Part shown: in pieces, positions 1 through 64,000 of the stretch | Layout of the letters: each line of letters starts with the position of its first letter | How positions within the stretch are numbered: the first letter of the stretch is position 1 | DNA from: Phenylobacterium sp. | Lineage (GTDB): Bacteria; Pseudomonadota; Alphaproteobacteria; Caulobacterales; Caulobacteraceae | Direction of reading: 5' to 3' | Assembly (NCBI RefSeq): GCF_013911965.1 | Contig: NZ_JACESE010000010.1 | Span: 1 to 64,000, forward strand | Length of the DNA stretch: 64,000 nt | Position numbers and translations under genes: made by a program | The notes under the pieces: model-generated | The model's input: only the letters and a program-made list of their open reading frames with translations | Database searches by the model: none | Told to the model about the DNA's origin: nothing

Positions 1-2
1 CG

Positions 3-212
3 GTCATCCTGCTCAACGGCGCGACGGGCCTGGTGAAGGTGGCGGTCACCCGCTTCTTCAAGATCCCCATCCTGACAGGCGTCCGCTTTCCGCTGCACGA
101 CCACTGCCGAAAGGCGCTCGGCTGGTCCAACGCGCAGGTGCTCGTGCGCTTCATGCTCGTCCACCTCGGCCTGTCCGCCCTGCTGGTGGTGCTGGTTCTG
201 AAGGTGCGCTGA
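3..212 (+). CDS. C-terminal fragment of a MraY-like phospho-sugar transferase
   Basis: Only the last 69 codons are in the window. The fragment has a hydrophobic stretch, then a PLHDHCRKALGWS segment and a final LVRFMLVHLGL...LKVR membrane helix. MraY (phospho-N-acetylmuramoyl-pentapeptide transferase) ends with P-[IL]-HHH-x4-GWSE, then VRFW and a C-terminal helix closing on LK[VL]R, so this is the tail of that polyprenyl-phosphate transferase superfamily. The histidine triplet is HDH rather than HHH, and no mur/fts genes follow as they would in the dcw cluster, so a paralogue of MraY/WecA type is more likely than the housekeeping enzyme. It converges on nudC with a 4-bp gap. The start lies outside the window. 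Confidence 0.6.
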   Translation, partial: VILLNGATGLVKVAVTRFFKIPILTGVRFPLHDHCRKALGWSNAQVLVRFMLVHLGLSALLVVLVLKVR

Positions 213-216
213 GGCC

Positions 217-1146
217 TCAGCCGCCGTCTTCGGCCCAGGCCTTGATCAGCTGGTGGGCGATGGCGAGCGGCCCGGGGGCCGAGGCGTCCTCGATCTTGCC
301 GGCCAGTAGGTCGCGGGCCTGAGCGCGGGTGAACCAGCGGACCTCGGAGAGCTCGGTCTGGTCGGGCGCGGCCTCGTCGTTCTCCACCTCGGCCAGCAGG
401 CCGATCATCAGGGAGGACGGATAGGGCCAGGGCTGGGTCGAATGGTAGGTGACGGTGGTCGCCTTCAGGCCGGCCTCCTCCATCAGTTCGCGGGCGCAGG
501 CCTCTTCGATCGTCTCGCCGGGCTCCAGGAAGCCGGCCAGGGCCGAGAACATGCCCTTGGGCCAGGCGGCCTGCCGGCCCAGCATGCAGCGGTCGCCGAT
601 GTAGGGCAGCATGATCACCACCGGATCGGTGCGGGGGAAGTGCTCGGCCTTGCAGGCGGGGCACTGGCGTTTCCAGCCGCCGTCCACCGGGAGGCTCGGC
701 TCGCCGCAGGCCGCGCAGTGGCGGTGGCGGCGGCGCCATTCGAACATCGACTTGGCCGTGGCGGCCATGGCGGCTTCGGCGGGCGTCAGCCGCATGGCCA
801 CGGCGCGCAGGTCCTCGAAGGCGCCCAGACCGCGCAAGGGGCCCTCGGCCGGGTCGACGCCGCCCTCGATGTCCACGGCGAAGACCGCCGTCTCCTTCCA
901 GAGCCCCATGAACAGCAGCCGCTCGGCGCCGCCGGCCAGCTCGTCGGACATGGTCGCGGGCACATAGGCGATCTGCACGCCGCCGCCAGGAGCGGCCTCG
1001 CACAGGGGCTTTCCGTTCCACAGCACCATGGCCAGCGATTCGGGCGAGGCCTGCATTTCGGCGAGCCAGGCGACGTCGGTCCGCCGGTCGCTGGCCCGGT
1101 CGAGCGGGTTGCCGGCGAAGGTGTTCTGGAAGGCGTTCAGAGGCAT
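217..1146 (-). CDS. nudC: NAD(+)/NADH diphosphatase, Nudix family (NudC)
   Basis: Hydrolyses NADH/NAD to NMN(H) and AMP; NudC family members also remove NAD caps from RNA. Domains seen: an N-terminal NudC-type region, a four-cysteine zinc ribbon (HCAACGEP then CPAC), a Nudix box (GFLEPGE through REL-EEAGL) and, downstream of it, STQPWPYPSS, the NudC array that marks NAD(H) specificity. At 309 aa it is close to the family's usual length of 260-320. I chose the ATG at 1146 (MPLNAFQN). The open frame extends 31 codons further, but that extension runs into the SRP RNA region and has no family resemblance. Confidence 0.9.
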   Translation of the reverse strand: MPLNAFQNTFAGNPLDRASDRRTDVAWLAEMQASPESLAMVLWNGKPLCEAAPGGGVQIAYVPATMSDELAGGAERLLFMGLWKETAVFAVDIEGGVDPAEGPLRGLGAFEDLRAVAMRLTPAEAAMAATAKSMFEWRRRHRHCAACGEPSLPVDGGWKRQCPACKAEHFPRTDPVVIMLPYIGDRCMLGRQAAWPKGMFSALAGFLEPGETIEEACARELMEEAGLKATTVTYHSTQPWPYPSSLMIGLLAEVENDEAAPDQTELSEVRWFTRAQARDLLAGKIEDASAPGPLAIAHQLIKAWAEDGG

Positions 1147-1201
1147 GAACGCGGTTCTATCGTCGCCCGCGCTTGCACGCACCCCTTTCCATCGCGATAT
1201 T

Positions 1202-1313
1202 GGGGGCAGGAGATCGGCGGCGGACGGAGTCCTCGCCAACCCGGTCAGGTCCGGAAGGAAGCAGCCGCAACGAGTTTCGCTCCGGGTCGTCGTCCGGTCT
1301 CCACCCGACCCCC
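1202..1313 (+). ncRNA. ffs: Signal recognition particle RNA (4.5S, small bacterial type)
   Basis: Contains the conserved SRP domain IV hairpin: GGTCAGG from 1243, GGAAG tetraloop region at 1253-1257 and GCAGC at 1261-1265. The flanks pair as a long rod: GGGGG at 1202-1206 with CCCCC at 1309-1313, and GGAGA near 1209 with TCTCC near 1298. Length is about 112 nt, like E. coli 4.5S. The RNA binds Ffh for cotranslational membrane targeting. It lies between nudC (opposite strand) and dnaX, whose ATG is 12 nt downstream, so the two may be co-transcribed and processed. Ends are set by pairing and are approximate by a few bases. Confidence 0.92.
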
Positions 1314-1325
1314 AGCGCTCCCCCG

Positions 1326-3125
<1,800 letters not shown>

Positions 3126-3131
3126 AGCCCC

Positions 3132-3458
3132 ATGAAGGACCTCGGCGCCCTGATGAAGCAGGCCCAGGCCATGCAGCAGAAGCTGGCCGACGCCCAGGCG
3201 AAGCTCGCCGAAACCACGGTCGAGGGCACCTCCGGCGGCGGCATGGTGACCGTGACGCTCAAGGGCTCCGGCGAACTGGCCGGCGTGGCCCTGGACGAGC
3301 GCCTGTTGGCTCCGGGCGAGGGCGAGGTGCTGTCGGACCTGATCGTCGCCGCCCACGCCGACGCCAAGCGCAAGCTGGACCAGATGCAGGCCGAGGTGAT
3401 GCGCGAGGCCGCAGGTCCGCTGGCCGGCATGGGCCTGCCTGGCATGCCGAAGTTCTGA
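3132..3458 (+). CDS. ybaB: Nucleoid-associated protein, YbaB/EbfC family
   Basis: A 108-aa protein with the family layout: an N-terminal helix rich in Lys and Gln ([15 protein letters not shown]), a central [11 protein letters not shown] beta region and a C-terminal helix ending in GLPGMPKF. YbaB dimers bind DNA and are associated with nucleoid structure and recombination. It starts 6 nt after the dnaX stop and is followed 10 nt later by recR, so the three are almost surely one transcript. Length and composition match the family. Confidence 0.93.
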
Positions 3459-3468
3459 TCGGACGCCC

Positions 3469-4071
3469 TTGGCCGCCTCCGCCGGACCGGAAATCGAACG
3501 CCTGATCGCTCTGCTCGCCAAGCTGCCGGGCATGGGGCCGCGATCCGCACGCCGTGCGACGCTCGCCCTGCTCAAGCGGCGCGAACAGCTTCTGACGCCG
3601 CTGGCCGGCGCCCTGGCCGATGCGGCCGAGCGGGTGAAGACCTGCTCCGTCTGCGGGGCGCTGGACACTCAGGACCCCTGCGCGGTGTGTTCCGATCCGC
3701 AGCGCGACGCCGGCCTGATCTGTGTCGTCGAGGAGGTCGGCGCCCTGTGGGCCATGGAGCGCGGCGGCGCCTTCCGGGGCCGCTATCACGTGCTGGGCGG
3801 CCTGCTTTCGGCCCTGGACGGCGTCGGGCCCGACGCCCTGCGCATCGGTCCGCTGGTCTCGCGGGCCGGCGCGCCCGAAGTGTCGGAGGTCATCCTCGCC
3901 CTGCCGGCGACGGTGGATGGCCAGACCACGGCCCATTACCTGGCCGAGCGGCTGGCGGGCGCGGGCGTCACCATCTCCATGCTGGCCCGCGGCGTGCCCG
4001 TGGGCGGCGAACTCGACTGGCTGGACGACGGCACGATCGCCCAGGCGCTGCGCGCACGCCGGCCCGCCTGA
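3469..4071 (+). CDS. recR: Recombination mediator protein RecR
   Basis: A 200-aa protein of the RecFOR gap-repair pathway, which helps load RecA on SSB-coated DNA. Visible parts: N-terminal helix-hairpin-helix ([11 protein letters not shown]), a C4 zinc finger ([16 protein letters not shown]), a Toprim domain starting ICVVEEVG, and the C-terminal [11 protein letters not shown] segment typical of RecR. The start appears to be TTG at 3469, because no ATG or GTG lies between the end of ybaB and the conserved N-terminus. Third gene of the dnaX operon. Confidence 0.95.
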
Positions 4072-4198
4072 GCGCGGCCATCCTGCAGCAAAACCGCCGA
4101 ACGACTGACACGACTCTGGCCTAGCCTGCCATGGTCAAGCTTGCCGAGGCGGCCTGGGCGGACTGGCTTCGAGGCGCGACTCCAGCTAGGAACGGACC

Positions 4199-5479
4199 AT
4201 GAACTTCGACCCTGCTCTGATCGCCATCCTCGTCTGCGCGCTCGCCGCCGTGGCCGGCTTCGCCTGGGCCATACTGGAACGGCGGCGCGCCGACCGGGCG
4301 CAGACCGCCCTCTGGGAGCTGCGCGACCGCAGCGCCGACGCCGAGGCCGAGCTGCGCGCCTTCAAGGCGCAGGCCGAGGCCCAGGCCGAACTCCTGCGCG
4401 CCCAGGCCGCCGAACAGGCGAGCCGGGTGGCCGACGAGCTGCTCAAGCGCACGGACGAGACCTTCAAGAACCGCGAGCAGCTCGCCCAGGCGCGCCTGGA
4501 GGCGCAGCTCAAGCCGGTGGCCGAAACCCTGCTGAAGTTCCAGGAACAGGTGACGGCCGTCGAAAAGACCCGCGCCGAGGAGACCGGCGGTCTGAAGGCG
4601 CAGATCGAGCAGCTGATGAAGGCCTCGGCCGCCACGCAGGACGAGGCCCGCAAGCTCTCCGCGGCGCTCCGCCGCGGCGCCGGGGTCCAGGGCCGCTGGG
4701 GCGAGCAGACCCTGCGCAACGTGCTCGACGCCGCCGGTCTGACCCACCGGTACGATTTCGAGGAACAGGCCCAGACCGACACCGAGGAAGGCCGCCGCCG
4801 GCCCGACGTGGTGGTGCGGCTGCCCGGCGGCGGCGTCTTCGTGATCGACGCCAAGTGCTCGCTGAACGCCTTCCTGGAGAGCCTGGAGGCTGTGGACGAG
4901 GCGGCCCGCGACGCCTGCCTGGTGCGTCACGCCCAGAGCGTGCGCAGCCACATGTCGGGCCTGTCGGCCAAGGCCTACTGGGATCAGTTCGACCGTTCGC
5001 CCGACTTCGTGGCCATGTTCGTGCCGGGCGACGGCTTCCTGGCCGCGGCGCTGGAGCGGGCTCCCGACCTGCTCAGCGAGGCCATGGATCGCCGCGTGAT
5101 CATCGTCACGCCCACCACCCTCTTCGCCCTGTGCAAGGCGGTCGTCTATGGCTGGCGGGTGGAGGACCAGGCGGTCAATGCGCGGCAGGTGGCCGACCTG
5201 GGCCGGGAGCTCTACAAGCGCGTCTCCGTCATGGGGAGCCACGCCCTGGGCGTCGGCCGCGCCCTCGAGCAGGCGGTGGGCAAGTACAATCAGTTCGTGG
5301 GCTCGCTGGAGAGCCAGGTGCTGACCCAGGCCCGGCGCTTCGAGGACCTGAAGGTGGACCATGAGGGCCGCGAACTGCCGGAACTCTCGCCGCTCGAGAC
5401 GGCGGTTCGTCCGCTCGCCAAGCTGACCGACGACAGCGAGCCTTCCCCCCACATCCGTGCGGTGGGCGAGGATCGCTGA
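4199..5479 (+). CDS. rmuC: DNA recombination protein RmuC
   Basis: A 426-aa protein with one N-terminal membrane helix (about residues 6-26), a long Ala/Glu/Gln/Arg coiled coil to about 150, then the RmuC nuclease-like core: QGRWGEQTLRNVLDAAGL, RPDVVVRLPGG, VIDAKCSLNAF and MFVPGDGFLAAAL. RmuC is linked to limiting inversions and rearrangements; its core resembles restriction endonuclease folds, and the D-x(n)-DAK pattern is visible here. It sits 127 nt after recR with its own leader, and def follows 54 nt later. Confidence 0.93.
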   Translation: MNFDPALIAILVCALAAVAGFAWAILERRRADRAQTALWELRDRSADAEAELRAFKAQAEAQAELLRAQAAEQASRVADELLKRTDETFKNREQLAQARLEAQLKPVAETLLKFQEQVTAVEKTRAEETGGLKAQIEQLMKASAATQDEARKLSAALRRGAGVQGRWGEQTLRNVLDAAGLTHRYDFEEQAQTDTEEGRRRPDVVVRLPGGGVFVIDAKCSLNAFLESLEAVDEAARDACLVRHAQSVRSHMSGLSAKAYWDQFDRSPDFVAMFVPGDGFLAAALERAPDLLSEAMDRRVIIVTPTTLFALCKAVVYGWRVEDQAVNARQVADLGRELYKRVSVMGSHALGVGRALEQAVGKYNQFVGSLESQVLTQARRFEDLKVDHEGRELPELSPLETAVRPLAKLTDDSEPSPHIRAVGEDR

Positions 5480-5533
5480 TCTGCGACAAGCCCGACCTTG
5501 ACGCTCAGGATTGGCGCGCTTACCTCGCAAGTC

Positions 5534-6043
5534 ATGGCCATCCGCGAAATTCTCACGGTCCCGAACCCGGTCCTCAAGCAGGTCTCCCAACCCGTCGACA
5601 AGGTCGACGACGAGTTGCGCGCCCTGATGGACGACATGCTGGAGACCATGTACGCCGCCCCCGGCATCGGACTGGCGGCCATCCAGATCGGCGTGCCCAA
5701 GCGCGTCATCGTCATGGACATTTCCGGACCCGACGAGGAGAAGCACCCGCGCTACTTCGTCAATCCGGAGATCCTGTGGGCCTCGGAGGAGACCGCGCCC
5801 TACGAGGAGGGCTGCCTGTCCATCCCCGAGATCTATGACGAGGTGGACCGCCCGGCGCGCGTGAAACTGCGCTACATGAACTATCAGGGCGAGCAGGTGG
5901 AGGAGGACGCCGAGGGGCTCTTCGCCGTCTGCATCCAGCACGAGATGGACCACCTGGAAGGCGTGCTCTTCATCGACCATCTGTCGCGGTTGAAGCGCGA
6001 CCGGGCCATCGCCAAGGTCAGGAAGCACGCCCGCGCGGCCTGA
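5534..6043 (+). CDS. def: Peptide deformylase
   Basis: Removes the formyl group from N-terminal fMet of new proteins. All three PDF motifs are visible: [10 protein letters not shown] (GxGLAAxQ), EEGCLSIP (EGCLS, metal Cys) and QHEMDHLEG (HExxH). The ATG at 5534 gives 169 aa starting [14 protein letters not shown], the usual family start; the open frame begins 12 codons earlier at a TTG with no similarity. fmt, commonly the next gene, is displaced by about 470 nt because a terminator and a convergent lipoprotein gene intervene. Confidence 0.95.
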
Positions 6044-6069
6044 GGCGGCCCCCGGCCCCTCGCGACGAA

Positions 6070-6102
6070 AAAGGGCGGCCCGCGCCAAGCGAGCCGCCCT
6101 TT
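6070..6102. terminator. Bidirectional intrinsic terminator between def and the lipoprotein gene
   Basis: A perfect 10-bp stem (AAAGGGCGGC at 6070-6079 with GCCGCCCTTT at 6093-6102) has A runs on the left and T runs on the right, so it makes a U-rich tail in both directions. It separates def from the convergent gene that ends at 6125. Confidence 0.85.
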
Positions 6103-6124
6103 CGCATTTCCGAAGAGAGATCGC

Positions 6125-6415
6125 TTAGGGCGTCTCGCCCTCGACTTCGGCTTCGGCGTCGTTGGCCGCACCGGTCATGGCGTCGCCGGCGTTCTCCATC
6201 GCCTCGCCGGCCTCGTTGGCCGCGTCCTCGGCCATGGCCGCGGCGTCCGAGGCGGCTTCCTCCGCCGCATCGGCGGCGTCGGCGGCGGCTTCGTTGGCCT
6301 CGGCGGCCGCGTTCTCGGCGTTCATTTCCGCCTCGTTCTGCTCAGCCTGGGTGCAGGCCGACAGGGCGAAGGCCGCAGCAGCGGCGGCCAGGGTGGTGAT
6401 GATGGTGGTGCGCAT
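6125..6415 (-). CDS. Small Ala/Glu-rich predicted lipoprotein
   Basis: A 96-aa protein with a signal peptide and a lipobox (FALSAC, Cys at about residue 21), so probably a lipid-anchored envelope protein. The mature part is almost only Ala, Glu, Asp, Asn and Met, with Ala spaced as in a helix or coiled coil; there is no recognisable domain. It is strongly acidic. A strong Shine-Dalgarno (GAGGAGG) precedes the ATG at 6415. It resembles the loose class of entericidin- or Lpp-like small lipoproteins, but I would not assign a function. It is a single gene, convergent with def and divergent from fmt. Confidence 0.75.
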   Translation of the reverse strand: MRTTIITTLAAAAAAFALSACTQAEQNEAEMNAENAAAEANEAAADAADAAEEAASDAAAMAEDAANEAGEAMENAGDAMTGAANDAEAEVEGETP

Positions 6416-6517
6416 AGACGCCTCCTCTTCTCCTGAAGCCGCGGGTTAACGGTCAAGCTTTGCGATTGGTTCCCCCCACGGCTTTGCGCAGCCTAGGCGG
6501 ACGGCTAAACCGCGTCC

Positions 6518-7444
6518 ATGCGCCTCGCCTTTCTCGGAACTCCCGATTTCGCCGTCGCCGCCCTCGCCCGCCTGGTCGAGGCCGGCCACGAGATCGCCTG
6601 CGTCTATTCCCAGCCCCCCGCGCCGCGGGGCCGAGGGCAGACGCTCAAGCCCTCGCCGGTCCACGCCTTCGCCGAGGCCCATGGCCTGCCGGTGCGCACG
6701 CCGGCCTCCATGCGCGACCCGGCCGAGGTGGCGGCCTTCCAGGCGCTCGACCTCGACGCCGCCTGCGTGGTCGCCTACGGCCAGATCCTGCCGGCGGCGG
6801 TGCTCGACGCGCCGCGGCTCGGATCGTTCAACCTGCATGGCTCCCTGCTTCCGCGCTGGCGCGGCGCGGCCCCGATCCAGCGGGCGGTGATGGCGGGCGA
6901 TCCGGTGACCGGCGTGCAGGTGATGCGCATGACCGAGGGGCTGGACGAGGGGCCCGTGCTCGCCACGGCGACGACCCGCATCGGTCCGTTGGACACCGCC
7001 GGCGACGTCCACGACCGGCTGGCCCGCCTGGGCGCCGACCTTCTCGCCGAGAGCCTGCCGAAGATCGAAATCGGCGAGCTCCAGGCCGTTCCCCAGGCCG
7101 AGGCGGGCGTCACCTACGCCAAGAAAATCCGGCCCAAGGAGGCGCGCATCGACTGGTCGAAGCCGGCGGCGGCGGTGGACGGCCAGATCCGTGGCCTGTC
7201 GCCCTTCCCGGGCGCCTGGTTCACCGCTCAGACGGAGAAGGGGCCCGTGCGCGTCAAGGTTCTCGCCTGCCGTCGCGAGGACGGCGAAGGCGCGCCGGGC
7301 GAGGTGCTGGACGAGGATCTGCTCGTGGCCTGCGGCGAGGGCGCCGTACGCCTGATGCGGCTGCAGCGCGAGGGGCGCGGGCCGCAGGAGTCCGACGTCT
7401 TCCTGCGCGGCTTCCCGCTGCCGGCGGGAACGCGGCTCGCCTGA
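6518..7444 (+). CDS. fmt: Methionyl-tRNA formyltransferase
   Basis: Formylates Met-tRNAi with 10-formyl-THF for translation initiation. 308 aa. Visible: N-terminal Rossmann [16 protein letters not shown], the folate-site segment [30 protein letters not shown] (NxHxSLLP...RGAxP), [17 protein letters not shown], and the C-terminal OB-like domain with WFTAQ. Its stop overlaps the truA start by one base (TGATG at 7442-7446), so the two are translationally coupled. Confidence 0.95.
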
Positions 7445-8211
7445 TGCCCCGCTACAAGCTCACGGTCGAGTATGACGGCCGCCCCTATCGCGGCTTCCAG
7501 GCCCAGGAAGGCCTGCCGAGCGTCCAGGGCGCCATCGAGCGGGCGGTGAAGGCCTTCTGCGGCCAGGACCTGCGTCTGCAGGCGGCCGGCCGCACCGACA
7601 CCGGCGTCCACGCCACCGGCCAGGTCGTCCACATCGACCTCGACAAGGACTGGAAGCCCGACGTGGTGCGCGATGCGCTCAACGCCCACCTGATCGAGGA
7701 GGCCGTCGTCGTCCTGGCCGCGGAGGTCCCGGACGATCCGCGCTGGCACGCCCGCTTCTCGGCCACCGAGCGGCGCTACGTCTATCGGATCCTGAACCGG
7801 CGGGCGCCGCCGGCCCTCGACCGTGGGCGGGTCTGGCACGTCAAGAAGCCGCTGGACGCCGAAGCCATGCACGTCGCGGCCCAGGCCCTGGTCGGCCATC
7901 ACGACTTCACCACCTTCCGCGATCTCCAGTGCCAGGCCAAGTCGCCGATGAAGACCCTGGACGTGGCCCGCGTCTGGCGCGAGGGCGACGCGGTGCTGCT
8001 GGAGTTCGCCTCGCGCTCCTTCCTGCATCGGCAGGTGCGCTCCATGACCGGAACCCTCGCCGAGGTCGGCGTCGGCCGCTGGCCGGCCGGACGGGTGCGC
8101 GAGGCGCTGCTGGCCCGGGACCGCCGCGCCTGCGGCCCCGTCGCGCCCGCCGAGGGCCTTTATCTCGTCGGCGTCAGGTACGAAGGCGACGCGTCAGCGG
8201 CGGAAGACTGA
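7444..8211 (+). CDS. truA: tRNA pseudouridine(38-40) synthase TruA
   Basis: A 255-aa pseudouridine synthase acting on the tRNA anticodon stem. The catalytic motif [12 protein letters not shown] with its Asp is present at about residue 55, followed by RRYVYRI and the C-terminal [10 protein letters not shown] helix. It starts at the ATG overlapping the fmt stop. It is convergent with dapE (27-bp gap), where a short hairpin (CACCGC 8220-8225 with GCGGTG 8230-8235) lacks a T tract and is only a weak terminator candidate. Confidence 0.95.
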
Positions 8212-8238
8212 TCGGCCGCCACCGCGCCTGCGGTGCGC

Positions 8239-9390
8239 TCAGCCGCCGAACCGCTCGAAATAGCGGGCGATCAGGCGTTCGTAGACGGCCTGAAGGTCGC
8301 GGATCTCGGCCACCGGCGCGCGCTCGTCCACCGCATGCATGGTCTTGCCCACGAGACCCAGCTCCACCACCGGGCACAGGGCGCGGATGAAGCGGGCGTC
8401 GGACGTGCCGCCGGTGGTGGAAAGCTCCGGGTCCCGGCCGGCGACATCGCGCACGGCGGCGGCGACCACGTCGGTGAAGTCGCCGGGCTCGGTCAGGAAG
8501 GCCTCGCCGCTGATGGCGGGCGTCACGGTGACGGTCCCGGGGAAGCCGGCGGCCTCGGCCTGCGCCACGTCTTCGATCCAGGCGGCCAGCTTCGCGCCCG
8601 TATGGGCCGGGTTGAAGCGGATATTGACCCGGGCGCTGGCCGCGGCCGGGATCACATTGGTGGCGGCGTTGCCCACGTCCACCGTGGTGATCTCGAGGTT
8701 GGACGGCTGGAAGCCCGTATAGCCCTCGTCGAGCACATGGGCGTCCAGGCGCGCCAGGATGCGCACCAGGACCGGCACGGGGTTGGCGGCGCGGTGGGGG
8801 TAGGCGACATGCCCCTGCCTTCCCTCCACGGTGATCTGGGCGTTGATGCTGCCGCGGCGGCCGATCTTGATCATGTCGCCGAAGGTCTCGGCGCTGGTCG
8901 GCTCGCCCACCACGCAGTGGTCGATCGCCTCGCCCTCGGCGGCCAGGGCCTCGACCACCATCTTGGTGCCGTGGGTGGCCACCCCCTCCTCGTCGCCGGT
9001 GATGAGGAAGGACAGCGACCCCTTGACCTCGCCGCGGGCGATCGCGGCCGAGGCGGCCGCGGCGAAGGCCGCCAGGGCGCTCTTCATGTCCACCGCGCCG
9101 CGCCCGATCAGGATCTCGTCGACGATGTCGCCGGCGAAGGCGTCGCGGCTCCAGGCGGCGGTGTCGCCCACCGGCACCACGTCCGTGTGGCCGGCGAAGC
9201 AGAGATTGGGCCGGGCGTCGCCGTAGCGGGCGTAGAGGTTCTCGATCTCTCCGAACCGCATGCGCCGGCAGGAAAAGCCCAGGCGCGCCAGTTCCGCCTG
9301 GAGGACGTCCATGGCGCCGGCGTCGGCCGGAGTGACCGAGGGGCGGCGGATAAGGTCCTGGGTGAGGCGAACGGCGTCGAGGCTGGGCAT
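8239..9390 (-). CDS. dapE: Succinyl-diaminopimelate desuccinylase
   Basis: Di-zinc M20 peptidase-family enzyme of the succinylase branch of lysine/DAP synthesis; cleaves N-succinyl-LL-DAP. 383 aa from ATG 9390 (MPSLDAVRLTQDLIRRPSVTP), the usual family start; the frame runs 46 codons further upstream without similarity. Metal-binding segments: FAGHTDVVPVGD, GRGAVDMKS, ITGDEEG and, near the C-terminus, TGGTSDARF and the final EL-GLVG-TMHAVDE. dapD of the same pathway lies 1.6 kb away on the same strand, separated by two unrelated genes. Confidence 0.93.
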   Translation of the reverse strand: MPSLDAVRLTQDLIRRPSVTPADAGAMDVLQAELARLGFSCRRMRFGEIENLYARYGDARPNLCFAGHTDVVPVGDTAAWSRDAFAGDIVDEILIGRGAVDMKSALAAFAAAASAAIARGEVKGSLSFLITGDEEGVATHGTKMVVEALAAEGEAIDHCVVGEPTSAETFGDMIKIGRRGSINAQITVEGRQGHVAYPHRAANPVPVLVRILARLDAHVLDEGYTGFQPSNLEITTVDVGNAATNVIPAAASARVNIRFNPAHTGAKLAAWIEDVAQAEAAGFPGTVTVTPAISGEAFLTEPGDFTDVVAAAVRDVAGRDPELSTTGGTSDARFIRALCPVVELGLVGKTMHAVDERAPVAEIRDLQAVYERLIARYFERFGG

Positions 9391-9460
9391 GGCTGCACCT
9401 AAACCGTGGCGGGGCCCGCAGGCAATGGCTCGCATCACGCGCCTCACCGACCTGAACTCG

Positions 9461-9562
9461 CTCAAGTTGAGTTGCTTAACGTGCGTAAAACATCCCAGCC
9501 TAGGGACCTCGATTATTCCCATTCTCAAGAGAAGATGAGTTCATGACTCCAGAGTTGGAGTC
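9461..9562. promoter_or_regulatory. Two inverted repeats upstream of the DnaQ-like gene
   Basis: In the 177-bp gap between divergent dapE and the 9568 gene there are two palindromes. CTCAAgTTGAG at 9461-9471 could be an operator or half of a regulator site. GACTCCA at 9545-9551 pairs perfectly with TGGAGTC at 9556-9562 around a GAGT loop and ends 5 nt before the ATG at 9568, so in RNA it would sit on the ribosome binding region. The gap is less GC-rich than the flanks. Function is inferred only from position. Confidence 0.4.
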
Positions 9563-9567
9563 GAAGA

Positions 9568-10200
9568 ATGTTCATCCACAGCATATTCCACAGGAAGAGT
9601 CAGAAGCCGGCGGCCAATCGGATGGGGTTCGCCCTGCGAACTGTTCGTCCTGCGCGCAAGGACGCCGGCCAGCTTCTGAAGAACATCCCGGGCGTGAGGG
9701 AAAAGTGTGTCGGAACCGATCGTCTTTATTTCGCGGTTCGCTCGCTCGGCGTGCAGGGGCGGGATCACGTGCTGCAGTACGCCTTCGCCGACGACCGGGG
9801 CAATGTCGTCATGAGCGCCTTCGTCCGGTCTGAGGCGCCGTCCGCCCTGCTGCTCGGCTGTCCGGCCGAGGATCTCGCCATGGAGCCGCTCGACCCTGAG
9901 GCGTTCGACTTCATCGCCGCAAAGCTGTGCGGCGGCGCCACGCTTGTGGCCTATCAGAGGGTCTTGCAGGGAGGGCTTCTGCCCTTCGGGGCCGCTCGTT
10001 CGGCGGCGGGTGTCGAATGCGCCTGGCGGCGCTTTCAGCAGACGGCGCGGGCGCTGGGGCTGTCCTATTCGCCTCGCGATCCGCTGACGCTCAACGACTG
10101 CCTCAGTCTGGCGGGGCTTCCTGTCCCGATCTCCGAGGACGCCGCCCTTCGGGCCCTGGCCATCCGCAGCCTGTGGCGCTGGATGGACGAGGTCGACTAA
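9568..10200 (+). CDS. Degenerate DnaQ-like (DEDD exonuclease fold) protein, probably inactive
   Basis: A 210-aa protein I cannot place by motif, but its layout tracks a DnaQ/RNase T fold. YFAVRSLGVQGRDHVLQYAF (about 50-70) stands where FDxETTG...IxQIA is expected, and DRGNVVMSAFVRSE follows like the second and third strands. GATLVAYQRVLQGGLLPFG (about 125) stands where LVAHNxxFDxxFL is expected. LTLNDCLSLAGL then EDAALRALAIRSLW resemble the LDTLxLAR and HxAxxDAxAT helix. Every catalytic Asp/Glu/His is replaced. Inference: a pseudo-exonuclease with a binding or structural role. It lies between dapE and a convergent regulator gene, and a hairpin covers its start region. Confidence 0.55.
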   Translation: MFIHSIFHRKSQKPAANRMGFALRTVRPARKDAGQLLKNIPGVREKCVGTDRLYFAVRSLGVQGRDHVLQYAFADDRGNVVMSAFVRSEAPSALLLGCPAEDLAMEPLDPEAFDFIAAKLCGGATLVAYQRVLQGGLLPFGAARSAAGVECAWRRFQQTARALGLSYSPRDPLTLNDCLSLAGLPVPISEDAALRALAIRSLWRWMDEVD

Positions 10201-10225
10201 GGCGCTTCGCCGCGCGCCTCTCGTT

Positions 10226-10720
10226 TCAGCGCGGGAGGCGCACGGCGTCCCAGAAGAGCGGCTTCAGCTCCGAGAAGAAGGCGTCCAGGCCGTAGCGGTC
10301 GCCCAGGGTGAAGAGGCCTTCCTCGTCGCGGTGCAGATAGCCGTTGGCGGCCAGCAGCAGCAGCTTGCGGCGCGCGCTTTCGCGCGGGATGCCGGTGATC
10401 TCCGACACGCTGAGGGCGTTCATGCCGCGCGCCGGCCGCACCGCGCCCGCCTCGGCGTTCATGGTTTCGGCGAGCTCCGCCAGGAGAAAGGTCAGGTAAA
10501 GGACATACTGGTCCAGATCTCCGTCGAAACGGGCCCGAATCCGGATCAGCGTCGCCGAGAGATGTCCGCCCCAGCGGTAGAAGAACCGCATGGCGTCCTG
10601 GTCGAGATAACCTGGCGTCGGCTCATCCCAGCAACGCCTTTCCTGGTGAGCATCGGAATTCTGGTCGCGAGAGGCGGTGGGTGGCCGCCCTTCATCCCTG
10701 TTTAGCAAGAACATGGTCAC
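10226..10720 (-). CDS. Winged-helix DNA-binding regulator, uncharacterised
   Basis: A 164-aa protein. Residues of about 105-145 hold a helix-turn-helix (ALSVSEITGIPRESARRKLLLL) followed by a wing (NGYLHRDEEGLFTLGD), as in MarR, IclR or Crp-type winged helices. The N-terminal half is a helical region with no ligand motif that I recognise. The start is uncertain; M at about residue 44 (MRFFYRWGG) is an alternative. It is convergent with the DnaQ-like gene 25 bp away, so the two form an inserted pair between dapE and dapD. Its upstream 10721-10890 region is relatively AT-rich and probably holds its promoter. Confidence 0.6.
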   Translation of the reverse strand: MTMFLLNRDEGRPPTASRDQNSDAHQERRCWDEPTPGYLDQDAMRFFYRWGGHLSATLIRIRARFDGDLDQYVLYLTFLLAELAETMNAEAGAVRPARGMNALSVSEITGIPRESARRKLLLLAANGYLHRDEEGLFTLGDRYGLDAFFSELKPLFWDAVRLPR

Positions 10721-10931
10721 CGCTCCGCCTATGGTTGACGTGGTATTAACGACGTCGGTACGTGTTATTCGGGCGAAGCGGCGACAACTTCTATTCGGTT
10801 TACGCGGTTATCTGAGGGGGAAGACTTTGTTAACCTAGAATAGAAGGGTCGCCGCTTCTGCGAATAAAACTAATCTACTCCACTATGCGGCGAAACGGCG
10901 GCGCCGCTCAAAATGAGCGAGTGACGCGCGG
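10721..10931. other. Intergenic region upstream of the winged-helix gene
   Basis: About 210 bp with lower GC than its surroundings, including TTGACGTGGTATTAACGACG near 10734 and a run with GTTAACCTAGAATAGAAG near 10830. It should contain the promoter of the minus-strand regulator gene. I cannot fix -35/-10 elements with confidence, and no small gene is evident. Confidence 0.35.
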
Positions 10932-10963
10932 AAAAAGCAGTCCCTGCCTGTGGATAGGCAGGG
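10932..10963 (-). terminator. Intrinsic terminator after dapD
   Basis: Read on the minus strand, CCCTGCCT and AGGCAGGG (10942-10949 and 10956-10963) form an 8-bp stem with a 6-nt loop, followed a few bases later by a run of five T. It is 42 nt past the dapD stop and would end the argB-HAD-dapD transcript. Confidence 0.75.
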
Positions 10964-11004
10964 GACGGGCGTAAACTGTGCGGCGGGCCGGAGACGGCTG
11001 GCGG

Positions 11005-11844
11005 TCAGTCGCGGAGCAGTTCGTTGACGCTGGTTTTCGACCGGGTCTGGGCGTCGACGGTCTTGACGATCACGGCGCAGTAGAGCGACGGACCCGCGCC
11101 GTGCGGATCGGGCAGGGAGCCCGGAACCACCACCGAATAGGGCGGCACCTCGCCGCGATGGACCTGGCCGGTCTTGCGGTCGACGATCTTGGTCGAGGCG
11201 GTGATGAAGACCCCCATGGAGAGGACGGCGCCCTCGCGCACGATGACGCCCTCGGCCACCTCGGACCGGGCGCCGATGAAGCAGCCGTCCTCGACGATGG
11301 TCGGATTGGCCTGCAGGGGCTCCAGCACGCCGCCGATGCCGGCCCCGCCGGAAATGTGCACGCCCTTGCCGATCTGGGCGCAGGAGCCGACGGTCGCCCA
11401 GGTGTCGACCATGGTTCCCTCGTCCACATAGGCGCCGATGTTCACGAAGGAGGGCATCAGCACCACGTTCCTGCCGACAAAGGCGCCGCGGCGGACGACG
11501 GCGCCGGGCACGGCCCGGAAGCCTGCCGCCTGGAACTGAGGCGCGTCCCAACCGTCGAACTTGGTCGGAACCTTGTCCCAATAGGGACCCGGCGCGCCCG
11601 CGTGCATGACGCTATTGGGATTGAGGCGGAAGGACAGCAGGATCGCCTGCTTGGCCCACTGGTGGACGATCCACTGGCCGTCCTCGGCGCGCTCAGCCAC
11701 CCGCAGCCGGCCCTCGTCGAGCAGGCGCAGGGTTTCGTCCACCGCCGTGCGCACGGGGCCCTTGGTCTCGACGGAGACGCCGTCGCGCCGCTCCCAGGCG
11801 GCTTCGATCTCGGTCTTCAGGTCGTCAAAGGTCACGGTGCTCAT
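11005..11844 (-). CDS. dapD: Tetrahydrodipicolinate N-succinyltransferase
   Basis: Succinyl-CoA-dependent step of DAP/lysine synthesis, upstream of DapE. 279 aa. The N-terminal helical domain is followed by a left-handed parallel beta-helix of hexapeptide repeats ([54 protein letters not shown]). Segments such as FRLNPNSVM and GSCAQIG are typical of DapD. The ATG overlaps the stop of the preceding HAD gene (11842-11846), so it is coupled to that gene and to argB. Confidence 0.95.
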
Positions 11845-12506
11845 CAGCGGGTCTCCCTCAGACGCGCGTTCGCCAGGAACGGCGCCAGCTTCTCGGTGCG
11901 GTGTTGGACGAAGGGGGCGCTCGAGGCCGGCGCGTGAGGGCCCACCAGGACGGTGGTCATGCCCAGAGCCGCCGCCGGCGCCAGGTTGCGCTCGGAATCC
12001 TCGAAGAAGGCGGTCGCGTCCGGCGCCAGGCCGTGGGCCTCCAGCATGGCGTCGAAGGCCGCCGGATCGGGCTTGGGGCGGAAGCCGAAGGACTCGATGT
12101 GGAAGACGTCGTCGAACAGATGGTCGAGGCCCAGATGCTTCAGCACCCGCTCGGCATGGATGTCGTCGGCGTTGGTGAAGATCAGCCGGCGGCCCGGCAG
12201 CCGGTCCAGGGCGGCCAGCAGCTCGGCGTCGTGGGCGAGCGCGTCGAGCGAAAGATCGTGGAAGAGGGCGTTGAACTCCAGCGGATCGACCCCGTGGTGC
12301 TCCATCAGCCCGCGAAGGGTGAGGCCGTGTTCGGCCAGGTAGCGTTTCTGCAGGGCGAAGGCCTCGTCCCGCGGCAGGCCGGTCACGCGCATCACGAAGC
12401 CGGTCATCCGCGCCTCGATCTCGCTCATGAAGCCGGACTCGGCCGGGTAGAGCGTGTTGTCGAGGTCGAACAGCCAGGTGTCGATATGGACGAGATCGGC
12501 GCTCAT
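11844..12506 (-). CDS. HAD-family pyrimidine 5'-nucleotidase-like phosphatase
   Basis: A 220-aa HAD hydrolase. Motif [10 protein letters not shown] with the two catalytic Asp, motif II FTNADD, motif III region with GFRPKPDP (Lys) and motif [11 protein letters not shown] are all present. The layout (small helical cap after motif I, Sdt1-like) matches proteins named pyrimidine 5'-nucleotidase. It overlaps argB by 4 bp upstream and dapD by 1 bp or more downstream, so it is the middle gene of a three-gene operon. The natural substrate is not deducible. Confidence 0.85.
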
Positions 12507-13417
12507 GCCGAGATCAGGGTGCCTGCGCCGTGCTCGGTGAAGAGCTCGACCAGCATGGCGTGGGGCCGGCGGCCGTCCAGGATGACCACCGCCTCGACGC
12601 CGGATTCGACGGCGTTGATGGCGGTCTCCAGCTTGGGGATCATGCCGCCCGTGGCCACGCCCGAAGCGATGGCCTCGCGGGCCTCGGCCACGCTCATCTG
12701 GCGGATCAGCTCGCCATTGGCGTCCAGCACGCCCTTCACGTCGGTCAGCAGCAGCATGCGCTTGGCGCGCAGCGCCCCGGCCAGGGCGCCGGCGACCGTG
12801 TCGGCGTTGATGTTGTAGGTCTCGCCATCCTTCGACACGCCGATGGGGGCGACGACGGGCACATAGTCCTCGTCGGCGTAGAGCAGGGCCTCGATCAGCT
12901 TGGGATCGACCTTGGTGGGTTCGCCCACATAGCCCAGGTCCACCGCCTGTTCGATCTGGCTGTCGGGGTCCTTGCGGGTGCGAACCGCCTTCTCGACGGT
13001 GATCAGCCGGGCGTCCTTGCCCGACAGGCCGACGCCGCGCACATCGGCCTCGGCGCCGGCGAGCGTGATCCAGTTGGCGATCTCCTTGTTGATGGCGCCC
13101 GACAGCACCATCTCGGCGACCTCCATGGTGGCCGCGTCGGTCACGCGCAGCCCGTCGACGAAGCTCGACTTCACCCCGGCCTTGTCCAGCATGCGCGAGA
13201 TCTGCGGACCGCCGCCGTGGACGACGACGGGATGGACGCCCAGCATCTTCAGGAGCACCGCGTCGGCGGCGAACAGCTTGGCCACCGACTCCTCGCCCAT
13301 GGCGTGGCCGCCGTACTTGATGACGACGGTTTCGCGGTCGTAGTGCTGGATGAAGGGCAGGGCCTCGGCCAGGGTCCTGGCGGTCGCCCAGCCTTCTTCT
13401 TCGGGGATATCGGTCAC
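12503..13417 (-). CDS. argB: Acetylglutamate kinase
   Basis: Phosphorylates N-acetylglutamate in arginine synthesis. 304 aa, amino acid kinase fold: [10 protein letters not shown] at the N-terminus, [12 protein letters not shown], the GLRVTDA segment and [29 protein letters not shown] near the C-terminal half. The start is GTG at 13417 ([10 protein letters not shown]), which has a good Shine-Dalgarno (GAAGGGAG) about 10 nt upstream. The open frame runs 31 codons further, with no similarity. First gene of argB-HAD-dapD. Confidence 0.94.
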
Positions 13418-13608
13418 GTGGCGCGGGCTCCCTTCAGGTCGGAGCGCCCCGATAGCGGACGCAGGGCCTGCTGTCACCCAGCGCCCGATCCTTCGGCGCC
13501 CGGGCGCCATTCGATCCTCGGGGCATGATCTTCGAATCGACGGGCGCGCAGCGGGCGCTTATGCCCAGGCTCTGGCCCCGGCGGGGCCGCCGAGTCGGGG
13601 AGCTTGCC

Positions 13609-14889
13609 ATGAATCCGAAGAACTTCAGCCGCCTGGCCGCAGGCCTCGCCCTGGCCGCCCTGGCCGGGGCCGCGCAGGCCGAGACCGTCGTCGTCCGCGC
13701 CGCGCGCCTGCTCGATCCGGCCACCGGCCAGATGACCGCCGATCCCGTGGTGGTGATCACGGACGGCAAGGTGACGCGCGTCGGATCGGGGGCGGCGGCC
13801 GCGCCGGAGGGGGCGACGGAGATCCGCCTGCCGGGCGTGACCCTGCTGCCCGGCCTGATCGACATGCACGTCCATCTGACCTCCACCCCGGTTTATGGCG
13901 GCTACAACTACCTTCAGTTCTCCGACGCCTTCTGGACGGCGGTCGGGACCGCCAATGCGAAGAAGACGCTGGAGGCGGGCTTCACCACGGTGCGCAACGT
14001 CGGCTCGGAATTCTATGGCGACGTCGGCCTGCGCGAGGCGATCGACGAGGGCCACATCCCCGGCCCGCGCATCGTGACGGCGGCCTATTCCTTCGGCGCC
14101 ACCGGCGGGCACTGCGACTCGACCTTCTTCCCGCCCTCGATGGAGGAGAAGAGCCCCTATGTCGCCGACAGCGCCGACGAGGCGCGGCGCAACGTCCGGA
14201 CGCTTCGCAAGTACGGGGCCCAGGTGATCAAGATCTGCGCCACCGGCGGCGTCTTCTCCCGCGGGACGGAGCCGGGCGTGCAGCAGATGTCGCTGGACGA
14301 GATCAAGGTCGTCACCGAAGCCGCCCACATGGCCGGCCTGAAGGTGGCCGCCCACGCCCACGGCGCGCCGGGCATCAAGGCCGCCATTCTGGGCGACGTC
14401 GACACCATCGAGCACGCCAGCCTGGTGGACGACGAGGGCATCCGGCTGGCCCGCGAGCACGGGGCCTATTTCAGCATGGATATCTACAACACCGAGTACA
14501 CCCAGTCCGAAGGGCGCAAGAACGGCGTGCTGGAGGACAATCTGCGCAAGGACCGCGACATCGCCGAGATCCAGCGGGAGAACTTCCGCAAGGCGCTGAG
14601 GGCGGGCGTGAAGATGGTCTACGGCACCGACGCCGGGGTCTATCCGCATGGGGACAACGGCAAGCAGTTCGCCGTCATGGTCCGCTATGGCGCAACGCCG
14701 CTGCAGGCGATCCAGTCGGCGACCGTCACGGCCGCCGAAGCGCTGGGGCAGGAGGGTCAGGTCGGGGTGGTCGCGCCCGGCGCCTGGGGCGACCTGGTCG
14801 GCGTGGCCGGCGATCCGCTGGCCGACGTCGCCCTGCTCGAGGCGCCGGTCTTCGTGATGAAGGGCGGCGAAGTGGTGAAGCAGCCCTGA
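13609..14889 (+). CDS. Secreted metal-dependent amidohydrolase (Xaa-Pro / Xaa-Arg dipeptidase type)
   Basis: A 426-aa amidohydrolase-superfamily enzyme with a clear signal peptide (LAAGLALAALAGAAQA), so probably periplasmic. Metal ligands: GLIDMHVHL (HxH), KICATGG (the carboxylated Lys site), AAHAHG and IEHAS (His), and GTDAGVYPHG (Asp). This pattern is that of the imidazolonepropionase-like group, which includes the Caulobacter L-Xaa-L-Arg/Lys dipeptidases; the exact substrate is not shown. ATG 13609 has GGGGAG upstream. It stands alone between argB (divergent) and engB (convergent). Confidence 0.85.
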   Translation: MNPKNFSRLAAGLALAALAGAAQAETVVVRAARLLDPATGQMTADPVVVITDGKVTRVGSGAAAAPEGATEIRLPGVTLLPGLIDMHVHLTSTPVYGGYNYLQFSDAFWTAVGTANAKKTLEAGFTTVRNVGSEFYGDVGLREAIDEGHIPGPRIVTAAYSFGATGGHCDSTFFPPSMEEKSPYVADSADEARRNVRTLRKYGAQVIKICATGGVFSRGTEPGVQQMSLDEIKVVTEAAHMAGLKVAAHAHGAPGIKAAILGDVDTIEHASLVDDEGIRLAREHGAYFSMDIYNTEYTQSEGRKNGVLEDNLRKDRDIAEIQRENFRKALRAGVKMVYGTDAGVYPHGDNGKQFAVMVRYGATPLQAIQSATVTAAEALGQEGQVGVVAPGAWGDLVGVAGDPLADVALLEAPVFVMKGGEVVKQP

Positions 14890-14905
14890 GGTCGGACGCG
14901 GCCGG

Positions 14906-15565
14906 CTAGATCTCGCCGATCTCGCAGGCCGCGGCGATCTCGGCCCGCAGCTCGGCCAGGCCCTGGCCCTTCTCCGAGGAGGTGGCGATCACCCTCGGAA
15001 AGGCGGCCGGGCGCTTGGCGATGGCCTTCAGGGTCTTCTCGCGCATCGCCTCGACCTCGGCGGGCTTCAGCTTGTCGGCCTTGGTGAGCACGATCTGGTA
15101 GGAGACCGCGGCGGTGTCGAAGGCGTCCATGGGCTCGTTGTCCACCGCCTTCAGCCCGTGGCGGGCGTCGATCAGCAGATAGGCCCGCTTCAGGTTCGGC
15201 CGGCCGCGCAGATAGTCCCGGCCCAGGTTCTGGAACTTCTTCACCTCGGACTTCGACGCCCGCGCCCAGCCGTAGCCGGGCAGGTCGACCAGCCGCAGGC
15301 GATCGTCCAGCACGAAGAAGTTCACCTCCCGCGTCCGCCCCGGCTCGTTGGAGGCCCGCGCCAGGTGCTTCTGCCCCACCAGGGCGTTGATCAGCGAGGA
15401 CTTGCCGACGTTGGAGCGGCCGGCGAAGGCCACCTCCGGCAGGTCCGGCGCCGGCAGGCCGTCGATGGAGACGGCGCCCATCATGAACTCCGCCTTGCGG
15501 GCGAAGAGGATGCGCGCCTGCTCCAGGGCCTCGGCGTCGAAGATCTCCTCGGGGGGCTGGCTCAC
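14906..15565 (-). CDS. engB: Ribosome biogenesis GTPase EngB/YsxC
   Basis: A 219-aa essential-type GTPase involved in large-subunit assembly. G1 [15 protein letters not shown]2 [11 protein letters not shown]3 DLPGYGWA, G4 LTKADK and G5 ATSSEKG are all visible. Its start overlaps the yidC stop by 4 bp (15562-15565). Last gene of the rpmH-rnpA-yidC-engB block; it is often written yihA in enteric bacteria. Confidence 0.95.
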
Positions 15566-17364
15566 CCGGCGGCCTTCTTGCCGGTGAAGCGGCCGATCAG
15601 GCTGTCGATCGGGTTATCCACCTTGAAGCGGCGCATGATGATGTACTGCTGGATGATCGTCAGGACGTTGTTCCAGGTCCAGTAGATCAGGAGGCCGGCG
15701 GCGAACGGCGCCATGATGAAGGTGAACATGATCGGCATCAGCTGGAAGATGCGCTGCTGGATCGGATCACCCGCCGGCGGGTTCATCGCCGTGGTCAGCC
15801 ACATGGTGAAGCCGTAGAGCAGCGGCAGCACGCCCAGGTGCAGCGGCCCGTTCAGGAAGCTTCCGATCAGCGGCGCTGTCGAGGGATCCCACGGAATGGC
15901 GCCGAACAGGTTGAAGATGGTCGTCGGATCACGCGCCGACAGGTCCTGGATCCAGCCGTAGAAGGGCGCGTGCCGCATCTCGATCGTGACGGTCAGAACC
16001 TTGTAGAGCGCGTAGAAGACAGGGATCTGCAGCAGCATGGGCAGACAGCCCGTCAGCGGATTGATCTTCTCTTTCTGATAGAGGCCGAGCAGCTCCTGCT
16101 GCTGCTTGGCCGGGTCGTCCTTGTACTTCTTGCGCAGCTCCTCGATCTGGGGCTGCACCTTCTTCATCTTGGTCAGCGACTCGTAGCTCTTGTTGGCGAG
16201 CGGGAAGAAGACCAGCTTCACCACGACGGTGAGCGCCAGGATGGCCAGGCCGACATTGCCGATGTGCTGGTAGAGCCAGTGCAGGAACGAGAACAGCGGC
16301 CGGGTGAAGAACCAGAAGTTCCCCCAGTCCACGGCGTTGTCCAGGCGCGGGATGTCGAGGTTCCGCTCGTAGGCCTTCAGCACCGGAACGGTCTTGGCGC
16401 CGGCGAACAGGCGGGTCGTCTCGGTGATCTGGCGGCCGGGCGCGATGGTGTGCGGCTGGCCCACATAGTTGGCCTCGAAGATCTCCAGGCCGCCGCCGGC
16501 GTCGGTGACGCGGAACTCGCCCTTGATCTGCTCGTCCTGATTGGGGACGAGCGCGGCCAGCCAGTACTTGTCGGTGATGCCGAGCCAGCCGCCGGTGGAG
16601 GTGACCTCCGGCCCGCCGTCCTTCGCCCACTTCTTGTACTTGACCAGGCGCAGCTCGTCGCCGAGCCAGCCGACGGCGCCCTCGTGGACGATCTGGTTGC
16701 GGCCGAGGTCGTCGGGCACGCCCTGGCGCTGAACCGAGGCGTAGGGGGCGAGCGTGACGGCCGACGCGCCCGTGTTGGCCACCGTGTCGGTGACCGTGAA
16801 CATGTAGCGATCGTCCACGGCGATCTGGCGGGTGAAGGTCAGGCCCTGGCCGTTGGAGTAGCGCAGGGTGACCGGCGAATCCGGCGCCAGCCGCTCGCCC
16901 TCGATGACCGTCCAGCGGGTGTCGGGCGTGGGCAGGCCGGCGAGGTTCGCCCCCGTCCAGCCGAACTCGGCGAACCAGGCGTGCTCGGCGCCTTCGGGAC
17001 GCAGCAGCTCCACGGGCGGGGCGTCCGCATCGACAGTCGTGCGGTAGTCCGTCAGGAAGAGATCGTCGATGCGCGCGCCGCGCAGGGCGATGGAGCCCGA
17101 CAGGGCGGGCGTGGCCACCGGCACCCGCGGCGTCGTCGCGACCACCGTCGCCCGGTCCGCCAGCTGGGCCGCAGTCGCCGGCAGGGAGTCCGGCGCGCCG
17201 ACCGTATTGGTGCCCGGGGCGACGGGCGCGGCGGCGGCGGCCCGCTCGGCCTCCGCTTGGCGCCGCTTGGCCGCCGGCTCGATCACCAGGAACTGGTAGA
17301 CGATCAGGATGATGACCGCGCTGACCACGAAGATGATCGTGTTGCGGGTGTTTTCGTTTTGCAT
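15562..17364 (-). CDS. yidC: Membrane protein insertase YidC
   Basis: A 600-aa Oxa1/YidC insertase, full Gram-negative length. N-terminal helix ([20 protein letters not shown]), a large periplasmic P1 beta domain (about 60-350), then five C-terminal helices with the cytoplasmic hairpin [19 protein letters not shown] and the [20 protein letters not shown] helix. It inserts proteins alone or with SecYEG. rnpA ends 12 nt upstream. The yidD gene that often sits between rnpA and yidC is instead at 47647. Confidence 0.96.
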
Positions 17365-17376
17365 GGAGACGCGCGC

Positions 17377-17775
17377 TCAGGCGGAAGGGGAGGATGCGGT
17401 CGCAGACGGACGCGCCTGCCGGTCGCTTTCGGCCGCGAGGCTTATCAGCGCGCTTTTCACATCGTCAAGCAGACGTGGCCACGCACGGGTGGGCGCGCCG
17501 CCGCGGGCGATCAGCACATAGTCGTGTCCGGGCTGGGCGAAGTCGGGCAGGACGAGCCGGGCGGCCTCGCGCATCCGGCGCTTGGCGCGGTTGCGGACGA
17601 CGGCGCCGCCGACCTTGCGGGTGGCGGTGAATCCGACACGGACCAACGGGTCGGCGTCGCTTCGGTCGCGGGCCTGCACGACCACGGCGCCGCGCGCACA
17701 CGAAAACGCCCGCGCCGCGGCCAGGAAGTCCGGCCGCTTGCGCAGGCGTTCGATCTTGATAGGGGCGTCGGTCAC
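17377..17775 (-). CDS. rnpA: Ribonuclease P protein component
   Basis: 132 aa. Core motif RNRAKRRMREAAR (RNR box) and the N-terminal LRKRPDFLAAAR are typical of RnpA, which helps the catalytic RNA process tRNA 5' ends. The start is GTG at 17775. A disordered Ser/Ala-rich tail follows the domain. It lies 35 nt after rpmH in the canonical order. Confidence 0.94.
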   Translation of the reverse strand: MTDAPIKIERLRKRPDFLAAARAFSCARGAVVVQARDRSDADPLVRVGFTATRKVGGAVVRNRAKRRMREAARLVLPDFAQPGHDYVLIARGGAPTRAWPRLLDDVKSALISLAAESDRQARPSATASSPSA

Positions 17776-17810
17776 GCCGACACCTCAATGCCGCTTAAGG
17801 CTGAACGCCC

Positions 17811-17945
17811 TCAGGCGCTCAGACGCTTGCGGCCCTTGGCGCGGCGGCGCTGAATGACCTTTTGGCCATTCTTGGTGGCCATGCGCGCGCGGAAGCCGTG
17901 ACGGCGCTTACGCACGAGTCGGGACGGCTGAAAGGTCCGCTTCAC
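17811..17945 (-). CDS. rpmH: 50S ribosomal protein L34
   Basis: A 44-aa ORF reading [18 protein letters not shown] with the rest rich in Arg and Lys and ending GRKRLSA: exactly the L34 pattern. The start codon is GTG at 17945. First gene of the rpmH-rnpA-yidC-engB group; the 88 bp upstream to map (18034) should hold its promoter. Confidence 0.97.
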
Positions 17946-18033
17946 GTTGGTGGCTCCAGGTCAGAAAAACGAGCCGCGGTGGATACTGGAAAGGCCTGGC
18001 CCCGTCAACCGCTGTGCGCCCGATAGTTTGGTT

Positions 18034-18783
18034 TCAGGCCGCCAGGGTCAGGATGACCGGGCCGTTCTTCGTCGCCACCAGCGTGTGTTCGTACTGCACC
18101 GCCGGGCCGCCGCGGCTGGGCCGCAGGGTCCACCCGTCGTCGAGCTCGTCCACCCAGTCGTCGCCGAGCGCCAGGAAGGGCTCGATGGTGAAGACCAGGC
18201 CCTCGCCGATGGTGCGGCGGTCGGCGGGGTCGTACCAGGTGGCCAGGCCCTCGGGCTCCTCGTGCAGGGATCGGCCGACGCCGTGGCTCGCCAGGTTGCG
18301 GATCAGGGTGTAGCCGTTCTTCCGCGCGAAGCCCTCCACGCCCTTGCCGATGGCGTTCAGCGGCGCGCCGGGGCGCACGGCGCGGATGCCGCTCCACATG
18401 GCGCGGCGGCCGTCGCGGCACAGGCGCTCGATCGTCTTGGAGACCGGCGGCACGGCGAAGCTGGCGCCCGTATCGCCATAGAAGCCGTCGAGCTCGGCCG
18501 AGACGTCGATGTTCACCAGGTCGCCCGCGGCGATCCTCCGGTCCCCGGGAATGCCGTGGGCGACGTCGGGGCCGACGGAGATGCAGGTGGCGCCCGGGAA
18601 GCCGTAGGCCAGCTCCGGCGCCGAGCGCGCCCCCTCGGCCTCCAGCAGGGCGCGGCCGATGTCGTCCAGCTCCTTGGTGGTCATGCCGGGCTCCAGGGCC
18701 TGGCCCATGGCTTCCAGGGTCCGCGCGACGATCCGGCCGATCTTGCGCAGGGCCTCGAGTTCGTCGTCGCTGGTGATGGTCAT
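18034..18783 (-). CDS. map: Methionine aminopeptidase, type I
   Basis: A 249-aa pita-bread metallopeptidase that removes N-terminal Met after deformylation. Visible: HGIPGDRRI region, NIDVSAELDGFYGDTG (two metal Asp), SHGVGRSLHEEP (His), FTIEPFL (Glu) and EHTLVAT (Glu). The extra 10 or so C-terminal residues are ordinary. It is followed in transcription direction by the rpmH promoter gap and preceded by the oxidoreductase gene 16 nt upstream. Confidence 0.94.
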   Translation of the reverse strand: MTITSDDELEALRKIGRIVARTLEAMGQALEPGMTTKELDDIGRALLEAEGARSAPELAYGFPGATCISVGPDVAHGIPGDRRIAAGDLVNIDVSAELDGFYGDTGASFAVPPVSKTIERLCRDGRRAMWSGIRAVRPGAPLNAIGKGVEGFARKNGYTLIRNLASHGVGRSLHEEPEGLATWYDPADRRTIGEGLVFTIEPFLALGDDWVDELDDGWTLRPSRGGPAVQYEHTLVATKNGPVILTLAA

Positions 18784-18799
18784 CTCGGAAGCTCCGCGG

Positions 18800-19783
18800 T
18801 CACAGATCGGGCCGGATCACGGCCTTTCCGACCACCTTGCGCTCGGCGAGGCTGTCGAAGGCGGCGCGCCAGTCGGCCAGAGGGTACTCCGCATGCACCC
18901 GGGGCGTCACCTTCCCCTCGCGCGCCAGGGCCCAGACGGCCTCCTGGTTCTCGCGGCCCTTTTCAGGGAACCTGCGGCCGTACTCGCCGGCCCGCACGCC
19001 CATCAACGAGAAGCCTTTGATCAGGGCGAGATTGACCGGCAGCGTCGGCAGCCGGCCCGAGGTGAAGCCGATGGAGAGGATCCGGCCGTTGAAGGCCACG
19101 CAGCGGACGCTCTCGTCGAAGACGTCGCCGCCGACGGGGTCATAGACGATGTCGGCCCCGGCGCCGCCGGTGATCGCCTTGACCGCCTCGCGGAAACCGC
19201 CAGTGACATTGACCGTGGCCTCGGGCCGGTAGGCCTCCCGCACGATGGCCAGCTTCTCGTCCGAGGCCGAGGCGGCGATCACCTTGCACCCCAGCTGACG
19301 GGCCAGGTCGACCGCGGCCAGGCCGACCCCGCCGGCGGCGCCGTGGACGAGCACCCATTCGCCGGCCTCCGCCTGGGCGCGGCGGACCAGGGCCACATAG
19401 GCGGTCAGATAGGCGGTGGCGTAGCCGGCCGCTTCGGAGAAGGAGAGGCGCTCCGGCTTCGGCCTGAGCCCCAGGGCGGGGGTGACGGCCAGCTCCGAGA
19501 ATCCGCCGATGCGCGCGCCGCCGACCACGGCGTCGCCGATCCGGAAGCGGTCCACGCCTTCGCCCAGGGCCTCCACCTCGCCGGCGATCTCCATGCCGGG
19601 AATGAAGGGCAGGGGCGGCTTGTGCTGGTACTCGCCGCGCGTCTGCAGCAGGTCGGGGAAGTTGACGGCCGCTGCCCTGACCCGGACCCGCACCTCGCCG
19701 GGCCCCGGCGTCGGCGTCTCGACCGACTTCAGGACGCAGCCGCCGTAGTCGGGCGCCAGCTCTTCGACGACCAACGCCCTCAC
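18800..19783 (-). CDS. NADPH:quinone oxidoreductase-like MDR enzyme
   Basis: A 327-aa zinc-independent medium-chain dehydrogenase/reductase. N-terminal GroES-like domain (VNFPDLLQTRGEY, PFIPGMEIAGEV) and nucleotide-binding HGAAGGVGLAAVDLARQLG, then YDPVGGDVF. This matches the quinone reductase/crotonyl-CoA reductase-like group; the zinc-binding cysteines of alcohol dehydrogenases are absent. The start is GTG 19783, overlapping the TetR gene stop by 4 bp (GTGA), so the TetR protein probably controls this enzyme and itself. Confidence 0.87.
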   Translation of the reverse strand: MRALVVEELAPDYGGCVLKSVETPTPGPGEVRVRVRAAAVNFPDLLQTRGEYQHKPPLPFIPGMEIAGEVEALGEGVDRFRIGDAVVGGARIGGFSELAVTPALGLRPKPERLSFSEAAGYATAYLTAYVALVRRAQAEAGEWVLVHGAAGGVGLAAVDLARQLGCKVIAASASDEKLAIVREAYRPEATVNVTGGFREAVKAITGGAGADIVYDPVGGDVFDESVRCVAFNGRILSIGFTSGRLPTLPVNLALIKGFSLMGVRAGEYGRRFPEKGRENQEAVWALAREGKVTPRVHAEYPLADWRAAFDSLAERKVVGKAVIRPDL

Positions 19784-20412
19784 GCGCCCGCGCCCTGGGC
19801 CCGGGGAAGGCCCTTCAGGCCGGAGAGGATCAGGGCGCAGGAGAAGGCCGCAGCGCCGTCCACGTCGATCGGGCGGCGGCTCAGCATCTGGTCGCCCACC
19901 TCGCGGGCGATGGCGATGCAGGCGGCGGCCAGATAGTCGGCGTCGGCGGCCGGCGCGCCGCCGCGGGCGATCTCGGCCACGAAGGCCTCGCGCACCTCGT
20001 CGAAGACGGCGGCCATCTCCGGCGTCTGGCCCTGGACGTGCAGGTGCTCGTCGGCGGGCCTTCTCGCCGCCCAGTTGCTGTGCTCGTCGGCGAGGAAGCG
20101 GTAATAGGCCATCAGGGCCGCGCGGACGAAGCCTTCGAAGTCGGCGCTCTGGCTCCGCAGGGCCTTGAGGATCGGCGCGAACCGCTTGGCGCCGTCGTCG
20201 GCCAGGGCGGCGAACACCTCCTCCTTGGATTTGAAGTAGTTGTAGAAGGTGCCGGCGGCCAGGCCCGTGCGCCGGATGATGTCGCGCACGGTGCACTGCT
20301 CGTAGCCGAGCTCCCCGAACACTTCCCGCGCGGCGTCGAGGATGGCGGTGCGATTCTGCGCCTTGGTCTGGGCGCGCTTGCCGACCGAGGGGGCGAGGGC
20401 GAGCTGGGACAT
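19780..20412 (-). CDS. TetR-family transcriptional regulator
   Basis: 210 aa. N-terminal TetR HTH (NRTAILDAAREVFGELGY then VRDIIRRTGLAAGTFYNYFKSKEEVF) followed by an all-helical ligand domain. Ligand unknown. Directly upstream of, and overlapping, the MDR oxidoreductase, a common regulator-detoxification enzyme pairing. ATG 20412; the 116 bp to the next gene probably contain its operator. Confidence 0.9.
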   Translation of the reverse strand: MSQLALAPSVGKRAQTKAQNRTAILDAAREVFGELGYEQCTVRDIIRRTGLAAGTFYNYFKSKEEVFAALADDGAKRFAPILKALRSQSADFEGFVRAALMAYYRFLADEHSNWAARRPADEHLHVQGQTPEMAAVFDEVREAFVAEIARGGAPAADADYLAAACIAIAREVGDQMLSRRPIDVDGAAAFSCALILSGLKGLPRAQGAGA

Positions 20413-20528
20413 GCGACTCCGTACGCAAAACTGACGGGCGTCATTCTAGGGCCACGAATGGCGGCGCGCCAATCCAGATGCAGGCGAAGGCCTCGAGGCT
20501 CGTCCGCGCCGCCTTCGCGCCAGGCGCC

Positions 20529-20939
20529 TCAGCCGCCCAGGCCGGTCCGCGGATCGCAGCCCAGGCGGCACTGACCCCAGGCCTGCGGACACTCGTCGGA
20601 GGCGTCGCCCGCCAGGCAGAAGTAGTAGTCCTGCGCGCAGGCCAGGCGGCACTGGCGGGCGTCCGGGGCCGGCGGCAGGGAGGCGAGCGGCGGGGCGGCG
20701 GCCGCCCCCAGCGGACGCAGGCCGAGGTCCGCCGCCGGCTCGGCTTCGGCCTTGGCCTCGGCCTCTCCGGGCGTCGGGGGGGCGAAAGCCTCCGCGCCGC
20801 GCAGTCCCAGGGCCCCGGCGTCCGGGCGGCTGGCCGACAGCCGGCCCTCAGGGCCCGCCGGCGCCGTCTGCGCCAGGGCAAGCTCCGCCCCCGCCAGCGG
20901 CAGGCTGAGGAGGGCGAGAAGGAGCAACAGGCGGCGCAT
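20529..20939 (-). CDS. Secreted protein with a symmetric six-cysteine helical-hairpin motif
   Basis: A 136-aa protein of unknown function. Signal peptide LLLLLALLSLPLAGAELALA, then a Pro/Ala/Glu-rich linker (about 25-95), then a C-terminal Cys domain (about 97-130). Cysteine spacing there is C-x3-C-x6-C-x8-C-x6-C-x3-C, which is a palindrome; the outer parts form a twin CX3C arrangement. Such spacing suggests two antiparallel helices tied by nested disulfides (C1-C6, C2-C5, C3-C4) in the periplasm. The domain has aromatic residues (DYYF, W). I know no named family for it. Single gene between a TetR and an SDR gene. Confidence 0.7.
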   Translation of the reverse strand: MRRLLLLLALLSLPLAGAELALAQTAPAGPEGRLSASRPDAGALGLRGAEAFAPPTPGEAEAKAEAEPAADLGLRPLGAAAAPPLASLPPAPDARQCRLACAQDYYFCLAGDASDECPQAWGQCRLGCDPRTGLGG

Positions 20940-20997
20940 CAGAGGGTTTGTGGCGCAGGGGCCGTTAAGAGGTGATTAACCATACCGGCGAGGGCGC

Positions 20998-21918
20998 TCA
21001 GACCGTCCGCTGAGCCCGGTCCTTTTCGTTGGTCCTCTGGATGGAGTCGCGCGCGGCCTTCCACTCGGCGTCGCCCCAGGCGCGCAGGCGCGAGAAGTTG
21101 CCGCCGGTGGCCTGCCAGGCCGCGCCGTCGATGGCGATGGTCTGGCCGTTCACATAGGCCGAGAGGGGATGCAGCAGGTAGACGGCCAGGTTGGCCAGCT
21201 CCCGCATGTCGCCCACGCGCCCCATGGGGTTGGCGCTCATGTCGCCATAGGCGTTCGACCGCTCCTGACCGTCGCCGCCCGGGTTCAGGCGCGCGCTCAT
21301 GCCTTCGGTGGGGAAGGGGCCGGGGGCGATGTTGTTGAAGCGGATGCCGTGCGAGCCCCACTCCACCGCCAGCGACTGGCTCATGGTGGCCACGGCGGCC
21401 TTGGACATGGCCGAGGGCACGGTGAAGGGCCCGCCGTTCCAGATCCAGGTGGTGAGAATGGAGACCACGGAGGCCTTCTGGCCCTCGGCGATCCAGCGCT
21501 TGCCGCAGCCCTGGGTGACGAAGAAGGTCCCGCGGAAGACGATGTTGGCGATGGCGTCGAAGGCCCGCGGCGACAGGTCCTCCGTCCGGCTGATGAAGTT
21601 GCCCGCGGCGTTGTTCACCAGCCCCGTCAGCGCGCCGCCGTCGGCCCAGATCTGGTCCAGCATGGCCTCGATCGCTTCGGGCACGCGGATGTCGCAGGCC
21701 AGGCCGACGCAGCGCCCGCCATGGGCGTCCATCAGCTCCCGGGCGCTCGCCTCGACGACGCCCCCGCGGCGTCCGCAGATGTAGACGGTGGCCCCGAGCA
21801 TCAGGCAGGCCTCGGCCATCACCTTGCCCAGGCCCGTGCCGCCGCCGGTGATCAGGATGCGCTCGCCCGACATCAGGCCGGGGCGGAACATCAGGTCGTC
21901 CATCGAAAATGGGGTCAT
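20998..21918 (-). CDS. SDR oxidoreductase resembling 2,4-dienoyl-CoA reductase
   Basis: 306 aa. Rossmann TGGGTGLGKVMAE and VNNAAGNF are typical of short-chain dehydrogenases. The usual YxxxK is replaced by SAMSK, with Ser where Tyr is expected; the DECR branch (2,4-dienoyl-CoA reductases) has the same SAxxK form, and SLAVEWG...RFNNIAPGPFPTEG also fits that branch. A role in unsaturated fatty acid breakdown is likely but inferred. Stands alone; upstream ATG 21918. Confidence 0.8.
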   Translation of the reverse strand: MTPFSMDDLMFRPGLMSGERILITGGGTGLGKVMAEACLMLGATVYICGRRGGVVEASARELMDAHGGRCVGLACDIRVPEAIEAMLDQIWADGGALTGLVNNAAGNFISRTEDLSPRAFDAIANIVFRGTFFVTQGCGKRWIAEGQKASVVSILTTWIWNGGPFTVPSAMSKAAVATMSQSLAVEWGSHGIRFNNIAPGPFPTEGMSARLNPGGDGQERSNAYGDMSANPMGRVGDMRELANLAVYLLHPLSAYVNGQTIAIDGAAWQATGGNFSRLRAWGDAEWKAARDSIQRTNEKDRAQRTV

Positions 21919-22002
21919 GGGTCGTCCTCCTGCTTTTGGAGGCAGTGCGGACCCGTGACGCGGCGGAGGTCAAGCCGGGGGGGTCAAGCCGGCGAGGTCA
22001 AA

Positions 22003-22033
22003 CGAAAGAAGCGCGCGGGGGGCCGCGCGCTTC
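22003..22033 (-). terminator. Intrinsic terminator after the chemoreceptor gene
   Basis: GAAGCGCGCGG (22008-22018) and CCGCGCGCTTC (22023-22033) form an 11-bp stem around GGGG; on the minus strand it is followed by TTTCGTTTG. It starts 28 nt past the chemoreceptor stop. Confidence 0.8.
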
Positions 22034-22060
22034 CGTCGTGTTCGGCTCTGTTCGGCGGGA

Positions 22061-24019
22061 TCAGAACTCTTCCCAGCCCTCTTCCTCGGCGGCCGGCTTC
22101 ATGGCCAGGGCCGTGGCGCCGGCCGTGGCCGGGCGGGGCGAAGGCGCGGCTGCGCGCGGCGCCGGGGCGGCGGGGCGCGAGGCGCTGACCGCGGCGCTCC
22201 GCTCGGACTTGGGGGCATGGGCCGCCGAGACCTTGAAGAGGGCCACCAGGCGGGCCAGTTCGCGGGCCTCGTCGGCCAGGACGCGGCTGGCGGCGGTGGA
22301 CTGCTCCACCATGGCCGCGTTCTGCTGGGTGACGTGGTCCATCTCGTTGACCGCGGTGTTGACCTGGGCGAGGCCGAGCGCCTCCTCCTTGGCCGAGGCG
22401 GCGATCTCGGAGACGAGGCCGTTGATCTCGGTGACCTGGGTGACGATGCGCTCCAGCGCCTTGCCGGTCTCGCCGACGAGGCCCACGCCCTGGCTGACCT
22501 GTTCGGTCGAGGCGCTGATCAGGGCCTTGATCTCCTTGGCGGCCTCGGCCGAGCGCTGGGCCAGGGCCCGGACCTCGGAGGCCACGACGGCGAAGCCCTT
22601 GCCGGCCTCGCCCGCCCGGGCGGCTTCGACCCCGGCGTTGAGGGCCAGCAGGTTGGTCTGGAAGGCGATCTCGTCGATGACGCCGATGATCTGACCGATC
22701 TGGGCCGAGGACTGTTCGATCTGGCCCATGGCGGCGACGGCGCGGCGGACGACCTCGCCGGAGCGTTCGGCGTCGGCGCGGGCCGACGTCACGGCCTCAC
22801 GGCCCTGGTCGGCGCCGTCGGAGGTCTTCTGGACGGTGGCGGTGATCTCGTCGAGGGCCGCGGCGGTCTCCTCCAGCGTGGCCGCCTGATGCTCGGTGCG
22901 GCGCGACAGGTCGTCGGCGCTGGTCGAGATCTCGGTGGCGCCGGAGGTGATCGAGCTGGTCGTCGAGGCGATGGCGCCCATCACCTCTTCCAGCTTGGCC
23001 ACGGCGGCGTTGAAGTCGTCGCGGAGCTTCTGGTAGTCGCCCGGGAAGCTGGTTTCCAGGCGATAGGTCAGGTCGCCGTCGGCCAGGGCGTCCAGGGCCT
23101 GGGCCAGGGCGCCCACCACGGCGGCCTGTTCCTCGGCCACGGCGGCGGCGGCTTCGGCGCTCTGGCGGCGGGTCTCCTCGGCGGTCGCGCGCGCAGCCTC
23201 CTGCTCCTCGCGCAGACGCTCCATCTGGATCTGGTTGTCGCGGAAGACGGTGAGCGAGCGGACGATGGCGCCCAGCTCGTCGCCGCGCTTCAGGGCGTCG
23301 AGGTTCACCTCGTTGTCGCCGCGGGCCAGGCGCTCGGTCGCGCCGGCGATGTTCTGAACCGCACGGCGGGTGGTCAGCACCGACAGCAGCGCGATGGCGC
23401 CGGCCGCCAGCAGGGTGATCAGCACCGCGCCGATGGTGATGTTGCGCGCCATGTCGGCCTTGGCCTCGCTGGCGGCGGCGCGGGCGTCGGTCTCGGCCTG
23501 GGTCTCCTGCACGATGGTGCGCAGGTTGGCCGTCATCTTGGTGTACTGCTCTTCGAACGGCGCGGCGAAGCTGGCCGCGGTGCCGAAGTCGACGCTGATC
23601 ATGGCGGCGATCACGTCGAGCGCGTCGCGCGTCTCCTTCAGGTCCTTGATCAGCTGGTCGAACTTGGCGTGCTGGCTGGCCGGCGCGGTGGCCTTGGCCT
23701 TGGCCACGTCGGCGGTGATCGCGTCGAGGTCGGCCAGCATCTGCTGGCTCTGGGTCTCGATCTTCTCGAGCTCGATGCCGGCGGCCTGGTGGGTCAGGAT
23801 GAAGTAGAGCTGCCCGTGCACATCGTTGATGCGCTCCGAAATCCGCTGGATGCGGAGGCTGTTGGGCATGTCGGTGTTGACCACCTGCTGCAGCGCCTGG
23901 GTCTGGGCGCTCTGCATGTAGATGGTCCCGGCCGCGAGGGCCGCGAGCATGACGAGCGCGAAGACCGGCGCGACGCCGATCTTCACGATCAATGGTAAGT
24001 CAACGAGCCGGAACCGCAT
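22061..24019 (-). CDS. Methyl-accepting chemotaxis protein
   Basis: 652 aa, transmembrane chemoreceptor. TM1 about residues 9-32, a short helical periplasmic sensor (four-helix-bundle size), TM2 about 190-212, HAMP, then a second HAMP-like unit ([12 protein letters not shown]...LRDDFN) before the signalling domain. The hairpin tip [21 protein letters not shown] binds CheA/CheW. The C-terminus ends GWEEF, a CheR/CheB docking pentapeptide of the xWxxF type. I chose ATG 24019 ([10 protein letters not shown]); 16 upstream codons in frame look non-coding. Ligand unknown. Confidence 0.93.
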
Positions 24020-24314
24020 CTGCGCCAAACCCCCCTGGTCACATGCCCCATCATCAGGCGGCGGCATGATGAACGTGAGGTTGCTAACGTTTTCTCACCA
24101 GGGGTTGCGTTTGCGACGATGTGCGGCGGCGCTTTCAGGACGCGAGTTCCAGGGGCGATCGGCGCATCCTGCTGAATCATAAAGACAGATCGCCGGTGAA
24201 CCGCGCGCCTGGCATGGTTTATTTGCCTTCACCAAGCTTTTCTTGGGCGCATTAGACAATTTTAACCTGAATCCCCGATGGTCTCCTCACTTCCGTTCTA
24301 GAAGGAGTGGGTAG
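24020..24314. other. Divergent promoter region of the chemoreceptor and TonB-C genes
   Basis: About 295 bp without a gene, less GC-rich than the surroundings. It contains a small inverted repeat CCAAG-CTTTT-CTTGG at 24232-24246 and an AT-rich stretch around 24250-24275 (ATTAGACAATTTTAACC) that is a plausible promoter for the plus-strand gene. No clear sigma-54 spacing was found. Confidence 0.35.
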
Positions 24315-24620
24315 GTGAAAAAGATCATCGCACTTGGTGGGGGCGTCTTCGTGAGCCTCGTCCTGACGTCCGCCACTGCGGCGGCTTCGTTTGAAGAAAG
24401 CATGGCTCGTTGCATCAGCAAGCACGCCAATACGCGTGACGCTGCGACGGTCATGCTGGAATGCACGGCCGACGGCGGCAAGCTGTCGGACTGCAAGGTC
24501 CTGCAGGACAGCGCTGCGGGCAAGGGCTTCGACAAGGCCGCGCTCTGCGTCGCCGAAGCGCTGCCGATGGGCTCCAAGACCGGTCAGGTCAAGGTGCCGA
24601 TGCGGTTCCCGGGCAGCTAA
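24315..24620 (+). CDS. Small exported protein consisting of a TonB C-terminal-like domain
   Basis: 101 aa with GTG start at 24315 and AAGGAG 7 nt upstream. Signal peptide IIALGGGVFVSLVLTSATAAA. The mature 80 residues read VMLECTADGGKLSDCKVLQDSAAGKGFDKAA...VKVPMRF; this is the strand-helix-strand pattern of the TonB_C domain (xCxVxxDGxLxxCxVxxxSxxGxGFDxAAL...VxxPxxF), common in alphaproteobacterial proteins. There is no membrane anchor or proline-rich spacer, so it is not a functional TonB. Four cysteines could form disulfides. A strong terminator follows at 24667, so it is monocistronic. Confidence 0.7.
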   Translation: MKKIIALGGGVFVSLVLTSATAAASFEESMARCISKHANTRDAATVMLECTADGGKLSDCKVLQDSAAGKGFDKAALCVAEALPMGSKTGQVKVPMRFPGS

Positions 24621-24666
24621 GCCGGCAAGGCTTGCTCTCCAACAGAATTCGTATTCTTGCGATCTG

Positions 24667-24697
24667 ACGCCTCCGCGGTCCGCTGCGGAGGCGTTTT
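24667..24697 (+). terminator. Intrinsic terminator after the TonB-C-like gene
   Basis: ACGCCTCCGC (24667-24676) pairs with GCGGAGGCGT (24685-24694), a 10-bp stem with an 8-nt loop, followed by TTTT. It separates this gene from the convergent DUF72 gene ending at 24707. Confidence 0.88.
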
Positions 24698-24706
24698 CGT
24701 GCGTCT

Positions 24707-25504
24707 TCAGCCGGCGATGCGGCGCATCAGGGCCTGGGCCGCAGCCGGGGCCCGCACCTTGCCTTCGCTGATGAAGAAGGCGAACACGTCCCGCGGCCCG
24801 CCGCCCGGCGCGACCGCCTCGACCATCGGCAGGTCGTCCGGCCGATCGCCCCGCGCATAGACCCGCAGCCGATCGGCCCAGGCGTCGAGCGCCGCCGGCT
24901 CATAGCCCGTCTCGATCGCGTCGGAGCCGGCCATCAGCCGGGCGTAGACGAAGTCCGCCGTCGGATCGGCGATCATCGGAAACTCGGCGTGTTCGGTCAG
25001 GCAGACCGCCACATTGCGCGCCCGGCACATCGCCAGAAAGGCCGGATCGCCGAAGCTCTCGTGCCGCACTTCCACCGCATGGCGCAGGGGCCGGCCCTCG
25101 AGGTCGCCGGGCAGGAGGTCGAGAAAAGCCTCGAAATCGGCCGCATCGAACTTCTTCGTGGCCATGAACTGCCACAGGATCGGCCCGAGACGGTCGCCCA
25201 GTTCGGCGATCCCCTGGTTCAGGAACCTGGCGATCGACTCGCCGGCCTGCGCCAGCACCTTGCGGTTGGTGCAGAAGCGGGACGCCTTCAGCGTGAAGAC
25301 GAAGCCCTCCGGCGTCGCCGCCGCCCACTTGGCGAAGCTCTCGGGCTTCTGGCTGGAATAGTAGGTGGAGTTGATCTCGATCACCGGGAGGTGCTGCGCC
25401 GCATAGGCCAGTTCGTCGGCCTGCCGCAGCCCCTTCGGATAGAAGACGCCGCGCCAGGGTTCGAAGGTCCAGCCCCCGATGCCGGCGCGCACCGTCCCGG
25501 TCAT
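24707..25504 (-). CDS. DUF72 (YecE-like) family protein
   Basis: 265 aa, TIM-barrel-like DUF72 family. Characteristic segments: AGIGGWTFEPWRGVFYP, EINSTYYSSQKPESFAKWAAATP, FTLKASRF, LGPILWQF, HAVEVRHESF and VCLTEH. Biochemical role is not established. It lies 9 nt after the M28 peptidase stop in transcription order, so the two may share a transcript. Confidence 0.9.
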   Translation of the reverse strand: MTGTVRAGIGGWTFEPWRGVFYPKGLRQADELAYAAQHLPVIEINSTYYSSQKPESFAKWAAATPEGFVFTLKASRFCTNRKVLAQAGESIARFLNQGIAELGDRLGPILWQFMATKKFDAADFEAFLDLLPGDLEGRPLRHAVEVRHESFGDPAFLAMCRARNVAVCLTEHAEFPMIADPTADFVYARLMAGSDAIETGYEPAALDAWADRLRVYARGDRPDDLPMVEAVAPGGGPRDVFAFFISEGKVRAPAAAQALMRRIAG

Positions 25505-25513
25505 GAGCCTCTC

Positions 25514-27166
<1,653 letters not shown>

Positions 27167-27389
27167 CGGAACTCTGCAGACTGGGGTTTGGGTGACCGCG
27201 ACCCTAGTCCGCATGGCGCCGCTGCGCCACCGGCGATGTAACAGCGTGTGACATCAGGCGGCGGAGAATTTATCGCTGCTGCAATAGGGCAGTCGCGAAC
27301 CTGTGTTCTGGAAGCCATCCCGGGACGCGGATCGCCACCGCTGTTCTATGATGCCGTGCGATTCGCGGCAGAGGCTCCTAGAAGACCGC

Positions 27390-28814
27390 ATGCGCTTCCT
27401 CTCCACCTTCGCCCTCGTGACGTGCCTGGCGCTCGCCGCCTGCGCCTCGCCCCGCGAGCCGGTGACGAACCTGCCCGCCGCCTATCAGGCCCCGCCGAGC
27501 GCGGGCCTGGACGAGGCCGTCCTCGATCAGTGGTGGCTCGCCTTCGAAGACCCGCAGCTCACCGCCCTGGTGGAGCAGGCCCTCGTGCTCAGCCCCGATG
27601 CGCAGAGCGCCGCCGCCCGTCTGCGCGAGGCGCGCGCCACGGCCGCCTCGGCGCTCACCGCCTTCCTGCCTCAGGGCCAGCTGACGGGCTCGGCGCGCCG
27701 CACCGAGACCGAGCAGGTCGAGGGGCAGGAGATCAACATCCCGGGTCTGTCCACCTCGGGCGAGAGCGAGAGCTACCAGGCGAACTTCAACGTCAGCTGG
27801 GAACTGGACCTGTTCGGCCGGTTCTTCGCCGCCCGCCGGGCCGCCCGCGGCGACTCCGCCGCCGCCCGTTTCGCCTATGAGGGCGCGCGCGCCAGCCTGG
27901 CGGCCAATGTCGCCGACGCCTACTTCCAGGCGCGCGGCCTGGCGATCCAGCTCGCCGATGCGCGCGAGACGCTGCGCATCCAGGAATCCCTCGCGGACCT
28001 TGCGGAGCGGCGCGTCGAACTCGGCATCGCCGCCAGCTCCGACGCCGACCGCATCGCCGGCGACCTCGCCCAGGCGCGCGCCCAGGTCGCCAATCTGGAG
28101 GCCCAGCTTCAGGCCCAGCAGCGCATCCTGCTGGTGCTCGTCGGCCGCGGCGTCGATCCGGTGCAGAGCGTCGATGTCGAGGCCGCGCCCGGCCTCGTGC
28201 CGCCCGTGCCGGCCTCCCTGCCCGGCGAGCTGCTGGCCCGCCGTCCCGACGTGCGCGAGGCCGAGGCCCGCATCCGCTCGGCCGCCGGCCGGCTGACCTA
28301 CGCCCAGCTCGCCTTCTTCCCGACCTTCACCCTGACGCCGGGCCTGGGGATCTCCAAGCAGGAGCAGCCGGGCTATTCGGCGACGACCCAGAACTGGAGC
28401 ATCGGCGCCAACGTCTCCCAGCCCGTGCTCAACATTCCGCAGCTGCTCCTCGACCTGCGCGCCCAGAATGCGCGCACCGAGCAGGCGGTGATCAACTACG
28501 AGCGGGTGGTTCAGACCGCCTATGGCGAGGCCGAGAACGCGCTCGTGCAACTGGCGGCCGACCGCCGCCGCGTCGAACTGCTCACCGAGGGCGAGGCGCG
28601 CGCCGAGCGGGCCTTTGAGGCCGGCCGCCTCGGCTACGGCGCCGGCGTCACCGACCTCCAGACCGCGCTCTCGGCCGAGCAGTCCTGGCGGGCCGTCCGC
28701 GCCCAGCTGACGGCCGCCCAGGTCCAGGCTCAGCGCCGGGCCGTCCAGGCCTACAAGGCGCTCGGCGGCGGTTGGCCCGCCGACGACTTCTCCGATTCCA
28801 CTTCGGCCCGCTGA
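27390..28814 (+). CDS. RND efflux outer-membrane lipoprotein (OprM/NodT family)
   Basis: 474 aa from ATG 27390. Lipoprotein signal with lipobox LAAC (Cys about residue 18), then WW-FEDPQLTALVEQAL, the twin outer membrane efflux repeats with ARRAARGDSAAARFAYEGARASLAANVADAYFQ and a second repeat ARIRSAAGRLTYAQLAFFPTFTL. Forms the outer-membrane channel of the tripartite pump. 9 nt upstream of the adaptor gene. The first gene of the operon; the 223-bp upstream gap is shared with the divergent M28 peptidase. Confidence 0.93.
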   Translation: MRFLSTFALVTCLALAACASPREPVTNLPAAYQAPPSAGLDEAVLDQWWLAFEDPQLTALVEQALVLSPDAQSAAARLREARATAASALTAFLPQGQLTGSARRTETEQVEGQEINIPGLSTSGESESYQANFNVSWELDLFGRFFAARRAARGDSAAARFAYEGARASLAANVADAYFQARGLAIQLADARETLRIQESLADLAERRVELGIAASSDADRIAGDLAQARAQVANLEAQLQAQQRILLVLVGRGVDPVQSVDVEAAPGLVPPVPASLPGELLARRPDVREAEARIRSAAGRLTYAQLAFFPTFTLTPGLGISKQEQPGYSATTQNWSIGANVSQPVLNIPQLLLDLRAQNARTEQAVINYERVVQTAYGEAENALVQLAADRRRVELLTEGEARAERAFEAGRLGYGAGVTDLQTALSAEQSWRAVRAQLTAAQVQAQRRAVQAYKALGGGWPADDFSDSTSAR

Positions 28815-28823
28815 GGGGCGCGC

Positions 28824-29984
28824 ATGACCCGACTGATCCGATCCTCCTCCGTCTCGCGTAAGCTGCTGCTGCTGGCGACGATCTCCGCCCTCGGCGGTCT
28901 GGCGGCGTGCGGCGACAAGCCGGAGCCGGAAAGCGCCGCACAGCAGGCCCGCTCCGTCACGGTGGTCCCTGTGGCCGAGCGCGCGATCTCCGGCGCCGTC
29001 ACCGCATCCGGCCCCCTCGTCCCCCGCGAGGAGGCGGCCGTGAATCCCGAGGTCAGCGGCTATCGGGTGGCCGAGGTCCTGGTGGAGCCGGGCGCCTATG
29101 TCCGCCGCGGCCAGACCCTGGCGCGCCTCGACGGCGCCCTCCTGCAGGCCCAGATCGAACAGCAGGAAGCCGCCCTCGCCCAGGCCCGCGCCCAGGCCGC
29201 CCAGGCCGAGGCCCAGGCCGCCCGCGTCGAAGGCCTCGAGGGCCAGGGCGTGCTGTCGGACGAGCAGATCGAGCAGCGGCGCTATCAGGCGCAGTCCGCC
29301 CGCGCCGCCGCGGAGGCCCAGGCGGCGGGGCTCAAGGACCTGCGCACCCGGCAGGCCAAGCTGAACGTCAGCGCGCCGGTGTCAGGTCTCGTGCTCGCCC
29401 GCAACATCCGTCCGGGCGACCTGGCGGCCGGCGCCGGCGAGCCCTGGTTCGTCATCGCCCGGGACGGGCTGATCGAGCTGGAGGCCCAGCTCTCCGAGGC
29501 GGACCTGGCCTCGGTTCGCGCCGGCCAGCCGGTCCGCGTCATTCTCCAGAACGAACAGGCCGTGCAGGGCACGGTGCGCCTGGTCAGTCCGCGGGTCGAT
29601 CCGCAGACGCGCCTCGGCACGGTCTGGGTGCGCCTGCCCCAGCGGCCGGACATTCGCGCCGGCGGCTTTGCGCGTGCGGCCTTTACGGGGGCCGGCGAGG
29701 ACAGCGTCGCCGTGCCAGAGACCGCCATCCGCTACGACGGCGACGGCGCCAGCGTGATGGTCGTGGGACCCGACAACAAGGTCGATCGCGTCCCGGTCTC
29801 CACCGGCGCCCGCGGCGGCGGACTGGTCGAGCTGCAGAAGGGCCCCCCGGCGGGGTCGCTGGTGGTCGAGAGCGCCTCGGCCTTCCTGCTTGAGGGCGAC
29901 ACCGTTCGACCGGTGCGTAAGGGCGCTGCGGCGGCCGCCCCGGCGGCGAAGGCGCCGGCCGCCAAGACCGAGACCGCCAAATGA
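28824..29984 (+). CDS. RND efflux periplasmic adaptor (membrane fusion protein)
   Basis: 386 aa lipoprotein (lipobox LAAC, Cys about residue 29). HlyD-type layout: beta-barrel/lipoyl start VNPEVSGYRVAEVLVEPGAYVRRGQTLARLD, an Ala/Gln coiled-coil hairpin (about 105-175), return lipoyl strand LNVSAPVSGLVLARNIRPGD, and a beta barrel. It bridges pump and outer-membrane channel. Stop overlaps the pump start by 4 bp (29981-29984). The C-terminal 20 residues are Ala/Lys/Pro-rich. Confidence 0.93.
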   Translation: MTRLIRSSSVSRKLLLLATISALGGLAACGDKPEPESAAQQARSVTVVPVAERAISGAVTASGPLVPREEAAVNPEVSGYRVAEVLVEPGAYVRRGQTLARLDGALLQAQIEQQEAALAQARAQAAQAEAQAARVEGLEGQGVLSDEQIEQRRYQAQSARAAAEAQAAGLKDLRTRQAKLNVSAPVSGLVLARNIRPGDLAAGAGEPWFVIARDGLIELEAQLSEADLASVRAGQPVRVILQNEQAVQGTVRLVSPRVDPQTRLGTVWVRLPQRPDIRAGGFARAAFTGAGEDSVAVPETAIRYDGDGASVMVVGPDNKVDRVPVSTGARGGGLVELQKGPPAGSLVVESASAFLLEGDTVRPVRKGAAAAAPAAKAPAAKTETAK

Positions 29985-32900
29985 ACGGCGAACGCCACCT
30001 GGGCATTTCCAGCTGGGCGATCCGGAACCCGGTTCCGGTCGTCGTCCTGTTCATCGCGCTGACGATCGCGGGGATGATCGCCTACGGCAACCTGCCGGTG
30101 AAGCTCTTCCCCAACGTCCAGTTTCCCGCCGTCTCCGTGCTGGTGACGCAGAGCGGGGCCGCGCCCTCCGAGATCGAGACCCAGATCACCCGGCCGGTGG
30201 AAGACGCCCTGGCCGGCATTCCCAACGTCAAGAACATCTATTCGACCGTCAGCCAGGGCGTCTCCTCGACGACGGTGGAGTTCGAGCTGGGCGAGGATCT
30301 GCAGAAGGCCACCGACGACGTCCGCTCGCGCATCGACCAGACGCGCGCCATCCTGCCGAGGGAGATCGACGAGCCGACCGTGCAGCGGGTGGAGCTCGAT
30401 TCCCAGCCCATCCTGACCTACGCCGTCGCCGCGCCCGAAATGTCGGACGCTGAGCTGTCCTGGTTCGTCGAGGACACGCTGGCCCGAGCCCTTCAGTCCG
30501 AGGAAGGCGTCGCCCAGGTCGCCCGGGTCGGCGGCGTCACGCGCGAGATCAACGTCATCCTCGACCCCGACCGCATGGCCGCCCGCGGCCTGACGGCGGC
30601 CCAGGTGAACAACGCCCTGCGCGGCTTCAGCCTCGACGCCCCCGGCGGGCGGGTGAGCATCGGGGGCCAGGAACAGACCCTCCGCGTCCTGGGCGCCGTG
30701 GAGACGGTCGACGCCCTGCGCGACCTGACCATTCCCACGGGCGCGGGCGGTTTCGTCCGGCTGGACGACATCGCCGACATCGGCGACGGCTCCTCCGAGG
30801 TGCGGGGCTTTGCACGCCTGAACGGCCAGCCCGTGGTCGGCTTCATGGTCATGAAGACGCGCGACTCCAGCGACGTGGCCGTGGAGGACGGCGTGCTGGA
30901 CGCGTTGGAGCGGCTGGAAAGCCAGTATCCCGGCGTCACCTTCACCAAGATCTTTTCCTCGGTCGACGAGACCCGCGCCAGCTTCCGGGCCACCCAGCAC
31001 GTGCTGATGGAAGGCATGATCCTGGCCGCGCTCGTGGTCTTCATCTTCCTGCGCGACTGGCGCTCGACCCTCATTGCGGCGGTCGCCATGCCGCTGTCCC
31101 TGATCCCCACCTTCCTGGTCATGGACTGGCTCGGCTTCTCGCTGAACGTGGTGACCCTGCTCGGCCTGACCCTGGTGATCGGCATTCTGGTCGACGATGC
31201 CATCGTGGAGGTCGAGAACATCGAGAAGCGGGTCGCCGCCGGGCAGAGGCCCTATCAGGCGGCCCTGGAAGGCGCCGACGCCATCGGCCTGGCGGTGGTG
31301 GCCACGACCTTCTCGATCGTCGTGGTGTTCACGCCCGTCTCCTTCATGGGCGGCATGGCCGGCCAGTTCTTCCGCGAGTTCGGCCTGACCGTTTCGGTGG
31401 CGGTGATCTTCTCCCTGCTGGTGGCGCGCCTGCTGACGCCGCTGATGGCCGCCTATCTGCTCAAGCCGACCACCCACCCGCACGAACGCAAGCCGTTCAC
31501 GGGGCCCTACCGTCGCACCCTGGAATGGGCCCTCGACCACCGGATCCTCGCCTCGGTGGCCGGCGGCGTGCTCTTCATCCTCTCCCTGCTGCTGATCCCC
31601 CTTCTGCCGAAGGGGTTCCAGCCGCCCGGGGATCCCGACTACCTCTATGTCAACGTGCAAGGTCCGCCCGGCGCGACCGTCGAGCACATGGAAGGCGTTG
31701 TCCGCAGCATCAATGCGGCCTTCGCCGACCGGCCCGAGGTGACCGACGTCTTCGCCCAGATCGGTTCGACCGTGGCCGCCCAGGGGCCGGGCTCGCTGGG
31801 CGGCGGCGGCGGCGGCGACCTGCGCAGCGGTTCGGTGACCGTGCTCCTGGACGAAGACCGCGACCTTTCCGGCGCCGAGATCCGGCGGGAGATGCGCGAA
31901 GCGCTGCGGCGCATTCCTGACGCGCGCGTGACCTTCCTCGATTCGCAGGGCCAGGCGGGCCTACAGGTGATCCTGACCAGCCAGGACCCGGACAAGCTGC
32001 GCGAGGCGACCCTCGAACTGGAGCGCCAGATGCGCACGGTGCCCGAGATCGCCGAGCCGCGTCCGTCGGTTCCGCCGACAGGGCCCGAGCTGATCATCCG
32101 GCCGCGCGACGCCGAGGCCGCCCGCCTGGGCGTCACCGCCGAGCAGATCGCCAGCGTGGCCCGGGTGGCGACCGTGGGCGACATCGACGCCAACGTCGCC
32201 AAGCTGACCATCGGCGAGCGGCGCCTGCCCATCCGTCTGCGCCTCCCGGCCGACGCCCGCGCCGACCTGGAGACGATCAAGAATCTGCGGCTCCCCACGG
32301 CCAGCGGCGGGGTGACCACCCTGGGAGCCGTGGCCGACGTGGAGTTCCAGGCCGGACCCGCCCAGATCGAGCGCCTGAACCGGCAGCGCCAGCAGACCGT
32401 CCAGGCCGAGCTGAACGGGGTGGAGCTGGGCGACGCCTACGCCAAGGTTCAGCAGCTGCCGATCATGAAGAATCTGCCCCAAGGCGTCGCGCCCGCCCAG
32501 ACGGGCGAACTGGAGGCGATGCAGGAGCTGTTCGGCTCCATGGGCATGGCCATCTTCGCCGGCGTCTCGATGATCTTCGGCGTGCTGATCCTGCTGTTCC
32601 GGAGCTTCTTCAAGCCGGTCGTCATCCTCTCGGCCCTGCCGCTGGCGGTGGGCGGGGCCTTCCTGGGGCTGCTGATCTTCCAGCTGTCGCTGTCGGTGCC
32701 CTCGATGATCGGCTTCCTCATGCTGCTGGGCCTGGCGGCCAAGAACTCGATCCTCCTGGTGGAGTACGCCATCGAGCGCGAGCGCGAGGGCATGCCCCAG
32801 CGCGAGGCCCTCATCGAGGCCTGCCGCGAGCGGGCCCGGCCCATCGTCATGACCACGGTGGCCATGGCCGCAGGCATGCTGCCGACCGCCATGGCTCTGG

Positions 32901-33100
32901 AGAAGGGCGCGGAGTTCCGCCAGCCCATGGCCGTGGCGGTGATCGGCGGCCTGATCACCTCGACCATCCTGTCGCTGGTGCTCGTGCCGGTGGTCTACGA
33001 GTTCGTCGACGACTTCGAACAGTGGATCAGGCCGAAGCTCGCGCGCCTGGTCACCCCGCGCGAGGCGCCTGGCGGCGCGACCCCGGAGGACCGCCTCTAG
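29981..33100 (+). CDS. RND-type multidrug/small-molecule efflux pump
   Basis: 1039 aa, standard HAE1/HAE family length with 12 membrane helices and two large periplasmic loops. Helix 4 carries [20 protein letters not shown] with the paired proton-relay Asp residues, and helix 10 has [17 protein letters not shown] with the matching Lys. This is the HAE1 (hydrophobe/amphiphile) type rather than the metal (HME) type. Substrates not deducible. Its stop shares CTAG with the convergent dehydratase gene (33097-33100). Confidence 0.95.
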
Positions 33101-34071
33101 ACCTCGCCGCTGAGGATCCGGGCGTAGAGTTCCGGGTCCACATTGCCGCCGGAGAGGACGATGGCGATCGGTCCCTCTCCGGCGATCTTGCCGGCCAGCA
33201 GGGCGGCCAGGGCCGCGGCGCCGCCCGGCTCGACGACCAGCTTGAGGAAGGCGAAGGCGGTGCGAATGGCGTCCGCCACCTCGGCGTCGGTGACCACGGC
33301 GACGCCGGCCAGATTGCGCCGCATGATCGGGAAGGTGATCTCGCCGGGGAAGGGCGATTCCAGGGCGTCGCACAGGGTGCGGCCCGCGGGCTTGATCACC
33401 ACGCGCTCGCCGGCGGCCAGGGACTGGCGCGTATCCTCATAGCCGGCCGGTTCGGCGCCGATGATCTCGGTCTCCGGGCTCTGGGCCTTGAGCGCGATGG
33501 AGAGCCCCGAGATGAGACCGCCGCCGCTGATCGGCGCGGCCGCGGCGGCGAGGCGGACGCCCAGCGCCTCGGCCTGGCGGGCGAGTTCGAGCCCCACCGT
33601 CCCCTGGCCGGCGATGATGTCCGGATCGTCAAAGGCCGGCACGACCACAGCGCCCCGTTCGGCGGCGATGCCGGCGGCGATGGCCTCGCGGCTCTCCGTC
33701 ATGCGGTCGTAGAGCCGGATCTCCGCCCCGTAGCCGCGGGTCGCGGCGACCTTCACCGCCGGCGCGTCGGAAGGCATGACGATCAGGGCCGGCATGCCCA
33801 ACAGGCGGGCGGCGAGCGCCACGCCCTGCGCGTGGTTGCCCGAGGAGAAGGCCACGACGCCGCGCGGCCGCTGATCGGCGTCGAGCTGCGACAGCCGGTT
33901 GAAGGCGCCGCGGAACTTGAAGGCCCCGACCCGCTGCAGGGTCTCCAGCTTGAGCAGCACCCGGCGTCCGGCGCGGTCGTTGAGCGCGGGGCTCTCGACC
34001 AGCGGCGTCTCCACCGCATGGCCCTTCAGCCGGACGGCGGCGGCCTGAATGTCGGAGAGGGTGACGCTCAT
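33097..34071 (-). CDS. Threonine/serine dehydratase-like PLP enzyme
   Basis: 324 aa, fold type II PLP enzyme. The PLP lysine lies in AFKFRGAFN, with [13 protein letters not shown], the glycine loop SGGGLISG (PISGGGL) and a final LSGGNVD. This is the pattern of catabolic threonine dehydratase, serine racemase and hydroxyaspartate ammonia-lyase; no ACT regulatory domain is present, so not biosynthetic IlvA. It overlaps the VOC gene stop/start by 4 bp upstream and the RND stop downstream. Confidence 0.88.
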
Positions 34072-34487
34072 TTCGCGAAGACCATCTCGTCGCGGGCGAA
34101 GGCCTTGAACTCCAGCGCATTGCCGGAAGGGTCGAGGAAGAAGAGCGTCGCCTGCTCGCCGGGCAGGCCCTGGAACCGTACCTGCGGCTCGATGATGAAC
34201 TTCGTCCCCGCCGCCTTCAGCCGCTCGGCGAGGAGGCCCCAGGTCTCCAGGTCCAGGATGACGCCGAAGTGGCGCACCGGCACCTGCTCGCCGTCCACGG
34301 CGCTCGTCTGGCGATGGCCCGCCTCCTCGGGCGCCAGATGGGCGACGATCTGGTGGCCGTAGAAGTCGAAATCGATCCAGGAGTCGCTCGAACGGCCTTC
34401 CGGACAGCCCAGCACGCCGCCGTAGAAGGCGCGCGCCGCGGCCAGGTCATGGACGGGAAAGGCGAGATGGAAACGCGGTCGGGTCAT
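34068..34487 (-). CDS. VOC (glyoxalase/dioxygenase fold) family protein
   Basis: 139 aa with paired beta-alpha-beta-beta-beta modules. Metal-ligand positions are plausible: HLAFPVHD (His), and HFGVILD and NALEFKAF (Glu) in the second module. The substrate is unknown; such proteins include lactoylglutathione lyases and resistance proteins. It is translated before and overlaps (ATGA) the PLP dehydratase, forming a two-gene operon. Confidence 0.85.
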
Positions 34488-34578
34488 GCTTCGCTGATAG
34501 CGCGGGCCGGCGCCTCACGCGACGGTTTTGCGCCGCCCAAGCCTGTGCTTAGGTGCCGAGACTGGATCGGGGGCTTCC

Positions 34579-35175
34579 ATGATGCGTACTGTAGCGGCGG
34601 CGGGCGCGGCGCTCGCCCTGGGCTGGGCCGGCGCGGCCCAGGGGGCGGAATTCCTGTTCGGCGCCTACGCCCACGACGTGACCTTCATCGGCGAGGCGAT
34701 CGGCTCCGGGGCGGCGGGCCGAGAGGGCGGCGTGGACATCCATCTGGGCGTTCGCTCCGACCGTATCGAACAGATCTTCGGCGGACCCCAGGCCCACGCC
34801 TTCGTCTCGATCAACAGCGAGGACACCAGCAACTTCGTGGCCGCAGGCCTCTCCTGGCCCATCGGCCTCACGGAGCGGCTCTACGTCCGCCCGGGGCTGG
34901 GCCTGGCCTACACGGACGGAGAGGCGGGGCTTCCGCCGGTGAACGAGCCGGGCCTGCCGCCCGAGGAGGTGGCGCGCCGCCTGGAGCTCTACAACACCCG
35001 GATCGACTTCGGGTCCCAGGTGCTCTTCCAGCCCGAGCTGTCGCTCGGCTACCGGTTCACCGAACGCTTCTCGGCCGAGCTCTCCTGGGTCCACATCTCC
35101 AACGCCCAGATTTTCCACCAGGGCAAGAACCAGGGCCTTGACGATGCGGGCGTGCGGCTGATTTACAGCTTCTGA
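34579..35175 (+). CDS. Acyloxyacyl hydrolase, PagL-like lipid A deacylase
   Basis: 198 aa with a signal peptide ([18 protein letters not shown]) and a beta-barrel-like alternation of residues. The C-terminal part has [12 protein letters not shown]...[12 protein letters not shown], which matches the PagL/acyloxyacyl hydrolase motif with the active-site His and Ser (HxSNA) and a terminal aromatic (F) for outer-membrane assembly. PagL removes the 3-O acyl chain of lipid A. The ATG at 34579 is chosen (MMRT); no other start gives a signal peptide. Single gene before purA. Confidence 0.78.
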
Positions 35176-35291
35176 CCCGGACGGGCCGCGAAGGCGGCCG
35201 GCGGGTCGCGCAAAATCGATCAAATCCTCCCGCCGAGCGCCTGTCGAAGGGCGGGATGGATCCGCTCGGCAGGCGGAAGGATCGTATCTTC

Positions 35292-36581
<1,290 letters not shown>

Positions 36582-36628
36582 CCGGGCGCCGGCGTAAGCG
36601 GTTCTTTACGGGCCCATGCGAGCATCTG

Positions 36629-36648
36629 GGGAATCGCGGAGTTCCCCA
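36629..36648 (+). promoter_or_regulatory. Hairpin holding the Shine-Dalgarno of the pseudo-receiver gene
   Basis: GGGGAA and TTCCCC form a perfect 6-bp stem around TCGCGGAG; the loop carries GGAG about 7 nt before the GTG at 36649. Folded RNA would present or hide the ribosome site depending on pairing. Inference from sequence only. Confidence 0.35.
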
Positions 36649-37470
36649 GTGTTCAATGACGATCGCAAGCTGATCGAGCGTATGGCCCCGGCCCTGAAGC
36701 GGGCCCTGGTCATCGATCCGTCAGCCGCCAGCAGCCGCATGCTGGCCGACCTGATGCGCAGCCTGACCCATTGCCAGGTCTGGGTGGCGCCGACGGCTGG
36801 CAAGGCCATGGAGCTGCTCAAGGCGATCGACCCGCAGATCATCTTCATCGAGCACGCCGCGCGCGGCGGCGTGGACGGCATCGAGTTCACCCGACGGCTG
36901 CGCCGCAGCGAGGCCTCCTGCCGCCAGGCGCCGGTGATCATGATCCTGGCGCAGCCGACGGCCGCCGCCGTGCTCGGCGCCCGCGACGCAGGGGTCCACG
37001 AATTCCTGCGCAAGCCCTTCACGACCAAGGACCTGCTCAAGCGGCTGGAGGCGGTGACCCTGCACCCGCGCGACTGGGTTGAGGCGGTGACCTATGTCGG
37101 CCCCGACCGTCGCCGCTTCAACTCGGGCGACTACAGCGGTCCTCTGAAGCGCCGCTCCGATGCGCGCGCGACGCCCGAAAAGGCCCGCATCACCCAGGCG
37201 ATCAAGATCCTGAAATCGGCGGCCGGCGCGCTGGAGAGCGATCCCGCCCAGGCCTATCGCGCCATGCAGGCCCAGGGCGCCGACCTGCAGAAGGTGGCCG
37301 TCTCCACCGGCGACCTGAAGCTCGCCTCGGCGGCGGCCGAGTTCCAGCGCTATCTCGCCACCGTCGTCGATCCTCGCCGACTGGACGCGGCCCAGGTGGC
37401 CTTCCACGTCGCGGCCCTGTCGGCCTTCATGCCGCAGGACGCCCAGGGCGGCCGCAAGCGGGTGGCCTGA
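36649..37470 (+). CDS. Pseudo-receiver domain protein with helical C-terminal region
   Basis: 273 aa from GTG 36649 (GGAG 7 nt upstream); an ATG at 36616 in frame is a second choice. Residues about 15-130 form a CheY-like receiver: KRALVIDPSAASSRML, IIFIEHAARGGVDGIEF, VIMILAQP, HEFLRKPF. The phospho-acceptor Asp is replaced by Glu (FIEH), one of the two acidic-pocket residues is Pro (IDP) and the conserved Thr is not in place, while the Lys is kept. So it cannot be phosphorylated normally. The rest has a GPDRRRF and GPLKRR segment and a helical tail. It follows purA by 67 nt. Confidence 0.75.
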   Translation: MFNDDRKLIERMAPALKRALVIDPSAASSRMLADLMRSLTHCQVWVAPTAGKAMELLKAIDPQIIFIEHAARGGVDGIEFTRRLRRSEASCRQAPVIMILAQPTAAAVLGARDAGVHEFLRKPFTTKDLLKRLEAVTLHPRDWVEAVTYVGPDRRRFNSGDYSGPLKRRSDARATPEKARITQAIKILKSAAGALESDPAQAYRAMQAQGADLQKVAVSTGDLKLASAAAEFQRYLATVVDPRRLDAAQVAFHVAALSAFMPQDAQGGRKRVA

Positions 37471-37481
37471 GCCGGCCCAAA

Positions 37482-37510
37482 GAAAAACGGCCGGCGTCTC
37501 CGCCGGCCGT
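37482..37510 (-). terminator. Intrinsic terminator after rpoH
   Basis: ACGGCCGGCG (37487-37496) with CGCCGGCCGT (37501-37510), a 10-bp stem with a 4-nt loop; on the minus strand it is followed by T residues (AAAAA at 37483-37487 on the plus strand). It ends the rpoH message between the two convergent genes. Confidence 0.85.
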
Positions 37511-37533
37511 CGATCCTGCTTCCTTCGGCTGCC

Positions 37534-38421
37534 TCAGGCGGCGACCAGGTTCCGCTCCTCGGCGGCGGCCCGCATGGACTTCTGCAGCTTCTCGAAGGCG
37601 CGCACCTCGATCTGGCGCACGCGCTCGCGGCTGACGCCGTACTGGCTGGCCAGTTCCTCCAGCGTGGTCGGGTCGTCCTTCAGCCGCCGCTCGGTCAGGA
37701 TATGACGCTCGCGGTCGGTGAGCTCGGCCATCGCTTCCTCGAGCAGGCCCATGCGCAGGCCGCGCTCCTCGTTCTCGGCGACGATGCTCTCCTGGCTGGG
37801 CGAGTCGTCGTCGGCCAGCCAGTCCTGCCACTCGCTCTCGGAGTCCGAACGCAGCGGCGCGTTCAGCGAGGCGTCCGGGCCGGAGAGGCGCCGGTTCATG
37901 GAGATGACCTCTTCGTCCAGCACGCCGAGCTTGGTGGCGATCTCGCGCACCTGTTCGGGACGCAGGTCGCCCTCCTCGAAGGCGCTGATCTGGCTCTTGG
38001 CCTTGCGCAGGTTGAAGAACAGCTTCTTCTGCGCCGCCGTGGTGCCCATCTTCACGAGGGACCAGGAGCGCAGGATGTATTCCTGGATCGAGGCGCGGAT
38101 CCACCACATGGCGTAGGTGGCCAGGCGGAAGCCCTTGTCCGGATCGAACTTCTTCACCGCCTGCATCAGGCCGACATTGCCCTCGGAGATCACTTCCCCG
38201 ATCGGCAGGCCATAGCCGCGATAGCCCATGGCGATCTTGGCCACGAGACGCAGGTGGCTGGTGACGAGCTTGTGCGCGGCCTCGGAATCCTCATGCTCCT
38301 GCCAGGCCTTGGCGAGCATGAACTCCTCGTCCTTGGCCAGCATCGGAAACTTGCGGATCTCACTCAGGTACCGGCTCAGGCCGCCTTCCGGCGACATGAC
38401 GGCGAGCGTGTTCGCAGCCAT
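37534..38421 (-). CDS. rpoH: RNA polymerase heat-shock sigma factor RpoH (sigma-32)
   Basis: 295 aa. Region 2.1-2.4 core GLMQAVKKFDPDKGFRLATYAMWWIRASIQEYILRSW is typical. QKKLFFNLRKAK is the RpoH box. Region 4 has LTDRERHILTERRLKDDPTTLEEL and GVSRERVRQIEVRAFEKLQ. It directs chaperone and protease genes in heat shock. A strong terminator lies downstream; the 217-bp upstream gap to rluD should carry its promoters, but I could not assign a clear sigma-32 element there. Single gene. Confidence 0.96.
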   Translation of the reverse strand: MAANTLAVMSPEGGLSRYLSEIRKFPMLAKDEEFMLAKAWQEHEDSEAAHKLVTSHLRLVAKIAMGYRGYGLPIGEVISEGNVGLMQAVKKFDPDKGFRLATYAMWWIRASIQEYILRSWSLVKMGTTAAQKKLFFNLRKAKSQISAFEEGDLRPEQVREIATKLGVLDEEVISMNRRLSGPDASLNAPLRSDSESEWQDWLADDDSPSQESIVAENEERGLRMGLLEEAMAELTDRERHILTERRLKDDPTTLEELASQYGVSRERVRQIEVRAFEKLQKSMRAAAEERNLVAA

Positions 38422-38638
38422 GGCATATCCCCTTTTCCTGCGGACTGTCGGGTCGCCGCGCCAGACGCGCGCGGACCGTCCGCCCCCTCAACCGTCCCAG
38501 ATAGGTATTGGTTTCGTCGGGCGGAAGACCGTCGGGGAGGAGACGGCCCGATAAAATCCGACTTCTCAACTCAGGTATTTCTACGCGGCGATCTGGGCGC
38601 AAGCAAGGCGCCTGGCGGATGTCGGCTTCGCGAAATTC

Positions 38639-39649
38639 TCAGAGCTGGGTGAGCAGAGCTTCAAGCTGCGCCATATCGGCGGGCAGGGGGCTCTCGAACC
38701 GGACCGTTTCCCCGGTCACCGGATGGACGAAGCCGAGGACGGCGGCGTGCAGGGCCTGGCGGAAAAGGCCGGCGCGGGCCATGGCCTCGCGGACCGGCGC
38801 GGCCGGCATGCCCGAGCCGTAGACGGGATCGCCCAGGCAGGGCGCGCCCTTCGACGCCAGATGGACGCGGATCTGGTGCGTGCGACCGGTCTCCAGCCGG
38901 CAGGCGACGCGGGCGGCCAGGGGGCGCTCGGCCGGGCCGAAGATCGCCGTCGTGTCGTAGTGGGTGACGGCTTCCCGGCCGCCGGTGCGCAGGACGGCCA
39001 TCTTCTTGCGGTCGTGGGTCGAGCGGCCCAGCCGCGTCTCGATCGTGCCCCGCGGCGGATAGGGCGCGCCGCGGGTCAGGGCCACATAGGTCCGTTCGAT
39101 GTCGTGGGCGGCGAAGAGGGCCGACAGGCCCTGGTGCGCGGCGTCGCTCTTGGCGCAGACCAGCACGCCCGACGTGTCCTTGTCGATGCGGTGCACGATG
39201 CCCGGCCGCGCCACGCCGCCCACGCCCGAGAGGCTGTCGCCGCAGTGATGCAGCAGCGCGTTCACCAGCGTGCCGTCCGGGGTTCCCGGCGCCGGGTGGA
39301 CGGCCATGCCCGCCGGCTTGTCCACCACGATGAGGTGGGCGTCTTCGAAGAGGATGGCGAGCGGAATGTCCTGCGGCTCGGGTTCGGCCGGGGCCGGCGG
39401 CGGGATCGCCACCTCGTAGGTTCCCGCCTGGGCGCGGGCGGAGGGGTCGGTCAGGACCAGGCCGTCCCGCGTCACCGCCCCCTGCGCCATCAGGGCCTGC
39501 AGGCGGGCCCGGGACAGGCCCTCGGCCAGGCTGGACAGCGCCTTGTCCAGCCGTTCGCCGGCGGCGTCCGGACCGATCTCCAGGCGAAGCACGTCGGCCG
39601 CCTCGCCGTCGTCGGTCTCGCTCGGCGGAAGGCCCGCCTCAGAGGCCAT
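38639..39649 (-). CDS. rluD: Ribosomal large-subunit pseudouridine synthase RluD
   Basis: 336 aa. N-terminal S4 domain (ERLDKALSSLAEGLSRARLQALM), then the pseudouridine synthase core with GIVHRIDKDTSGVLV (catalytic Asp in RIDKDTSG), RTHQIRVHLA, and a C-terminal GLFRQALHA. RluD modifies three uridines of 23S helix 69. ATG 39649 is chosen; the frame extends 29 codons upstream into the ferritin gene, without similarity. Its start lies 11 bp inside the preceding ferritin gene, so translation is probably coupled. Confidence 0.93.
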   Translation of the reverse strand: MASEAGLPPSETDDGEAADVLRLEIGPDAAGERLDKALSSLAEGLSRARLQALMAQGAVTRDGLVLTDPSARAQAGTYEVAIPPPAPAEPEPQDIPLAILFEDAHLIVVDKPAGMAVHPAPGTPDGTLVNALLHHCGDSLSGVGGVARPGIVHRIDKDTSGVLVCAKSDAAHQGLSALFAAHDIERTYVALTRGAPYPPRGTIETRLGRSTHDRKKMAVLRTGGREAVTHYDTTAIFGPAERPLAARVACRLETGRTHQIRVHLASKGAPCLGDPVYGSGMPAAPVREAMARAGLFRQALHAAVLGFVHPVTGETVRFESPLPADMAQLEALLTQL

Positions 39650-39956
39650 GCTTGCCCGCCGACTCTTCCTCCTGGCCGGTGATGGAGCCTTCGGTGAACA
39701 GGTACTCGCGCAACTGGCCGTCGAACTGCTCGTCATTTCGGCGGATCCATTCCAGGACCATGGCCGCGTGCTCCATTTCCTCCTTCGCGTTGTGAAGAAG
39801 GATGGCTTTCAGCTCGGGATCGTCGCAATCGTCCGCGCGCTGACGGTACCAGTCGACCGCTTCCATCTCCTCCATCAGCGAGGCGATCGCATAGTGGAGC
39901 TGGAGCGTCTTTTTCGTAAGCTTCTCCCGAGGGACGTGCAGGGTCTCGCTGGCCAT
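39639..39956 (-). CDS. Encapsulated-ferritin-like (EncFtn) ferroxidase subunit
   Basis: 105 aa of a two-helix ferritin-like protein. The core YAIASLMEEMEAVDWYRQ...KAILLHNAKEEMEHAAMVLEW strongly resembles the R. rubrum EncFtn (recalled from memory: VSVMEELEAVDWYDQR and DEEKEHAAMTLEW). Ferroxidase residues match: E30, W36, E60 and H63 here stand for E32, W38, E62 and H65 there. LFTEGSI at the end of the second helix also matches. But the C-terminus (EEESAGKHGL) shows no encapsulin-targeting peptide and no encapsulin gene is nearby. ATG 39956 has AGGAGA about 10 nt upstream. The gene overlaps rluD. Confidence 0.85.
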   Translation of the reverse strand: MASETLHVPREKLTKKTLQLHYAIASLMEEMEAVDWYRQRADDCDDPELKAILLHNAKEEMEHAAMVLEWIRRNDEQFDGQLREYLFTEGSITGQEEESAGKHGL

Positions 39957-40031
39957 GGGCATCATTCTCCTGTCGCAGAAGCGCTCTCTATTGCACGGCC
40001 GACCACATGGCGCGAGTTGGGGGACACCATC

Positions 40032-41711
40032 ATGAAGATCGATCGACGCAGGGCGCTCGCCCTCCTTGGCCTCGGTGCGGCGGCGCCCGCGAGCGGCGCC
40101 CTGGCCCAGGGCGCCTATGAGGGCCCCGTGGCCTTCGAACACGGGGTCGCCTCCGGCGATCCCCTGCCGAACGCCATGATCCTGTGGACCCGCATCACGC
40201 CCAAGGCGGAGACCAGCGCGCCCATCGCCTACACCTGGCGCATCAATCCGGTGGACCGCCGGGCGGGCAGCGCCAAGTCGGGGAGCGGCGTCACCGGCCC
40301 CGACCGGGACTACACGGTGAAGATCGACGTCACCGGCCTCGATCCGGACCGCGCCTACACCTACGAGTTCGAAGCCAACGGCGTGACCTCGCCCATGGGC
40401 CGCACCCGGACGCCTTCCACCGGCGAGACGCTCGAGGTGGTCCTCGCGGTGGCCTCCTGCTCGCTCTATCCGAACGGCTATTTCAACGCCTACCAGGCCA
40501 TCGCCGACCTGCCCAAGCTCGACGCCGTCGTCCACCTCGGCGACTACATCTACGAGTACGGGGGCGAAGGCTCCTACGGCATGACCTCGGCCGTGGCGGG
40601 CGAGCGGCCGCACGATCCGCCGCACGAGATCGTCAGCCTCTCCGACTACCGGACGCGCCACGCCCAGTACAAGTCGGACCCGGCCCTGCAGGCGGCGCAC
40701 GCCCGCGCGCCCTGGATCGTGGCCTGGGACGACCACGAGACGGCCAACAACTCCTGGTTCGGCGGCGCCGAGAACCACCAGTCGGAGGCCGAGGGCGACT
40801 GGAACGCCCGCAAGGCCGCGGCGCTCAAGGCCTATTTCGAGTGGATGCCGATCCGCGATCCGGCGCCCGGCGGCGCCTTCGAGGCCATGAACCGCACCTT
40901 CCACTTCGGCGACCTGGTCAGCCTGATCATGCTGGAGACGCGGCTGACGGCCCGTGACGAGCAGCTCGACTACGCCCGCGACCTGCCCGTGGTGGACGGC
41001 AAGCCCGACATCCCGGCCTTCCGCAAGAAGCTGCACGATCCCGCCCGCCGCATGATGAGCGAGGCCCAGGAAGCCTGGTTCGCCAAGGAGGTCGCCGACT
41101 CCGTCAAGGCGGGCCGCACCTGGCAGGTGCTGGGCAACCAGGTGGTCATGGCCCGGGTCGACGTGCCGAGCCCGCGCTCGGTGCTGGGCGAGGAGGCGGT
41201 CGCCGCCGCCATCGCCACCCAGCCGGAGGACATCGCCAAGCGCATCGACCAGATGGAGCGTCTGGCCGCCATGGGCCTGCCCTACGGTCTCGACATGTGG
41301 GACGGCTATCCGGCCGCGCGGGAGCGCCTCTACGACGCCGTGGCCGCCGCCGGCGCCAAGGCCGTCGTCATCTCCGGCGACAGCCACGCCTTCTGGGCCA
41401 ACGAGCTCTATGACGACGAGGGCGCCCTGCGCGCGGTGGAGTTCGGCACGACCGGCATCACCAGCCCCGGCGCCGGCGACTATGTGAAGGGCCTGCCGGT
41501 GGGCGAGCTCTACATGAAGGGCGCCAAGGAGATCGTCTTCTCCGACCACGACGCCAAGGGATTCGTCCTGCTGACCCTGACGCCGGACGAGGTCAAGGGC
41601 GAGCTGATGACCGTCTCCTCCATCGTCTCCAAGGACTATGAGACGGGCGTGCGCGCGGCCTTCACCGCCACGCCCGGCGAAGGCGGCGTGTCGGGCCTGA
41701 CGAAGGTCTAG
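40032..41711 (+). CDS. phoD: Alkaline phosphatase D (PhoD family), Tat-secreted
   Basis: 559 aa, metallophosphoesterase of the PhoD type with an N-terminal Fn3-like PhoD domain (VASGDPLPNAMILWTRI) and metal motifs LGDYIYEYG, WDDHETANN and SGDSHAFWANEL. A twin-arginine signal (DRRRALALLGLGAAAPASGALA) is present, as usual for PhoD. The reaction is phosphodiester/phosphomonoester hydrolysis in the periplasm. It is divergent from the EncFtn gene with only 75 bp between, which must hold both promoters. Confidence 0.92.
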   Translation: MKIDRRRALALLGLGAAAPASGALAQGAYEGPVAFEHGVASGDPLPNAMILWTRITPKAETSAPIAYTWRINPVDRRAGSAKSGSGVTGPDRDYTVKIDVTGLDPDRAYTYEFEANGVTSPMGRTRTPSTGETLEVVLAVASCSLYPNGYFNAYQAIADLPKLDAVVHLGDYIYEYGGEGSYGMTSAVAGERPHDPPHEIVSLSDYRTRHAQYKSDPALQAAHARAPWIVAWDDHETANNSWFGGAENHQSEAEGDWNARKAAALKAYFEWMPIRDPAPGGAFEAMNRTFHFGDLVSLIMLETRLTARDEQLDYARDLPVVDGKPDIPAFRKKLHDPARRMMSEAQEAWFAKEVADSVKAGRTWQVLGNQVVMARVDVPSPRSVLGEEAVAAAIATQPEDIAKRIDQMERLAAMGLPYGLDMWDGYPAARERLYDAVAAAGAKAVVISGDSHAFWANELYDDEGALRAVEFGTTGITSPGAGDYVKGLPVGELYMKGAKEIVFSDHDAKGFVLLTLTPDEVKGELMTVSSIVSKDYETGVRAAFTATPGEGGVSGLTKV

Positions 41712-41730
41712 GCAGGACCGGCGGCGCCCG

Positions 41731-42135
41731 TCACTCGGGCCGTTCCACCAGCTTCCCGTCTTCGACGACGCGATAGAAGCAGGAGCGGAAGCCGACGTGG
41801 CAGGCGCCGCCGTCGCCCTGCGGCCGGACCTTGATCCAGACGCAGTCCTGATCGCAGTCGATCCGCGTCTCGACGACCAGCTGAACCTGGCCGCTGGTCT
41901 CGCCCTTCAGCCACAGTTCCTGGCGCGAGCGGCTCCAGTAGTGGGCCTTGCCCGTCTTCAGGGTCAGGTCGAGGGCCTGCGCGTTCATCCAGGCGAACAT
42001 CAGCACCTCGCCAGTGTCGGCGTGGGTGGCGATGGCGGCGATCAGGCCGTTGTCGTCGAAGCGGGGGGCGATGGTCTCGCCCCGCTCGAGGGCGTGCGTG
42101 TCGGTCAGGGTGGGGAAGCGCTCGGACATGGCCAT
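41731..42135 (-). CDS. hisI: Phosphoribosyl-AMP cyclohydrolase
   Basis: 134 aa, histidine biosynthesis step 3. The typical HisI pattern: [41 protein letters not shown], then the metal region [29 protein letters not shown] with conserved Asp and Cys. It is the HisI-only form, not fused to HisE. No other his gene is in the window. A start at 42129 (MSERF) is as possible as 42135. Confidence 0.93.
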
Positions 42136-42188
42136 GCTATAGCCCTCCTTCCGGTCCAGGGGGAGGCCGAGCGAGGGAGAGACATGCC

Positions 42189-43391
42189 ATGAGCCTGAGC
42201 CGCCGCGCCCTGATCGCCTCGGCCGCCGCCGCCGCCGCCGCGCCGGCGCCGGCCCTCGCCGCCTGGCCCTTCGGCCTGGGCCGGCGGAAGCCCGAGCCGC
42301 CCAAGGACGGCCGCGCCGACTATGCCGGCGGGGCTCTACGCCAGCAGATCGGCGACTGGCAGTTCGAGATCGCCAAGACCTCGGCCTCGACGCGCCTGCA
42401 ACCGGTCATCCGTGACAACTACGAGGCCCGCCTGACCGAGGCGGTCGGCAAGATGCCGGGCGTCAAGGCGATCACCGCCGCCGTCGCCGAACCCGACGGC
42501 AGCGTCTGGACCCAGGCCTGGCGCGCCGATGAAGGCCCGCTGCCGACCCGCTTCCATTGGGCGAGCGTGGCCAAGGCCTATACCGCCACCGCCGTCATGC
42601 AGATGGTCGAGGCCGGCCAGCTGTCCCTGACCGACACCCTCGACCGCTGGGCCCCGGCGATGCCGAACGCCGCCTGGATCACTCTCGAGGACCTGCTGGC
42701 CCACACCAGCGGCCTCTACAGCTTCCAGGCCGACGAGACCCTGCGCGCGACGCCCGGCTACAAGAGCCCCGAGCAGCTGCTCGCCGTCGCCGCGGCCCAT
42801 CCGCCGCTGTTCCAGCCGGGGGCGGCCTGGTCCTATTCCAACACCAACTACGTCCTGCTGGGCCAGATCATCGAAGCCGTGGACGGCAAGCCCTGGCATG
42901 AGGCCCTGGCCGAGCGGATCGCCGCCCGGCGCGAGCTGGAGGACACCGTCTTCATCGCCCCGCAGGCCAAGGTCGAGGGGCTTGCGCCGCCGGCGCCGGC
43001 CGAGGCCGCGCCGGGAACGGCCGACGAGATTTCCACGCCCTATGCCGCCGGCGCCGTGGCCGCCTCCTCGCTCGACATGGTGCGCTTCTGGCGCGACCTG
43101 CTGGCCGACCGGCTGCACGGTCCGGAGGCGACCCGCCGCCGCTTCTACCGTCTCTATCCGATGACCGGCGTCGGTCCCGGCCACTACGGCCTGGGCGTCA
43201 TGGTCAGCGATCTTTCCGCCGCCGACCCGGCCGCCACGGACGTCTGGCTCGGCCACTCCGGCGGCCTGCCGGGCGCCAAGGCCGTGGTCGCCTACTCGAT
43301 GCAGACCCGCGCCTTCGTGGCCGTGGCGCTGACCGGGGAGGGCTCTCCCGAGGCGGCCGCCAACCTGCTCCTGGCGGAGCTCCGACGCTGA
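42189..43391 (+). CDS. Secreted serine hydrolase of the beta-lactamase (class C/esterase) fold
   Basis: 400 aa. Twin-arginine-type signal ([23 protein letters not shown]). SxxK is SVAK (in [10 protein letters not shown]), YxN is YSN in YSNTNY, and the third motif is HSG in LGHSGGLPG. These are the three motifs of the penicillin-binding/class C beta-lactamase family, which also holds esterases and D-aminopeptidases; the substrate is not fixed by sequence. It overlaps the next gene by 4 bp if that gene starts at CTG 43388. Confidence 0.85.
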
Positions 43392-44314
43392 GCCTGAAGG
43401 ACCGGATCAAGGGCCGGGTCGAGGCCTTCGACGCCTGGGCCAGGCCCTGGGCCGAGCGCTCGCCCTGGCGCGGCCACGCCTACGAGTTCCTGCTGTTCGG
43501 CCTGAAGCAGGCCTGGGCCTGCCTCTATGCCGGCGCCATGCTGGCCCTGCTGGTGGGCACGCACTTCCTGTGGCCGGACGATGCGCCGCTGGCCCGCTAC
43601 GACTTCCTGGTGATCGCGGCCGTCGCCCTGCAGGTCTTCCTGCTGGCGACCCGCCTGGAGCGGCCGCGCGAGGCCGTGGTCATCGCCGTCTTCCACGTGG
43701 TCGGTACGGCCATGGAGGTCTTCAAGACCGCGCAAGGGTCCTGGACCTATCCGGAAGAGAGCCTGTTGCGGATCGGCGGCGTCCCGCTCTTCTCAGGCTT
43801 CATGTACGCCTGCGTCGGCTCCTTCATGGCCCGCATCATCCGGCTGATGGAGATCAGGTTCGAGAACTATCCGCCGCTCTGGGCGCCGTGGATCCTGGCG
43901 CTGCTGTCCTACGCCAACTTCTTCACGCACCACTATCTGCCCGACATCCGCTGGGGCCTGTTCGCCCTGTCGGTCCTCGTCTTCGGGCGCACCTGGATTC
44001 GGTTCACGCCGGACCGGACGGCGCGCCGCATGCCGCTCGTTCTGGGGGCGGTCCTGACGGCCTTCTTCATCTGGGTGGCGGAGAACCTCGGCACCTACGC
44101 CTCGGCCTGGGTCTATCCCGAGCAGCAGGACGGCTGGACGCCGGTCTCCGTCGCCAAGATGGGCTCCTGGTACCTGCTGATGATGCTGAGCTTCGTCCTG
44201 GTGACCCTGGTCCACCGGCCGCAAAGGGCGGAGGCGGACGCCCCCTCAGGCGCTTCGCGCCAGCTCCCCCTGGGAGGGGGAGCATCTTGGCGCCGAGATG
44301 TCCGCAACCGCTGA
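43388..44314 (+). CDS. DUF817 family integral membrane protein
   Basis: Multi-helix protein of 258-308 aa. The DUF817 signature is clear: GVPLFSGFMYACVGSFMARI, YANFFTHHYLPDIRWGLFAL, RRMPLVLGAVLTAFFIWVAENLGTY, WYLLMMLSFVLVTLV. The domain begins upstream of the first in-frame ATG (43538), because FGLKQAWACLYAGA belongs to the family core; upstream in frame there is no ATG, GTG or TTG. A CTG at 43388 lies in a CTGA overlap with the previous stop and has GGAG (43376-43379) 8 nt before it. Its last 26 residues are encoded by the interspersed repeat. Function unknown. Start uncertain. Confidence 0.75.
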   Translation: MSLKDRIKGRVEAFDAWARPWAERSPWRGHAYEFLLFGLKQAWACLYAGAMLALLVGTHFLWPDDAPLARYDFLVIAAVALQVFLLATRLERPREAVVIAVFHVVGTAMEVFKTAQGSWTYPEESLLRIGGVPLFSGFMYACVGSFMARIIRLMEIRFENYPPLWAPWILALLSYANFFTHHYLPDIRWGLFALSVLVFGRTWIRFTPDRTARRMPLVLGAVLTAFFIWVAENLGTYASAWVYPEQQDGWTPVSVAKMGSWYLLMMLSFVLVTLVHRPQRAEADAPSGASRQLPLGGGASWRRDVRNR

Positions 44315-44366
44315 GCAGATCCTCCCCCTCGGCGAGGGGGAGGTGGCCCGCAGGGCCGGAGGGGGC
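44240..44366. repeat. Interspersed REP-like inverted repeat element
   Basis: Two related arms in opposite orientation. Left arm 44240-44286 starts GCCCCCTCAGGCGCTTCGC and contains CCCCCTGGGAGGGGGAGCAT; the reverse complement of the right arm (44318-44366) starts GCCCCCTCCGGCCCTGCGG and contains CCCCCTCGCCGAGGGGGAGG. Each arm also has an internal stem-loop. The form resembles REP-type repeats common in Caulobacterales genomes (from memory). It overlaps the DUF817 3' end on one side and stops 8 bp before the folE stop on the other. No other copy was seen in this window. Confidence 0.8.
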
Positions 44367-44373
44367 CTACGCC

Positions 44374-45000
44374 TCAGCGCTTGTTGACGAAGTCCAGGAA
44401 CCGCTGGCGCAGGCTGGCGTCGGTGCGGAAGACGCCGGTGAACTGGGTGGTGATGGTGCCCACGTGGCGGTGGTGGACGCCGCGGGTGGTCATGCACTGG
44501 TGCTGGGCGTCGATCAGGACGGCCACGCCGGCCGGGCGCAGGCTGTCGGTGATGGCGTCGGCGATCTGCTGGGTCATGGTCTCCTGGGTCTGGAGACGCT
44601 TGGCGAAGATCTCGACCACCCGGGCGATCTTGGAGATGCCGACGACGCGGTTGGTGGGCATGTAGGCGACATAGGCCTTGCCCAGGAACGGCGCCATGTG
44701 GTGCTCGCAGTGGCTCTCCACCTCGATCTCGCGCAGCATGACGATGTCGTCATAGCCCTGCACGTCCTCGAAGGTGCGCGACAGCTCCTTGGCGGGGTCG
44801 GCGCCGTAGCCCTCGAACCATTCCGCATAGGCGTCGACCACGCGCTTGGGCGTATCGAGCACGCCTTCGCGGCGCGGATCGTCCCCCGCCCAGGCGATCA
44901 GGGTGCGAACGGCGGCCATGGCCTCTTCGCGAGTGGGGCGTTCGACGGGCTGAAGGGAGTCCGGACCGTTCAGGTTCCGGTCGCTGGTGATGGCGTCCAT
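44374..45000 (-). CDS. folE: GTP cyclohydrolase I
   Basis: 208 aa, first step of folate/pterin synthesis. The zinc and substrate segment ESHCEHHMAPF, the VGISKIARVVEIFAKRLQTQE core and AQHQCMTTRGV (second Cys) are present. Homodecamer in known members. The gene is convergent with DUF817 across the REP-like element and divergent from cysS. Its 5' leader contains a perfect hairpin (CCGGGAC 45034-45040 with GTCCCGG 45045-45051). Confidence 0.95.
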   Translation of the reverse strand: MDAITSDRNLNGPDSLQPVERPTREEAMAAVRTLIAWAGDDPRREGVLDTPKRVVDAYAEWFEGYGADPAKELSRTFEDVQGYDDIVMLREIEVESHCEHHMAPFLGKAYVAYMPTNRVVGISKIARVVEIFAKRLQTQETMTQQIADAITDSLRPAGVAVLIDAQHQCMTTRGVHHRHVGTITTQFTGVFRTDASLRQRFLDFVNKR

Positions 45001-45182
45001 GGCGTGAATGGGTCTTTCCAGGGCTGAGTTGCGCCGGGACGAAGGTCCCGGAAATGACGCGTGCCACCCTTTTCTACGGGCCGGAAGCTTGAGCAGATGC
45101 GCCCCCTGTCTTCCCGCCCGGGCGATCTGTATATGGGTCGAGCGCCCGACCGGGCAACCGTTCCGCAGCGTCAGTGTAGCCG

Positions 45183-46583
45183 ATGTCCCTGAATCTCTAC
45201 GACACCATGGCCCGCGCCAAGCGGCCCTTCGTTCCCGCCGATCCCAAGCGGGTGACGATGTATGTGTGCGGACCGACGGTCTACAACTACGCCCACATCG
45301 GCAACGCCCGCCCGGTGGTGGTGTTCGACGTCCTCTTCCGCCTGCTGCGTCACGCCTATGGCGACGAGGCGGTCCTCTATGCGGCCAACGTCACGGACGT
45401 GGACGACAAGATCAACGCCAAGGCCCAGGCCGAGGGCGTCGCCATCGACGTGATCACCGAGCGCTATATCGAGATCTACAACCGCGACATGGCGACGCTG
45501 GGCGCGCTTCGCCCCACCTTCCAGCCGCGCGCCACCCAGACCATGGACGCCATCCAGGCGATGATCGCGACCCTGGTCCAGAAGGGCGGCGCCTACGCTG
45601 CGGAAGGCCATGTCCTCTTCGACACCCAGGCCTATCCCGACTACGGCAAGCTGTCGGGCCGCTCCCTGGAGGACCTGATCGCCGGGGCCCGCGTGGATGT
45701 GGCCCCCTACAAGCGCCACCCGGCCGACTTCGTCCTGTGGAAGCCGTCCAAGCCGGGCGAGCCCGTCTGGGAGAGCCCCTGGGGGCCGGGGCGGCCCGGC
45801 TGGCACATCGAGTGCTCGGCCATGATCGAACAGGCGCTCGGCCTGCCCATCGACATCCATGGCGGCGGCAACGACCTGATCTTCCCCCACCATGAGAACG
45901 AGCTGGCGCAAGGCGTCTGCGCCGCCCACGGCTGCGAGGGCGGCCATACGGGCGACTATGCCCGCTACTGGCTGCACAACGGCTTCCTGAACTTCGGTTC
46001 GGAGAAGATGTCCAAGAGCCTGGGCAATGTCGTCCTTGTCCACGACCTGGTGAAGCAGGCGCCGGGCGAGGCGGTGCGCTGGGCCCTGCTCGTCGGCCAC
46101 TACCGCGCGCCGCTGGAATGGTCCGGCGAGCTGATCGAGCAGGCGCGCAAGTCGCTCGACCGGCTCTACGGCGCCCTGCGGCGGGCGGCCGACGTCACGC
46201 CGTCCACCGATGCGCCGGCGCCGAAGTTCCTCGCCGCGCTCGAAGACGACCTGAACACCGCCCAGGCCATGGCCGAGCTCTTCGCGCTCGCCTCGGCGCT
46301 GGAGACCGGCTCGCCCGAAGAGAAGGCCAGGGCCAAGGGCGAGCTGCTGGCCTCGGGCAGGCTGATGGGCTTCCTGCAGTCGGACCCGGAGGCCTGGTTC
46401 CAGGGCGGGGCCGACGAGGACCTGAAGACGCGGGTGGAGGCGCTGATCGCCGCCCGTATCGAGGCGCGGTCCGCCAAGGACTGGCCCCGCGCCGACGCCA
46501 TCCGTGACGAACTGAACGCGCTGAACGTGGAGGTCATGGACTCCGCGACCGGCGCCACCTGGCGCCTGAAGGAGCCGAGCTGA
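45183..46583 (+). CDS. cysS: Cysteinyl-tRNA synthetase
   Basis: 466 aa class I synthetase. HIGH motif NYAHIGNARP, the zinc Cys in YVCGPTV, IHGGGNDLIFPHHENELAQ, and KMSKSLGN are all present, with the C-terminal DALR-like helix bundle. Family-length. The next gene (SRPBCC) starts 2 nt after the stop, suggesting an operon. Upstream gap 45001-45182 has a hairpin but no T-box-like antiterminator. Confidence 0.95.
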   Translation: MSLNLYDTMARAKRPFVPADPKRVTMYVCGPTVYNYAHIGNARPVVVFDVLFRLLRHAYGDEAVLYAANVTDVDDKINAKAQAEGVAIDVITERYIEIYNRDMATLGALRPTFQPRATQTMDAIQAMIATLVQKGGAYAAEGHVLFDTQAYPDYGKLSGRSLEDLIAGARVDVAPYKRHPADFVLWKPSKPGEPVWESPWGPGRPGWHIECSAMIEQALGLPIDIHGGGNDLIFPHHENELAQGVCAAHGCEGGHTGDYARYWLHNGFLNFGSEKMSKSLGNVVLVHDLVKQAPGEAVRWALLVGHYRAPLEWSGELIEQARKSLDRLYGALRRAADVTPSTDAPAPKFLAALEDDLNTAQAMAELFALASALETGSPEEKARAKGELLASGRLMGFLQSDPEAWFQGGADEDLKTRVEALIAARIEARSAKDWPRADAIRDELNALNVEVMDSATGATWRLKEPS

Positions 46584-46585
46584 CC

Positions 46586-47125
46586 ATGCTGAGCCCCAAC
46601 CGCAACGACAGCCAACTCCGCCCCTCCTTCATGCCCGGCTTCGGCTTCGGCAAGAAGAAGCAGGCGGCCGGACCCAAGGGCCTGAAGGTGGAGCACCGCA
46701 TCGGCGTGCAGGCCCCGCCGGACGTGTTGTGGGAGAACCTCGCCGATCCGGCGGCCTGGCCGGAGTGGAACCCGCTCTATTCCCGCGCCGAAGGCCGGCT
46801 GGCCATCGGCGCGCCGCTGTCGCTGACGCTCACCCTGCCCGAACAGGCGCCGCGCGAGGTGCGCGCCCAGATCGTCGACTGGGTGCCCAACGAGCAGATC
46901 CACTGGCGCACCAGCGTCGCCGGCGGCTTCGGCACGGCCATCCGCTACATCGAGATCGAGCAGGTGGCCGACCATGCCTGCATCCTCTCCAACGGCGAGT
47001 GGTTCCTGGGGCTGCTCGGCCCCCGCTCGGCCAAGCGCATCCAGCGCCCGCTCAGACGCGGCTTCGCGGCCATGGGCGAGGCGCTGAAGGAACGCGCCGA
47101 GGCGGCGTGGCGGGCGCGGGCCTGA
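46586..47125 (+). CDS. SRPBCC (START-like) domain protein
   Basis: 179 aa with a polyketide cyclase/START-like fold: VEHRIGVQAPPDVLWENLADPAAWPEWNPLY is the characteristic N-terminal pattern, then a strand-rich part and a C-terminal amphipathic helix (RIQRPLRRGFAAMGEALKERAE). Binds hydrophobic ligands in the family; target unknown. Another in-frame ATG at 46631 (MPGFGFG) may be the true start. Between cysS and the scaffold gene on one strand. Confidence 0.78.
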   Translation: MLSPNRNDSQLRPSFMPGFGFGKKKQAAGPKGLKVEHRIGVQAPPDVLWENLADPAAWPEWNPLYSRAEGRLAIGAPLSLTLTLPEQAPREVRAQIVDWVPNEQIHWRTSVAGGFGTAIRYIEIEQVADHACILSNGEWFLGLLGPRSAKRIQRPLRRGFAAMGEALKERAEAAWRARA

Positions 47126-47142
47126 GCGCCTACATCCTGCCC

Positions 47143-47592
47143 ATGATCGACGAGCTCTATTCGGCGAAACTGCTCAGCCTGGCGGCCAACCTGCCGCACG
47201 CCGGCCGGCTGGCTGCGCCGGACGGCTCGGCCGAGAAGACGGCCAAGCTGTGCGGCAGCCGCGTCGTGGTGGACGTGGCCGTCGAGGGCGACCGCGTCGT
47301 CGACTTCGCCCAGGACGTGAAGGCCTGCGCGCTCGGCCAGGCCGCGGCCGCGGTCCTGGGCGCGCACGTCCTCGGCGCCAGCCTGGCCGAGATCGAGATG
47401 GCCCGCGACGCCTTCCGTGCTATGCTGAAGGCGGGCGGAGAGCCGCCCGAAGGACGTTTTTCGGACCTTTCGATGCTTGCGCCGGTGAAGGACTATCCCG
47501 CCCGACACGCCTCGACGCTGCTGGCGTTCGAGGCCGCGGCCGCGGCCGTGCGCCAGGCCATGGAGCGAACTAGCCGCGCCGGCGCGGCTTGA
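47143..47592 (+). CDS. Iron-sulfur cluster scaffold-like protein (NifU/IscU N-terminal family)
   Basis: 149 aa. The domain starts YSAKLLSLAANLP and has Cys in AKLCGSRV and VKACALGQAAAAVL, at the places of the conserved cysteines of NifU/IscU scaffolds, but the HCxxP Cys is not obvious. Alphaproteobacterial genomes often carry such a gene beside yidD, so it is probably a Fe-S assembly-related protein rather than the main IscU. ATG 47143 is taken. Upstream is SRPBCC (17 nt gap), downstream yidD. Confidence 0.75.
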   Translation: MIDELYSAKLLSLAANLPHAGRLAAPDGSAEKTAKLCGSRVVVDVAVEGDRVVDFAQDVKACALGQAAAAVLGAHVLGASLAEIEMARDAFRAMLKAGGEPPEGRFSDLSMLAPVKDYPARHASTLLAFEAAAAAVRQAMERTSRAGAA

Positions 47593-47646
47593 TTTGACCG
47601 CCCCTGAGACGTAAGCGCTGCGAGGACTCGCAAGCCTGCGGCCGGC

Positions 47647-47916
47647 ATGACTCTCTACGAATCCTGCGTCAGAGGCGCCCACCGCGCCTACAAGCTGACG
47701 CTTTCCCCCCTGATCGGACGCCAGTGCCGCTTCCTGCCGACGTGCTCGGACTATGCGGCCCAGGCCCTGATCGACCACGGCCCCTGGCGCGGCTCGATGC
47801 TTGCGGCCAGCCGGCTGTGCCGATGCAACCCCTGGGGCGGTTCGGGATATGACCCGCCGCCCCCGCCGCCCGGCTCCGAGAGGCCCGAGGCGCGGAAATG
47901 GACGTGTGAATCATGA
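47647..47916 (+). CDS. yidD: Membrane protein insertion efficiency factor YidD
   Basis: 89 aa. [31 protein letters not shown]...[16 protein letters not shown] is the YidD consensus with three conserved cysteines. It assists YidC-dependent insertion and normally sits in the rpmH-rnpA-yidC row; here it is about 30 kb away from yidC. The stop overlaps the thrS start by 4 bp (47913-47916). Confidence 0.95.
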
Positions 47917-49892
47917 TCGAGCTTGTTTTCCCCGACGGGTCCAAACGCCAGTTCGAGGACGGCGTCACGGGCCGCCAGATCGCCGCCGGCATCTCCAAGT
48001 CGCTGGAGAAGAAGGCCGTGCTGGTGAAGGTCGACGGCGTGCTCCTCGACCTGGAGCGGCCGCTGCGCCACGGCGGCGCCTTCCAGATCCTGACGCGTGA
48101 CGATCCGGAGGTCCTGGAGACCATCCGCCACGACGCCGCTCACGTCCTGGCCGAGGCGGTGCAGGAGCTCTTCCCCGGCACCCAGGTGACGATCGGCCCG
48201 TCGATCGAGGACGGCTTCTACTACGACTTCGCCCGCGACGAGCCCTTCAGCATCGACGACTTCCCCAAGATCGAAGCCAAGATGCGCGAGATCGTCGAGC
48301 GCGACGAGCCGATCCGCCGAGAGGTCTGGAACCGGGACGAGGCCATCGCCCACTTCAAGGGGATCGGCGAGGCGTACAAGGCCGAGATCATCGAGGACCT
48401 GCCGGCCGACGAGGAGATCAGCGTCTACTGGCAGGGCGGCTGGAAGGACCTCTGCATCGGGCCGCACCTGCCGTCGACCCGGCACGTGGGCAAGGCCTTC
48501 AAGCTGACCAAGCTGGCCGGCGCCTACTGGCGCGGCGACCATCGCAACGCCCAGCTTCAGCGCATCTACGGCACGGCCTGGGCCAATGAGGCCGACCTCG
48601 AGGCCTATATCCAGCGCATCGAGGAGGCCGAGAAGCGCGACCACCGCAAGATCGGCAAGGCCATGGACCTCTTCCACATCCAGGAAGAGGGCAAGGGCAT
48701 GGTCTTCTGGCACGCCAAGGGCTGGACCCTCTACCGCACGGTGGAAGCCTATATCCGTCGTCGGCTCGCCGCCGACGGCTACGAGGAGGTCAAGACGCCC
48801 CAGATCCTGGACCGCTCCCTGTGGGAGGCTTCCGGTCACTGGGAGAAGTTCGGGGCCAACATGTTCGTCTGCGAGACGGAGGAGGGCGAGAGCCTGGCCG
48901 TCAAGCCGATGAACTGCCCGGGCCACGTCCAGATCTTCAACGTCGGTCAGAAGTCCTACCGCGACCTGCCCCTGCGCATGGCCGAGTTCGGCGCCTGCCA
49001 CCGCTACGAGCCCTCGGGCGCCCTGCACGGCATCATGCGCGTCCGCGGTTTCACCCAGGACGACGCCCACATCTTCTGCCGCGAGGACCAGATCGAGGAG
49101 GAGACGCGCCGCTTCGTCCGCCTGCTGAACTCGGCCTATGCGGACTTCGGCGTCGAGCTGCACTCGGTGAAGCTCGCCCTGCGCCCCGACGTGCGCGCCG
49201 GCACCGACGAGATCTGGGACATCGCCGAGCAGAAGCTGGAGCGCGCCGCGCGCGCGGCGGTGAACATGGGCGTGGAGCATCTGCCCGGCGAAGGCGCCTT
49301 CTATGGGCCCAAGCTCGAATTCCACCTGCGCGACGCCATCGGCCGGACCTGGCAGTGCGGCACGCTGCAGCTGGACTTCGTCCTGCCCGAGCGCCTGGAC
49401 GCCTCCTACATCGCCGAGGACGGCTCCAAGCAGCGGCCGGTGATGCTGCACCGGGCGATCGCCGGTTCGATGGAGCGTTTCATCGGCATGCTCATCGAGA
49501 ACTATGCCGGCGCCTTCCCGCTTTGGCTTGCCCCGACTCAGGTGGTGGTGGCCACGATCACCTCCGACGCCGACGACTTCGCGCGTCAGGTGGCGGCGAA
49601 GATGACGGCGGCGGGCCTGCGGGTGGAAACCGATCTGCGCAACGAGAAGATCAACTACAAGATTCGCGAGCACAGCCTGGCCAAGGCGCCCGTGATCGCC
49701 GTGGTCGGTCGTCGCGAGGCGGAGGAGGGCAAGGTCGCCCTGCGGCGCCTGGGTTCGCAGGGGCAGGAGATCCTGACGGTGGCCGAGGCGGTGACGAGGC
49801 TTGCCACCGAGGCGCTTCCGCCCGATGTTGAGCGCGAGGCTCGGGGCGAGGCGGAGTATTCGGTGTCCGCCGAGGCCATGGAGGCTGGATGA
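47913..49892 (+). CDS. thrS: Threonyl-tRNA synthetase
   Basis: 659 aa class II synthetase. N-terminal TGS domain ([17 protein letters not shown]), editing/SAD domain with [16 protein letters not shown] and [16 protein letters not shown], catalytic core with [10 protein letters not shown] and ECGTLQ-like [13 protein letters not shown], and an anticodon-binding domain. It overlaps yidD by 4 bp and the glycosyltransferase after it by 4 bp, so all three are coupled. Confidence 0.96.
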
Positions 49893-50827
49893 ACGACATC
49901 GGCGCATCCTTCGTAGCGGTCGAATCCGCTGCGACGCCGGACGGCATCGCCCCCCGGGCGCGTATCTCGGTGATCATGGTCGTGTACATGACGGGCGAGG
50001 CGCTCGAGCAGAGCCTCGCCTGTGTGCTCGCCGACCCCGAGGTGGATGAGTTCGTCCTCGTCGACAACGGCTCGAACGCACGCGAGGCGGCGGCGATGCG
50101 CGCGGTGGCGGCCGGCGACCGGCGGCTGCGCCTGGTCACGGGCCACGGCAATGTGGGCTTCGCCCGCGGCGCCAACATCGGCGCGCAGTCGGCCACGGGT
50201 GATGTGCTGATCTTCCTCAACCCCGACGCCTTCCTGCAGCCCGGCGCGGCCTCCGCCCTCGCCGCGGCGGTGCTGGAGGGGGGGCGCATGCGGCTCGTCG
50301 GCGGGCGGGTGCTGAACGCCGACCGCAGCGAGCAGCGCGGCGCACGGCGGGGCGAAATCACGCCCATGGCCGCCCTGCTGTCGCTTTCCAGCCTCACCCG
50401 CCGGGTGCCGGCGCTCCAGCGCTACGAAGTGCATTGGGAGAATCAGGACGCGCCGGCCGAGCTCTGCGCGGTGCCGACCATCTCCGGCGCCTTCTTCGCC
50501 ATGCGCCGCATCGACTACGGTCGCATCAACGGCTTCGACGAGGGCTACTTCCTCCACGTGGAGGACATCGACCTGTGCTGGCGGGTCCGCGAGGCGGGCG
50601 GCGAAGTCATGTTCCACCCGACCGCCGAGGTCGTCCATCTGGGCCACACCAGCCGCGCCAGTCCGCTGCGGGTGGAACTCTACAAGGGCCTCGGTCTCGC
50701 CCGCTATTTCCGCAAGCGGGCCCAGGGGCTCGGACAGCGCGTCGCCGCCTGGCTCATCGGCCCCCTGGTGGTCGGCGCCGCCGTGGCGCGGCCGATCCTG
50801 TGGCGGATCACCGGCCGGGCGATCTAG
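49889..50827 (+). CDS. Family 2 glycosyltransferase (rhamnosyltransferase-like)
   Basis: 312 aa GT-A fold protein. [18 protein letters not shown] and FVLVDNGSN are the N-terminal nucleotide-sugar strands, [10 protein letters not shown] carries the DxD-equivalent (NPD), and [17 protein letters not shown] is the acceptor-side ED motif found in dTDP-rhamnose or other O-antigen transferases. The C-terminal 60 residues have a membrane-associated helix. Sugar donor and acceptor unknown. ATG overlaps the thrS stop. Its stop shares CTAG with mvaB. Confidence 0.88.
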
Positions 50828-51726
50828 GCGTTCGGAAAGCTACCGGCCCGGCTGACGGAGGCGGCCGGCGGCTTGCCCAGGATCTCCGCCATCCACTGGG
50901 CCGTCTCGATCAGGCGGCCGAGATCATAGCCGGTCTCGAACCCGGCCCGCTCCAGCATGTAGACCAGGTCCTCGGTTCCGATGTTGCCCGTCGCGTTCGG
51001 CGCGAAGGGGCAGCCGCCCAGCCCGCCGCAGCTGGCGTCGAGCACCTGCACGCCGGCCTCGACCGCCGCATAGGCGTTGGCCAGTCCGGTGTTGCGGGTG
51101 TCGTGGAAGTGGACGCGCAGGCGAGCCTCGGGCGCGGCGGCGCGCACGGCGGCGATGCGACGGCGGACGGTCCAGGGGTCGGCGACCCCGATCGTGTCGG
51201 CGATGGCGATCTCCGGCACGCCCAGGGCGCCGGCTTCGCGCGCCAGAGCGACCACCTGATCCTCGCTCACCTCCCCGTCGAAGGGACATCCGAAGGCGAC
51301 GGAGAAGGTCACCGACAAGGCCGGCCCCCCCTCGGCGGCGCGCCGCTCGGCGATGGCGGCCAGCGTCGCCATCTGTTCGGCGACCGACGCGCCCTGGTTG
51401 CGGACGCCGAATCCGTCGGTCGCGCAGACCACCACATTGGCTTCCTCGCATCCGGCGGCCGCGGCGCGCTCCCAGCCCTTCATGTTCAGCACCAGGCCGA
51501 TGCGCGACAGGCCCTCGGCGGCCGGGAGGCCGGCCATGATCTCCTCGGCGCCCGCCATCTGCGGCACGCGGCGGGGATTGACGAAGGAGACCACCTCGAT
51601 CCGCCGGGCGCCGGCCCTTCGCAGGCGGTCGATGAAGGCGAGCTTCTGGTCGACCTCGAGGATTGCGGACTCGTTCTGCAGTCCGTCGCGCGGTCCGACC
51701 TCGACGATTTCGATCCTGCGGCTCAT
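50824..51726 (-). CDS. mvaB: Hydroxymethylglutaryl-CoA lyase
   Basis: 300 aa TIM-barrel lyase of leucine breakdown. EVGPRDGLQNE, HFHDTRNTGLANAY and ASCGGLGGCPFAPNATGN (with the catalytic Cys) are diagnostic. It makes acetyl-CoA and acetoacetate from HMG-CoA. The ATG 51726 overlaps the stop of the glycosyltransferase gene before it (51723). No other leucine pathway gene is near, so this is a stand-alone copy. Confidence 0.92.
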   Translation of the reverse strand: MSRRIEIVEVGPRDGLQNESAILEVDQKLAFIDRLRRAGARRIEVVSFVNPRRVPQMAGAEEIMAGLPAAEGLSRIGLVLNMKGWERAAAAGCEEANVVVCATDGFGVRNQGASVAEQMATLAAIAERRAAEGGPALSVTFSVAFGCPFDGEVSEDQVVALAREAGALGVPEIAIADTIGVADPWTVRRRIAAVRAAAPEARLRVHFHDTRNTGLANAYAAVEAGVQVLDASCGGLGGCPFAPNATGNIGTEDLVYMLERAGFETGYDLGRLIETAQWMAEILGKPPAASVSRAGSFPNA

Positions 51727-53429
51727 GGCGCAGCCTCCGTGGGGGGCAGGGCCCGCGGCTGGGCGGGCCGCGGCTCGGCGTTCACATAGATCCGCAGCAG
51801 CACCGGGGCGCCGTGGGAATAGTTCAGGCCCCGGACCTCGCGCACCTGGCGGACGGTGAGGCCGCGGGCGTCGAGCAGGCGCCGGAACGCCGCCTCCTGA
51901 GCCGCCTCGACGACGGCGGGCCGGAAGGTGGCGATGGCCAGGGCCGCCTCGGGCGCGTCGCCGAGGTCGGTGGGCGTGCCCAGCGCGAAGACCAGGCTGG
52001 GCTCGGCGTAGCCGGCGACGGCCACGGGCGGCGGCGCCATGCCCTGGCGGGGCAGCAGACGGGCCTCGGCCATGGCGCGGGCGACGCGCTCCGACAGCCA
52101 CAGGGGCGCGAGGCCTGGGACGAGGGCCGCGGCCAGCACGCCGTGGCCCATGATCGCCAGGCCCATGGCCGCCACGATCGCACCCTTCGGCGCCTTGCTG
52201 ACCAGCATGAAGCCGCCCACCAGGCCGGCGGCGGCCAGGAAGCCGCCGGCTGCGGCGGCGGCCGTGGCGTCGGCCGCGCCGCCGAACCGGGACACGAGAT
52301 AGAAGCTGACGCCGGCGAAGACGAGGCCCGCGAGCCCGGCAAGGATCGCGCCGCTCCAGCGTCCCAGCCGTCCGATGGGCGCCTGCAGGGCCGCGGCCGC
52401 CAGCCAGGCCAGGGCGCCGTAGGTCGGCAGGGTGTAGTGGACGAGCTTAGTGGGCGCGATCTCGAAGAAGAGCCAGGCCGGAACGAGCCAGCAGAGGGCG
52501 AAGCGGACGCCGGGCTCGGCCCTGTGGCGCCAGCCGAAGATGAGGCCTGCCGGGATGAGAAGACTCAGCGGAAAGGCCAGGAACCAGACGCCGAGCGTGT
52601 GGTAGCCGGGCCAGGCGCCATGGCTCTCATGGCCGCCGGCCAGCTTCGGCGCCAGGTCGCCCATGATGGCTTCCCGCCAGAAATGGCCGTCTGTGGCCAC
52701 GGTGACGGCCCAGGCCCAGGGGCCCACCAGGGCGATCAGCAGGATCGGGCCCCAGGCCCAGCCGAACCGCGCGAGCCAGTCGGCGCGCCGGTCCCAGAGG
52801 ACGAGCGCCGCCGCCGTCAGCCCGACGACGACCAGGGCGACCGGACCCTTGACCAGCAATGCGCCGGACAGTCCTGTCCAGAACAGGAGGCGCGTCCGCC
52901 AGCTCACGGCGGGCCCTTCCCGCGCCGCGGCGTAGATCCGCGCCATGGCGGCCAGGGCCAGGGTCGTCAACCCGCAGAGCACGGCGTCGGTCTTGGCGAT
53001 GAAGGCCTCGGTGGACAGCAGGAAGGTCGAGCCGAGCATGGCGCCGGCCAGCAGGCCCGACGTGGGGCCGAAGAAGGCCGCCGCCCCCCAGGCGCAGGCC
53101 GCCGCCGCCAGCATGGCGCCCAGCAGCGAGGGGAGGCGATAGGCCCAGATCTCCCGATCCTCCGCCGCCGAGACGAGGGAGACGCTGGCCGCCTGCAGCC
53201 AGTGGATGCCGATCGGCTTCTTGAAGCGCGGCTCGTCCTGGAACCGGATCACCACGAAGTCGCCGGTTTCCAGCATCTGCGCCGTCGCCTGGGCGAATCG
53301 CGATTCGTCCCGGTCGAGCGGCGGCATGGCGAAGACGCCGGGCAGGCCGGCGATCAGCGCGACCAGGGCGGCGAACGCCGGGCCGCGCCAGCCCCGGCTG
53401 GCCCACTGGAGAGTCGACTGGAACGTCAT
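51723..53429 (-). CDS. ArnT/PMT-like polyprenyl-phosphate sugar glycosyltransferase
   Basis: 568 aa, GT-C membrane protein with about 10-12 helices. The first loop has MPPLDRDESRFAQATAQMLETGDFVVIRFQDEPRFKKPIG, the PMT/ArnT motif with the catalytic DxDE. ArnT transfers L-Ara4N to lipid A; related enzymes transfer other sugars from undecaprenyl phosphate. Divergent from a Dpm-like GT2 gene with 54 bp between, so the pair likely makes and uses one lipid-linked sugar. mvaB overlaps downstream. Confidence 0.85.
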   Translation of the reverse strand: MTFQSTLQWASRGWRGPAFAALVALIAGLPGVFAMPPLDRDESRFAQATAQMLETGDFVVIRFQDEPRFKKPIGIHWLQAASVSLVSAAEDREIWAYRLPSLLGAMLAAAACAWGAAAFFGPTSGLLAGAMLGSTFLLSTEAFIAKTDAVLCGLTTLALAAMARIYAAAREGPAVSWRTRLLFWTGLSGALLVKGPVALVVVGLTAAALVLWDRRADWLARFGWAWGPILLIALVGPWAWAVTVATDGHFWREAIMGDLAPKLAGGHESHGAWPGYHTLGVWFLAFPLSLLIPAGLIFGWRHRAEPGVRFALCWLVPAWLFFEIAPTKLVHYTLPTYGALAWLAAAALQAPIGRLGRWSGAILAGLAGLVFAGVSFYLVSRFGGAADATAAAAAGGFLAAAGLVGGFMLVSKAPKGAIVAAMGLAIMGHGVLAAALVPGLAPLWLSERVARAMAEARLLPRQGMAPPPVAVAGYAEPSLVFALGTPTDLGDAPEAALAIATFRPAVVEAAQEAAFRRLLDARGLTVRQVREVRGLNYSHGAPVLLRIYVNAEPRPAQPRALPPTEAAP

Positions 53430-53483
53430 GGCGTGGTGGTAGCACGATCCTTCCGCGCGCCGCCTTTTCCGCTATGGAGGGGC

Positions 53484-54209
53484 ATGAGCCAATCGCCTGA
53501 CATCTCCGTGGTGGTTCCCGTCTTCGACGAAGAGGGCGCAGCCCCGGCCCTGGCGCGGGAGATCGCCGCCGCCTTCGCAGGCCGCCAGGTCGAGATCATC
53601 TTCGTCGACGACGCCAGCCGCGACGGCACCCGAGCCGCGCTCGCCGCCCTCAAGGCCGAGATTCCGCAACTGCGGGTTCTGTCCCACCGCCGCAATTCCG
53701 GCCAGAGCCGCGCGATCCGCTCCGGGGTCATGGCGGCGCGGGCTCCGGTGATCGTCACCCTCGACGGCGACGGTCAGAACGACCCCGCCGACGGACCGGC
53801 CCTGGTCGAGGCCCTGCTGGCGGGCGGGCCGGACCTGGCCATGGTGGGCGGCGAGCGGGTCCGCCGCCAGGACAGCCGGGCCAAGAAGGTGGCCTCCCGC
53901 CTGGGCAACGGCGTGCGCAAGCGGCTTCTGAGGGATACGGCGGACGACACCGGCTGCGGGCTCAAGGCGTTCCGCCGCGAAGCCTTCCTCCGCCTTCCCT
54001 ATTTCGACCATATCCACCGCTACCTGCCGGCCCTGATGCTGCGGGAGGGTTACCGCGTCGAGTTCCGGCCCGTGGGGCACCGTCATCGCCAGACGGGCCG
54101 GTCCAAATACACCAACCTCGGCCGGCTCTGGGCCTCGGCCTCGGATCTCCTGGGCGTCATGTGGCTGCAGTCGCGCTCGCGCCTGCCGCAGGGCGTGGAC
54201 GAGGTCTAG
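53484..54209 (+). CDS. Family 2 glycosyltransferase (dolichol-phosphate mannose synthase-like)
   Basis: 241 aa. VVPVFDEEGAAPALAREI, IIFVDDASRDGT, LDGDGQNDPADGPALVEALL (DxD) and the GxRxxR-like GGERVRRQDSRAKKVASRLGN motif all match the Dpm/ArnC group that makes polyprenyl-phosphate sugars. It lacks the C-terminal helices of larger members. It is head-to-head with the ArnT-like gene. The donor could be a mannose-, glucose- or Ara4N-type sugar; not shown. Confidence 0.86.
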   Translation: MSQSPDISVVVPVFDEEGAAPALAREIAAAFAGRQVEIIFVDDASRDGTRAALAALKAEIPQLRVLSHRRNSGQSRAIRSGVMAARAPVIVTLDGDGQNDPADGPALVEALLAGGPDLAMVGGERVRRQDSRAKKVASRLGNGVRKRLLRDTADDTGCGLKAFRREAFLRLPYFDHIHRYLPALMLREGYRVEFRPVGHRHRQTGRSKYTNLGRLWASASDLLGVMWLQSRSRLPQGVDEV

Positions 54210-54309
54210 GGCCGGTTCCCGTCTGGCGCGCGGCCCCTTCACGGCTGTCGTCGCACGGCGCTAATGTCCCGCATCGGGCCGGGGAGGCCCGCTGGGGGAG
54301 GGCGTCTGC

Positions 54310-54738
54310 ATGTTCGCCGCATTTCCGCTGCTGGCCCTGCCGGTGGCCGTCTACAATCTCGTCGCGCTCAGTCTGCTGGGCGGGCTCGGCTCGGTGGAGG
54401 CCGGGCTGCGCATGGGCGAGGAGCTGTTCACCATCCGCATGGCCTCCAACGTGGACTGGTCCGTCAGCCTGGGCGACCTGTTCCTGGCGGCCTCGCTCGT
54501 GGTGCTGTTCATCGAACTGCTGAAATCGACCACCAGCCGGCGGATCGCCATCATCAACCACGCCCTGTCGATGATCCTGTTCATCGTCTGCCTGGTGGAG
54601 TTCCTCCTGGCGCCGGCCTTCGCCACCTCCACCTTCTTCCTGATCACCGTGATGGTGCTTCTGGACGTGCTGGCCGGCTTCATCGTCACCATCGTGGCCG
54701 CCCGCCGCGACATCGACTTCGGGCCGGGCGAAGCCTGA
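54310..54738 (+). CDS. Small four-helix membrane protein, unknown function
   Basis: 142 aa with four hydrophobic segments (about 5-25, 52-72, 84-104, 110-130) and no catalytic motif. The segment KSTTSRRIAIINHALSMILF lies at the third helix. Likely an inner-membrane protein; I do not know a named family. ATG 54310 follows the glycosyltransferase by about 100 bp. A C-terminal RRDIDFGPGEA tail is cytoplasmic or periplasmic, unknown. Confidence 0.65.
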   Translation: MFAAFPLLALPVAVYNLVALSLLGGLGSVEAGLRMGEELFTIRMASNVDWSVSLGDLFLAASLVVLFIELLKSTTSRRIAIINHALSMILFIVCLVEFLLAPAFATSTFFLITVMVLLDVLAGFIVTIVAARRDIDFGPGEA

Positions 54739-54742
54739 GACG

Positions 54743-54811
54743 TCAGGTGAGCGCGGTGAAGATCAGGGTGACGACGGCGATGTCGAAGACGCGGGTGAGG
54801 CGGAGAAGCAT
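54743..54811 (-). CDS. Possible 22-residue membrane microprotein
   Basis: An ORF of 22 codons, MLLRLTRVFDIAVVTLIF and four more residues, encodes a basic N-terminus and one hydrophobic span. It fills the 146-bp gap between the membrane gene and the HTH gene. No good Shine-Dalgarno precedes the ATG, so it may not be translated. Confidence 0.2.
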   Translation of the reverse strand: MLLRLTRVFDIAVVTLIFTALT

Positions 54812-54884
54812 GCGGAAGGGCCCGGACGAAACAGGAAAGGTCAACGCCGGTTAAGCAAGACCGGCGCCAATCAGGGGTTCCGTC

Positions 54885-55205
54885 ATGGCGCTCTTCTTCG
54901 ACGCCCAATGGTTCGACGCCCGCCTGGCCGAGCGGGGGCTCAACCGCCGGATCCTGGCCGCGGCCGCAGGCATGAGCGAGGCCGATCTGGCGCTCGCCTA
55001 TAAGGACCAGCGCGAACTGTCGGCCGACGAGGTGGGCGTCTTCGCCGAGGTGCTGGGGGTCACGCCGGCCGAGGTGGCCAGGAGCGCAGGGGTGTCCACG
55101 CCGACGCCCGGCGCGGGCCCGGAGGCCCGCATCGCCGCCCTGGAGCAGCGGGTCGCCGTCCTGGAGGCCGAGCTCGCCCGCCTGCGCGGCGACGGGAGAG
55201 GCTAG
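54885..55205 (+). CDS. Small HTH protein with a coiled-coil tail
   Basis: 106 aa. Residues 10-70 have an Xre-like helix-turn-helix arrangement (LNRRILAAAAGMSEADLALAYKDQ, LSADEVGVFAEVLGVTPAEVARSAG), in which the second helix is short; the tail ARIAALEQRVAVLEAELARLRG is a Leu-rich coiled coil suitable for dimer formation. The target is unknown. Its stop shares CTAG with the convergent 55202 gene. Confidence 0.7.
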   Translation: MALFFDAQWFDARLAERGLNRRILAAAAGMSEADLALAYKDQRELSADEVGVFAEVLGVTPAEVARSAGVSTPTPGAGPEARIAALEQRVAVLEAELARLRGDGRG

Positions 55206-55531
55206 ATCTTGGTGCGCGCTATGCGGCCCGCGGGGGCGCGGCGGTCGGCCTGTCCGGAATACTCCGTCCGATTATAGGCCTGACGCGCCGTCTGAAGCGT
55301 CTCGGGGCCGCCCTTCAGGCCCCGGCGCTGCTCGCCCTGGGCCATGACATGGGCGGTGAAACCCAAAGGCCCGCCGGCCGGGGCCGCCGGCGCCGGCGGG
55401 GGCGCAGGCTCGGCCACGGCGGGCAGTTGCGCTTCATCCTGCGGAGCGCCGGTGTCTTCGGAGCCGTCGGCGCGCCGACGCAGGCGGCGCAGGCGTGCGG
55501 CGCGGCGGACGGGATCGATCGGCGACGTCAC
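55202..55531 (-). CDS. Hypothetical protein with a basic N-terminus
   Basis: 109 aa. An Arg-rich start (VRRAARLRRLRRRAD), a Pro/Ala-rich linker, then GGPLGFTAHVMAQGEQRRGLKGGPETLQTARQAYNRTEYSG. No domain recognised and no membrane segment. The last conserved-looking part (ARQAYNRTEYSGQADRR) suggests a real protein. It sits in the same strand order as phaR, 73 bp downstream of the phaR stop. Confidence 0.6.
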   Translation of the reverse strand: MTSPIDPVRRAARLRRLRRRADGSEDTGAPQDEAQLPAVAEPAPPPAPAAPAGGPLGFTAHVMAQGEQRRGLKGGPETLQTARQAYNRTEYSGQADRRAPAGRIARTKI

Positions 55532-55604
55532 GGGCGTTCGGCTCCATCTGAACCGGCGAAGATTGCCGGGCGATCCTTAAGGAACGCCCAAGCCGGGCCA
55601 AGAG

Positions 55605-56225
55605 TCACTCCTTGGAGGCCAGCTTGTTGATCTGGGCCTGCATGGCGGCCATCTGCTCCTGGAGCGCCCTGAGCATGTCGTCCTGGGGCGCGGCCGGCGC
55701 GGGTTCGGGCGCCGCGGGCTCGCGCTTGGGCGCGCCTTCGCCGGCCTTTGGGGCGTAGGCGAAGGGGGTGAACATCTTCATCGCCCGGTCGAACATGGCC
55801 AGGTTCTGCCGGATCTGCTCTTCGTAGCCGGCCATGGGCGCGCTCCCGAGATGGGAGAACTGGCTCCGCAGGCGCTCCTGCTGCTCGGCGAAGGTGGCCA
55901 GGGACAGCTCCAGATAGCTGGGCAGAAAAGCCTGCATGGAATTGCCGTAGAAGCTGATCAGCTGCCGCAGGAACTGGATCGGCAGCAGGCTCTGCCCCTG
56001 GCTCTCCTCCTCGAAGATGATCTGGGTCAGCACGGTGCGCGTGATGTCCTCGTTGGTCTTGGCGTCATAGACCACGAAGTCGACTCCCTGCTTCACCATG
56101 TCGGCGAGATGCTCGAGGGTCACGTAGGAGGAGGAGGCGGTGTTGTAGAGCCGCCGGTTCGCATACTTCTTGATGACGACGCGGTCGTCGCCGGGCTTCG
56201 CGCCCTTGTCCTGGGTCTCGGCCAT
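55605..56225 (-). CDS. phaR: Polyhydroxyalkanoate synthesis repressor PhaR
   Basis: 206 aa. The PHB_acc N-terminal domain is clear: [59 protein letters not shown]. Two accumulation-regulator repeats follow ([27 protein letters not shown]). PhaR binds PHB granules and the phasin/phaR promoters. Tail is Pro/Ala then a helix. It is divergent from phaA with 165 bp between, a likely shared control region. Confidence 0.94.
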
Positions 56226-56390
56226 CCCGAATCCTTTTTTCGCGGGTCCGACGGCGGACGCCCGCGCGCTTTGCGGCGCAGTATCGCGGATGCGAGGGAA
56301 ATCGCAAATGCATCCAAGGCCGCGCGCGCCCCTTGCCCAAGGGGCTGCCCGTGCTCGATAGATAAGCGCGACACCGCGAAGGAGCCTCCC

Positions 56391-57566
<1,176 letters not shown>

Positions 57567-57616
57567 GCCAGGACGGGCCATAACCGCCGGCTTCCGAGGA
57601 CGACAGGAAGGACATC

Positions 57617-58342
57617 ATGGGACGAGTGGCGTTCGTGACGGGCGGGACGCGCGGCATCGGCCGGGCGATCAGTCAGCGGCTGAAGGCCGACGGCTTCGAG
57701 GTGGCGGCCGGCTATTCCGGCAACGAGGCCGCCGCCGAGGCCTGCGCCCGGGAGCTGGGCGTGATGGTCGTGAAGGGCAATGTCGGGGTCTTCGACGACT
57801 GTCGCGCGGCGGTGGAGAAGGTCGCCGCCGAGCTCGGGCCCGTCGACGTGCTGGTCAACAACGCCGGCATCACCCGCGACGGCTTCTTCCACAAGATGAC
57901 CGCCGATCAGTGGTCGGAGGTCATCCGCGTCAACATGGATTCCCTCTTCAACATGACCCGGCAGGTGATCGAAGGCATGCGCGAGCGGAGCTGGGGCCGG
58001 ATCATCAACATTTCCTCGATCAACGGGCAGAAGGGCCAGGTCGGCCAGACCAACTATTCGGCCGCCAAGGCCGGGATGATCGGCTTCACCAAGGCCCTGG
58101 CCCTGGAGAACGCGCGCAAGGGCGTGACGGTGAACTGCATCGCCCCGGGCTATATCGACACCGAGATGGTGGCTTCGGTGCCCGAGGAGGTGCTCAAGGG
58201 CATTGTCGGCCAGATCCCCGTGGGTCGCCTCGGGCGCGGCGAGGAGATCGCCGACATGGTCGCCTTCCTGGCCGGCGAGCGCGCCGGCTACGTCACCGGA
58301 GCGACGCTCTCGCTCAACGGCGGCCAGTACATGGTCGGCTAG
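57617..58342 (+). CDS. phaB: Acetoacetyl-CoA reductase
   Basis: 241 aa SDR. Nucleotide motif TGGTRGIGRAISQRL, VNNAGITRDGFFHKM, catalytic YSAAKAGMIGFTKAL (Tyr and Lys) and the PhaB-type INGQKGQVGQTN segment, which distinguishes it from FabG. NADPH-dependent reduction to (R)-3-hydroxybutyryl-CoA for PHB. A strong Shine-Dalgarno (AGGAAGGA) precedes ATG 57617. In operon with phaA. Confidence 0.95.
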   Translation: MGRVAFVTGGTRGIGRAISQRLKADGFEVAAGYSGNEAAAEACARELGVMVVKGNVGVFDDCRAAVEKVAAELGPVDVLVNNAGITRDGFFHKMTADQWSEVIRVNMDSLFNMTRQVIEGMRERSWGRIINISSINGQKGQVGQTNYSAAKAGMIGFTKALALENARKGVTVNCIAPGYIDTEMVASVPEEVLKGIVGQIPVGRLGRGEEIADMVAFLAGERAGYVTGATLSLNGGQYMVG

Positions 58343-58396
58343 ACGACCCTGCGCCGTCCAAAAAGCGCCCCAGTCCCACGGCATGTGTTAACGCCC

Positions 58397-59167
58397 ATGA
58401 TGAGCGCTCGACCCGTGCTGCCCCTGCGCGTCCTCGTCGCGGCGACTCTCGTCACCGCGATGCTGGCCGCCGCCACGCAGGCCTCCGCCGCGCCGGGCTC
58501 CCTGCGCGAGGGCCTGTTCGGCGAGGGCCGCTATGACGGCCGGCGTTTCTCCGCCCCGCCGGTCGGCCGCTATGTGGTCGAGGACGGGCGGGCCTTCGTG
58601 CTCGACCGCTCCACGCCGCGCCCGCTGATGAAGTTCGAGAACAGCGCCGAGGTCTGGGTGCTGCAGGCCCAGCCGGCGCCGCGCGGCGACATCATCTACA
58701 AGAACGATCTGGGCGAGCCGGTCCTGCGGGCCACCCGTCTCGGCGGCCTGACCGTCTTCACCCAGGAGCGGCCCTCCGGCGCCCCCGCCGCCCTGGTCGG
58801 GGATTCTAACCCCCTGCGGCTGCCGGTCCTGGGCCCTGAGGCTCTTCTGCAGAAACTGGCCCAGGCCAGCGCCCGGGCCAGCCGCGCGGCGCGGCGCCTG
58901 ATCCCCTTCGAAGCCGACGCCTCGCCGCAGACCGCGCCGCTCGTGGCCGACGCCGCCATGGTCGCGGCCGAGGCGGTGGTGCGCATGTCGGCCAACGCCG
59001 AGGGGCGGGCGGCGCTGACCAAGGTCAGCAAGGTCACCCTGGTGGAAGGCAAGCGGCCGGGGGCGAGCCTGCGTGCGGGGGTGATCCTGATCACCATCAC
59101 GCCGGAGGACGGCCTTGCGGGCCGGCCCTCCTCGCAGAAGATCGTCGCCGCCGCCGGCGTGCGCTGA
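58397..59167 (+). CDS. Secreted conserved hypothetical protein (possibly DUF4908)
   Basis: 256 aa from ATG 58397 (another start GTG 58385 in frame). Signal peptide LRVLVAATLVTAMLAAATQASA. The mature protein is mixed alpha/beta with DGRRFSAPPVGRYVVEDGRAF, VWVLQAQPAPRGDIIYKNDLGEPVLRATRLGGLTVFT, and RRLIPFEAD. The sequence recalls the Caulobacterales DUF4908 family, but that is memory and not tested. Envelope role likely. It follows phaB by 54 bp and converges with gloB. Confidence 0.6.
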   Translation: MMSARPVLPLRVLVAATLVTAMLAAATQASAAPGSLREGLFGEGRYDGRRFSAPPVGRYVVEDGRAFVLDRSTPRPLMKFENSAEVWVLQAQPAPRGDIIYKNDLGEPVLRATRLGGLTVFTQERPSGAPAALVGDSNPLRLPVLGPEALLQKLAQASARASRAARRLIPFEADASPQTAPLVADAAMVAAEAVVRMSANAEGRAALTKVSKVTLVEGKRPGASLRAGVILITITPEDGLAGRPSSQKIVAAAGVR

Positions 59168-59172
59168 GCCGC

Positions 59173-59934
59173 TCAGCCCTTGAAGTTGTCCTTGGCCGCC
59201 CGGACGGCGGCGAAGGCCTCGTGGTCCGGCGCGCCGCTCAGGCCCAGGCCCGGCGCCAGCAGGGGCGCGCGCAGGAAGGGGTTGGTCGCCTTCTCCAGTC
59301 CGATGGTCGTGGGCACTGTGGGCTCCCCCCGCTCGCGGGCGGCGAAAATCTGCTCGGCGCGGGCCTTCAGCCCCGGATCGCCGTCCACCGAAAGGGCGAA
59401 GCGGGCGTTGGCGGCGGTGTATTCGTGGGCGCAGTAGACCTGCGTCTCGTCGGGCAGGGCCGCCAGCCGCTGCAGGCTCGCCCACATCTGGTCGGGCTTG
59501 CCCTCGAACATGCGCCCGCAGCCGAGGGTGAAGAGGGTGTCGCCGACGAAGGCGATGTCGTCGGCGGCGTCGTAGTAGGCGATGTGCCCCAGGGTGTGGC
59601 CGCCCACCTCGAACACCGCAAAGCGCGTGTCGCCCAGCTCGACCGTGTCGCCGTCGGCCACCTCCCGATCCAGAGGGGCGATGCGGCGAACCTCGGCGGG
59701 CCCGACGATCTGCGCGCCCGTCGCGGCCTGGATCTCGGCGTTGCCGCCGGCGTGGTCGGGGTGCCAGTGGGTGTTGAGGATCAGGGCCAGCTTCCAGCCC
59801 AGCTTGTCGAGCTCGCCCAGGATCGCGCCGGCGTCCGGCGTGTCGATACAGGCGGCCAGCCCGCTCGCCGCGTCGCGGACGAGGAAGCCGTAGTTGTCCG
59901 ACAGGCAGGGGAACTGGTGGACGTCGAGCGCCAT
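59173..59934 (-). CDS. gloB: Hydroxyacylglutathione hydrolase (glyoxalase II)
   Basis: 253 aa metallo-beta-lactamase-fold enzyme. HxHxDH is THWHPDH; later GHTLGHIAYY and CAHEYTAANARF supply the remaining metal His residues, with the glutathione-binding C-terminal region. It hydrolyses S-lactoylglutathione from methylglyoxal detoxification. Divergent from a methyltransferase gene, an order seen in other alphaproteobacteria. Confidence 0.94.
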   Translation of the reverse strand: MALDVHQFPCLSDNYGFLVRDAASGLAACIDTPDAGAILGELDKLGWKLALILNTHWHPDHAGGNAEIQAATGAQIVGPAEVRRIAPLDREVADGDTVELGDTRFAVFEVGGHTLGHIAYYDAADDIAFVGDTLFTLGCGRMFEGKPDQMWASLQRLAALPDETQVYCAHEYTAANARFALSVDGDPGLKARAEQIFAARERGEPTVPTTIGLEKATNPFLRAPLLAPGLGLSGAPDHEAFAAVRAAKDNFKG

Positions 59935-60024
59935 GGCGGGGTCTCCTTCCTGCGACGCCGGCGGGACAATCGCCCGCGCGCCGATCTAGTCTTGGGGTCG
60001 CATTGATCCTAGACCCTCCTGACC

Positions 60025-60798
60025 ATGCGTCGAGACATCCTTGAGCTGCGGGCCTTCTACGCCTCCGATCTGGGCCGGGCGGCGCGCGTCATGATCGGCC
60101 GCAAGGTGACCGAGGCCTGGGGCGACGCCCGCGGGCTCGACGTCCTGGGCCTCGGCTATGCGACGCCCTTCCTCGGGCCCCTGCGCGAACGGGCGCGGCG
60201 TACGGTCGCCGCAATGCCGGCGCAGCAGGGGGTGGAGATCTGGCCGGGCGGGGCGGGCAATCTGACGACGCTCGTCAACGAGGACGCCCTGCCGTTCCGC
60301 AACGCCCTGTTCGATCGTATCCTCGTGGTCCACGCCATCGAGGAGAGCGACGACGCCGCCGCCCTGCTGCGCGAGGTGTGGCGCGTGCTGGCGCCCTCGG
60401 GCCGCGTGATCGTCGCGGTGGCCGCCCGCGACGGGCTGTGGGCCAACGCCGAGAGCACGCCGCTGGGCCACGGCCGGCCCTATACCCGCCGCCAGCTCGC
60501 CGCCCTGATGCGCGAGGCCGAACTGGAGCCCTCCGGCTATACACGGGCCCTCTATGTGCCGCCGGCGCCCTGGATGGCCGGCTGGGCCGAACCGTTCGAG
60601 CAGGCGGGGTCGCGCCTGTGGCGCCGGTTCGCCGGGGTCGTGCTGATGGAGGCGGTCAAGCAGACCTATGCCATCAAGGCCCGGCCGCAACGGGCGCGGA
60701 CAAGGCTCGCCCGGCCGGTCCTGGCGCCGGTCCCCGCCGCCCGCGAAGCGGTGCGGCGCAACCCCTCCGCCGACGAGGCCGTTAGGCCTGGCGCCTAG
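60025..60798 (+). CDS. Class I SAM-dependent methyltransferase
   Basis: 257 aa. SAM-binding region LDVLGLGYATPFLGPL, then EDALPFRNALFDRILVVHAIEESDDAAALLREVWRVLAPSGRVIVAVA, typical of Methyltransf_11-like enzymes. The C-terminal 60 residues are basic and Pro-rich. Substrate unknown. Head-to-head with gloB, separated by 90 bp. Confidence 0.85.
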   Translation: MRRDILELRAFYASDLGRAARVMIGRKVTEAWGDARGLDVLGLGYATPFLGPLRERARRTVAAMPAQQGVEIWPGGAGNLTTLVNEDALPFRNALFDRILVVHAIEESDDAAALLREVWRVLAPSGRVIVAVAARDGLWANAESTPLGHGRPYTRRQLAALMREAELEPSGYTRALYVPPAPWMAGWAEPFEQAGSRLWRRFAGVVLMEAVKQTYAIKARPQRARTRLARPVLAPVPAAREAVRRNPSADEAVRPGA

Positions 60799-60873
60799 TG
60801 AACAGGCGCCCTGGCCTGTGAGGGACCGCGCCTCTTGGAGCCTTGTGAGGAAAGCCCTAGCTTAGGTTCATCG

Positions 60874-60888
60874 GGCCGCTTCGCGGCC
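60874..60888. promoter_or_regulatory. Hairpin in the leader of the P-II gene
   Basis: GGCCGC (60874-60879) and GCGGCC (60883-60888) form a short stem-loop about 20 nt before the P-II ATG. It could be a leader structure; a role is not shown. Confidence 0.25.
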
Positions 60889-60908
60889 GCCAGTGGAGAC
60901 GCGCCGCC

Positions 60909-61253
60909 ATGAAGATGATCGTCGCGGTCATCAAGCCCAGCCGCCTCGATGCGGTGCTCGAAGCGGTCACCGAGGCCGGCGCTTCGGGGCTCACGGTCAC
61001 CGAGGTTCGCGGCTACGGGCGCCAGCGCGGCAAGACCGAAGTCTATCGCGGCGCGGAGTACGAGGTGAAGCTGCTGCCCAAGGTGAAGCTGGAGATCGCC
61101 GTCCCCTCCGACATCGCCGATGCGGTCGTCGAGGCCGTGGCGCGGACGGCCAACACCGGCAAGATCGGCGACGGCAAGGTCTTCGTCCTCGACCTCGAAC
61201 AGGCCCTGCGGATCCGCACCGGCGACCGTGACGCCGCCGCCATCGCCGGCTGA
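60909..61253 (+). CDS. P-II family nitrogen regulatory protein
   Basis: 114 aa. Matches GlnB/GlnK: MKMIVAVIKPSRLDAVLEAV, VTEVRGYGRQRG, T-loop YRGAEYEVKLLPKVKLE with Tyr51 (the usual uridylylation residue) and the B/C-loop GKIGDGKVFV. Trimeric sensor of 2-oxoglutarate, ATP/ADP and glutamine state. Neither amtB nor glnA follows, so it is an orphan copy and I give no gene symbol. The next gene is an autotransporter. Confidence 0.93.
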   Translation: MKMIVAVIKPSRLDAVLEAVTEAGASGLTVTEVRGYGRQRGKTEVYRGAEYEVKLLPKVKLEIAVPSDIADAVVEAVARTANTGKIGDGKVFVLDLEQALRIRTGDRDAAAIAG

Positions 61254-61420
61254 TGACAGCCAGGAGGCGAGCCGGCCGAAGGGTTCGCGCCGGAGTATCG
61301 GTGTTACCCGCGCCACATCAGGGCCTTGATTGGCCTTGGGATGGCCCCAATCCATCCCGACTTCCTCCGTAATTGGGCCGCATCCCCGACCTTCACGATG
61401 GCGTGACGGGAGGGGTGACC

Positions 61421-64000
61421 ATGGACAGGCGATGGCTGGGCGCGGCGGCGGCGACGCCGCTGCTCTGGGCGGCCGCGGGCGCGGCTCAGGCGGAAACGAC
61501 GATCTCGACGGCGGTCACCACCCCTGTCGCCACCGCGACGGCGAACTCCGGAGCGCCGGACGACCTGACCATCGCCAGCGGCGGCTCGGTCAAGCCGACC
61601 GGCGGAACGGCGGTCACCCTCAACAGCGACAACGACGTGTCCATCGCCGGGACGGCGGCGATCACCGACGCCAATGGCGCCACGGCCCTGCTGATCGAGG
61701 GCGGCCGCACGGGCGAGGTGACGCTCTCGGGCACGCTGACGGTGGATGAGTCGACCGCGGTGTCCGACACCGACGGCGACGGCGACAATGACGGTCCCTT
61801 CGCGACCGGCTCCAACCGCCATGGCGTCCGCGTGACGGGTTCGGAGGCTTTCCACGGCTCGATCGTCCAGACCGCCGGCTCCATCACGGTGGAGGGGAAC
61901 GACTCGGCGGGCGTCTCGGCGGAGACGGCCGTCGACGGCTCGATCCGGACGGCCGGTTCGGTCAGCGTCACGGGGACGCGCGCCTACGGCGTCCATGCGG
62001 CGAGCACCGTCGGCGGCGACGTCCGCACCACCGGCTCGGTGGCCGTCCTCGGCGAGGGCGCCGTGGGCGTCGCCGTGGACGAGAACGTCGGCGGCAAGCT
62101 CGTGCTCGGCAACGCCGTCACCGCCACCGGCTACCGCTACACGACCCGTCCGAGCGACACGAGCAAGCTCGACGCCGACGACCTGCTGCAGGGCGGCCCG
62201 GCGGTGCGGATCCAGGGCAGCGTCCAGGGCGGCGTCCTCGTCGATGCGCCGCCCCCGAACAATGACGCCGACGAGGACGACGAAGACGGCGACGGCGTCG
62301 CCGACAGCGCCGAGACGACGGGCGTCGTGACGAGCTATGGCCAGGCTGCGGCGATGCAGATCGGCGGGGCCGACGCCATCCGCCTCGGCGCCGTCGGAAC
62401 CGGCGCGGACGCCTACGGCCTGGTGATCAAGGGCACGGTCCAGGGCGGCGGCATCTATGACGGCGTCAGCGGCCTGGGCGTCGAAATCGGCGGCCGTGGC
62501 GGGGCCGTCGACGTCCAGGGCGGCGTGAAGGTCGACGGCCAGGTTTCGGCCACCGCCCGCGAAGCCGGCGCGGTCGCTCTGCACCTGAAGGCCGGCGCCA
62601 GCGCGCCGTCGCTCGCCAACAGCGGGATCATCCAGACCGTGGTGGCCGCCGACGGCGCGGTCGCGGCCCGCGCGGTTCAGATCGATCAGGGCGCCTCGGC
62701 GCTCTGGCTGACCAACAACGGCACGATCTCGACGACCATCACCGGGACCAAGGGCTCGGCCGTGGCGGTCGCCGACGCCGCCGGGTCCCTTCGGCAGATC
62801 GAGAACACCAACCGCATCAGCGCCACCTTCGTGCTTCCCGACGACGCCGAGGACGGCGCCGTCATCGACGGGGAGACCATCGCCCTGGACCTGCGGGCCA
62901 ACACCGCCGGCGTCACGGTGCGGCAGACCGCCAACGCCGACGAGGACATCACCCCGGCCATCGTCGGCGACGTGCTGTTCGGCTCGGGCGACGCGCGCCT
63001 TGAACTGCTGGCCGGCACGCTGAACGGCAAGGTCGCCTTCGGGGCGGGCGCGGACACGCTCGTCATCGACGGCGGAGCGACCCTGCGCGGCGATCTCACC
63101 GACGCCGGCGGCGGTCTGGCCATGACCATCGCCGAGGGCCGCCTCACCACCACCAATACGGGCGCGCTGGCGCTCACCCGCCTCGACCTCGGGTCCGAGG
63201 GCGAACTGGTGGTCACGGCCGATCCCGTCGCCGGGACGGCCACCCGGCTGAACGTCGCCGGCGCCGCGACGCTGGCGGACGGCGCCAAGGTCGGCCTGCG
63301 CTTCGAGACCAAGTTGACCGAGCCGGCCAGCTTCACCCTGATCGATGCGGCCAGCCTCGACGTGCAGGGCCAGCTCGATGACAGCCTGCTGACGGAAGGG
63401 CCCTGGCTCTACAAGACCAGCCTGCGGGCCGATGAGGCGGCGGGAGAGCTGATCGCCGATGTCCGGCGGCGTACGGCGGCCGAGGCGGGCCTGAACGCCG
63501 CCGAGGCGTCCGCCTATGACGCTGTCTTCGAGGCCTTCGATCGCGACGAGGCGGTGCGCGACGCCCTGCTCGACAAGACCGACGCCGAGGGCTTCCGCAG
63601 CCTCTACGACCAGTTCCTGCCCGACTATGCGGGCGGCCTGTTCCGCATCATGGCCTCGGCCAACGAGGCGACGGGCCGGGCGATCGACGAGACCGAGGCC
63701 CTGCTGCCCCGACGCGGCATGCGCGTCTGGGCCCAGGAGATCGGCGTCATCCACCGCCAGGACCTCGAGGGCGCCGACGGCTTCGAGGCCGGCGGCTTCG
63801 GCTTCGCCACCGGCGTGGAGGCGACGGACACGCCGCTGGGCGCCCTCGGCCTGCAGGCGAGCTTCCTGAACGTGACGGTGGACGAGAACGGCGCGGCCGC
63901 AGCCGAGAAGCTGACCGGTTCGGCCCTCTCGGCCGGCGGCTATTGGCGCAACCAGATGGGCGGACTGCACGCCTCGGCGGGGCTGACGGGCGGCTATGCC
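61421..64000 (+). CDS. Autotransporter (type V secretion) adhesin-like protein, 3' end cut by window
   Basis: 860 codons to the window end with no stop. ATG 61421 has GGAGGGG 6 nt upstream and a signal peptide (LGAAAATPLLWAAAGAAQA). The passenger (about 25-760) is built of Gly/Ala/Asp/Val-rich beta-helix repeats with many GSV-, GxLxG- and VxG-like rungs. Two acidic runs, about residues 116-125 (DTDGDGDNDG) and 280-296 (NNDADEDDEDGDG), look like calcium-binding D-x-D-x-D loops. From about residue 765 (RVWAQEIGV) the beta-barrel domain begins and is incomplete. Role unknown; surface adhesion or biofilm is plausible only from the family. Confidence 0.8.
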   Translation, partial: MDRRWLGAAAATPLLWAAAGAAQAETTISTAVTTPVATATANSGAPDDLTIASGGSVKPTGGTAVTLNSDNDVSIAGTAAITDANGATALLIEGGRTGEVTLSGTLTVDESTAVSDTDGDGDNDGPFATGSNRHGVRVTGSEAFHGSIVQTAGSITVEGNDSAGVSAETAVDGSIRTAGSVSVTGTRAYGVHAASTVGGDVRTTGSVAVLGEGAVGVAVDENVGGKLVLGNAVTATGYRYTTRPSDTSKLDADDLLQGGPAVRIQGSVQGGVLVDAPPPNNDADEDDEDGDGVADSAETTGVVTSYGQAAAMQIGGADAIRLGAVGTGADAYGLVIKGTVQGGGIYDGVSGLGVEIGGRGGAVDVQGGVKVDGQVSATAREAGAVALHLKAGASAPSLANSGIIQTVVAADGAVAARAVQIDQGASALWLTNNGTISTTITGTKGSAVAVADAAGSLRQIENTNRISATFVLPDDAEDGAVIDGETIALDLRANTAGVTVRQTANADEDITPAIVGDVLFGSGDARLELLAGTLNGKVAFGAGADTLVIDGGATLRGDLTDAGGGLAMTIAEGRLTTTNTGALALTRLDLGSEGELVVTADPVAGTATRLNVAGAATLADGAKVGLRFETKLTEPASFTLIDAASLDVQGQLDDSLLTEGPWLYKTSLRADEAAGELIADVRRRTAAEAGLNAAEASAYDAVFEAFDRDEAVRDALLDKTDAEGFRSLYDQFLPDYAGGLFRIMASANEATGRAIDETEALLPRRGMRVWAQEIGVIHRQDLEGADGFEAGGFGFATGVEATDTPLGALGLQASFLNVTVDENGAAAAEKLTGSALSAGGYWRNQMGGLHASAGLTGGYA

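Follow-up and report, generated by a model that had tools for sequence, protein, structure and literature searches.

R. rubrum EncFtn freed of its shell has ferroxidase activity, oxidising Fe2+ at a lower rate than apoferritin, and binds no more than 10-15 iron ions in each decamer; at higher iron it forms a precipitate, which is not seen with the shell (PMC5012862). The free form cannot store mineral, and the protein must be housed in an encapsulin for iron storage (PMC5012862); a 2020 review also states that EncFtn proteins depend on encapsulin cages for keeping mineral in solution, and treats the preference between O2 and H2O2 as substrate as not settled (PMC7762939). A second type, the s-FLP, is described in a 2024 review (PMC11202242) as a short FLP that has neither an extended disordered C-terminus nor a recognisable targeting peptide, the type of 3K6C. 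By that account, which cites Giessen and Silver 2017, s-FLPs were first classed as non-encapsulated, and Nitrosomonas europaea NE0167, which has no apparent peptide, is a decamer in the crystal; the review leaves the encapsulation of s-FLPs unclear and notes that a short tail would not hinder it. PMC8346489 sought cargo near shell genes, an approach that would miss shell-less copies. Within the literature searched, mostly without subscription papers, we recognised by title no published count of shells in s-FLP genomes. The s-FLP type is already named, and the census given here bears on whether its members are encapsulated.

The EncFtn gene and its product

The stretch of DNA analysed here, called the window, is 64,000 nucleotides of a Phenylobacterium genome (3.86 Mb in 33 contigs, completeness 99.99%) that contains one EncFtn (PF22277). 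The encFtn gene lies on the minus strand at 39639..39956, with its start at 39956 and its stop codon at 39641-39639, and its 105 codons plus stop give a product of 105 residues. The protein matches PF22277 (EncFtn-like) at 132.9 bits against a curated cut-off of 27, and TIGR04535 (encapsulin-associated ferritin-like protein) at 123 bits, slightly below that model's cut-off of 125. Its length, its 18-residue tail after F87 and its lack of a targeting peptide are those of an s-FLP.

Using the names given to the ferroxidase, entry and exit sites of R. rubrum EncFtn (PMC5012862), we aligned the two proteins and found that E30, Y37, E60 and H63 of the window protein correspond to ferroxidase residues E32, Y39, E62 and H65 (codons at 39867-39869, 39846-39848, 39777-39779 and 39768-39770, minus strand). 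The preliminary description had placed the ferroxidase quartet at E30, W36, E60 and H63; three of these hold, but the ferroxidase-centre residue named for R. rubrum EncFtn is the tyrosine, Y39, adjoining the Trp (PMC5012862), and W36 gives way to its neighbour Y37. The stretch carrying these residues (39768..39869, minus strand) also contains E32 of the entry site and H55, E59 and E62 of the exit site, and the other entry-site residue, E29, sits immediately before it. The closest sampled copy from the same genus (L137, from G059) has Leu at residue 36, otherwise a conserved Trp beside the ferroxidase Tyr.

EncFtn was compared over 83 loci, 21 from Caulobacteraceae and 62 from further Alphaproteobacteria. 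E30, Y37, E60 and H63 are kept in all 83, including the 70 that are shell-less, and E29, H55, E59 and E62 are likewise kept in 70/70 shell-less loci, with E32 and W36 each in 69/70. Seven Phenylobacterium encFtn loci, compared in 21 pairs, gave dN values of 0.065-0.227 vs dS values of 0.43-1.59; with dN this far below dS, the substitution pattern indicates that the gene is under purifying selection in the genus. Together with the intact ferroxidase residues, this argues against decay of shell-less EncFtn.

The AlphaFold2 single-chain model (pLDDT 92.4) has helices at residues 15-43, 47-74 and 76-85, giving the two long antiparallel helices and short third helix of EncFtn, with an extra helix at 92-102 within the low-confidence tail. 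It matches chains of 5DA5 (R. rubrum EncFtn), 5N5F and 3K6C, and the two-helix EncFtn fold anticipated for this protein was found in agreement with that of R. rubrum. Judging from 5DA5 and 3K6C, the single chains predicted here would assemble as a decamer with D5 symmetry.

Shell genes and targeting peptides

Having seen no shell gene in the 64 kb, the preliminary description allowed that one might be encoded elsewhere in the genome. A profile search of the whole genome for the encapsulin family PF04454 returned no matches, with 3/14 control genomes positive, which extends the absence from the window to the genome and rejects a shell encoded elsewhere for family 1 encapsulins. The phage capsid family PF05065 was also absent from the whole genome (4/14 control genomes positive). 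PF19307, the SrpI-like family 2 shell, gave no matches in the genome, but the control genomes were silent as well (0/14).

A short polar C-terminus without a targeting tail had also been described, and this was borne out: the tail consists of the 18 residues after F87 (39642..39695, minus strand), and a motif search of it found no [LF]x[IV]Gx[LM], no LxI and no LxL. Over the 83 loci, [LF]x[IV]Gx[LM] is present in 13/13 shell-bearing loci vs 0/70 shell-less ones, the window among the latter. EncFtn proteins from the 13 encapsulin genomes are 126-138 residues long with a stretch resembling GSLGIGSLR or LTIGRMKK close to the C-terminus, and their tails after F87 measure 38-49 residues, vs 8-22 in the 70 shell-less loci. 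The link between peptide and shell has a Fisher p of 1.9e-15, a value that overstates the independent evidence because the rows are related and the shell trait needs only 3 changes in their tree. At least two of these changes are forced by well-supported branches, and the tree does not indicate which state is older.

Among 119 Caulobacteraceae genomes, 21 have EncFtn, 98 are without the gene and none has an encapsulin above the cut-off; five genomes of one genus, all without EncFtn, gave a 20-bit partial PF04454 match below the cut-off and were counted as encapsulin-free. Across 385 alphaproteobacterial genomes PF22277 was over its cut-off in 65, and leaving out two weak matches (G403 and G301; about 28 bits) along with all those below the cut-off gave 63 genomes with strong EncFtn. 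Fifty of the 63 have no encapsulin, namely the window's own genome and 49 others spread over 29 other families, and the 13 of 385 genomes that do have an encapsulin are all among the 63. Shell-less EncFtn, taken at first for an exception, is instead the commoner form in the sampled Alphaproteobacteria and belongs to the named s-FLP type.

In the phylum sample, PF22277 was over the cut-off in 21/398 genomes, six of which had been counted before; the new ones comprise ten without shell or peptide, one with both (G752) and four of one divergent genus. In two other genomes (G757 and G787) an encapsulin occurs without any EncFtn match. The EncFtn-like proteins of the divergent genus (L165-L168, from G558, G540, G604 and G745, respectively) score 83-86 bits and have no targeting peptide. 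By eye, their exit-site residues differ and their ferroxidase residues are kept. G604 and G745 have no encapsulin, whereas G540 and G558 have an unlinked one, distant or on another contig; these two genomes are exceptions to the rule joining peptide and shell, and tagless need not mean shell-less everywhere.

A named set of 40 genomes reached by another route, which overlaps the first set in at least two genomes and is not fully independent of it, gave 2 genomes with a peptide and an encapsulin next door (Vineibacter terrae, L212, and Anaerosphaera aminiphila, L215) and 38 without encapsulin, these counts resting on genomes without reported completeness. The tail or start is not comparable in L217 (no comparable tail) and L198 (5' part missing as read). 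In L217, from Sedimenticola hydrogenitrophicus, homology to EncFtn ends at residue 67 and the frame continues into unlike sequence, a frameshift or sequence error. Within the Firmicutes, the peptide-bearing EncFtn of Anaerosphaera beside its encapsulin contrasts with tagless Peptoniphilus proteins (L214 and L216) with no encapsulin match. As a working rule for genomes, the presence of the peptide predicts a shell and its absence predicts none, with the one divergent genus as the exception so far.

The tail sequences vary widely between shell-less lineages. Two alphaproteobacterial MAGs, both among the 38 named genomes without encapsulin, encode a 120-residue EncFtn (L203:2785-3144 and L208:3711-4070) with a longer tail in which a DRG[SA]P-type motif occurs twice; this tail resembles neither the targeting peptides nor the short tails, and PF04454 has no match in either genome. 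Of the tail residues of the 49 shell-less loci outside Caulobacteraceae, 9.2% are histidine, with 36/49 tails containing one; the figures are 5.9% and 16/21 for the 21 Caulobacteraceae loci, vs 0.6% and 3/13 for the 13 shell-bearing loci, whose tails are much longer. The count was made post hoc on related rows after the tails had been inspected and is a lead, not a test. The KHGL ending, considered as a possible functional peptide, overlaps the start of the rluD-like gene in 6/7 Phenylobacterium loci, which could explain its conservation, but HGL is kept without this overlap in G108 of the same genus and G043 of the same family. It is possible, and we put this forward tentatively at somewhat below even chances, that EncFtn without a shell forms a distinct and common functional class, a free ferroxidase ring rather than incidental cargo; in place of the targeting peptide it would have a short tail, in many cases with a histidine close to the end, which might serve to bind a partner or the ferric product.

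Gene neighbourhood and alternative explanations

The neighbours had been given as rluD and phoD, and both identities were confirmed. On the downstream side is an RluD-like gene for an RluA-family pseudouridine synthase (38639..39649, minus strand), which scores 274.7 bits against TIGR00005, above the cut-off, and 224 bits against the RluD model NF008385, below its cut-off of 351. The end of encFtn overlaps the likely ATG of this gene, at 39649, by 11 bases (39639..39649, minus strand), and the same placing of the encFtn stop inside the rluD-like start recurs in 6/7 Phenylobacterium loci; the overlap suggests translational coupling of the two genes. Further downstream lies rpoH (37534..38421, minus strand; TIGR02392, 370.8 bits). 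On the other side, a space of 75 bases (39957..40031) separates the divergent starts of encFtn and a phoD-like gene (40032..41711, plus strand; PF09423, 338 bits), and beyond this is hisI (41731..42135, minus strand; NF000768, 160.5 bits). The question of whether encFtn stands beside rluD in other Caulobacteraceae was answered positively, with an rluD-type ORF no more than 400 bases away in 10 loci, and hisI is directly upstream of encFtn in four other loci of the family while a phoD-type gene intervenes in others. The space between encFtn and phoD has no sigma-70 consensus, no terminator and no Rfam match. Across 16 upstream stretches, conservation appears confined to the ribosome-binding site, and no Fur- or Irr-type box was seen by eye.

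Clustering of the flanking ORFs of all 83 loci, judged by cluster representatives, recovered the gene order shared within Caulobacteraceae, the encapsulin gene beside encFtn (in 7 loci) and groups of no more than six loci, with no conserved partner gene outside Caulobacteraceae. Around the 49 shell-less loci outside that family, 97 nearest ORFs were picked by a rough coding score; their commonest Pfam family has four members, and no ferritin or iron-uptake family is among the 25 of 97 Pfam families listed. Near encFtn in four Caulobacteraceae loci is a gene whose product, by its look, may be a TonB-dependent receptor, too few cases to build on. The genes beside encFtn reflect synteny of the lineage and offer no defensible hint of function.

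The alternative that survives best is that EncFtn helps to load a cage of the classical ferritin, bacterioferritin or Dps kind whose gene lies elsewhere in the genome, passing it iron in ferrous or oxidised form and acting as an iron chaperone or accessory oxidase. The window genome has four PF00210 matches, and some sink is needed since free EncFtn cannot store mineral (PMC5012862). We nevertheless find this explanation unlikely: PF00210 is absent in 4/19 EncFtn-bearing Caulobacteraceae (G074, G015, G030 and G061, the last a draft at 91% completeness) vs 15/90 without EncFtn (Fisher p 0.74), and the families listed for the nearest ORFs include no ferritin. Classical ferritin as a replaced or obligatory partner of EncFtn was rejected on this lack of association. 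Such a transfer of iron to a classical ferritin could take place in the window genome but is not a general rule in Caulobacteraceae.

It is also conceivable that EncFtn is in fact encapsulated, either by a shell of HK97 fold invisible to PF04454 or through an unrecognised binding sequence in its short tail. The silence of PF19307 carries no weight here given its equally silent control, and the uncertainty expressed in PMC11202242 leaves room for such packaging. Against this, PF04454 detects the shells adjoining all 13 peptide-bearing loci of the class at E 1e-65 or better and finds none in the window genome, the genome has no PF05065 capsid either, and the tails differ widely among shell-less lineages, so we regard hidden packaging as very improbable. 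That the gene is a relic, former cargo on its way out after loss of the shell, would fit the joint absence of peptide and shell in 70/70 shell-less loci and the gene's absence from 98/119 Caulobacteraceae, but with ferroxidase residues intact in 70/70, purifying selection in the genus and shell-less copies in 29 families besides Caulobacteraceae it is the least credible of these explanations.

A probably free EncFtn and its relation to known systems

With no family 1 encapsulin genome-wide and no targeting peptide, the proposal that this EncFtn works without a compartment stands, and we consider it quite likely that the window protein is a functional EncFtn of s-FLP type, free and working in the cytosol. 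The chain fold, the intact site, purifying selection, the absence of a family 1 encapsulin and of a targeting peptide, and the same pattern in many lineages were all computed here, while ferroxidase activity and the decamer we infer from relatives. The di-iron ferroxidase centre would be formed between two subunits, probably with five such dimers in the assembly, and would bind Fe2+ and oxidise it with O2 or H2O2. Few iron atoms would be held because there is no shell, and the Fe3+ would pass to other sinks. The behaviour of shell-free R. rubrum EncFtn and the need for a cage (PMC5012862, PMC7762939) point to an oxidant or small buffer and not a store, and for this small-capacity role we see the chances as about equal either way. 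Several points count against free EncFtn: without a partner the free form seems costly, R. rubrum EncFtn alone being slow and precipitating; the analysis turned up no expression, partner or regulatory signal in its favour; the rejection of a shell covers family 1 encapsulins; G540 and G558 pair a tagless protein with an encapsulin; and the three shell-trait changes in the tree provide few independent contrasts.

If family 1 encapsulins are missing from 50/63 of the EncFtn genomes sampled in Alphaproteobacteria and yet the ferroxidase residues are kept, EncFtn would have a role outside encapsulins, and names such as 'encapsulin-associated ferritin' would mislead annotation. Both the extent of shell-less EncFtn and the almost perfect match between absence of the shell and absence of the peptide are contrary to the usual picture. 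The role of the free protein is directly testable, as it involves one small protein and one gene removal.

Compared with described systems, the window EncFtn differs from R. rubrum EncFtn Rru_A0973 (5DA5) and H. ochraceum EncFtn (7OE2, 5N5F), which carry a targeting sequence at the C-terminus and are housed as cargo in a family 1 encapsulin shell (PMC5012862, PMC11202242); neither sequence nor shell was found for the window protein. It is set apart from rubrerythrin and sulerythrin by its far stronger PF22277 match (132.9 bits) and by the two-helix EncFtn layout of its chain. It is of the same type as the s-FLP NE0167 of Nitrosomonas europaea (PDB 3K6C), from which it differs in lineage and tail.
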